DNA of 34,558 nt, taken from Bacillota bacterium. Lineage in GTDB: Bacteria; Bacillota; Limnochordia; Darwinibacteriales; Darwinibacteriaceae. The notes beneath the pieces are model-generated. The model did not search any database, was not told the DNA's origin, and saw only the letters and a program-made list of their open reading frames with translations. Position 1 is the stretch's first letter; each line of letters begins with the position of its first letter. The translations under genes and the position numbers were made by a program. Positions 1 through 34,558 of this stretch are shown piece after piece. The stretch is taken from NCBI GenBank assembly GCA_012521335.1, contig JAAYMM010000050.1:1-34558 (forward strand). Reading direction: 5' to 3'.

Positions 1-601
1 CCGGCGGCCGGCGGTGCAGGCTGTGGGCATCGCTGGCCACAAAGTGCGCCATATCGTGGGTAAGCAGGATGCGGGCCGTCTCGGCCGCACCCGCACCGAA
101 GCGCCCCAGAATGCTGCCTGTGTTCACTTGAATCAGGCAGCCGTGCTCCAGCCAGCTCAAGACTATGTTGGGATCATCCCCGACGGCCCGGTAGCGTTCG
201 GGGTGGGCTACAATGGGGGTAATCCCCATGGTTTGGAGGGCAAAGAAGACTTGATCTGTATACACCGGCACCTGGGACATGGGCAGCTCAATCAGGCAGA
301 ACTTACCCTGCCCGCCGTAGGTGGGCACTTCTTCCCGCTGCAGCTGCAGCAGGGAGCTGTCCATGAGCAGTTCAGCCCCGGGCACCAGTTCGACTTTCAG
401 GCCCTCCTGGGCGAAATGCCGGCGCAGATCTTCCACCTTCTGCTTTACGCCGGTCCAGGTGACGCTGCCGTAAAAGTGGGGAGTGGCACAGATAACCTCG
501 ATGCCGTGCTCCTCCGCATAACGGCCCATGGCCACGGCAGTCTGCAGATCAGCTGCGCCATCATCCACTGCAGGGAGAATGTGGGTATGCAGATCAATCA
601 T
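1..601 (-). CDS. CpsB/CapC-type PHP tyrosine-protein phosphatase, 3' end cut by the window
   Basis: This is a manganese-dependent protein tyrosine phosphatase of the PHP fold (CpsB, CapC, YwqE family). Such enzymes remove phosphate from the tyrosine tail of the partner kinase and so tune exopolysaccharide export. Reading from the ATG at 601 gives 200 codons with no stop before the window edge, so the C-terminus is missing. Visible PHP metal-binding motifs are HTHILP near residue 5, ATPHF near residue 40, HPER near residue 135 and SDAH near residue 192. The start lies 2 bases after the stop of the kinase gene, so the two are probably translated together. The family usually has about 250 residues, so roughly the last fifth is lost. 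Family assignment is firm; the substrate is inferred from the neighbouring kinase. Confidence 0.93.
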   Translation of the reverse strand, partial: MIDLHTHILPAVDDGAADLQTAVAMGRYAEEHGIEVICATPHFYGSVTWTGVKQKVEDLRRHFAQEGLKVELVPGAELLMDSSLLQLQREEVPTYGGQGKFCLIELPMSQVPVYTDQVFFALQTMGITPIVAHPERYRAVGDDPNIVLSWLEHGCLIQVNTGSILGRFGAGAAETARILLTHDMAHFVASDAHSLHRRPP

Positions 602-603
602 GG

Positions 604-1323
604 CTACGATTCCATCTCTTCCCAGTAATAATAGTAATAGTGGTAGTTGGTCTGGTTCTCAAGATTTACCCTGTTGAGCACGACCCCCAACAAGTTGGCA
701 TTCGCCTTTATCAACAGATCTTTGGCGTGGAGTGCCACGTCTTTAGGCGTCTCGTTGGCTCTCACCACCAAGATTGTACCGTCGGCCTGGCTCCCCATGA
801 TCGCAGCATCGGTCACAGCTACGGCCGGCGGTCCATCGAAGAGGACCACATCGTAGAGGTCCCGCAGTTCTTCCACGCAACTCTCCATCGCTCTAGACTG
901 CAGTAGTTCCGCGGGGTTAGGGGGAATAGGACCACCGGGAATCAGGTCCAGTCCCGGAACCCTGGTAGAGATAATGACCTCTTCTAGAGTTGCTTTGCCA
1001 CTTAGATAACCAGTCAATCCTGGAGAGTTCCTAACACCGAAAATTCTGTGCGTAACGGGACGCCTAAGGTCACAGGTGACCAAAATGACCCTCACACCAG
1101 ACTGGGCCCAAGCGGCCGCCAAGTTGGCGGTAACAGTTGATTTCCCCTCGCCCGGCCCAACGCTGGTCACCAGGATGGTCTTGAGTTCTTGATCTGGACT
1201 CGTAAACTGCAGGTTTGTCCTCAGAGTCCTAAATGCTTCACTCGCGATGGCCTTGGGATCACCATCTATAATGAGCGGACGTTCGTCCACCTTGGTATTC
1301 CGCCGTCTACGCACCGACTCCAC
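604..1323 (-). CDS. Bacterial tyrosine kinase (BY-kinase), CpsD/CapB/YwqD family
   Basis: A 239-residue P-loop kinase of the kind that phosphorylates its own tyrosine tail and works with a membrane co-polymerase to set polysaccharide chain length. The family motif EAFRTLRTNLQF is at residues 29-40, Walker A GPGEGKST at 56-63, and the C-terminus holds the tyrosine cluster NYHYYYYYW. Two core motifs deviate: Walker A-prime reads VTCDLRRP (residues 82-89), with Thr83 where BY-kinases normally have the first Asp of DxDxR, and Walker B reads FDGPP rather than DS/TPP. The start is GTG at 1323 behind the ribosome site AGAAGGGG, overlapping the end of the co-polymerase gene by 17 bases. The altered motifs leave open whether the kinase is fully active. 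Confidence 0.92.
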   Translation of the reverse strand: MESVRRRRNTKVDERPLIIDGDPKAIASEAFRTLRTNLQFTSPDQELKTILVTSVGPGEGKSTVTANLAAAWAQSGVRVILVTCDLRRPVTHRIFGVRNSPGLTGYLSGKATLEEVIISTRVPGLDLIPGGPIPPNPAELLQSRAMESCVEELRDLYDVVLFDGPPAVAVTDAAIMGSQADGTILVVRANETPKDVALHAKDLLIKANANLLGVVLNRVNLENQTNYHYYYYYWEEMES

Positions 1324-2746
1324 GTCCCCTTCTAAACGAAAGTCTCCTATGAGTTACCGCGTCTACCTTACTCATGTCAGGTATCTGCCCTAAGACAGGC
1401 AATCCGAGTACGCGTTCCACATCATCCTTGGTGTTCAAAGTGTTGTCCATGAACTCTGCCAAGAAGGCCACACCAACGCCCAGAAACACTCCCAAGACCG
1501 CGCCAATGGCGATGTTCAACTTTACCCGGGGTTTGACGGGCTCTTCTGGGAGAACAGCATCGTCTATCACGTGTACATCCGCCGTCTGCATAGCCTCCGA
1601 AATACGCGCTTCCTCTCTCCTCGTGCGCAGCAGGATGTACAACTCCTCCAGAACCTTAGCCTCGCGCATCAAACGCGCTAACTCCAACTCTCGTGCCGGT
1701 AAGAGGCTTAACTCCTTTTCCCTTTCCGCGATCACTGTTCTTATTGCAGCTTCCCTGGCACTGAGGGCGTTGATCTCTACCTCTAGATTGATCAGCGTAC
1801 CCAAAAGCTGTTGGTAGATGGCGTTCAGTGTTCTTGTTTCGGTGCCGACAACCCGTTCCACTTCTTCTGCTAGCTTGCTCTTAACGTCCTCGATTTCCGC
1901 CTGCAGGGCCAAAACCTCGGGATGCCGTTCGGTGTACTTCTCGCGAGCGCTGGATAGCTTGATCTCAAGGTCCGCCAAGCGGCTTCGATACTGGGTAACA
2001 AAAACGTTGTCGGCTATGGTCGTGGAGGAAATCAGAGTCTCGTCCTGCTCGGCCAAACTGGCCCTAACGTTCCTGATGCGTTCTTCCGTTTCCTGCTTGG
2101 CAATGGTTACTTCGGTTAAGCTGGACTGCAGAGTAACCAAAAGGTCGACCATGGCCAGTGTTTCCTGCGAGGGAGCCAGAACCCCTTGGTCTTCATTGAA
2201 CGCTCTCAGCTTCTCTTCCGCAGCCTTCAGCTCCTCTTCCACCGTACCGAGCTGTTCCTCAATAAACAAGCGCGCCGTTCTACGGTCGTTCTGCTGGTAA
2301 TCCAAGTTCCAAGCGATAAACGTATCTGCAAGGGTGTTCACAACTATCTGAGCGAGTTCCGGCTCTGGGGACTGCATCGAGATTTTCAGAACATCGCTTC
2401 CCTGGACAGGCTGGATACTAACAGCTTTTTCTAGGATTTCCGGGGTGATGTCTTCCCGTCCCACTGTTCTAGTGACCTTCTCCAAAACGGTTCTGCTTTT
2501 CATGATCTGAATGTAGTTCTGCGCTGTATTGCGGCCACTGCCCATCATTCCATCAAAGAGCAGAGACTGCATGTCGGAACTTCCTTCCCGTACAATCACC
2601 GTAGTGAAGGCTTCATAGATGGGGGTGGCCAGCAGACTGTAGAGGGTAACCGCTAAAACGGTTGCTGCAAACACAGCTAAGATCAGTTTCCTCTTCTTGA
2701 CGATTATCTCCCAGTATTCTCGCAGATCCATTTCTTCCATTTCCAT
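1307..2746 (-). CDS. Wzz-type chain-length determinant / polysaccharide co-polymerase (CpsC/YwqC-like)
   Basis: An inner-membrane co-polymerase that sets polysaccharide chain length and activates the partner tyrosine kinase. It has an N-terminal Wzz domain (MDLREYWEIIVKKRK, then a membrane helix), a long charged coiled coil over about residues 150-390, and a second membrane helix near residue 420 (AIGAVLGVFLGVGVAFLAEF), followed by a short cytoplasmic tail. The tail contacts the kinase in this family, and the kinase is encoded next. The chosen ATG at 2746 sits behind GGTGGTGGGAG. The reading frame extends to a GTG at 2758, but that codon lies inside the likely ribosome site. The gene begins just after the stop of the SLBB export gene, so these are one operon. 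Confidence 0.9.
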   Translation of the reverse strand: MEMEEMDLREYWEIIVKKRKLILAVFAATVLAVTLYSLLATPIYEAFTTVIVREGSSDMQSLLFDGMMGSGRNTAQNYIQIMKSRTVLEKVTRTVGREDITPEILEKAVSIQPVQGSDVLKISMQSPEPELAQIVVNTLADTFIAWNLDYQQNDRRTARLFIEEQLGTVEEELKAAEEKLRAFNEDQGVLAPSQETLAMVDLLVTLQSSLTEVTIAKQETEERIRNVRASLAEQDETLISSTTIADNVFVTQYRSRLADLEIKLSSAREKYTERHPEVLALQAEIEDVKSKLAEEVERVVGTETRTLNAIYQQLLGTLINLEVEINALSAREAAIRTVIAEREKELSLLPARELELARLMREAKVLEELYILLRTRREEARISEAMQTADVHVIDDAVLPEEPVKPRVKLNIAIGAVLGVFLGVGVAFLAEFMDNTLNTKDDVERVLGLPVLGQIPDMSKVDAVTHRRLSFRRGRGVGA

Positions 2747-2758
2747 TGCTCCCACCAC

Positions 2759-5443
2759 CTATCGGTCAAAGATGTCGAACAGCGAGTTGGTGAACGAAGT
2801 GATGGTACCGAGGAATCCGAAGATCTTGGTCCAATCAGGCTTCTTCGTCTCTGGCACGTAGATAATATCACCCGGGCGGAGCAGGGGATTCTCCTGCGCA
2901 TCTCCGGTAAACAGCACCTTATCCTGCCCCATGGGTACCTGCTCTGATGCATCCAGCAGCCCACCGCGGTAAATGCCCACATTCTCCAGGGCGGCCCGTT
3001 CTAAAGGCCCGCCGGCTAAAGCGATGGCGTCCATGAGCCTGGCTCCCGCGGGGAGGTTGTACGCCCCGGGGTTCTTCACCATGCCGAGCACTATGATCTG
3101 ACGCTGCACCGCAGGAACATAGATCACATCGCCGCCCGTCAAGGGCAGGTTGTAGGTGCTCTGGGCGTTCATGAGCTCGCCGTAGGTCATCTGCCAGACC
3201 TGTTCCCCGTCCAGGGCCTGCCTGGTGATGACCACCTGTTCGGTGCCCAGATTAGTCTGGAGCCCGCCAGCCTCAGCCAGAATGTCCAGGACCCGTCCTT
3301 GAGGAGGCAGGGTGTATACTCCCGCTCTGACCACATCGCCAAACACGAGCACCCTGTTGTTGGCTTTGGGAACGGACAGTACCTCGCCTCCCCGCAGCTG
3401 GCGCTTGTAATCTGCACCTGTGAGCACATCCAAGTTGACGGTCTCGGAGACCACTCCATCGGGCCCCTCTAGGGTCACAACTACCTGGGCGGGATCTGCA
3501 TCCTCAGTGAATCCTCCGGCCCTTCCGATCAGGTCCAGGTAGGTTTCGCCCGCCCTAAAGGCGTAATAACCGGGGCTGCGCACTTCACCCAGCACCAGGG
3601 CGGTGCGATCGGTACGCGGCACAATAATCACATCTCCGTCCTGCAGAGGACGGTCTGCTGCTAAGAAGCGGTCCTCGTGCAGCTGGCCGAAGTCGATAAT
3701 CTCCACCTGCGCCCCTTCCTCAGTCTGCCTGGTCAGGGAAACATTCTGCTCATCGGCCGTCTCCAGCAGCCCCCCGGCAAGCATAATGGCTTCCAGAAGG
3801 CCGTCGCCGGGCTGGAACTTGTAGTAGCCAGGGCGCTGCACTTCGCCCAGAACTATCACACTGCGCTCAGCGCGGGGAACAACAATCACATCTCCGCTCT
3901 GCAGCGGCAGATTGTCTGCAATAAAGCGGTTTTCCATGAGCTCTCGGAAGTTGAAAGTGATCACCTGGGCGCCATCAGCAGTCTGCCTGCTTAAGGATAC
4001 CTGTTCTTCCCAGGCGTCCTGGGTAAGGCCACCCGCCAAGGCTATAGCATCCAGAAGCCTGTCGCCCCGCCGGAACTGGTAAGATCCGGGCCGGGCCACT
4101 TCGCCCAAGACCAGAACCTGGCGGCTGCCGTCGGGCACGTAGAACACGTCTCCCGGAAGCACCTTTTCGTTTCCGAGTCCCAAGCGCTCCAGCGCGCCCA
4201 GATCGATGGTTCTGGTCACGCCATCACGGAGCAGGGTGAGCTCTTCGCCGGCCCGCTCTGTGGTGCCTCCCGCTTCTGCCAGGAGATCCAAGATTCTGGT
4301 CTGCTCCCGCACAGTAAATGAACCGGGGCTGCGCACTTCACCCAGAACCAGAGCGTTCTGATACCCTTCCGGTACAAAGATCAGATCATCAGGCTGCACA
4401 AGGGGGTTGTCCCCGCCTGCGCTGCCGCTCAGCGCAGGCTGAATGTTGGCCAAGATGATCTCCTGGTCCGCCCCCCGGCGCGTAATGGACACAGCGGAAG
4501 GATCGCCTGTGGGCAGCAGCCCACCTGCCCGCGCGATGATCTCCATGAGGTACGTCTCGCTATGTAAGGGATAGACGCCCGGGCTTCTCACCGCGCCGAG
4601 GACCATCACCTGTTGCTTCTTCGGCACAAAGACAACGTCGTTGGGCTGCAGCTCCAGCGGCTTGCCGCGGCCAGCCAGCAGCTCCTGCACGTTGATGATC
4701 TGCTCCCAGGTTCCGCCTTCAACCTGGCTGGTGACCACAACCCTCTCCAGGTCAGCAGTATCCAGGGCTCCGCCGGCCTCCGCCAGGAGTTCCAGGATAT
4801 CTAATCCTTTGCTTAAGGAGTAGCTCGCCGGCTGGCGCACTTCTCCGAAAATGGCTACGGTGCCCGCAGGCGGCACGAAGATGGTGTCGCCGCTTTCGAT
4901 CAAGGGGTTGGCCGCCAGATCACCAGCTGTCAGAAACTGGTTCACGTCCACCTGCATTACCTCGGTGTGTTCCACGCCGCCCTCATCCAGCACGTAGCGG
5001 GTAATGGTTACGCTGCTCAAGTCAGCAGCGGTATTGGCCCCACCCGCAAGCGCCAACACGTCAGTGAGACGAGAGCCCGCTTTGAGCTGGTAATACCCGG
5101 ACTGCCTAACTTCGCCCAGCATCTGTACCTGCAGGGTGCGGAAATGGGTCACAATCACCGTGACCTGCGGTTTGACGATGAATTCGGAGAGCTGAGTCTG
5201 CAGTTCTGCACTGATCTGCCGCGGAGTCTTGTCCACTGCCCAGATATCTCCCACCAATGGGAAGGTGAGGTAACCATCGGGCCGGACAGCCACTTCTGTG
5301 GTCAGGTCGGCATGACCCCAGACCGTAATGCGCAGTACATCGCCTACGCCCAGGGTGTACTCGCTGGCCGCGGCAGGCAGGATACTGGCCGCCGTCAAAA
5401 CCATGACTACAGCTACCAGAATTCTCGTCTCCAACTTCTTCAT
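2759..5443 (-). CDS. Polysaccharide export protein with nine SLBB repeats (Wza-like)
   Basis: A secreted 894-residue protein with a signal peptide (residues 1-27), a polysaccharide export (Wza N-terminal) domain at about 28-100, and then nine SLBB repeats. Each repeat follows a pattern close to VLGEVRSPGxY, a DxLxxAGG segment, and GDxIxVP. Wza itself has far fewer SLBB-type domains. The C-terminal 25 residues (from DWTKIFGFLG) form a short amphipathic stretch that could insert in a membrane. The family forms the channel or tunnel that carries polymer through the periplasm and outer membrane. It is the first gene of the operon that continues with the co-polymerase, kinase and phosphatase. Ribosome site GAGGTGG precedes the ATG at 5443. 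The role is well supported; how nine repeats are arranged is unknown. Confidence 0.92.
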   Translation of the reverse strand: MKKLETRILVAVVMVLTAASILPAAASEYTLGVGDVLRITVWGHADLTTEVAVRPDGYLTFPLVGDIWAVDKTPRQISAELQTQLSEFIVKPQVTVIVTHFRTLQVQMLGEVRQSGYYQLKAGSRLTDVLALAGGANTAADLSSVTITRYVLDEGGVEHTEVMQVDVNQFLTAGDLAANPLIESGDTIFVPPAGTVAIFGEVRQPASYSLSKGLDILELLAEAGGALDTADLERVVVTSQVEGGTWEQIINVQELLAGRGKPLELQPNDVVFVPKKQQVMVLGAVRSPGVYPLHSETYLMEIIARAGGLLPTGDPSAVSITRRGADQEIILANIQPALSGSAGGDNPLVQPDDLIFVPEGYQNALVLGEVRSPGSFTVREQTRILDLLAEAGGTTERAGEELTLLRDGVTRTIDLGALERLGLGNEKVLPGDVFYVPDGSRQVLVLGEVARPGSYQFRRGDRLLDAIALAGGLTQDAWEEQVSLSRQTADGAQVITFNFRELMENRFIADNLPLQSGDVIVVPRAERSVIVLGEVQRPGYYKFQPGDGLLEAIMLAGGLLETADEQNVSLTRQTEEGAQVEIIDFGQLHEDRFLAADRPLQDGDVIIVPRTDRTALVLGEVRSPGYYAFRAGETYLDLIGRAGGFTEDADPAQVVVTLEGPDGVVSETVNLDVLTGADYKRQLRGGEVLSVPKANNRVLVFGDVVRAGVYTLPPQGRVLDILAEAGGLQTNLGTEQVVITRQALDGEQVWQMTYGELMNAQSTYNLPLTGGDVIYVPAVQRQIIVLGMVKNPGAYNLPAGARLMDAIALAGGPLERAALENVGIYRGGLLDASEQVPMGQDKVLFTGDAQENPLLRPGDIIYVPETKKPDWTKIFGFLGTITSFTNSLFDIFDR

Positions 5444-5485
5444 CTTAGCGCCACCTCAGATCCGCACGTGATCAGGATTGTATCA

Positions 5486-5524
5486 TAAAACGAGAACCGA
5501 GGAACCTTTCAGACCGCGGTTCTC
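5486..5524 (-). terminator. Probable rho-independent terminator after the 5550-6476 gene
   Basis: On the minus strand the arms GAGAACCG and CGGTTCTC (5524-5517 and 5499-5492) form an 8-bp perfect stem with a 17-base loop, followed by TTTTA. It lies 26 bases past the stop of the secreted repeat-protein gene and about 45 bases before the start of the SLBB gene. The loop is large and the T run short, so it may be leaky. A TATGAT just beyond it could be a -10 box for the SLBB operon, but no convincing -35 was found. Confidence 0.5.
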
Positions 5525-5549
5525 ACGAAGCACGACAATTGCCACAACG

Positions 5550-6476
5550 TTAGGGAGTAAGGGCAGGTCTGAAATAGAAGCCGAGCACAGGCACAGCCCG
5601 CTCAGTCTCCACATAGAACTGGGTGTTGGCCTCGATCTGCACATCTTTGCCTTTGACGAAATATCCACCAACGAGCCCTACAGGTCCGAGGAGGATAATC
5701 CCCGCCATGCTGGCTCCGGCGGCGAGCTCCAGGGAGCGGTTCTTCTCCGTTGCCCGCTCATCCACCTTGAGCCGCACCGCAGTACCATCCAAGGCCAGTA
5801 CCGTCCCGAAATCGATCAAGACCCGACCGTCCTTGCCCAAGCGGCCGGCAGCTGTGACCTCCGTCACCGTAGCTACGCTTGTGGTTCCCGCCGGGATGAC
5901 CACCCGTCCGTCCACCATCACATCTTCTGTTATGCGGTAAACCACCTTATCGCCCACCTGGGCAGTGGCAGAATCGATGGTTTTGGTGAGGGCAATCTTC
6001 ACTAGGGTCTGCGCGGGCAGGTTGACCCGCTTCACATCCAGTTTGGTTGTGCCCCACACATCCATCATAAGCTTTTCCGCGCGCTGGGAAATGTTCCCGC
6101 TCTGTTCAACACCGTAGAGCACCAGTTCCAAACCGCGCAGCCTTTCCACCATGGGCTTTTCTCCAGATAGCGTAGCGGAAAAACCCCACTCAGCCAGGTT
6201 CAGCAGCAGCCACAGGCCGCCGTCACCGTCCTGATCCTGGAGGAAAGTGAGCACCCGATCAATGCGCATAACCACTGCGCCTTCCTGGGGCTCGCCGTAA
6301 ATGTCTATCTCCACCTTTTCAATGCGCTCAAGGAGCGCTCCTTCTTGGGCCTGTCCATACAGCAGTTCTTCCACCATCTCCAAGTACGCCAGCGGAGTCA
6401 CATTGGCGGACAGTGTAGAGGGTATCAGTGCTGAGACCAGCAGCAGGCATAACGTAAAAGCGATGCTTTTCCTCAA
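5550..6476 (-). CDS. Secreted protein of unknown function with a three-fold YGxxQxG repeat
   Basis: Not recognised as a named family. The 308 residues start with a signal peptide (cut after about TLSA, residue 24). The N-terminal half carries three copies of a roughly 20-residue motif around LYGQAQEGALLERIEKVE, IYGEPQEGAVVMRIDRV and LYGVEQSGNISQRAEKL. The C-terminal half looks like a beta domain with GDKVVYRITEDV and IPAGTTSVATVTEV, which resembles VirB10/TrbI-type periplasmic beta segments, followed by a glycine-rich hydrophobic stretch (MAGIILLGPVGLVGGYF). The start is TTG behind GGAGGGG with 7 bases between; no ATG or GTG fits better. It is cotranscribed with the putative outer-membrane protein upstream (33-base gap) and lies before the EPS operon. 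An envelope role is only an inference from the signal peptide and neighbours. Confidence 0.72.
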   Translation of the reverse strand: MRKSIAFTLCLLLVSALIPSTLSANVTPLAYLEMVEELLYGQAQEGALLERIEKVEIDIYGEPQEGAVVMRIDRVLTFLQDQDGDGGLWLLLNLAEWGFSATLSGEKPMVERLRGLELVLYGVEQSGNISQRAEKLMMDVWGTTKLDVKRVNLPAQTLVKIALTKTIDSATAQVGDKVVYRITEDVMVDGRVVIPAGTTSVATVTEVTAAGRLGKDGRVLIDFGTVLALDGTAVRLKVDERATEKNRSLELAAGASMAGIILLGPVGLVGGYFVKGKDVQIEANTQFYVETERAVPVLGFYFRPALTP

Positions 6477-6509
6477 AATGTACCCCTCCGTAGTCTTTCA
6501 AGACTTCCT

Positions 6510-7757
6510 TTAAAACTTGATGGAAAACGCCGCTTCAGCTTCGGCTCCTAAATCCCGCTCCATAGTGCTGAAATCAATGAGCCGATAGTTGAAGTGCAGA
6601 GAACTATCGTTAAACAGCTCATAGCTGAGTCCCAACTCGGCCACATTCCTAGTAGTGATAGATTCACCATTGGCGGGACCAAGTCCTCCCAGCTCGGCAA
6701 GATTCCACTCCCGGTTAATGCCCAGCCGCACCTGTCCCCTGTTCACCGGCACGGTAACTCCCAGCGAAGTGACGAGAGGCGCCTCTTGGTCACTCTCATC
6801 GGCGGCAGCTCCCTGAAGCCTTTCCCGGAGCTTATACCCCGCGCTCAAGGTGAACATGTTGGCCCAATCCCAGCTCACATCCAGGGAAGTGCTGGCCGTT
6901 TTGGGCACCAACTGCGGGTCAACGGCGAGATCCACTGCCGTCTGCAGGGAGACATCGCCCACCTTGACGGAAAGGCCGTAGCCTGCCGCCGCTCCTTCTC
7001 CGCCTTCATCCTCAATCGGAGCTGCCCGCAGCGCTCCGCTCAGCTCGAGGTTCCCGATCTGGATCGGCCTCAGCTCTTGGGCGGGAGATTCCTGGGCCAC
7101 CACACTGAACGCGGGCGGCAGCAGGCTGGAAGAGGAAAACTGCCCCGTCCAGAGGCTGCGGGTCTCCTGGGCAGCGGTCACACTTTCTAGGACCTCTTCA
7201 GCTTCTCGAGAAAGGGAAAAACTGGCTGCCTCCGCTTTGCGCGCCGCAGCCAGCGCCTGTTCAGAGTAGAGCAGCGGCCGGCTGGGCAGGGACACTCCCC
7301 GCTTCTCCGCCCAATCCTGGGCGTAGAGCAGGTTGAAGTCCTGGACATCAAAGCCCAAGACCTCCAGCTCGTCCTGGAACTCCAAGACCAGCCGGTAGAG
7401 GGTCTCTACCTCGCCCACGGTGAACTGCTTTTCCGGCGCTACCCTCTGATTGTAGGTAAAGATCATGTCATCCAAGTACACACTGCGGCTGACGCCGAAT
7501 CGGCGCGAATCCAACCGGTCCTCACCGCTGATATGCTGCAGCAGCCTGGCTACCAGCAGGGCTTCCTGGCTGCGGTTGGGCTCAGCGGGGACGCTGAAAC
7601 CAGGGATCTCTCTCCTTTCCCCCAGAGCCCGGATGGCCGCGCTGGTCCAGCTCTCCTCAGAGCTGCCGCTGCCAAAGGGAGAGCCGGCCCAAGCGCCCGC
7701 GCTGAAACCAAAGATCAAGATAAGCATAAAACCTACAACTGCCCATCTGCAGCGCAC
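6510..7757 (-). CDS. Predicted outer-membrane beta-barrel protein, function unknown
   Basis: About 415 residues. The reading frame opens further upstream, but a GTG at 7757 behind GGGGGGAG gives a clean signal peptide (VRCRWAVVGFMLILIF, then GAWA), so that start is chosen. The middle part is helical and polar. The last roughly 190 residues alternate hydrophobic and polar residues in strand-like segments such as GLSVKVGDVSLQTAVDL and SLHFNYRLIDF, and the protein ends in Phe (AFSIKF), as outer-membrane barrels recognised by BamA often do. No specific family was recognised. It forms a probable two-gene unit with the secreted repeat protein that follows it. Confidence 0.65.
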   Translation of the reverse strand: MRCRWAVVGFMLILIFGFSAGAWAGSPFGSGSSEESWTSAAIRALGERREIPGFSVPAEPNRSQEALLVARLLQHISGEDRLDSRRFGVSRSVYLDDMIFTYNQRVAPEKQFTVGEVETLYRLVLEFQDELEVLGFDVQDFNLLYAQDWAEKRGVSLPSRPLLYSEQALAAARKAEAASFSLSREAEEVLESVTAAQETRSLWTGQFSSSSLLPPAFSVVAQESPAQELRPIQIGNLELSGALRAAPIEDEGGEGAAAGYGLSVKVGDVSLQTAVDLAVDPQLVPKTASTSLDVSWDWANMFTLSAGYKLRERLQGAAADESDQEAPLVTSLGVTVPVNRGQVRLGINREWNLAELGGLGPANGESITTRNVAELGLSYELFNDSSLHFNYRLIDFSTMERDLGAEAEAAFSIKF

Positions 7758-7856
7758 AACTCTCCCCCCTTCTCCCCAAGTATCAAGATCAACTCGTATT
7801 TCTCCAAACGCCAATGAAAACCTTCCTGTTGTTAAGACTTTCCAGCAGTTGCCAGT

Positions 7857-8264
7857 TCATCCCTCCCCGCCGGAGAACCGCTGGGCCAAGATGACCGCGA
7901 CATAATGATCATAGGGCTCCGGCGGCACCTGCATGCTCACAGGCAAAAGCCTGCGCCAGCCCCGGGGCGGGTGTTCCACCCAGTAGAGCTTCCTGGCCTG
8001 CTCGGAGGTAAACCGCTCATCAACAGTGGCCACGGGCACACCGGGAAGAGCCTTTCGCACTTCTGCCACTGTCTGCTTAGAGCCTGTGCCATCACCTATT
8101 ACTATTTGCTGCACCCCAAATTTGTGCACCCAATCGGCAGCAACCTGCAAATAGTCTGCACGGGGCACTACCCGCTTAATCACGGTTTCCCTGCCCTGCA
8201 CCACCGCCAGGCCGCATTTGTCTCTGCCCGGATCAATTCCCAATACTGCCACATTTACCACCAC
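7857..8264 (-). CDS. YqgF/RuvX-fold RNase H-like nuclease family protein
   Basis: A 131-135 residue protein of the YqgF (RuvX-like) RNase H fold, whose best known members process 16S rRNA precursors or are called putative Holliday-junction resolvases. The opening strand LGIDPGRDKCGLAVV matches the family's first acidic motif, TVDERFTS holds the conserved Glu, and YDHYVAVILA matches the C-terminal Asp motif. The acidic triad therefore looks complete. The start is uncertain: the frame opens at a GTG at 8264, but a GTG at 8252 behind GGTGGTGG is equally good and fits family alignments. It lies just past the porin terminator; no clear promoter was seen. It is the only apparent non-envelope enzyme in the left half. 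Confidence 0.8.
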   Translation of the reverse strand: MVVNVAVLGIDPGRDKCGLAVVQGRETVIKRVVPRADYLQVAADWVHKFGVQQIVIGDGTGSKQTVAEVRKALPGVPVATVDERFTSEQARKLYWVEHPPRGWRRLLPVSMQVPPEPYDHYVAVILAQRFSGGEG

Positions 8265-8308
8265 CCTGCATGAACAGCCTTCGCCTGCGAGCCTTACCTT
8301 ATGAGGGT

Positions 8309-8337
8309 AAAAAAAGGTCCCTCCAGAGGGAGGGACC
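8309..8337 (-). terminator. Rho-independent terminator of the SLH porin gene
   Basis: The minus strand reads GGTCCCTC, a 6-base loop, GAGGGACC and then seven T. The perfect 8-bp GC-rich stem and T run make this one of the clearest terminators in the window. It lies about 30 bases after the porin stop codon. Confidence 0.92.
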
Positions 8338-8367
8338 TTTCAGCAGCTGTGCTACTTGCGATTTGGA

Positions 8368-10581
8368 TTAGAAGCTTACGCTCAGGCCAGCCTTGTAGCC
8401 AAACTCGTTGGTAAGGGTACCAGTGTTGGCATCCTTCGGAATGGTCTGCTTTACAGTGCCGCCCAAGGTAAGTTTGACATCCTTGGTGAAGGCATAGGCC
8501 AGATCAATGTTGTGGGTCAGAGTGTAATCACGATCAGTCTGGCCATCCTTGATGATCGGCAGTACGAAAGCTGCTTTGTAGTCTACGTCGAACTTGGCGC
8601 TGCTCAGATCGATACCGTAGCCAACGTTAGCGGTAAAGGTAGCGTTGTCTTTGTCGCCGTAGTGAGCCGCGTTCTTCCAGTTGGGTTTGCTCTCGGCCCA
8701 AGCGTTGTGCTCGTATGCTGCGCTGACGCCATAACGCAGACCCAATTCATTCTCCTGGGCAACGGCCAGCTTAGCCAGGGCACGGAGCTTCGTTTCGGGG
8801 TTGACTTTGTTCTCCTGGGCACCCATGACTTCACCGGACAAGGTGACGGGTACGAACAGGTCGAACTTGGCGGATGCATCAGCCTTGAAGGCGAAGAAGC
8901 CAGTCGGGCCTTCAGCAACGGCGCTCGGATCATCATCGTTAACAGCATGGGTCAAGCCTTCATAGTAGGCCCGAGCATTCAGGCTGAGAGGACCAAACTT
9001 GGTGCCGAGACCGCCCTCGACTCCGAGTCTGTAGTTTCCTTTGTCGAGAAGTTCACTCATCACAGTGTAATTCTTCTCTTGGTATGCAACCTTAGCATCC
9101 AGGCTCAGGTCACCGAAAGTGGCCTTCACAGTTCCTACGCCGATGTAGTTCTTATCTTGCTGGCTGAAGTCCATCGCGAAGTCACCAGTGTACTCGATAC
9201 CAGCCACGGTGCCGAACAGGCCGATGCCGGCAGCATACTTCTCAAACATGCCGCTGTAAGGCTTATGGGCGGCTCCTTTGAGCTTCAGGCCAAGCTCGGG
9301 GATGAACTTGTAGGACAGAGCCACAGCACCATCCGCCGCTGTCTTGTCGTCAGCACCGGCAAAGAGTTCTAGTGTGAGGTCGTCAATGATTTCAACTTTG
9401 GCCACGCCGCCAAATTTGTAGTGGTTGGAAGCGAGTACATAGCCGAAAGGCGACAGATTGCCTTTGTCTACATAACCAACCAGCAGGCGCTTGAGCGGAG
9501 TGGTGGAGGTTACTTCCACACCATACTTGTTCAGCTCTGCAAAAGCGTCCTCGGTCTGAGGAGCCAGCTTCCAATCTACGAACGCCTTGACATTGGTGGC
9601 TTCGGAGGCCTTGACGTTCAGGTTCAACTTTCCAGTCTGGGTAAACACAAACTCAGGTTTGTCGATTTCCTTCTCACCCGTCAAGCTCAGGCTGCCGGAG
9701 AACTGTACCTTCTCCAGTTCAGCAACGGTGGTCTTCAGGCCAGCGACGTCTTCCTTCAGGGTAGCTACATCGCCGTCAATCTCATCTACCCAGTCAGACA
9801 GGGCAGCGATCATGGCTCTGTTCTCGTTGATGAGCAGTTCCAGCCTCTGTACTTGAGTCCGGATCAGAGCCTCAGCGATGAACTCTACGTCTTCCTTGGA
9901 GAGCTCAGGAGTGGTGGCTACTACGCGCTCGATGATAGTGGTTTCCTTGGCAGCGGCAGCAGCTTCCACGATGGCCTCTTCGATCCTCTTAGCGATGAGC
10001 TCTTCGATCTCATCCATGGAAGGTACTTCTACCTCAGGCTGATTCTTGAGCTGCTCGAGGTCGTAGCGGATGCCATCGATCAGGCCGAGCATCCTGGCTT
10101 CGAGATAAGCCATGTCGCCTTCAAGAGCTTCAACAGCAACTTGGTTGGCGCGTACGAGAGCGGCCGCCTCCTCATCCAGCTCTTCCTGAACAATTACTCT
10201 CTCCACAATGGTAGTCTCCACAGGCTGCTTCTCGGCAGCAGCTGCAGCGGCGGCCTTAGCGGCTTCGATCTCAGCCATCAGCTCAGCTTTGACTTTGTCA
10301 AGCTCGGGCAGGAGATCCATAGCAGCGATTTGGCCTTCCAGGCGCTGCAGAGCACGGGCGAACACCATAGCGGCCTCATAACGGGTCATCATCCTGGAGC
10401 CGCCATAGGTGCCATCCGGATAGCCTTCGATCAAGCCGGCAGCGGCCAATTGCACGATTGCATCGTATGCCCAGTGATCAGCGGGAACATCCGCGAACGG
10501 GCTGGCAAATGCCGGTGTAAATGTACTAGCCATAAGCACGATGGCTAATACCAGGGCAAACTTCTTAAACTTCATGTTCAT
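8368..10581 (-). CDS. SLH-domain outer-membrane porin, OmpM-like
   Basis: A 737-residue protein of the type that forms a pore in the outer membrane of diderm Firmicutes and ties that membrane to the cell wall. It has a signal peptide (residues 1-26, ending AFA) and one SLH domain at about 27-85 (FADVPADHWAYDAI, YPDGTYGGSRMMTRYEAA), which binds secondary polymers on peptidoglycan. A helical coiled-coil stalk runs over about 90-300, and the rest is a beta-barrel of alternating residues that ends in Phe (KAGLSVSF). Ribosome site AAGGGGG is 5 bases before the ATG. It is transcribed alone, from the promoter near 10880 through a long leader to the terminator at 8309-8337, as expected for an abundant protein. 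Close homologues are the OmpM proteins of Negativicutes. Confidence 0.93.
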   Translation of the reverse strand: MNMKFKKFALVLAIVLMASTFTPAFASPFADVPADHWAYDAIVQLAAAGLIEGYPDGTYGGSRMMTRYEAAMVFARALQRLEGQIAAMDLLPELDKVKAELMAEIEAAKAAAAAAAEKQPVETTIVERVIVQEELDEEAAALVRANQVAVEALEGDMAYLEARMLGLIDGIRYDLEQLKNQPEVEVPSMDEIEELIAKRIEEAIVEAAAAAKETTIIERVVATTPELSKEDVEFIAEALIRTQVQRLELLINENRAMIAALSDWVDEIDGDVATLKEDVAGLKTTVAELEKVQFSGSLSLTGEKEIDKPEFVFTQTGKLNLNVKASEATNVKAFVDWKLAPQTEDAFAELNKYGVEVTSTTPLKRLLVGYVDKGNLSPFGYVLASNHYKFGGVAKVEIIDDLTLELFAGADDKTAADGAVALSYKFIPELGLKLKGAAHKPYSGMFEKYAAGIGLFGTVAGIEYTGDFAMDFSQQDKNYIGVGTVKATFGDLSLDAKVAYQEKNYTVMSELLDKGNYRLGVEGGLGTKFGPLSLNARAYYEGLTHAVNDDDPSAVAEGPTGFFAFKADASAKFDLFVPVTLSGEVMGAQENKVNPETKLRALAKLAVAQENELGLRYGVSAAYEHNAWAESKPNWKNAAHYGDKDNATFTANVGYGIDLSSAKFDVDYKAAFVLPIIKDGQTDRDYTLTHNIDLAYAFTKDVKLTLGGTVKQTIPKDANTGTLTNEFGYKAGLSVSF

Positions 10582-10878
10582 GTTAACCCCCTTGGTTAAT
10601 TGAGATTTGTCTGGTTTGCATATGTCACTCGATGAAAACCCTCTCGTCTGTTTGCCCTGAGTTTCCTTGTTCCCTCAGGTTTACTCCAAGACAAGAGTGT
10701 ATTCACCCTTCAGTACCCCCAGCTGGCGGTAACCGCGGGCACCTCCTTTCTAACCGGCCGAGCTTGTAAGATACTGAAAATTAGGTACTAGTGATAGTGG
10801 TTATTTCTCCACCTTTTTCCCAATTCCTCCTGGGCTTGCAATCTTTTTAACCCGTGGAAGGATTTGACTTCACCCTGC
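10582..10878 (-). promoter_or_regulatory. Long 5' leader of the porin gene with foldable elements
   Basis: About 290 bases separate the predicted start of transcription from the porin ATG, with no convincing gene inside. On the transcript, 10697-10690 (CUCUUGUC) can pair with 10648-10641 (GACGAGAG, one G-U pair), enclosing a second hairpin with CCUGAG (10679-10674) and CUCAGG (10661-10656). A competing pairing joins 10699-10695 (CACUC) to 10630-10626 (GAGUG). A short palindrome GCGGTTACCGC lies near 10725-10736. No known riboswitch consensus was matched. The leader may control stability or translation of the porin mRNA. Confidence 0.45.
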
Positions 10879-10887
10879 ATTATAGCA
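10879..10887 (-). promoter_or_regulatory. Extended -10 sigma-A promoter for the porin gene
   Basis: The minus strand carries TGCTATAAT, a consensus -10 (10884-10879) with the TGN extension that can replace a good -35. The sequence 17 bases upstream (CGTATT) is a poor -35. Transcription would start near 10872. The stretch 10888-10969 between this box and the DUF3084 stop holds no visible gene and no clear terminator. Confidence 0.65.
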
Positions 10888-10969
10888 CAGAAAAAGCGGG
10901 AATACGAGAGGAAGTTTTCCACCTGGGGAGAGAAATTCCTGCTCAGCCAAGACTGGCATTTGCTGGATT

Positions 10970-12103
10970 TCAGAGGACGATCTCCAGCGTGAGCAGGATG
11001 GGGCTGGTGGAGCGCCAGGCGTCTTCAGCAACAACCAGGCGGATTTCCACCGGACGGTCTATATTTCGGGAAGCTTCGATGGCATCAAAGAAAGCATTGC
11101 CGGGCAGAAGCACTGCTCCCCTGCGCTCAGGATTCAGGGCTACACCCGCATTGAGGGCCTCATTATTGGCCTGGTTGAGAATCTGCAGGATGACCAGGTC
11201 AATCTCCACTCCGCTCTGGGGATCCCAGGTGCTGGAGGCCAGCACGGTGCCTTTGGAGAAGACCATCTGATCTAGGAAGTTCTCGAGGTAAACGCGCACA
11301 GGCACGCCGGGGATGCTGTTGGCCTCGCTCACGGCCCGCACCACCACATCACCCGGGGCTAAGAGCACATCTTCCACCACCAGATCGAGCACGCCTGCGG
11401 GCAGGAAAATCGCTCTGTACGGCTCGCCGTCCCGCGCCCTTGCGCTGCGCCGGTAGGCAACCTCATCCACTTCTTGGAGGAACTCTTCCAGGGCGGTGCG
11501 CACCTCTTCCCGGCTCAACCCCTTTTCAATCACGGTAGTCAAGATGACTTCACTGGCGGAAAAGGCGATATCAGCAGAGCGGATCTGGCCAAAGGCCGTT
11601 TCCACCAGATCATAGAGCCAGCTCAGCTGCTCGGCGGTGACCGCAAGCTCGGCCACTTCCGCCTCAAGGAATTCCCGCTCGGCCTTAAGGGCCTCAACGG
11701 ACTCCCGGGCCTGCTCCAGCTCCGCGGTAATCTGCGCGTAGGACTCTTCCACCAGCGCGAGTTTAGACTCAGCTTCCTGCAGCTCCTCATGGGCTGCATC
11801 GCGCTGAGCCCTCATTTCCGCATAGTCCAGCTGCAGGCCCCGCAGCTCCTCTTGGATCTCCTTCATGTTGAACAGCGCTGTGCGCACATCTTGGGAAGCG
11901 ATGCTCAACACAATGATGGACGCGGCGGCGATGAGCACGCCTGTGACAATAGTCACCAAGATGCTGGTATGTTTGGGGCGCAGGCCGAACAGCGTCAGTT
12001 TTTTGCGGCCGATGTTCATTCCCAGGCGATCGCCGATATAAGCAATGACGCCGCCCACAACGGCCAAGGTGAGGATGAGGGTAAAGCCATACATGGGCTG
12101 CAC
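10970..12103 (-). CDS. DUF3084 domain protein: membrane-anchored coiled-coil protein
   Basis: A 377-residue protein of the DUF3084 family, whose function is not known. It has two N-terminal membrane helices (about residues 5-24 and 48-70) around a short conserved segment, LGMNIGRKKLTLFGLRPKHT, which is the family hallmark. A strong coiled coil follows at about 75-165, then a mixed alpha/beta C-terminal region. Its GTG start at 12103 sits 9 bases after the lptB stop, behind AAGGAAGG; an ATG three codons on is an alternative. Its place at the end of the lpxB-lptB operon suggests an envelope role, but this is inferred from position only. Confidence 0.85.
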   Translation of the reverse strand: MQPMYGFTLILTLAVVGGVIAYIGDRLGMNIGRKKLTLFGLRPKHTSILVTIVTGVLIAAASIIVLSIASQDVRTALFNMKEIQEELRGLQLDYAEMRAQRDAAHEELQEAESKLALVEESYAQITAELEQARESVEALKAEREFLEAEVAELAVTAEQLSWLYDLVETAFGQIRSADIAFSASEVILTTVIEKGLSREEVRTALEEFLQEVDEVAYRRSARARDGEPYRAIFLPAGVLDLVVEDVLLAPGDVVVRAVSEANSIPGVPVRVYLENFLDQMVFSKGTVLASSTWDPQSGVEIDLVILQILNQANNEALNAGVALNPERRGAVLLPGNAFFDAIEASRNIDRPVEIRLVVAEDAWRSTSPILLTLEIVL

Positions 12104-12112
12104 CTGCCTTCC

Positions 12113-12838
12113 TTACAGCGTGAAATTCGCCCCCAAATAGTACTTCCTGGCCAGCTCGTTGTCTGCAACCTCCTGGGTCGGGCCTGAAACCAGGACCTTG
12201 CCCAGGTGGATGATGTAGGCCCGATCGGTGATGCGCAGCGTCTCCCGCACGTTGTGGTCTGTGATGATGATCCCCAAGTTGCTGGAGCGCAGATGGGCCA
12301 CAATTTCCTGGATCTCCCCCACAGCAATGGGGTCAACTCCGGCAAAGGGCTCGTCCAGGAAGATAAAGGCCGGATCCAAAGCGAGCGCCCTGGCTATTTC
12401 CGTGCGCCGGCGCTCACCGCCTGAGAGCTGGTGTCCCCTTTGGTGGCGCACTGCTTCCAGGTTAAACTCCTGGAGCAGATGGCCCAGGACTTCTTCCTGC
12501 TGCGCCTTAGACAGATCTTTGCGCACCTGGAGCACGGCCCGCAGGTTCTCCTCCACCGTGAGCTTGCGGAAGACCGAAGGCTCCTGGGGCAGGTAACCCA
12601 GCCCCAGGCGAGTGCGCTTGTACATGGGGAGCTGAGTGATCTCCTGCCCATCAAGGAAGATCCGCCCGGAGTTGGGCTTGGTCAGCCCGAGGATCATGCT
12701 GAAAATGGTGGTCTTTCCCGCACCGTTCGGGCCAAGCAGCCCCACAATCTCGCCGCGGCTGGCCTGGAAATCCACACCCTGCACCACCGTGCGCTTGCCG
12801 TATACTTTCACCAGCTCTTCAGCCCTCAAGTGCGCCAT
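12113..12838 (-). CDS. lptB: LPS-export ABC ATPase LptB
   Basis: The cytoplasmic ATPase that powers the Lpt machine lifting lipopolysaccharide (or a similar glycolipid) from the inner membrane via LptF/G to LptC, LptA and LptD. Walker A is GPNGAGKTT, the signature is LSGGERRR, and Walker B reads IFLDEPFAGVDP. That last motif and IITDHNVRETL are typical of LptB and separate it from general ABC ATPases. Its length of about 241 residues is normal. The ATG at 12838 follows GTGGTGG and lies inside the end of lpxB (20-base overlap); the frame also opens at a GTG at 12850. The partner genes lptF/G, lptD, lptC and lptA are about 5 kb upstream on the same strand. Confidence 0.95.
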   Translation of the reverse strand: MAHLRAEELVKVYGKRTVVQGVDFQASRGEIVGLLGPNGAGKTTIFSMILGLTKPNSGRIFLDGQEITQLPMYKRTRLGLGYLPQEPSVFRKLTVEENLRAVLQVRKDLSKAQQEEVLGHLLQEFNLEAVRHQRGHQLSGGERRRTEIARALALDPAFIFLDEPFAGVDPIAVGEIQEIVAHLRSSNLGIIITDHNVRETLRITDRAYIIHLGKVLVSGPTQEVADNELARKYYLGANFTL

Positions 12839-13982
12839 TAGGTCCACCACATCCAGCCATTTCTAGCACCAGTCGACCCGCCCGCTCCACCGCACCGGGC
12901 CCGCCCAGCTCTTGATCGAGATGAGATAGGGCCGCCAGCATCTCCGCGCGGGCCTGCTCATTGTAGAGCAGTTCTTCGATGGTTTTAGCAATTCTCAGGT
13001 GATTGACATAGCCCTGAATAAACTCAGGGATCACATTCTTTCGCAAGACCTTGTTGGTTATGGTCATATACGGTTGGCGATCCAGAACTTTTTCCGCGAA
13101 GTAAGTGGTGTGGGGTACGCGGTACACGGCCAAGGAAGGAACGCCCCACAGCGCTGCCTCCAGCGAAGCCGTGCCGATGGAAGTGATGGCCGCATCCGCC
13201 GCACCCAGCACACAGCTGGTGTCTTCTTCCAAGCGGACATTCCTGCAGGGGGTGCTCTCTAGAATCTCCTCCACATACCCTCTGCGGATGGTGGGCGCCA
13301 GGGAGATGATCACCTGCAGCTCAGGGTGATCGCTCGTAACCTGGCACAGTGCCTTCAAAACTGGAGGAAGGACGTGTTTCACTTCCGCCTCTCTGGCTCC
13401 CGGCAGCACCGCGGCCACTTTCCCCTCCCCAACCAAGCCCAGCTGCTCCCGGGCCTGCCCGGGGGTTAGCGAACGGTCAGCGAGGTCTACCAGGGGATGC
13501 CCCACAAACTCCACAGCTATCCCGGCCTCCCGGCACAGCTCCTCTTCTGTCCTGCTGATAGCAGCCACCTTGGTCACCACGCTAGAAAACTTGCGAGGGT
13601 TGACATGGGTCAGGCCCCGGCTGAAGGGGATGTAGTAATAAAGCACCGGAATGCCCCGGAACTTGGCGATTTCCAGAAGCTTAAACCCAAACACAGGCAG
13701 TCCGATCTGCACGATTAGGGAGGGCTCCTCTTCATCCATGGCCTCCACTACCCGGGCAATCAAACGCTTGAGCACAGTGGAGCCCTTCACCGACTGGAAT
13801 GCTCCCAAACTCACAATCTCGGAGATATCAAAAAGCAGGCGCACCCCAGCGCCGTCCATCAACGGCCCCCCAACCCCATACACAGCTGCCTGCGGGCATA
13901 ACTCGTAGATCTTGGAAGTGAGTGCGGCTCCAAACCGGTCGCTGGTATTGTCGCCACCAATCAGGAAAACCCTCGGCTTCAT
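12819..13982 (-). CDS. lpxB: Lipid-A-disaccharide synthase family protein (LpxB-like)
   Basis: A GT-B glycosyltransferase of the LpxB family, which joins UDP-diacylglucosamine and lipid X to make the lipid A disaccharide at the inner face of the inner membrane. Family motifs in order are GAALTSKI and YGVGGPLMDGAG at the N-terminus, VGHPLVD in the middle, LPGAREAEVKHVLPP, and TSIGTASLEAALWGVP, then PYMTITNKVLRKNVIPEFIQ. The length of 387 is normal. The opening loop reads GGDNTSD instead of the usual GExSGD. The ATG at 13982 overlaps the TGA of a possible small upstream ORF. No other lipid A gene (lpxA, lpxC, lpxD, lpxK) is in the window, so the exact substrate is open. Confidence 0.85.
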   Translation of the reverse strand: MKPRVFLIGGDNTSDRFGAALTSKIYELCPQAAVYGVGGPLMDGAGVRLLFDISEIVSLGAFQSVKGSTVLKRLIARVVEAMDEEEPSLIVQIGLPVFGFKLLEIAKFRGIPVLYYYIPFSRGLTHVNPRKFSSVVTKVAAISRTEEELCREAGIAVEFVGHPLVDLADRSLTPGQAREQLGLVGEGKVAAVLPGAREAEVKHVLPPVLKALCQVTSDHPELQVIISLAPTIRRGYVEEILESTPCRNVRLEEDTSCVLGAADAAITSIGTASLEAALWGVPSLAVYRVPHTTYFAEKVLDRQPYMTITNKVLRKNVIPEFIQGYVNHLRIAKTIEELLYNEQARAEMLAALSHLDQELGGPGAVERAGRLVLEMAGCGGPNGALEG

Positions 13983-14077
13983 AGCAAGTCAGCCTCCTGG
14001 GCTGGACCAGCCGCCCCACGGACTGCTCCGAACATTTCAGTGTTGGAAAATTTCTCTCCGGGTACATCCATCACCAC
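13979..14077 (-). CDS. Possible 32-codon ORF translationally coupled to lpxB
   Basis: A short frame starts at GTG 14077 (or GTG 14074, ATG 14071) behind the strong ribosome site AAGGAG, 6 bases upstream. It runs to a TGA whose last two bases are the first two of the lpxB ATG (ATGA overlap). The product would be 30-32 residues, ending GAAGPAQEADLL, and has no membrane helix or known motif. The good ribosome site and exact stop-start overlap favour either a real small protein or a leader whose translation opens the lpxB start. Chance cannot be excluded for a frame this short. Confidence 0.4.
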   Translation of the reverse strand: MVMDVPGEKFSNTEMFGAVRGAAGPAQEADLL

Positions 14078-14175
14078 TGTTCACTCCTTGACGCTAAGAA
14101 ATCCGCAACTCACTTAGCTGTTTATACAAGGTTCGGCATTAGTCCAGCTTTTCCTCTTTTTCCAAATTCTACTCC

Positions 14176-14904
14176 TCAGTTGAGCAGGAGTTTCCGGTAC
14201 AGCCGGCCGATTTGCGAGCGGGGTTCGCTGAACACCTGCTGGGGAGGCCCCTGCTCCACCACCCGCCCCTGATCCATGAACACAATGCGGTCTGCAGCCC
14301 GCAGGGCGAAGGACACTTCGTGGGTAACAATTACCATAGTGGTACCGGTGTTCTGCACCAGTTCCTCCATTACTTCCAAAACCTCCCCGACCAGGATGGG
14401 GTCCAGGGAAGCGGTGGGTTCGTCCCAGAGCATGATCTCCGGGTTGGTCACCAGGGCCCTGGCAATGCCCACCCGCTGCTGCTGTCCGCCGCTGAGCTCA
14501 CTGGGCCGGCGTGCTGCCGCGCCTTTCAGCCCCACTTTGTCCAGGGCATCCAGCGCCTTTTCCCGCGCCTCTTCCCGGTCCATGCCGCCCAAGACCAGGT
14601 GGAACATGACGTTATCCAGGGCGGTGAGGCGGGCGATGAGGTTGAAATGCTGGAAGACAAAGCCCACCTGGCGCCGGAACCTCTGGAGTTCCCGGCCGCT
14701 CAGGGCCAGCACGTCCTGCCCGGCCAGGACGATGGACCCCCGGTCGGGTTCTGTCAGGCGGTTGACGCAGCGGATCAGAGTGGACTTGCCGCATCCGGAC
14801 GGGCCCATGATCACCACCGTCTCGCCTTTGGCCACATCCAGGTCCACGCCGTCTAGGGCCACCGTCTTCCCATAAGATTTATAAAGATCCCTAATCTCCA
14901 GCAC
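14176..14904 (-). CDS. ABC transporter ATPase, GlnQ/MetN/LolD-like
   Basis: A 242-residue ABC ATPase. Walker A is GPSGCGKST (residues 34-42), the Q-loop region is VGFVFQHFNLI, the signature is LSGGQQQR, Walker B is IMLWDEPTASLDP and the switch His is in IVTHEVSFA. The sequence is closest to polar amino-acid importer ATPases (GlnQ), but that subclass is also near LolD and MacB ATPases. It has no substrate-binding protein or ordinary permease beside it; the upstream partner is the 707-residue permease, 28 bases away. The start is GTG at 14904 behind AGGAGGTGG, 6 bases away. The substrate is unknown; the surrounding lpt and lpx genes make an envelope lipid or protein a reasonable guess. Confidence 0.9.
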   Translation of the reverse strand: MLEIRDLYKSYGKTVALDGVDLDVAKGETVVIMGPSGCGKSTLIRCVNRLTEPDRGSIVLAGQDVLALSGRELQRFRRQVGFVFQHFNLIARLTALDNVMFHLVLGGMDREEAREKALDALDKVGLKGAAARRPSELSGGQQQRVGIARALVTNPEIMLWDEPTASLDPILVGEVLEVMEELVQNTGTTMVIVTHEVSFALRAADRIVFMDQGRVVEQGPPQQVFSEPRSQIGRLYRKLLLN

Positions 14905-14932
14905 CAGCTGCCACCTCCTATCTCTCGCATCC

Positions 14933-17056
14933 CTAAAACTGCTGCCTGAAGCGGTTGAGCAGATTGAGCAGCCCAGGCCTGCTGGGAGGAATGACTACTT
15001 CCCGCATGATCTGCACATGGGAAAGCCCCAGGGCCTGCGCGGCCATTAGCTCCATGGAATCTACGGGGCTGAACCGCTCGCAGAGCACAGCTACCAAAAC
15101 CCCTAGGGCAAAGCCGAGCACGGCGATGACTGCAGGGGTGAAAAAGGGAATCTGCCCCCGGGCCAGATGATAAATACTGCTCAGCAGTGCGCTGCCCAAA
15201 ATCCCCCCCATAAGAAGCAGCGGATCGGCCCAACGCAGCCAGGGCCTGACCGCACCCTTCTTTCCTGCCCGCAGCTGTTTGAGGGTGCTGAAAATGGTGG
15301 CGTGGTCCAAAACCAGCACAATCAGAGTAAAGATGATCGCCAGAAGCCCCGCCACGATGGAGCGCACCTCTTTTAAGATCCGGAAGATCTCGCCACGGGC
15401 ATCAGGTGAAACCATACCTGCCGAGGTGGAGTACGTGTGCAGGTAAGGGTGATCAAGTTCCTTCTGGAAGAGCTTCTCCAGTTCTTTCTCGTTCAGTTTC
15501 TGCCCCTGGATCAGCAGCTGCACCCGCTCGCCGGGGATCACCTGGCCGCCCAGGTAGGTGTTGATCAGGCGGATGGACTGGCCGATCTCCGCATCGCTGA
15601 GATCAGGCAGGGTGTCCCGGACAAAGCCGATCTGCTCCATGATGGCCGCCACATTGATCTCCTGAACGTTGGCGATCTGGGTGCTGATCCCGTCCAGGCT
15701 GCGCCGCATCTCTTCGATATCCAGGTTTTCCAGGGAATCCAAAGACTCTTCTCCGCTGCTCAGCACGCTCTGGGCCAGGGTCTGGAACAACCCGTTGAGC
15801 AGCAGCGTGAGCAGAAACTGCTCCCCAGAAGGCTTGCCCTCGCTCTGGGCAATCCCTTCGTTGAGCTGGCGCATCTGCACCTGCAGCACCTCCAGCTGCA
15901 TGAGGGCCTCCTGAAAGGTGGTCAACACAGCTTCAGCGTTGTCCACGGCAGCGCTGGCCTGCACGGCCAACTCTTCCAGCTCCGCGAGGAGCCGGAGGCT
16001 TTCCTCCACAGCATAGGCCAGGCGGTAGCGCTCGTTTTCGATTTCCACCTCGCCCACATACTCGCCCCGCTCGCCATCTGCGCTGAGGCGGTAACCCGTG
16101 TGCACCACTTTGTCCGTAGACTGCACCGGCGAGCCCTGGATGATCATGCCCTCGGCCAGGTCCCCAAAAACACCGGTAACTTCCACAATCAGCTCCTGCC
16201 CTGCCTGCACAGCTCCGTCCAGCACGAGGCGCTCACCCACGGCCAGCGCGGTACCGGCGGCAGGGGCAATGCGCACTTTCGAAGCATAGCTGCCTAAAAA
16301 GTCCCGCATCTCCACTAGCGTCTTCAAAAAAGCGTCCAGATCTTCTCCGTACTGGGCGGAGGTCACGTTGAGATAGCGATTGCCCGTGAGCTTCTCCTGG
16401 GCGCGCAAAACCTCCAGAGCTCGGTCCCCCACCTCTTGGGTATCAACAGCGAAACCCATGGGAAAACGCAGCTCCAGAATCTGATACTGATCCAGGATCC
16501 CCTCGATGGCCTCCTGCACCTGGGGCAGCTGATCTTCGCCCTGGGCCAGCACCACCAGGTTGTTGCCGTCCTTCACCGCAAAGCGCACTCCCGGCAGGGC
16601 TTCGATCTGCTCCCGCAGCTCCTCCCGCACCCCGGGGTGCACCCCGCGAATGAGCACGCTGGGCTGCACCATGAGCGTATAGCCGTTCAGCCCGGGCACC
16701 GCGCCAAAATAGGAGGTGATGCTCTCCAACACCTCCTTAGTGCGGTATTCCGGCGGCAGCCCGAAGAACACATTGGCCTGCCCGGCAATGGTGAGTGTCT
16801 CGTTGAGTTTGTAACCGGGGAAGGACTGCTCGCCGATGCGCTGCAGCTCGCGCCAGGCCGCTTCTTTGGCCTCGGCGCGGATGTGCAGGATCAGGTCATA
16901 TTCTCCATACCCGCCGATCATCTGGTCCAGGGTGTCGCCAAAATAGGCGTCGATGGCCCAGGCAATGCCCTGGGAAAATACGGCGCCAAACAGGACCGTG
17001 ATCGCGAGCAAAAGAGCTAGATCTTTGTAGAATCCATCGCGAAAAAAATCGAGCAT
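14933..17056 (-). CDS. Unusual ABC permease: large extracytoplasmic domain plus C-terminal EAA-like loop
   Basis: A 707-residue membrane protein, partner of the next-encoded ATPase. Predicted layout: one helix at about 12-34, an outside domain of about 530 residues with helical and coiled-coil parts, then three helices at about 567-588, 611-632 and 638-660, and a cytoplasmic tail. One helix, a large domain and three helices is the plan of MacB, LolC and FtsX. The tail (residues 667-707) instead reads like an EAA loop of importers (MAAQALGLSHVQIMREVVIP, then PSRPG), but the two helices that normally follow an EAA loop are absent. Nothing suggests a frameshift: the stop is followed by the ribosome site of the ATPase gene. 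Start ATG 17056 lies behind GAGGAGG. The substrate is unknown. Confidence 0.8.
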   Translation of the reverse strand: MLDFFRDGFYKDLALLLAITVLFGAVFSQGIAWAIDAYFGDTLDQMIGGYGEYDLILHIRAEAKEAAWRELQRIGEQSFPGYKLNETLTIAGQANVFFGLPPEYRTKEVLESITSYFGAVPGLNGYTLMVQPSVLIRGVHPGVREELREQIEALPGVRFAVKDGNNLVVLAQGEDQLPQVQEAIEGILDQYQILELRFPMGFAVDTQEVGDRALEVLRAQEKLTGNRYLNVTSAQYGEDLDAFLKTLVEMRDFLGSYASKVRIAPAAGTALAVGERLVLDGAVQAGQELIVEVTGVFGDLAEGMIIQGSPVQSTDKVVHTGYRLSADGERGEYVGEVEIENERYRLAYAVEESLRLLAELEELAVQASAAVDNAEAVLTTFQEALMQLEVLQVQMRQLNEGIAQSEGKPSGEQFLLTLLLNGLFQTLAQSVLSSGEESLDSLENLDIEEMRRSLDGISTQIANVQEINVAAIMEQIGFVRDTLPDLSDAEIGQSIRLINTYLGGQVIPGERVQLLIQGQKLNEKELEKLFQKELDHPYLHTYSTSAGMVSPDARGEIFRILKEVRSIVAGLLAIIFTLIVLVLDHATIFSTLKQLRAGKKGAVRPWLRWADPLLLMGGILGSALLSSIYHLARGQIPFFTPAVIAVLGFALGVLVAVLCERFSPVDSMELMAAQALGLSHVQIMREVVIPPSRPGLLNLLNRFRQQF

Positions 17057-17083
17057 TACCCTTCCTCCTCACCCAGTGCATTC

Positions 17084-17112
17084 ATTATAACACGCCTCTA
17101 GCTGGGTCTTAA
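17084..17112 (-). promoter_or_regulatory. Sigma-A promoter for the permease-ATPase pair
   Basis: TTAAGA (17112-17107) and TATAAT (17089-17084) are 17 bases apart on the minus strand, about 30 bases before the permease ATG. Directly upstream is a small inverted repeat, GTAATG / CATTAC (17116-17132), that could bind a regulator. The pair is therefore probably transcribed separately from the lpt genes upstream. Confidence 0.72.
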
Positions 17113-17146
17113 GTGGTAATGCCCGTCATTACTGTCAGTTATTACT

Positions 17147-17716
17147 TCATTCCCGCTCGGTGTTGAACAGCCCCTGGAAGGCGCCGAAGAACTGCAGTTC
17201 GCTCTTTTCCAGCAGCATGACGAACTTGGTGCCCTCCAGCACTCCGTCCTCAAACTCCACCTTTACCTTCCCCGTGAACACCGCCTCGTCCGTCTCTTCA
17301 TTGTAATCCAGTTCGTCTGCGTAGACGGTGGCATCTTTCGTGATCACCACTACGTTCCCCGCGGCGCGCAGCTTCTTCTCCTCGCCGAAGTACTCCACCG
17401 CGTCCGCGGTGAGGGTGAAATCCTCTTTAGTCAGGGCGGCGCCTTGGGTAAACACCAGATAATCATCGTCGGTGCGCCATTCCAGCTTCTGGCCGGTGAT
17501 CTGCACTTCCTCAAAGGTCACGTGGATCAAGGCACCCTCAATCCCGCTCACATCCGCAGCAAACACACCGGCTTGGCGATCATAGCGCCCGGTGCTCACC
17601 TCCGGGGGGACCCCGGTGATCTCCAGTCTTCCGGTCTGCCCCTGGGCCAGCCCCATCCCGCACGCACAGGCCCAGAGCACTACGAGCCACATCAGTCCAA
17701 CCAGCTTCTTAGTCAC
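17147..17716 (-). CDS. lptA: LptA/OstA-like periplasmic lipopolysaccharide transport protein
   Basis: About 189 residues, with a signal peptide (KKLVGLMWLVVLWACACGMG, then LAQ) and an OstA/LptA beta-jellyroll. The motifs ADAVEYFGEEKKLRAAGNVVV and YADELDYNEETDEAVFTGKV are typical repeating strands of the Lpt bridge that carries LPS through the periplasm. The GTG start at 17716 follows GGGGGAGG and overlaps the lptC stop by 8 bases. The frame opens further upstream, but that part lies inside lptC and would spoil the signal peptide. It closes the lptF/G-lptD-lptC-lptA series, an order compatible with one transcript. Confidence 0.87.
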   Translation of the reverse strand: MTKKLVGLMWLVVLWACACGMGLAQGQTGRLEITGVPPEVSTGRYDRQAGVFAADVSGIEGALIHVTFEEVQITGQKLEWRTDDDYLVFTQGAALTKEDFTLTADAVEYFGEEKKLRAAGNVVVITKDATVYADELDYNEETDEAVFTGKVKVEFEDGVLEGTKFVMLLEKSELQFFGAFQGLFNTERE

Positions 17717-18344
17717 TGCCTGCCTCCCCCTCCAAAACCACGTTTCCGTAGAAATCCATGCTCTCCGCATCAAGGTTGTACGCCGCTTCTTCCAGCTTCC
17801 AAGTGAATGCTCCGTCGCGGATCTCCACACCGCGCCGCAGATACATCAGGCCTTCCTCCATGTCCAGGCTCATCTCCTGGGCCCGGATCTCCATCCCCCG
17901 CCAGAGAATCTGCACCGGGCCTGGGGAGAGGAGCCTGCCCGTCTGGCCCTGCCACTCCAGATAGCCGCTTTCCAGGCGCAAGCCTTCCTCGCCCTCCACC
18001 ACCACCGGGCCGTAAAGCTGCAGAACCTCTGTTTTGCGCAGCCACTGCGCCCGGGGAGTCTGGATGTGCAGATAGGGCTCCTCGTCCTGGAACACCACCA
18101 TGCGCTCTAAATCGCTGAGGGTGACCACATCGCCTTCCTGCAGCACGCTTCGGCTGATAATCTCCCACTGCCGCTGCCCTTCCCTGCGCCCCACCAGCCG
18201 CGACTGCACGAGCTGCACACTGGGGGGCACACTCACCGCGGGCGGCGGAGGTTGAAGCAGGTAGCGATAGGCAACAAAGAGGATGACCGCAACCAGGGCC
18301 GCGCTGAACAGGATGATTCGTTTCGCCTTGGCTGACAGGCTCAT
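17709..18344 (-). CDS. lptC: LptC family inner-membrane LPS transport protein
   Basis: About 211 residues. One N-terminal membrane helix (IILFSAALVAVILFVAYRYL) anchors a periplasmic beta-jellyroll whose strands (LQLYGPVVVEGEEGLRLESG, LDAESMDFYGNVVLEGEAG) match the LptC/YrbK family. LptC receives lipid from LptF/G and passes it to LptA, and both partners are encoded in the same series. The ATG at 18344 overlaps the lptD stop (TGATG), so translation is coupled. Ribosome site AAGGAG is only 2 bases from the ATG, shorter than usual. Confidence 0.85.
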   Translation of the reverse strand: MSLSAKAKRIILFSAALVAVILFVAYRYLLQPPPPAVSVPPSVQLVQSRLVGRREGQRQWEIISRSVLQEGDVVTLSDLERMVVFQDEEPYLHIQTPRAQWLRKTEVLQLYGPVVVEGEEGLRLESGYLEWQGQTGRLLSPGPVQILWRGMEIRAQEMSLDMEEGLMYLRRGVEIRDGAFTWKLEEAAYNLDAESMDFYGNVVLEGEAGSD

Positions 18345-20482
18345 CACTCCTTCACATCGATGATCTCGGCCACATCTTCCAGGTCAAACAGGCTCAAACC
18401 GCCCTCGCTGTCCCAGCCCAAGGGCAGGTTGGGAAAAGCGTTGATGGTGAACTGCACCGCAAAGCGCCCGGCCACATGGTCATAGGAAAACACGAGCTGG
18501 CGGCAGTGCAGGTCCTTGCTGAGGGTGATGGCCCCTTTGGTGAAGGCCTCTTTGGACGGTTCGTAGATGCTGTCGTAACCCACTTTCCAGGTTGAACCCA
18601 CGGGCAGCGTAAACCGCAGGTCCACCCGCTCCAGCTCCTGGACGCTGGGCCGGTAGCGCAGGCCCAGCTGCAGGCTGAGCTCTTCGTGCTTGTACTCTGC
18701 CATGGGCACCAGGCGCGTCCAGCTCCTGTTGTTCAGGTCATATGTGGCGTAAAGCTGGAAAGCCCAGCGCTCATTGGGGCGCAGATGGGCATCCATGGTC
18801 AGGCTGTTGAAGCTCTTGGAGCGGGAGTCATAGGTCGTATAGGCACCGGCCCGCAGGCTGCCCCGGTTGTAGTTGAGCCGCACGTAGAGATCTTCTAAGG
18901 GCTTTTGGGCATCAAAGCCGAAGGGGGTGCTCCCCCACACATCGCGGCGCCGGTAAGTGCTGTTTAAGGACAGGTGTTCACCGAGGCTTTGGGTCAAAGC
19001 CATCCGCCCGTACAGCCAAGCCTGAGACTCCTGGCCAGAGTAGAGGGCTCCGTTCAGATCACCCTGGTAGCTGATGGTGGTGCCGGTTCTAGGACGCCAC
19101 GATTTGGGCCTTAAGGTGAGCTGGCCGTACACTCTGTCCCGCCTCACCATAGACGGCGTCTCTTCGTAGTGCCCCACAACCAGCTGGCTTTGGAGGGGCA
19201 GGCTCTTGAGGCCAAGGTCGCTCACTTCCCACTTCAGCTCGGGCAGGCGCTGCACACTGCGCCAGTCCTTGACCTCGGTTTCCAAAAGATCTGGGTTGAA
19301 CTTCTGCTCCACGGTGAGGGTCAGCCGGTGCTTGCCCTCGGTATAAACCGCTGAGGCCAGGTAATCCACCAGGCGCACTTCGGTGCCGGCCCGCTTTTGG
19401 GTGTAGGTGCCGTCCAAGTTCAAGGTCAAGCGGTCCGAAAGGGCTTTGGACCACTCCATGCCGGCACTGGTCTGCTCCTTGGTTGAGGAAGCGGGAGTGT
19501 TTTTGTAGGTGAACCAAAGCCTACCCTTCAGGCCATTGGAGGTGCTTATATTCAGGCGCGTGTCGGTGCTCGTTTCCTCGCGCAGCCAGGTCTTTTCCAC
19601 GCTGTTCTTGGTGGTCAGCTCCCAGCTTTCCTTGGCAAGGGAATGCTCCCAGGCTGCCTTGTAGTGCTTTTCCTCTGCGGTGGGCACTCCCCAGAGGTAA
19701 AGATGCCCCTGGCCCAGCTCTTTGAGTTTGTAGTGGTGCTTCACGCCAGCCCCCAGACCTAAGCGGCTGTACAAATCCACATAGATGTTGCCGTAGGCCC
19801 GTTCGTTGAAATAGTAGTTGAAGGTGCTTTTGATGAAATACCCTTCATATTCCCCGTAGCCCACCACAGGCAGGCTGACCAGGAGATCCTCCAGGTCTCT
19901 GCCCAGGGGAACTACAAGATACGGCCAGTAAAAGAGGGGTATGCTGCCCTCATAGTAGACCACATGGCGGACAATGGCCTTATCTCCCGGGAACAGCTCC
20001 ATTTCCTTCGTCACCAGCCGGTAGTGGCTGTCCTCCAGGTCGCAGGTAGTAAAGGCGGCATCAGACAGCTCATACTTCGCCTCATCAAAGAGCACTATGC
20101 GGCCTGAGGCGAAGACTGTCCCGTCGGGCACAGCCACTTCTGCCCGCACATCCTCAAAGGTGCCTCGGCCCGTCTCCAGGTTGTACACCAGGCGCCCCCC
20201 GCGCACCTCTTGATCGTCCTGGATCAGGCGCACTGATCCTTCCACGGCCACCACGCCTTCCTGCAGATCGGCGCGCAGCACATCGCCGTAGATCACCAGC
20301 CCCTCTACGTGCACCTCCACATCGCCCTCAGCGGCAAACACCTGGTTTTCCAGATCATAGGTGCCCATTTTGCCCGCGACAATGCGCACCGCCTGCTGGG
20401 CGGCGTGCCCGGGCGGTGCCGGAAAGATCAGCACCATGATCAGAGCCGCTGCCAACAGCGGTGTGCCCTTCCCCAGCTGCAT
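18344..20482 (-). CDS. lptD: LPS-assembly protein LptD (outer-membrane barrel)
   Basis: About 712 residues from the ATG at 20482, which lies behind GGGGAG and starts a clean signal peptide (MQLGKGTPLLAAALIMVLIF, ending GHA). Residues 30-140 are an OstA/LptA-like jellyroll (YDLENQVFAAEGDVEVHVEG); the TTCDLEDSHYRL segment near residue 170 is a conserved LptD motif. The remainder is the large C-terminal barrel with many aromatic-ended strands. The protein inserts LPS in the outer leaflet. Only two Cys remain (in TTCDL and LHCRQ), so the four-Cys disulfide pattern of Escherichia coli LptD is absent. No lptE partner was recognised. Confidence 0.92.
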   Translation of the reverse strand: MQLGKGTPLLAAALIMVLIFPAPPGHAAQQAVRIVAGKMGTYDLENQVFAAEGDVEVHVEGLVIYGDVLRADLQEGVVAVEGSVRLIQDDQEVRGGRLVYNLETGRGTFEDVRAEVAVPDGTVFASGRIVLFDEAKYELSDAAFTTCDLEDSHYRLVTKEMELFPGDKAIVRHVVYYEGSIPLFYWPYLVVPLGRDLEDLLVSLPVVGYGEYEGYFIKSTFNYYFNERAYGNIYVDLYSRLGLGAGVKHHYKLKELGQGHLYLWGVPTAEEKHYKAAWEHSLAKESWELTTKNSVEKTWLREETSTDTRLNISTSNGLKGRLWFTYKNTPASSTKEQTSAGMEWSKALSDRLTLNLDGTYTQKRAGTEVRLVDYLASAVYTEGKHRLTLTVEQKFNPDLLETEVKDWRSVQRLPELKWEVSDLGLKSLPLQSQLVVGHYEETPSMVRRDRVYGQLTLRPKSWRPRTGTTISYQGDLNGALYSGQESQAWLYGRMALTQSLGEHLSLNSTYRRRDVWGSTPFGFDAQKPLEDLYVRLNYNRGSLRAGAYTTYDSRSKSFNSLTMDAHLRPNERWAFQLYATYDLNNRSWTRLVPMAEYKHEELSLQLGLRYRPSVQELERVDLRFTLPVGSTWKVGYDSIYEPSKEAFTKGAITLSKDLHCRQLVFSYDHVAGRFAVQFTINAFPNLPLGWDSEGGLSLFDLEDVAEIIDVKE

Positions 20483-20498
20483 AGCTATCTCCCCACTT

Positions 20499-21575
20499 TT
20501 AGTACCAGCGATCCGCAAGGACCAGAAAGACAAAGCCGCTCACCGCAAACAGGGTGTTCACCAGCCAGGCGGCCACAAAGGGCGGCAGCACCTCGTTGAT
20601 GCCCAGCGAGCGGGCCACGGAAACGGCAACGTAATACACGAGCAGGATGGCCAGGCTCACAATAATCCCGTACGCCCGACCGCCCCGGCCCACAAGGGCC
20701 AGCGGCGCGGCGAAGAGGGCAAAGACAAAAGACGACATGGGCAGTGAAAGGCGCATATGATGCTCCACCACCCAGGAACGCACCTTCAGGCCCCCCCGTT
20801 GAAAGCGTTCGATGTACTCGCCCAATTCCCGGCGGCTCATCTCTTCCACAGAACGCTGGTTGCCGAGGTAGATCTCGCCTTCCTGCTCTGTGACAATTTC
20901 CATGCTCTCAAAGCGGCTTTCAAACTGCACAAAGCCTTCGTCATCCAGCTCCTGGTAGACACCGTCGTAAAGCACCCACACCCGATCGTGGAAGAGACCC
21001 GTTTGGGCGCTGATAATGCTGGGAAAGCCGCTTGTGCCCAGCTCATAGACGAGGATCTTCTTCAGCTCGTGGGTCTTGGTATCCACTTCGCCGATGTAGA
21101 AATAGCGGTCATCACCGCCGTGGAAAAACACGTTTTCCTCCACCAGGGGCACGCCCTCGGAGAAGATGATCCGCCTGAGGCTGTTCTCAAACTTGGTGTT
21201 CGCCGCGGGTACGATATACTCCGAGGCCAAGTAGGTGCAGATGCTGATCAACAGGCCCAGGACCAAAATGGGTACGATTAAGCGGGGATAGGCGATGCCG
21301 CTGCCCCGCATAACCGTCATCTCATTGTCCTGCACCAAGCGCCCCACCGCGAGCAGGGTGGAAAATAACGTGGCAATGGGCAGGGTCATCACCACCGTAG
21401 CGGGTATGCGGTACAGCAGCATCCTGGCCACGGTGCCCACATCCACATCGTGCACAAAGATCAGATCAGTGAGCTGAAACAGAAGCCCGCTCAGCAGCAC
21501 TACCGTGAACCCAAAGACGCAGAAGAAAAACGGCCCCAGGAGCTCACGGGTCAAGTAGCGATCGATAATCCTCAT
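20499..21575 (-). CDS. LptF/LptG (YjgP/YjgQ) family LPS export permease
   Basis: A 358-residue inner-membrane permease of the LptF/LptG family. It opens with MRIIDRYLTRELLGPFFFCV, the typical amphipathic start and first helix. Helices follow near residues 60-80 and 100-120, then a periplasmic jellyroll over about 125-260, and three more helices at the C-terminus (SLPMSSFVFALFAAPLALVG, AYGIIVSLAILLVYYVAVSV, FVAAWLVNTLFAVSGFVFLV). The proteobacterial machine uses an LptF-LptG heterodimer; only one gene is present here, so it may form a homodimer, or a second copy may lie elsewhere. Gene spacing to lptD (16 bases) supports one operon. Confidence 0.92.
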   Translation of the reverse strand: MRIIDRYLTRELLGPFFFCVFGFTVVLLSGLLFQLTDLIFVHDVDVGTVARMLLYRIPATVVMTLPIATLFSTLLAVGRLVQDNEMTVMRGSGIAYPRLIVPILVLGLLISICTYLASEYIVPAANTKFENSLRRIIFSEGVPLVEENVFFHGGDDRYFYIGEVDTKTHELKKILVYELGTSGFPSIISAQTGLFHDRVWVLYDGVYQELDDEGFVQFESRFESMEIVTEQEGEIYLGNQRSVEEMSRRELGEYIERFQRGGLKVRSWVVEHHMRLSLPMSSFVFALFAAPLALVGRGGRAYGIIVSLAILLVYYVAVSVARSLGINEVLPPFVAAWLVNTLFAVSGFVFLVLADRWY

Positions 21576-21603
21576 TCCACCAGCACCTCACGGTGAGTGT
21601 GAA

Positions 21604-22203
21604 CTAAAAGGCCAGTTTGTAGCGCATCCCGGCACTAAGGCCCCCGCTCAGGTCCAAGCCCACAGTGGCCTGCAGCTCCGGGCTGAACTGAGCCTGCAGC
21701 CCGCCGGCCAAACCTTGCCCGTCGTATGCCACAAAGAGCGATGTTGTTGGCACGTTGGCGTTCACCTTCACGGGATTGAGCATAACTGTTACGCCAGCCA
21801 TCCCCCGGGCATAGCGGCCCAATCCCCAGGTCAGATGCCCCCGCACGTGGGGCGCGCCCAGCTGCTTGGAAAGGACAGCGTAGAGGTCCTGCCGGCCGGA
21901 CGAAAACTCTCCGCCCAGGGCTAGGCCCGGCCATTCCGCCGTCTCCTCAGCCAAAAGCGCCTTCACGGTGGCGTACAGCCGGCCGCCCACTTCCTGCTTC
22001 ACACCGGCACTGAAGTTGGGATGCAGCCCCAGCTCCAAGCGGACGGTGTGCAGGCCACGGTGATAGAGGTAATCCAGCTCCAGGGTGCCTGGCCCAGCCA
22101 GATCAGCCGTGGGCACTGTCAGCACCTGGGCAGATTGGACGCTTCCCGTCCAAATCAGCAAAACTGCAACCATGCTCCATATGATGCTGCGGATGTTCTT
22201 CAT
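21604..22203 (-). CDS. Small predicted outer-membrane beta-barrel protein
   Basis: A 199-residue protein with a signal peptide (ending VQSA, residue 25) followed by short alternating strands rich in Gly and aromatic residues (GTLELDYLYHRGLHTVRLEL, SAGVKQEVGGRLYATVKALL). It ends in Phe (GMRYKLAF), as BamA-dependent barrels do. The N-terminal PTADLAGPGTLEL resembles the start of YjbH-like exopolysaccharide-linked barrels, but the similarity is slight. It is the first gene of the series leading to lptF/G (28-base gap). Function is not known; a structural or accessory role in glycolipid export is possible. Confidence 0.65.
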   Translation of the reverse strand: MKNIRSIIWSMVAVLLIWTGSVQSAQVLTVPTADLAGPGTLELDYLYHRGLHTVRLELGLHPNFSAGVKQEVGGRLYATVKALLAEETAEWPGLALGGEFSSGRQDLYAVLSKQLGAPHVRGHLTWGLGRYARGMAGVTVMLNPVKVNANVPTTSLFVAYDGQGLAGGLQAQFSPELQATVGLDLSGGLSAGMRYKLAF

Positions 22204-22290
22204 AACGGCAACCTCATCTCCTTTACTTGCCCTAGTTATTCTCCCTGCGCAAAAAGATTACCTGCCTGGGAGCCCTGGCAGTTGGTGGAT

Positions 22291-22314
22291 TTTAAAAACC
22301 GCCTGGCGGCGGTT
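22291..22314 (-). terminator. Rho-independent terminator after the OmpH-like gene
   Basis: On the minus strand AACCGCC, loop GCCA, GGCGGTT and a run of five T make a perfect 7-bp hairpin. Its first bases overlap the TAA of the OmpH-like gene. It separates the Skp-type pair from the lpt series; the rest of the 109-base gap holds an imperfect inverted repeat at 22262-22281 and no consensus promoter. Confidence 0.85.
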
Positions 22315-22732
22315 ACTTGAGCTTGCTGATCACATCATCGGTTATGTCCGTTCCTCCGTAGCGGATTACATCGCTGTCCAACACTACGGAAATGCCGCGC
22401 CCCTCCGCGACTTCCTTCACTGCAGCATTGACTTCCTGCTCCAACTGGAGCTCCAGCTCCTGGCGGTAAGCCAGGTACTCGGCATAGGCCTGCCGCTCCC
22501 GGGAGGCCCGGTCCACATCCTCTTCCGTCGGTTCTTCCTCCAGGTCAAAACGGGTCAAAAGCTCCTGGTAGCGCTGGGCCAGCTGCTGGTTCAGCTCCTG
22601 GGCCCGGGGGCTTTCATCCACGACCCTCATCAGATTCACCACACCCACCGATGCGCCTCCCGGCCCGGCGAACAAGGCCCAGATCAGGGCCACGGCCAGA
22701 ATTCCGGCCAGCGCCCAAGGTAGATACTTCAC
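22313..22732 (-). CDS. OmpH/Skp family periplasmic chaperone
   Basis: A 139-residue protein with an N-terminal membrane segment or uncleaved signal (MKYLPWALAGILAVALIWAL) and a Skp/OmpH domain. The opening strand VGVVNLMRVVDESPRAQEL, the coiled-coil arm and the closing ISVVLDSDVIRYGGTDITDD are the family's ends. Skp trimers hold unfolded outer-membrane proteins for BamA, which is encoded just upstream. The start is GTG at 22732. It lies 44 bases after a second coiled-coil secreted gene, in a two-gene unit between a promoter and a terminator. Confidence 0.87.
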   Translation of the reverse strand: MKYLPWALAGILAVALIWALFAGPGGASVGVVNLMRVVDESPRAQELNQQLAQRYQELLTRFDLEEEPTEEDVDRASRERQAYAEYLAYRQELELQLEQEVNAAVKEVAEGRGISVVLDSDVIRYGGTDITDDVISKLK

Positions 22733-22776
22733 TCTGCCTTCACCACCTTACTTCGGGCTGCGAGCGTTTGTCTACC

Positions 22777-23376
22777 TTAGTATGACCCATTTGCCAAGGC
22801 CCTAGACAGCCGGCGCGTGTAGCTTTCCAGTTCCTCCTGCACCGATCCGGCGAGCTGCGCTTCTAGGGCGGCGATGCGCCGCCGGGCCAGTTCTTCATGC
22901 TCGGCCTGGAGCTCCGCTGCTCGGGCTTGATACTCCCCTTCCAGCTCCTCCTGCACGGCTTGGAGCTCTTCCTGGAGAGCGGCCAGCTGGGCGAGCTTGC
23001 TCTCCTCCTCTTCCGGGCTGAGGGAAACGAAAAAGAGCTCCAGCTGCACACCGAGCACCTCACCAGCCAGCTCCCTCTGCCGCTGCTCTGCCTTGGTTTG
23101 AAACTCCTTCTGCAGCGCGGCGAGATCGTTATGCAGTTTCTGCGCCTCTTCCCGGCGGATCTGGCCGGCCTGCTCCGCCAGCAGCTCGTCAGCGGCCTGC
23201 CAGAGCTCGGCCGCATAGGCGGCGAGATCGGCCTCCTGGCCTGCTTCCCGTTCCCCTGGTCTTTTCGGCAGCGAAACAGGTTCCGCTGCCCGGCCGCCGG
23301 GAGCGGGAGTTAAGCTTGAGCTAGTGCACAGGCTCAAGGCCAGGGTAAAGCAGATGATCAGAGTTAAGCGCCTCAT
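22777..23376 (-). CDS. Secreted coiled-coil protein, possible second Skp-like chaperone
   Basis: A 199-residue protein with a signal peptide (LTLIICFTLALSLC) and then almost only charged coiled coil from about residue 48 to 195, rich in Glu, Ala, Gln and Leu. The LSLC segment does not fit a lipobox, because Leu rather than Gly, Ala or Ser precedes Cys. Unlike the next gene it lacks the terminal beta strands of Skp, so the family is uncertain. It sits first after a clear promoter, between bamA and the OmpH-like gene, in the place where skp is often found. ATG 23376 follows AAGAAGGGA. A periplasmic chaperone or spacer role is inferred. Confidence 0.75.
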   Translation of the reverse strand: MRRLTLIICFTLALSLCTSSSLTPAPGGRAAEPVSLPKRPGEREAGQEADLAAYAAELWQAADELLAEQAGQIRREEAQKLHNDLAALQKEFQTKAEQRQRELAGEVLGVQLELFFVSLSPEEEESKLAQLAALQEELQAVQEELEGEYQARAAELQAEHEELARRRIAALEAQLAGSVQEELESYTRRLSRALANGSY

Positions 23377-23402
23377 TGGTGCATCCCTTCTTCCTGCCGC
23401 CC

Positions 23403-23431
23403 ATTATACAAGCAGCTGGAAGGGGGGACAA
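23403..23431 (-). promoter_or_regulatory. Sigma-A promoter for the Skp-type gene pair
   Basis: The minus strand carries TTGTCC (23431-23426), 17 bases, then TATAAT (23408-23403). Transcription would start near 23396, about 20 bases before the ATG at 23376. It follows the bamA terminator directly. Confidence 0.8.
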
Positions 23432-23435
23432 ATGC

Positions 23436-23475
23436 AAAAAAAGCCAGTGGGCTGACTCAACGTCAGCTCACTGGC
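23436..23475 (-). terminator. Rho-independent terminator of bamA
   Basis: Arms 23475-23462 and 23456-23443 pair over 14 bases with one mismatch around a 5-base loop, followed by seven T on the minus strand. The hairpin starts 14 bases after the bamA stop codon. Confidence 0.92.
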
Positions 23476-23488
23476 TGAGCAGGCTTTT

Positions 23489-25219
23489 CTAGAACGCCTG
23501 GCCGATTCCGAAGTAGAACTGGCCTTTGCGGGTATCGTCCGCTGCCTTGCCTAAGCCGTAGTCCAGGCGCAGCAGGCCAAGAGGTGTATCCAGGCGGACG
23601 CCCACGCCGAAGGAGTTCTTCAGGTTCTGCAGGGACAGCGATTCCCCCTGATCCCAAGCGGTGCCCCAGTCGGTGAACACTACGCCCTGGATCTTCTCCA
23701 CAATGGGGAAGCGGAACTCGGCGTTGAACACCAGCATGTTGTCGCCCACCATGTCCATGTTCGGATCGCCGTAGCTGTAGCCCCTGACGGTGTCGGTACC
23801 GCCGATGCGGAACTTGTCGCTGTCAGGCAGATCACCGCCCAGGAGCCTGCCGCCCAACCCCCGCACAGCCAGGACATAGCCGCCATCCTTTACTTCAAAG
23901 AAGCGGCTGTGCTCCAAGCGCAGCTTGGCATAGGCGCTGGTGCCGCCGAACAAGGTGGTGCCCAGCTCCAGGTAGGCGTCGTTCTTGTAGCCTTCCGTGG
24001 GGAAGAAAGGATGGTCCACCGTGGTGGTGTTCACACCCACACCGATGTTCCTGGTCTTGGAATCCTCGGGCACTCCATCCTTATAGCCGGACACATACTC
24101 GTAAGTGTTGTTCTCCAGCTTGAAGGTGAGGCGCCCCCGGGTAAAGTCGGTGAAGGGCTTGCCCAAAGTCAAGTTGCCGCCGATGGAGGTGCGCTTGCTT
24201 TCAGTTTCCTGCTGCGTATCTTTATCTATGGTCTTGATTGTGTTCAGCTGCCGGTAGAGCCCTGTACCCAAGGAAATGCCGGATTTGGTGATATAGGGTT
24301 CATAGAACTCGAACTCGTAAGAGGTGACCTTCTTGCCCAAGCTGGCGCTGGCCTGGACCTTCTGCCCCCGACCGAAGAGGTTGTCGTCGGAGATCTGGAC
24401 GAAGCCCACCAAGCCATCTGTGGTGCTGTAACCCACACCGAAGGTGGCTGCACCGGTCTTGCGCTCTTTCAGGTTGATGGTGAGCACGGTCTGGTCTGGA
24501 TCATCTTCCTGGGAGAATTCCCGGCTGATCTCTTCGAAGAAGCCCAAAAGGAGCAGCTTGCGCAGGCTCTGATCGATGTCTTTCACATTGACCGGATCGC
24601 CCACATCGAAGTTGAGTTCCCGCTCAATTACGAAGTCCTTGGTCTTCTCGTTGCCGGTGATCACAATATCTTTCAGTGTGGTCTGGGCCAGCTCAATGTG
24701 GACGCGCCCGTCCGTATCAGCACTGAGGGCAGTTACGCGGATCAGATAGCCGTACTCGTCCAGAACCCATTCCCACAGGCCTTCCAGGTCTTCCCAAATG
24801 TCGTGGGCGTTGAGAATATACCCCGGCTGGGTTTTCATCTGCTTGGCATAGTCGCCAAAGGCCACGCCGGGCACGCCCGAGAAGGTGACCTCCCGCACTA
24901 TGGGGTTTTCCACAACGTGGAAGACTACTTCTACTCCGCCGAGTGCAGGGTCTACAGTGGCCTGCACGTCTTCAAAGTAACCTAGATCGTAGATGGCGCG
25001 GATATCGTCGATGATCTTCTGCTCTTCTGCCGGTTCGCCCAGCTTCGTCTTGAGAATGCTTGCTTTGATGGTCTCGGTATCGATGAAGGTGTTACCCTTG
25101 ATGGTAATCAGCCTGACAATACCGAGTTCCTGGCCCTGGGCCTGAACTAAGCTGCTCATGGAAACGAACAGGCCCACTAGGACCAGCGCCATAACCACCC
25201 TGGCTGAACGTTGCCTCAT
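23489..25219 (-). CDS. bamA: Outer-membrane protein assembly factor BamA (Omp85)
   Basis: About 576 residues with a signal peptide ending VQAQ. About three POTRA-type repeats follow (for example ITIKGNTFIDTETIKASILK with IYDLGYFEDVQATVD, and IVITGNEKTKDFVIERELNF with LLLLGFFEEI), and then a 16-strand Omp85 barrel. The barrel has the conserved loop motif DTVRGYSYG and ends in Phe (FYFGIGQAF). BamA folds and inserts beta-barrel proteins in the outer membrane. Proteobacterial BamA has five POTRA domains and about 800 residues; this shorter form is like those of other diderm Firmicutes. The ATG at 25219 follows GGGAGG; a GTG at 25234 lies within the ribosome site and is unlikely. It is third in an operon with an S55-domain protein and a glycosidase-family protein. 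Confidence 0.95.
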   Translation of the reverse strand: MRQRSARVVMALVLVGLFVSMSSLVQAQGQELGIVRLITIKGNTFIDTETIKASILKTKLGEPAEEQKIIDDIRAIYDLGYFEDVQATVDPALGGVEVVFHVVENPIVREVTFSGVPGVAFGDYAKQMKTQPGYILNAHDIWEDLEGLWEWVLDEYGYLIRVTALSADTDGRVHIELAQTTLKDIVITGNEKTKDFVIERELNFDVGDPVNVKDIDQSLRKLLLLGFFEEISREFSQEDDPDQTVLTINLKERKTGAATFGVGYSTTDGLVGFVQISDDNLFGRGQKVQASASLGKKVTSYEFEFYEPYITKSGISLGTGLYRQLNTIKTIDKDTQQETESKRTSIGGNLTLGKPFTDFTRGRLTFKLENNTYEYVSGYKDGVPEDSKTRNIGVGVNTTTVDHPFFPTEGYKNDAYLELGTTLFGGTSAYAKLRLEHSRFFEVKDGGYVLAVRGLGGRLLGGDLPDSDKFRIGGTDTVRGYSYGDPNMDMVGDNMLVFNAEFRFPIVEKIQGVVFTDWGTAWDQGESLSLQNLKNSFGVGVRLDTPLGLLRLDYGLGKAADDTRKGQFYFGIGQAF

Positions 25220-25323
25220 TGTTCTGCCTCCCACACAGTAGTTTTCGATCCTTTTCCTTTATTCTCCCACCTTGGACAGATTCCTCTTGCCAAGTCCGGG
25301 GACGTATGACAGAAATAACCAGT

Positions 25324-27060
25324 CTAGCGGTAGATATTCAGGTCGAAGGTGGCGATGCCGTCCAGGACGAACTGTGTGGAAAGCCGCACCACAACGGGAT
25401 CCACAGGCTCCGCCCAGGCATAATAGCCTAAGGCTTCCAGCTCGTCATATTCTTCACCCTCACCTTCCTCGCCTTCGGGCTTGGACTGCTCTAGGAAGGG
25501 GTAGAACTCGGCTACTAACTCGTTATTCCTCTCCCCATCCATATATTCTTCAATCAGATCATCTAGAGTGTCCGCATTGGCGATGAAGGCCTTCATGGGC
25601 TCCTCGTCTTCCGTCTCTTCGCTGGGCTCGAGAATACTGGTGTGCACGGGCGGCTTGGTATCGTAATAGCTCACCGCGCCGCTGCGCACCGTTACGGTGA
25701 GCAGGCCTTCCGCCGTGTCCGGAGGAACCTGCAGGCGCAGAGTCCTGCTTTCCACCTGCCCCCTGTAGGGCCGGATCAACACTTCCACGTCCACGCTGTC
25801 GCCCGCCCGCACGTAGGACGTTGCGGGCGTGGCTTTTTCGATGGTGGCCGTCTTCCGCTCCCGGGAAACCTCCACTTCGATTTTGATCTGCTGCAGGTCC
25901 ACCGCCTGCAGGTTGTTGGTGAGCAGCAGCTCTAACCCGGAAACCAGGTCCACCAGACTCCATACCGCTATGTCCGAGTCGCTGTAGAACAGGTTCTCTC
26001 TGATCATGCGCTGCCCGAAATCCTTGGACACAAACTCCAGGCGCACATAGGCGGTTCCGTCGCCGATGCGGTCCAACGCCGCATCAATGCTCTGATAGGC
26101 GCTGCTCAGCACCAAAGGCAGGAGCACCTGCTCGTCTTTAACCGCCTCTACATAGTAGTTCTTGCGGATACCCCGTTCCGTGTCCGTCACGGCGATGCTG
26201 ATGGGCACATAGTCCACCGCAGTGCCCAGAAGCCCCCCCACGCCTGCGGTCCGATCCTGGGACACTTTGCCCACAGTGGCCCCCAAAGAGACCACCTTCA
26301 CCGGCGCTTCGAGGTTGGGAATGGTCTGGTGCACATAGGCGGCGGAGGCAAAGAACTCCACCGCGCCCCGGTGGAAGACGGGGTGTCCCATGCCGATGAA
26401 GCGCCCATCTTCCTTCACATGGGTCACGGTGCCGTAGGTGGCCACCGCAAAGTCGCCCCGCAGCAGCTGCACGCCGAACATACTGCCCGGCTCAAAGGCG
26501 GCGGGGCCCGCGGCAGAAGAAGCTGCAAAGGAAGGCATCAGCTGCATGCCCTCGACTCCCAGCGACTTAACCAGGTAGTTCAGATTGCGTTCATTCATGC
26601 CCTGGATCACCAGGGGTGAAGCCACAGCCACCACGTCTTCCGGCAGGGATGGCTCCGGCTCGGGGATCTCGTCGTACAACTTAAACATGTCCACCGCAGG
26701 GGTAACCAAACCGATGCGGTGATCGGAGTAGAGGTAAGTATAGGAAATGGCCCCTAACAGGCGGTCCTGGATGTACACGGGAGAACCGCTCATACCCTTG
26801 GCAATGCCCCCGGCGCGGTCGATGGCGTCGCCGCTTACCCTCACCATGATCAGGTTGCTCAGGGGAGGGCTTTGGGGAACCAGGCCCAGGACTTCAACAT
26901 CAAACGTCTCAATGGTGTTGCCCGAAATCACCGTTTTGCCGATGCCGCGCAGTCCCGGCCGTACTTCCTCCGGCAGGAACAGTTCCACCGCCAGAACCGG
27001 CCAGGCCAACAAGATCGTCACCAGCAGGGCAATTCCAACCCTTAACGGCAGTTTTCCCAT
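25324..27060 (-). CDS. SpoIVB-like peptidase S55 domain protein, secreted
   Basis: A 578-residue secreted protein with a signal peptide (ending VLAV). GGIAKGMSGSPVYIQDRLLG at residues 84-103 carries the GMSGSP serine motif of S55 peptidases (SpoIVB), with Ser93 as likely nucleophile. The candidate His is in FIGMGHPVFHRG (His226 or His230). In SpoIVB the catalytic His comes before the Ser, so the order here looks reversed. After about residue 400 there is a beta-rich region and then an acidic tail (EETEDEEP, EGEEGEGEEYDE). It lies 22 bases after the glycosidase-family gene and 104 bases before bamA. SpoIVB acts in sporulation signalling, but this neighbourhood suggests an envelope role instead. 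Confidence 0.8.
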   Translation of the reverse strand: MGKLPLRVGIALLVTILLAWPVLAVELFLPEEVRPGLRGIGKTVISGNTIETFDVEVLGLVPQSPPLSNLIMVRVSGDAIDRAGGIAKGMSGSPVYIQDRLLGAISYTYLYSDHRIGLVTPAVDMFKLYDEIPEPEPSLPEDVVAVASPLVIQGMNERNLNYLVKSLGVEGMQLMPSFAASSAAGPAAFEPGSMFGVQLLRGDFAVATYGTVTHVKEDGRFIGMGHPVFHRGAVEFFASAAYVHQTIPNLEAPVKVVSLGATVGKVSQDRTAGVGGLLGTAVDYVPISIAVTDTERGIRKNYYVEAVKDEQVLLPLVLSSAYQSIDAALDRIGDGTAYVRLEFVSKDFGQRMIRENLFYSDSDIAVWSLVDLVSGLELLLTNNLQAVDLQQIKIEVEVSRERKTATIEKATPATSYVRAGDSVDVEVLIRPYRGQVESRTLRLQVPPDTAEGLLTVTVRSGAVSYYDTKPPVHTSILEPSEETEDEEPMKAFIANADTLDDLIEEYMDGERNNELVAEFYPFLEQSKPEGEEGEGEEYDELEALGYYAWAEPVDPVVVRLSTQFVLDGIATFDLNIYR

Positions 27061-27082
27061 GAAGCCACCCCTTCACTACCCT

Positions 27083-28489
27083 CTACTTAGCACCTGGAAC
27101 AACCACTATGGCATTAGCTACTGCCCGCTCTTTTCCGTCTGAAGGCAGGTTCAGCACCAAGTTGCGCACAATCATGGTGGTGGAACCGCCTCCGTCTAGA
27201 TTCATGGCCTCAAGCGCTCCCAACTCTATGAGAAGATTCCCTAGTTCTTCCAGGGTCATACCTACACTAATGTTCGGCTGTCTTCCGTTCACCGTAACCA
27301 GCAGCAGCTTCTGATCGGCTGTGATGCCGATGGCGGTGCGGGGAGCCCGCCCTTTGAGGATATCATCCTTGAACTGCTCAGCTTCGCCGGTAATATCCAA
27401 AACGCCTCCCCGCAAGAGCCTTGGCCCGCCGCCGATAATCTGCCTAATACCCAGCTCGCTCCAGTCGGGCTGGAGGTTGATCACCACTTCCACCTGGTCG
27501 CCCACCTTGAGCCCGGCCAGGTACTGGCGCTGCGCTCCGTGGGCGGAAAGGACGAGGCCGCCTGGAGGTATGGTGCTGTTGCCTTCCGGCTGCAGCTGCA
27601 CCACCACGCCGTCCACCACCACAACCTCGTAGCCGTAGACATTGGTATTGGTCTTGGTTCCGTAGGCCTCTGTGTACACAATCAGCTCATCCTGGAGCCG
27701 CGGCCGGTTCAACCCGGAGATCGAGGTGAGCAGCTCGCCTGCATACCAGAGCTCGCCCACGAAGCCCACGTTATCGATGATAGCTCCCTGGGGGCCCAAG
27801 CCCACCGCCGTGCGGTTAGCATAGGGCTCGGTGATCAGCTCGCCGTCAATCATGAACACGCCCAGGGGCCTGCCGTTGGACGCAAAATAGGCACCGTTGA
27901 CCGCCGCAATGGCCCCGGTGCGCTTGGCCATATCGCTGACCCGCTCCGCCCCGTAGACACGGTCTTGAGCCAAAACAAGCTTTACTTCCCAGTTGCGCCG
28001 GAGATCTATCTCCAAGTAGTTTACCACATTAGGCCCATAGCTGTCAGCCCTGCGCTGGTGGCCGTAAACCACGCCAAGTTCCACCAGGCGGGTGGTGGTC
28101 TGCGCAAATGTCTTGGGGATGACCAGCTGGAAGAGCTCCTCGTCCTCGCAGACTGCACCTTCCGGCAGCTGGTAGTTGAACTCCAGCACCAGCCGGGACG
28201 AGCCGTCCTCCCCTTCCGTGTAGCGCAGCTCGCGCAGGGCCACATCGCCCACCAGAGCCTGCTCGGGCATGCCCTGCAGGGGCCGGTTGGAATCTACAAT
28301 CACCTTCATGGGATGGGAGGTGTAGCTCACCGCCAGCTCCTGACCCACAGCCTTGGGCACGGTCAGCACTACCTGCTCCGGCAGGACGGCCAAAGCCTCT
28401 GGCAGGGCAGCAGCGGCCAGGGCTCCAGAAAAGGCAGTGAAAAGTGTTAATAATAAGAAAACAGCTGGCGGAGCCCATCTCCACCGCAC
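27083..28489 (-). CDS. Secreted phosphodiester glycosidase (NAGPA) family protein
   Basis: About 468 residues with a signal peptide and, in the C-terminal two thirds, the phosphodiester glycosidase domain of the NAGPA family, which removes N-acetylglucosamine from phosphodiester-linked sugars. Recognisable segments are GAIAAVNGAYFASNGRPLGV, RTAIGITADQKLLLVTVNGR and EAMNLDGGGSTTM. The N-terminal region (SYTSHPMKVIVDSNRPLQG) is beta-rich and may bind the wall. The GTG start at 28489 follows AGGGGGG and opens the signal peptide; the frame continues upstream to 28549, into the flgJ terminator region, which is unlikely to be coding. It starts the operon with the S55 protein and bamA; its natural substrate is unknown. 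Confidence 0.85.
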   Translation of the reverse strand: MRWRWAPPAVFLLLTLFTAFSGALAAAALPEALAVLPEQVVLTVPKAVGQELAVSYTSHPMKVIVDSNRPLQGMPEQALVGDVALRELRYTEGEDGSSRLVLEFNYQLPEGAVCEDEELFQLVIPKTFAQTTTRLVELGVVYGHQRRADSYGPNVVNYLEIDLRRNWEVKLVLAQDRVYGAERVSDMAKRTGAIAAVNGAYFASNGRPLGVFMIDGELITEPYANRTAVGLGPQGAIIDNVGFVGELWYAGELLTSISGLNRPRLQDELIVYTEAYGTKTNTNVYGYEVVVVDGVVVQLQPEGNSTIPPGGLVLSAHGAQRQYLAGLKVGDQVEVVINLQPDWSELGIRQIIGGGPRLLRGGVLDITGEAEQFKDDILKGRAPRTAIGITADQKLLLVTVNGRQPNISVGMTLEELGNLLIELGALEAMNLDGGGSTTMIVRNLVLNLPSDGKERAVANAIVVVPGAK

Positions 28490-28549
28490 AGGCAATCCCC
28501 CCTGCGTTTTGCTATTACAATTCTTGACAGCCCAGTGTTTTCCTGCCAC

Positions 28550-28584
28550 AAAATAAACTCCACAACGCCATGTTTGTGGAGTTT
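28550..28584 (-). terminator. Rho-independent terminator of the flagellar operon
   Basis: AAACTCCACAA and TTGTGGAGTTT form an 11-bp perfect stem around an 8-base loop (28566-28573), followed by ATTTT on the minus strand. It lies just past the flgJ stop and ends the flgF-flgJ transcript. Confidence 0.9.
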
Positions 28585-28596
28585 GAGGGGCTGAAC

Positions 28597-28914
28597 CTAG
28601 TCTTCCTCTTCAGGAAGGAAGCGGGACATCTGTTCGTAGATAAGCTTGGCGAGGCCGATCCCCTGCGCCTGAGAACTGTTCAGAGCCAGTTCCTGGTCAA
28701 GCAGGGACTGGAACAGCTTTTCCGCCCGGCGGTCGCCGAGAAGGTCATTTTCCGGCACTGTGCGCCGCATCTCTGTGAGCAGCATCTGCACAAACAGGGC
28801 TTCAAACTGCTCAGCCGCCTCCCGCAGCGCGGCCTGGGATCCAGACTGTTTGCGCTTGCCCAGGGCTTCCGCCTGATCGGCCAGCAGATCGCCGGGGCTC
28901 CAATTCACCCGCAT
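28597..28914 (-). CDS. flgJ: Flagellar rod-binding protein FlgJ (N-terminal domain only)
   Basis: A 105-residue protein matching the FlgJ N-terminal rod-binding domain: AAEQFEALFVQMLLTEMR and QSLLDQELALNSSQ are the conserved helices. In Escherichia coli FlgJ this is fused to a muramidase that opens the wall for the rod; the muramidase is absent here, as in many other bacteria. The gene closes the flagellar operon, 11 bases after flgI, behind GGAGGG. Confidence 0.92.
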   Translation of the reverse strand: MRVNWSPGDLLADQAEALGKRKQSGSQAALREAAEQFEALFVQMLLTEMRRTVPENDLLGDRRAEKLFQSLLDQELALNSSQAQGIGLAKLIYEQMSRFLPEEED

Positions 28915-28925
28915 GCTGTACCCTC

Positions 28926-30041
28926 CTAAAGAATGATCAACTCTCCATAGAGCGCCCCCGCGGCCTTCACGGCCTGGAGGATGGCGATGATATCCCGGGG
29001 CGATGCGCCCACGGCGTTGAGAGCATCCACCAGTTCCTGCACACTGGGCGCGCCGCCCAGCACAGTGGTGGTGCCGTAGCTCTGCTCCGGCTGCATGAAT
29101 TCTCCAAACAGGCCGCCGTCTCCTCCCGCCAGGCCCGCATTTTGCGCAGCACCGATCTGTACCTTGAGATTGCCGTGGGATACGGCTACAGGGGCAATGC
29201 GCACCTGGGAGCCCATAACCACGGTGCCTGTGCGCTCGTTGACCACTACCCGGGCGTTGGTGTCGGGCCGCACGGGCAGTTCCTCAAGTTCAGCGATGAA
29301 GGCTACCACATTGCCCTGGTAACCGGCAGGCACCTGGATTTCCACTGTGGCCTGATCCCTGGCCCTAGCCAGGCCCTGGCCGAAGACCGCGTTCACCACT
29401 TCCACCAGGCGGTGGGCTGTGGTGAAATCAGGCTCCAGGAGCACCAAAGACAGGGTCCCGTCAGCAGCTAAGTCTCGGGCCTGCACTTCCCGCTCCACAA
29501 TGGCTCCGTTGGGCACGGTGCCCACTGTAGTGTGCACGCTCTGGGCAGAACTGCCCCGCCCGGCCACCCCACCCAGGGAAATGGGCCCCTGGGCCACCGC
29601 GTACACCTGGCCGTTAGCGGCCTGGAGCGGCGTCTGCAGCAGGAAGCCTCCCTGGAGGCTGCGGGCATCGCCGATGGAGGCCACCGTCACATCGATGCGG
29701 TCTCCCACCCTGAGCGAGGTGGGCAGGTCCGCAGTAACCATGACGGCAGCAATATTGCGCATGCGCAGGTCATCTGGAGACACGGAAATCCCGAAGTTCT
29801 CCAGCATATTGGCGATCATCTGAATGTTCGCCCTAGCGCCGGAGCCGTCACCCGTCCCCTGCAGGCCAACCACCAGGCCCAAGCCGTAGATCTGGTTGTC
29901 GCGCACGCCCTGCACCCGGGCCACATCCTTTACCCGCACAATGGGGGTGTCGTAGCGGATGGGCTCAACCCCCTGGGCCCAGGCGGTGCCTGCGCTGAGC
30001 AGGATGATCCCCAACGCCAGCCAAGCAAGTCTCTTAAACAT
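28926..30041 (-). CDS. flgI: Flagellar P-ring protein FlgI
   Basis: A 371-residue secreted protein with a signal peptide (ending AWAQ) and the FlgI fold. The marks are VKDVARVQGVRDNQIYGLGL, GDGSGARANIQMIANMLENFG, MRNIAAVMVTADLP and the final VQELVDALNAVGASPRDIIA, all strongly conserved. FlgI forms the P ring around the rod in the peptidoglycan layer. P and L rings belong to flagella that cross an outer membrane, so this is strong evidence that the cell is diderm. The ATG at 30041 follows GAGGAGG. Confidence 0.96.
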   Translation of the reverse strand: MFKRLAWLALGIILLSAGTAWAQGVEPIRYDTPIVRVKDVARVQGVRDNQIYGLGLVVGLQGTGDGSGARANIQMIANMLENFGISVSPDDLRMRNIAAVMVTADLPTSLRVGDRIDVTVASIGDARSLQGGFLLQTPLQAANGQVYAVAQGPISLGGVAGRGSSAQSVHTTVGTVPNGAIVEREVQARDLAADGTLSLVLLEPDFTTAHRLVEVVNAVFGQGLARARDQATVEIQVPAGYQGNVVAFIAELEELPVRPDTNARVVVNERTGTVVMGSQVRIAPVAVSHGNLKVQIGAAQNAGLAGGDGGLFGEFMQPEQSYGTTTVLGGAPSVQELVDALNAVGASPRDIIAILQAVKAAGALYGELIIL

Positions 30042-30061
30042 ATGCGTTCCTCCTCATCCTG

Positions 30062-30658
30062 CTAGAAAAGCCAGTTGAACAGGCGGGTCAGCAGGCCCGG
30101 CTTGTTTTTGTCGCCTACCGCGCCCGTACCTACAAAGGAAATCTCCGCATCGGCCACAAAGGTGGACAGCACGGTGTTGTCCGGGGCAATGTCTTCGCTG
30201 CGCACCAGGCCGGTGAGCACTATCTCCTGCTCTTCTCCGTTGACCACGATTTTCTGCCGGCCCTCAATGAGCATGGTGTTGTTGGCATAGGTCTCGATCA
30301 CCTTGGTGGTGATCTTCGCCGTCAGGCTGCCGCCCCGGGTTGTGGATCCGTCCGCGGAGAAACTGTCGCCCCCGCCCAAGCGCAGCAGAGGAATGAGATC
30401 GGCCAGCACCCCCGCGCCCGGACCTACCGATACTTCGGAGTCCTTCCCGGTGCTGGTGGCAGCCACCTGCCTGGCCTGGGCCTGTTCTACGATGATCACT
30501 GTAACCAGATCACCCGGCCGCCTGGCCTTGCGGTCCGAGAACATTGACTGCGGCTGATCCACTGGGAAGAGCGACTCCGCCAAGATCAGCGCAGAGCTGC
30601 CCATGATAATTCCCACGGCGGACAGCACAGCAATGGTGATTATAGTCAACCGTCTCAC
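30062..30658 (-). CDS. flgH: Flagellar L-ring protein FlgH, without lipoprotein cysteine
   Basis: A 198-residue L-ring protein, which lines the flagellar passage through the outer membrane. FlgH marks are SMFSDRKARRPGDLVTVIIV, GSLTAKITTKVIETYANNTM, IEGRQKIVVNGEEQEIVLTG and the end KNKPGLLTRLFNWLF. Usual FlgH proteins are lipoproteins with Cys after the signal; here the signal region (GIIMGSSALILAESLF) and the whole protein have no Cys, so it cannot be lipidated in the usual way. The GTG start overlaps the flgA stop by four bases (GTGA). Confidence 0.93.
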   Translation of the reverse strand: MRRLTIITIAVLSAVGIIMGSSALILAESLFPVDQPQSMFSDRKARRPGDLVTVIIVEQAQARQVAATSTGKDSEVSVGPGAGVLADLIPLLRLGGGDSFSADGSTTRGGSLTAKITTKVIETYANNTMLIEGRQKIVVNGEEQEIVLTGLVRSEDIAPDNTVLSTFVADAEISFVGTGAVGDKNKPGLLTRLFNWLF

Positions 30659-31443
30659 GGCAAATCTGCCCCCTTCATCTGCACCTGAACTGTGTGGGCA
30701 TCAATAATCTCGGCACTCACCCTCTGTCGGGAGAGGGTGTTCTCCACTTCAATGACATCGCCCAGCATGCCGCTCTGCCGGGCAATCCCCGGTGCGGTTA
30801 CGGTGACGCTTCCCGTCTGCACTACAATCGTCACCGCGGTTCCCCGCTCGATGAGGGGGACTTCCTCCACATGGATCTCAGTGAGGGGAGTTCCCGTAAG
30901 CACCGTCCTGGTAGTGCGCAGGCCCACGAACTCTTCTGCGCTGCGGGTTTCCGTCCAGCCGCCCTTGATCTCCCTCAGTTCCACCTGGAGATCATCCAGG
31001 GTCAGCACTTCTCCCCGCTTGATGTCCCGGGCTGCCACCACCACAGCATACACAGGCGCACCGCTCTCTGCCTGGACAGTGCTCTCCACCGGGGCACGCT
31101 GCACTCTGAACACCCGCACGCTGTCCGCCCCCTGGAATTCCACCAGGCGGGGATCCACCCCGGCGTGGCGCAGGCGCACCTCAATGTGCCCTTCGGTCAC
31201 ATTGCGGGAACTGCCCGGCTGAGGCGCAGTCCCGGCGCTCACGGCCGCCAGTTTTTCCACCAAATCAGGCGGGCCGCTGATTTCTGCGATCTCCCCTAAC
31301 AGGAGCTCTGAGCCCTGCACCGTGACGCTCTCGGGCAGGATCAAAACCGCCTTTTCCTGCTCAGCCCCCCAGGCCGCGGGGCCGGCCAGCAGAGCCATCA
31401 CTAGAAGCGCAGCCAGAACCCCCAGAATCCCTTTTCTAAACAT
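30655..31443 (-). CDS. flgA: Flagellar P-ring assembly chaperone FlgA
   Basis: A 262-residue secreted protein with a signal peptide ending AWGAE and a C-terminal SAF/FlgA domain. The family segments are VVVAARDIKRGEVLTLDDL, then FVGLRTTRTVLTGTPLTEIH and VTAPGIARQSGMLGDVIEVE. FlgA helps FlgI subunits assemble into the P ring in the periplasm. Its ATG follows the flgG stop by 5 bases without a good ribosome site, so it probably depends on reinitiation after flgG. Confidence 0.92.
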   Translation of the reverse strand: MFRKGILGVLAALLVMALLAGPAAWGAEQEKAVLILPESVTVQGSELLLGEIAEISGPPDLVEKLAAVSAGTAPQPGSSRNVTEGHIEVRLRHAGVDPRLVEFQGADSVRVFRVQRAPVESTVQAESGAPVYAVVVAARDIKRGEVLTLDDLQVELREIKGGWTETRSAEEFVGLRTTRTVLTGTPLTEIHVEEVPLIERGTAVTIVVQTGSVTVTAPGIARQSGMLGDVIEVENTLSRQRVSAEIIDAHTVQVQMKGADLP

Positions 31444-31448
31444 CAGGC

Positions 31449-32237
31449 TTAACGACGCAGGTTGTTGGCGGCCTGGAGCATCTCATCGGAAGCCTGAATG
31501 GCCTTGGAGTTGCTTTCGTAAGCCCTTTGGGCCACGATCATGTTTACCATTTCTTCCACAACCTGCACGTTGGACATCTCCAGGAAGTTCTGGGCCAAAG
31601 TGCCGAAACCATCCAGGCCGGGCCGGCCTACCATAGGCTCGCCGCTGGCTGCTGTACCGCTGAACAGATTGCGGCCGGCACTCTGCAGCCCGCCTGGGTT
31701 CACGAAGCGTACGAGTTCAATTTCGCCGATGCGCTGCGGCTCGTCATCACCGGGATACATCACGGTTACCGTGCCGTCAGAAGCGATGCTGAGCTCCAAC
31801 GCCTCCGGAGGCACCACGATCTCCGGCCAGATGGGAAAGCCATCTGAGGTGGTGATGCGCCCTTCAGCGTCCAGCTTAAACGCACCATCGCGTGTGTAGC
31901 GGATGCTTCCGTCGGGCAGGAGCACCTGGAAAAACCCATCGCCCTCAATCACCACATCGAGGGGGTTATCCGTCTGCTGGTACATGCCTTGGGTGAACAT
32001 TCTCTGGGTAGCCACCGGGCGTACACCGTGGCCCACCTGGATCCCCGCAGGAATCTGGGCTCCCGCGGTGGAGGGCGTCCCTGCGTACTTCACCGTCTGG
32101 TAGAGCAGGTCTTGAAAGTCCACCCGGCTCTTTTTGAAACCTGTCGTGTTCACGTTGGCGAGGTTGTTGGAAATAACATCGATCTTGGTCTGCTGGGCGG
32201 TCATGCCGGAGGCAGCCGTCCACAATGCGCGCATCAT
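31449..32237 (-). CDS. flgG: Flagellar distal rod protein FlgG (FlhP-like)
   Basis: A 262-residue axial protein of the FlgG family. The N-terminal [20 protein letters not shown], then [20 protein letters not shown], and the C-terminal [19 protein letters not shown] are the paired axial coiled-coil ends. The middle has the FlgG pattern [12 protein letters not shown]. Two Met codons start the gene behind AAAGGAGG; the first (32237) is used here. In Bacillus the gene in this place is called flhP. FlgG forms the distal rod that passes through the P and L rings, encoded just after it. Confidence 0.95.
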
Positions 32238-32297
32238 AACAAAAAAGCCCTCCTTTTGCTGTCGAAAGTGAGCACAGCCTAAGAGAGGGGTATGTAT

Positions 32298-32325
32298 GAA
32301 GCTATCTCAGTCGGTCGATAGCTTC
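32298..32325 (-). other. Perfect hairpin in the 174-base flgF-flgG gap
   Basis: GAAGCTATC and GATAGCTTC form a 9-bp perfect inverted repeat around a 10-base spacer, about 60 bases before flgG. No T run follows on the minus strand, so it is not a standard terminator. Nearby, CAGAGGC occurs twice. It may be a processing or stability element, or an operator, that sets flgG apart from flgF. Confidence 0.4.
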
Positions 32326-32411
32326 CCGGCCTCTGTTGCCAGTCCAGCCTCTGTTCCCCTCAGGCCTGCCTCTTACTGCCAACTTTTGCTTTTTGCTGCC
32401 TAGCTTTCAAA

Positions 32412-33146
32412 CTAAACCTCATTGATAATCTTGCCGAGCGTCTCGTCGAAGGCCTGCACCACCTTCTGGTTGGCCTCGTAGGCCCGCTGAATGTTGATCA
32501 AGTTCACCATTTCCCTGACCACATTCACATTGGCCAGCTCGATCATGCCCGGTGCCAGCATCGCCCGGTAGCGGAACGGATCGCCCGCTTCCGGCGTGGC
32601 CTCAAACAGGTTGGCTCCCCTTCTGATCAGCCCGTTGCGGTCGTTGAACTCCACGATCAGGAGCCTGTCCACCACCTGGCCGTTCACCAGCACTTCTCCC
32701 GTCTCGGTGAAGTAAACCGGGCCTTCACCTACGTAGATGGGGCCGTTTTCACCCCGCACCAGATTCCCGTCCAGAGTAGCCAGAAGCCCGCTGGGGTTAA
32801 TGGTAAAGCGCCCATCCCGGGTGTACCTGGTCCCCTCCGGCGTGGCGATGACGAAAAACCCCGCCCCCACCAGGGCCACATCGAGAGGATTTTCCGTTGT
32901 GCGCAGCACCCCTGGGGCGAAGGAGGTATGGCTGCCCTCCACCAGGGCCCCTGTTCCCAAGGCGCCCACACCGCGAGCCTGCCCTTGGAACACTCTGTAC
33001 ACCGGCCTCTGGGGAGCTGAGTAAATGTGAGCGGTCTGCCTTTGGAATCCTGCTGTATCTACGTTGGCCAGGTTGTTGCTGGCAACATCCATGCGCATGG
33101 ATTCCACCAGCATGCCCGATGCTGCTGTATAGATGCCGCGGAGTAT
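32412..33146 (-). CDS. flgF: Flagellar rod protein FlgF (FlhO-like), apparent AUA start
   Basis: A flagellar axial protein of the FlgF/FlhO type, about 244 residues. Conserved ends are RGIYTAASGM and MDVASNNLANVDTAGFQRQT at the N-terminus and MVNLINIQRAYEANQKVVQ at the C-terminus; the middle is FlgF-like (DVALVGAGFFVIATPEGTRY). The first ATG in frame (33113) lies inside the conserved N-terminus. Upstream codons down to the stop TAG at 33161-33159 are GGG GGT GAT CTT ATA CTC CGC GGC ATC, with no ATG, GTG or TTG. The ribosome site AGGGGGG (33160-33154) is 7 bases from ATA at 33146, which would give MLRGIYTAASGM, as expected for the family. In the Bacillus gene order this is flhO. Confidence 0.88.
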   Translation of the reverse strand: MLRGIYTAASGMLVESMRMDVASNNLANVDTAGFQRQTAHIYSAPQRPVYRVFQGQARGVGALGTGALVEGSHTSFAPGVLRTTENPLDVALVGAGFFVIATPEGTRYTRDGRFTINPSGLLATLDGNLVRGENGPIYVGEGPVYFTETGEVLVNGQVVDRLLIVEFNDRNGLIRRGANLFEATPEAGDPFRYRAMLAPGMIELANVNVVREMVNLINIQRAYEANQKVVQAFDETLGKIINEV

Positions 33147-33175
33147 AAGATCACCCCCCTAGTTTCCTGATCCCC

Positions 33176-33203
33176 TTATCGGCACAAGGGAAGAAAAACT
33201 TTA
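33176..33203 (-). promoter_or_regulatory. Sigma-28 (FliA/SigD) flagellar promoter for flgF
   Basis: The minus strand carries TAAAGTTT, 12 bases, then GCCGATAA (33183-33176). Both boxes match the sigma-28 consensus exactly; the usual spacing is 11. Transcription would start near 33168, shortly before the flgF ribosome site. The -35 box overlaps the mbl terminator. In Bacillus subtilis flhO-flhP is a sigma-D target, which agrees. Confidence 0.85.
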
Positions 33204-33222
33204 GGGCGCTCAGCGCGCCCTA
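33194..33222 (-). terminator. Rho-independent terminator of mbl
   Basis: TAGGGCGC, loop GCTGA, GCGCCCTA, then AAGTTTTT on the minus strand. The loop includes the mbl stop codon TGA, so the stem begins inside the last codons. The last bases of the stem are also the -35 element of the sigma-28 promoter. Confidence 0.85.
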
Positions 33223-34226
33223 GTGTAACTTGCGATAAACTGCGTACGGTTGGCGATCCGGTCCAGGGAATCCAAGGTCTCGCCCGTACCCCGCACCACG
33301 CAGCTGAGGGGATCCTCAGCCAGGGTGACCGGGACTCCTGTTTTTTCTTGGATGAGCCGGGCCATGCCGTCCAGCAGCGCCCCGCCGCCTGTGAGGGCCA
33401 TGCCCTTGTTCACAATGTCCGCGGCCAGTTCAGGCGGAGTGATCTCCAAAACACTGCGGATAGCATCCACAATGGTGATCAGCTGCTCCTCCAAGGCCGG
33501 GTAGATATCTAAGGAACTGATTTCCACCGTGGCCGGCAGGCCGGTGACCAGATCGCGGCCGCGGATGGACATCTTCCGGTCGGCTGTGGGGTAGGCGCTG
33601 GCAATGGTGATCTTAATGTCTTCAGCGGTGCGCTCACCGATGGCCAGGTTGTACACCTTTTTCACATGGCGGCGGATGGCTTCTTCCATATGAATGCCGC
33701 CCACGCGCACCGACTGGCTTGTCACCTCGGAGCCCAAAGAAATCACGGCGATATCAGTCGTACCGCCGCCAATATCCACAACCATACTGCCGCTGGGGGC
33801 CGCAATATCCAACCCGCAGCCAACCGCAGCAGCAATGGGTTCAGTGACTAAGTGCACTTCTTTGGCTCCAGCCAGGTTCGCAGCCTCGATCACCGCGCGC
33901 TTTTCCACTGTGGTAATCCCTGAGGGAACGCAGACCATCACACGGGGCCGAAATCCCCGTCCGGCTGCCTTGCGGATAAAATACTTGAGGATCTCCTCAG
34001 TAATGGTAAAGTCGGCAATTACCCCTTCTTTCATGGGCCTGATGGCCTGGATATTCCCAGGGGTGCGCCCGATCATCTCCCGGGCCTCTTCACCGATAGC
34101 GCAGATCTTCTGTGTATTGACATCGACGGCCACCACCGCGGGTTCGTGGATGACAACGCCTTTGCCGCGCACGTGCACTAATATGTTCGCAGTACCCAAA
34201 TCAATTCCAATATCTCTGCCAAACAC
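33210..34226 (-). CDS. mbl: Rod-shape actin-like protein, Mbl-type MreB
   Basis: A 338-residue bacterial actin of the MreB family that guides lateral cell-wall synthesis. Marks are DIGIDLGTANILVHVRGKG (phosphate 1), VVDIGGGTTDIAVISLGSEV (phosphate 2), IGERTAEDIKI and LTGGGALLDGMARLI (adenosine). It is encoded directly after spoIIID and before flgF, which is the Mbl position in Bacillus; that supports mbl rather than the mreB-mreCD copy. The GTG start at 34226 is behind AGAGGGGG and gives the normal N-terminus; the frame begins 10 codons earlier at an ATG without a ribosome site. Confidence 0.95.
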   Translation of the reverse strand: MFGRDIGIDLGTANILVHVRGKGVVIHEPAVVAVDVNTQKICAIGEEAREMIGRTPGNIQAIRPMKEGVIADFTITEEILKYFIRKAAGRGFRPRVMVCVPSGITTVEKRAVIEAANLAGAKEVHLVTEPIAAAVGCGLDIAAPSGSMVVDIGGGTTDIAVISLGSEVTSQSVRVGGIHMEEAIRRHVKKVYNLAIGERTAEDIKITIASAYPTADRKMSIRGRDLVTGLPATVEISSLDIYPALEEQLITIVDAIRSVLEITPPELAADIVNKGMALTGGGALLDGMARLIQEKTGVPVTLAEDPLSCVVRGTGETLDSLDRIANRTQFIASYTRAR

Positions 34227-34313
34227 TATTTGTCCCCCTCTGCAGACACTCCGCATAGCTCAATGCCTTAGTGTTCGCCACAGAAGGGGCAAATCCTTTT
34301 TTCGCCAGACAAT

Positions 34314-34558
34314 CTACGAGGCCCGGCTGGCTTTGCTCACCCCGTACTTGCGCTTGGTTGCCTCACCGCCCCGAATGTGCCGTTCCGACTTATTTATCTC
34401 AAGAACCTTTTTCACCTGTTCGGCCAGTTCCTTGTTGATGCGTGGTAAGCGCTCGGTCACGTCTTTATGCACTGTGCTCTTGCTTACCCCAAAGACCAGA
34501 GCCGCCTGCCGCACAGTGGCGTTGGTTTTCACAATATAGAGGCTAACGTCCACTAACC
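34314..34558 (-). CDS. spoIIID: Sporulation transcription factor SpoIIID, 5' end cut by the window
   Basis: The DNA-binding regulator of mother-cell genes in sporulation. Visible residues hold the helix-turn-helix TVRQAALVFGVSKSTVHKDV followed by ERLPRINKELAEQVKKVLEI and RHIRGGEATKRKYGVSK, matching SpoIIID closely. Bacillus SpoIIID has about 93 residues with roughly 12 more at the N-terminus, so the true start is probably beyond 34558; a GTG at 34553 could start a shorter protein but lacks a visible ribosome site. It shows the organism belongs to a spore-forming lineage. Confidence 0.94.
   Translation of the reverse strand, partial: LVDVSLYIVKTNATVRQAALVFGVSKSTVHKDVTERLPRINKELAEQVKKVLEINKSERHIRGGEATKRKYGVSKASRAS

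Follow-up and report, generated by a model that had tools for sequence, protein, structure and literature searches.

The closest described relatives of the exporter analyzed here are the OPX (Wza-type) polysaccharide export proteins, among which E. coli Wza, a class 1 member, carries a Poly_export domain followed by two SLBB domains. In the Wza-Wzc complex the outer-membrane OPX tube, 140 Å in length, is docked on the inner-membrane co-polymerase, forming one continuous channel (PMC12881504). Among published OPX proteins, SLBB domains number 1-14 in class 1 members and 1-7 in those of class 3 (PMC9603273). The matching of such tubes to the periplasm has so far been examined only as OPX length against thickness in tomograms, with no link found: in 35 Gram-negative species, Saidi et al. 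reported OPX length and measured periplasm thickness to be uncorrelated (Pearson 0.145, 92 pairs), and likewise for class 1 alone (0.07, 33 pairs) (PMC9603273). Their comparison included all OPX classes and used whole protein length, and the passages of their article available to us give no count of OmpM-tethered diderm Bacillota (PMC9603273). In Veillonella, OmpM is a trimer composed of an SLH domain, a coiled-coil stalk and a 16-stranded barrel, which ties the outer membrane to peptidoglycan (PMC10628300), and stalk length can therefore serve as an independent gauge of the gap between the two.

The window, as we call the whole analyzed stretch of 34,558 nucleotides, belongs to a metagenome-derived genome of the diderm Bacillota type (1.72 Mb, 93 contigs, 95% complete), whose closest named relatives are Bacillota genomes from anaerobic digesters. 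It holds a minus-strand outer-membrane gene cluster encoding MreB, flagellar rod and P/L-ring proteins (FlgI, an FlgA chaperone, FlgH), BamA, LptF/LptG, LptC-like proteins, LpxB and an OmpM-like tether, together with a RuvX-like protein and two secreted proteins, followed by the exporter, Wzz, a kinase and a CpsB-type phosphatase (Table 1).

Table 1. Position of the exporter, its parts and neighboring genes in the window.
Feature	Position	Strand	Evidence or remark
CpsB/CapC-type phosphatase, cut by window end	2..601	minus	PF19567 CpsB_CapC
Separate tyrosine autokinase, 239 aa	604..1323	minus	TIGR01007 above cut-off
Wzz/GNVR chain-length determinant (co-polymerase), 483 aa, separate from kinase	1307..2758	minus	domain matches
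OPX (Wza-type) polysaccharide export protein, 894 aa	2759..5443	minus	ORF, domains, fold match to Wza
Conserved hydrophobic tail at the C terminus (residues 865-894), perhaps an outer-membrane helix	2762..2851	minus	low model confidence
Nine tandem SLBB repeats, residues 105-864	2852..5131	minus	Pfam and own parse
SLBB repeats 5 and 6, closest pair (58-60% identical)	3617..4132	minus	relatives gain or lose repeats in this central part
Poly_export (PF02563), residues 24-99	5147..5374	minus	Pfam
N-terminal signal sequence, residues 1-27, end A-A-S	5363..5443	minus	translation read by eye; model helix 2-20
TrbI/VirB10-like protein, directly upstream of exporter, in relatives too	5550..6476	minus	match below Pfam cut-off
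Secreted protein, weak porin-like C-terminal half, syntenic with exporter	6510..7814	minus	Porin_4 E 0.0049, below cut-off
OmpM-like outer-membrane tether, 737 aa: SLH domain, then predicted helical stalk and C-terminal barrel region	8368..10581	minus	Pfam, composition
Stalk of the OmpM-like protein, 212 residues from SLH domain to barrel	9700..10335	minus	~31.5 nm if continuous coiled coil

The exporter is the only Poly_export protein of its host genome (PF02563, E 3.5e-25 for the whole protein) and has the class 1 order of domains, Poly_export and then SLBBs, with nine of the latter in place of the two of Wza. This number, already read in the initial annotation, was borne out by Pfam, in which two SLBB models each match nine stretches (PF10531, 340.8 bits; PF22461, 307.5 bits), and by our own parse, which delimited nine repeats of 79-88 residues each with mutual identities of 25-58%; none of 200 shuffles of the protein reached the repeat profile. 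Folded alone, the exporter gave a pLDDT of 33.2, and folded with 11 relatives a pLDDT of 72.5 and a pTM of 0.31, at which the domain-to-domain arrangement is not trustworthy. In the latter model each repeat shows the same strand-helix pattern, and residues 23-276 match Wza (Z 17.7, rmsd 5.9 Å, 244 residues aligned), with the first SLBBs superposing on those that form rings in Wza. As Wza was matched by both fold and sequence (1.3e-23), the placement of the exporter in the OPX family is secure, and the nine-SLBB protein itself is a variant of known OPX proteins; its repeat number was rejected as a novelty in itself, since 1-14 SLBBs have already been published (PMC9603273). The class 2 mark GfcC (PF06251) was not among its Pfam matches, only a single-domain fold resemblance being found, as expected of SLBBs. 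No other long SLBB array from the PDB appeared among the Foldseek matches listed, which is a weak absence.

Differences from Wza lie at both ends of the protein and in the neighboring genes. No lipobox cysteine was seen in the signal sequence when the translation was read by eye, the kinase is encoded by a separate gene, and Wza_C (PF18412) was not matched by Pfam in the last 119 residues at E values up to 10, where a conserved hydrophobic tail is found instead. This tail (about residues 869-894), which is modeled as a helix with low confidence and recurs in almost all relatives with several SLBBs, had been described as amphipathic. Its conservation and hydrophobicity stand; its hydrophobic moment exceeded most shuffles in the window's exporter (122 of 5000 reached it), but of seven relatives tested the majority did not show this, so that the term amphipathic is only weakly supported. 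With Wza_C unmatched, the tail is no more than a possible class 1 outer-membrane helix. The exporter passes the NCBIfam cut-offs for the EpsE/XrtA (PEP-CTERM) system (TIGR03028, 403 vs 262.65 bits; TIGR03027, 355 vs 180) because the score sums seven matched repeat stretches. For this reason the EpsE name was rejected as settling its identity, and other multi-SLBB exporters may be wrongly named EpsE or PEP-CTERM exporters by such summed scores.

The Wzz-kinase-phosphatase set mentioned in the initial annotation was found as three separate genes, the last incomplete at the window end. The Wzz protein, whose length ranges from 471 to 515 aa across 24 relatives, resembles the XrtA-type chain-length determinant, with a score just below the model cut-off. 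The TrbI-like gene, whose product carries a repeated helical motif, adjoins the exporter in 29 of the 30 loci of the window's order; Wzz does so in 25 of 30, and in the remaining loci the contig ends first. Every locus on a sufficiently long contig retains the order TrbI-like gene, exporter, Wzz. In three genomes (G058, G060 and G059; loci L128, L129 and L132) the exporter and the TrbI-like gene are separated by a ParB-like gene.

Poly_export is carried by 30 of the 36 genomes of the window's order. The number of SLBBs ranges from 1 to 28 among relatives, 7-14 in this order and 1-20 in the phylum set. Free variation among close strains, which the initial annotation would have counted against a tube, is not what is found: the six genomes of the window's genus have only 9 or 10, and so does a second genus, and the tube idea therefore survives. 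Gains and losses map to the center of the array. Compared with the window's nine, each of the four 10-SLBB relatives examined (G015, G017, G018 and G030) carries a second repeat of the repeat-6 type, one of repeats 6-7 is missing in an 8-SLBB relative and both are missing in a 7-SLBB relative, and the ends (1-2-3-4 and 8-9) are constant in the relatives examined. The duplicated repeats of G030 share 95% identity and three central repeats of G014 share 79-90%; the array is therefore still changing by tandem duplication in its middle. The largest exporter, with 28 SLBBs and about 2440 aa (G054, from the class outside the order; L161 and L135), lies in two contig pieces (9 + 19 SLBBs) that share 16 bases at their ends and are the sole pieces with a head and a tail. 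In two related genomes (G061 and G062; L130 and L131), one of them a single-contig genome, a frame change splits the exporter into two overlapping frames.

The OmpM-like protein of the window appears to have its parts in the same order as Veillonella OmpM, with an SLH domain recognized by PF00395 (39.2 bits), a composition change point and a C-terminal F that fit a stalk followed by a barrel, and a barrel sequence unrecognized by Pfam, which returned no porin match. The stalk of Veillonella OmpM1 has about 50 residues (R64-R113, PMC10628300), in contrast to 212 in the window. In the OmpM-like proteins of G058, G060 and G059 the SLH domain is hardly recognizable, with stalk and barrel retained.

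A first comparison of SLBB number with stalk length in 14 genomes gave r 0.93, much of it from one clade (f3 g14), and for this reason the sample was widened and corrected for phylogeny. Stalk length is the count of residues between the SLH domain and the barrel and not a measured length, and parts of the stalk may not be straight coiled coil. Its boundaries were set by alignment in the order, by a motif elsewhere and by composition for G137; composition fell within 12 residues of alignment or motif in 10 of 12 checks, the other two (G000 and G058) being off by 33 and 26. Where a genome had several OmpM paralogues, the best profile match outside the conserved cluster was taken. From the order, 24 of 30 genomes were used, a part being broken or missing in G007, G012, G020, G021, G022 and G024. 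The class outside the order contributed 5 of 11 genomes with Poly_export, the others having a broken part (G059), a membrane-helix tether (G061-G064) or an OmpM that was not included (G071). Of 50 such genomes in the phylum outside the class, 36 were screened for OmpM and 14 lay outside the screen; 18 were used, and those left out had membrane-helix tethers (G078, G124, G162, G195 and G224), broken parts (G289, G317, G340 and G379) or no usable barrel OmpM (G143, G208, G257, G261, G281, G328, G363, G392 and G413). The genomes are not random, long OPX frames having been favored. G270 was entered with 9 SLBBs, its HMM count; using 10 instead barely alters the figures.

In the resulting 47 genomes from 19 families, SLBB number (1-28) and stalk length (39-676 residues) were strongly correlated (Pearson 0.908, Spearman 0.867), a value reached in none of 10,000 permutations; family means gave 0.921. 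The correlation survived phylogenetic correction: independent contrasts on an rpoB tree, covering 45 taxa as two genomes lacked rpoB, gave 0.894, with 31 of 36 non-zero contrasts of the same sign. Contrasts restricted to the window's order (0.882, 23 taxa), to genomes outside it (0.897, 22 taxa) or to the set without G237 and three giants (0.871, 41 taxa) were similar. The 24 order genomes alone gave a Pearson coefficient of 0.893 and 23.3 stalk residues per SLBB. Applied to the 28-SLBB genome G054, whose OmpM has 1377 aa, this line predicts 656 residues (675 found); it predicts 191 for G041 (213 found), 261 for G053 (273 found), and 354 and 377 for G058 and G060, with 15 and 16 SLBBs (297 and 302 found).

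Other genes of these clusters did not follow in length. The length of Wzz gave a Spearman coefficient of 0.24 and a Pearson coefficient of 0.60 driven by extremes (contrasts 0.275, p 0.24), and that of DUF3084 gave 0.28 and 0.65, again through extremes. Spearman coefficients were -0.31 for the kinase, -0.06 for the TrbI-like protein and -0.20 for H434, and the OmpM barrel itself gave a Pearson coefficient of 0.29. The exception to the rule is G237 (L209 and L210), in which a single SLBB accompanies a 230-residue stalk; its exporter is perhaps of a different export design. Single steps are not matched residue for residue, G030 having gained a repeat with a stalk just 4 residues longer than that of its sister G031, and G008 having one SLBB more than three congeners with no longer stalk, which implies a slack of about one ring.

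Converted at 0.1485 nm per coiled-coil residue, the 47 genomes follow a line of 3.43 nm per SLBB + 3.0, or 3.70 nm per SLBB - 0.4 when G237 is left out (residual SD 6.2 nm). Wza has four tiers, over which its 140 Å amount to about 35 Å each. The rise of 3.4-3.7 nm per SLBB fits this ring size. By calculation, the nine SLBBs of the window's exporter alone would extend about 300 Å, against 140 Å for the OPX part of the Wza-Wzc complex (PMC12881504).

As repeat number follows tether length across relatives, the exporter has the look of a tube made to fit the depth it has to cross. We consider it likely that it is an OPX tube of a Poly_export ring and stacked SLBB rings, the number of which evolved to suit the distance between peptidoglycan and outer membrane. 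Such a class-1-like translocon would have stacked, symmetric rings, stand on an ordinary Wzz co-polymerase and terminate in the outer membrane by way of its C-terminal helix. Ring number would be adjusted in evolution, at about 3.4-3.7 nm per SLBB, to a gap set by the OmpM stalk, with OmpM acting as the cause and not as a second follower of periplasm depth. Length would change by duplication or loss of central repeats, keeping constant both the docking end (Poly_export and repeats 1-4) and the membrane end (the last two repeats and the tail). The guess of a length-adapted export tube in the initial annotation was thus largely right: the covariation with the OmpM stalk speaks for its long tube, and its suggestion that no separate long co-polymerase would be involved found no support, since Wzz has an ordinary 483 aa and, given its XrtA-type resemblance, a normal co-polymerase is the most likely docking site of the tube. 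Because Saidi et al. compared all classes by whole length, their null result and the present correlation may both hold. A search of the open-access literature yielded no paper that ties the number of SLBBs to the length of the OmpM stalk and, as far as that search reached, the new element is an exporter repeat number that keeps pace with the gap-setting tether. Two independent proteins of one cell would thereby agree in length over at least a five-fold range.

Both lengths might also be set by a third factor, for instance cell-wall thickness or another tether; OmpM would then not be the cause, and the exporter would still be a spanning tube. We regard this as rather unlikely; the data are correlations, nothing in them speaks decisively against it, and it differs from an OmpM-set tube only in causal direction. 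It is favored by families f23 and f14, in which the position of OmpM near the exporter is occupied by a barrel-less SLH-coil protein that has a membrane helix at its C terminus (L169, L170, L171, L173 and L174; L127 and L213-L215). In all five f23 genomes the coil (171, 182, 189, 219 and 290 residues) likewise lengthens with the SLBB array (Pearson 0.88); a second f23 protein of the same kind is constant at 147-160 residues in the four genomes read.

An exporter that does not span the gap, and instead forms a periplasmic or outer-membrane complex passing the polymer to a neighboring β-barrel such as the syntenic secreted protein with the weak Porin_4 match, appears improbable to us. Class 3 OPX proteins do pair with barrel porins (PMC9603273), and the failure to detect Wza_C in the exporter agrees with a hand-over of this kind; however, the hydrophobic tail is conserved in nearly all multi-SLBB relatives, and such a design would need no length-matched exporter.

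SLBB domains were first defined as ligand-binding. They are also predicted to contact the polymer in OPX proteins (PMC9603273), so the repeats could be a flexible chain that binds or guides polysaccharide, their number reflecting polymer chemistry or length and the link to OmpM being indirect. The low pTM of the model leaves room for a chain, and the length of Wzz, which might follow polymer length, is constant. We nevertheless judge this reading quite improbable, as it offers no reason why each repeat should match 3.4-3.7 nm of tether in 19 families, and the first SLBBs superpose on ring-forming ones of Wza.

In the four genomes compared, tethers of another material also fit the nanometer line. 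In a class of another phylum, the OmpM-like stalks contain collagen-like G-x-y triplets, for which 0.286 nm per residue was used. The stalk of G454 then measures 57.1 nm with 16 SLBBs (the two lines predict 57.8/58.7), those of G493 and G499 18.7 and 22.0 nm with 5 SLBBs (20.1/18.1), and that of G459 26.0 nm with 6 SLBBs, the sixth cut by the locus end (23.5/21.8). Each of these stalks was paired with the counted exporter only; as these armatimonadote genomes have several Poly_export frames, of which those of 900-1100 aa were uncounted, the fit is a lead and not proof. Long stalks and long frames also occur together in G463 and G465, in which SLBBs were not counted in full. Shared ancestry, or a lineage's taste for repeat expansion that lengthens both proteins with no functional link, is very improbable: close genomes share values, much of the first signal came from clade f3 g14 and the giants G054, G147 and G215 have both proteins long, but the rpoB-tree contrasts hold at r 0.87-0.91 in five of five subsets with the SLBB-stalk pair, DUF3084 and Wzz do not follow beyond extremes, and the nanometer fit extends to another phylum whose stalks are of a different material.

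More tentatively, and with somewhat more doubt than belief, we propose that SLBB number could be a general readout of periplasm depth across phyla and tether materials, coiled coil or collagen-like, with each SLBB standing for about 3.5 nm of gap and depths ranging from about 6 nm at 2 SLBBs to about 100 nm at 28. For G054, the 28 SLBBs and the 675-residue stalk would imply a gap near 100 nm. If this held, some lineages would have periplasms near 100 nm deep, and envelope depth would be readable from two genes in uncultured bacteria, including lineages that nobody has grown. Each genome would yield a prediction testable by tomography, and exporters of 2-28 rings would constitute a natural series of tubes for structural work. 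In an armatimonadote class (among others at loci L222, L264 and L260), the collagen-like G-x-y stalks of OmpM-like SLH proteins have ~165-173 residues in two genomes whose exporters are very long, and 36-60 residues in the other genomes measured.
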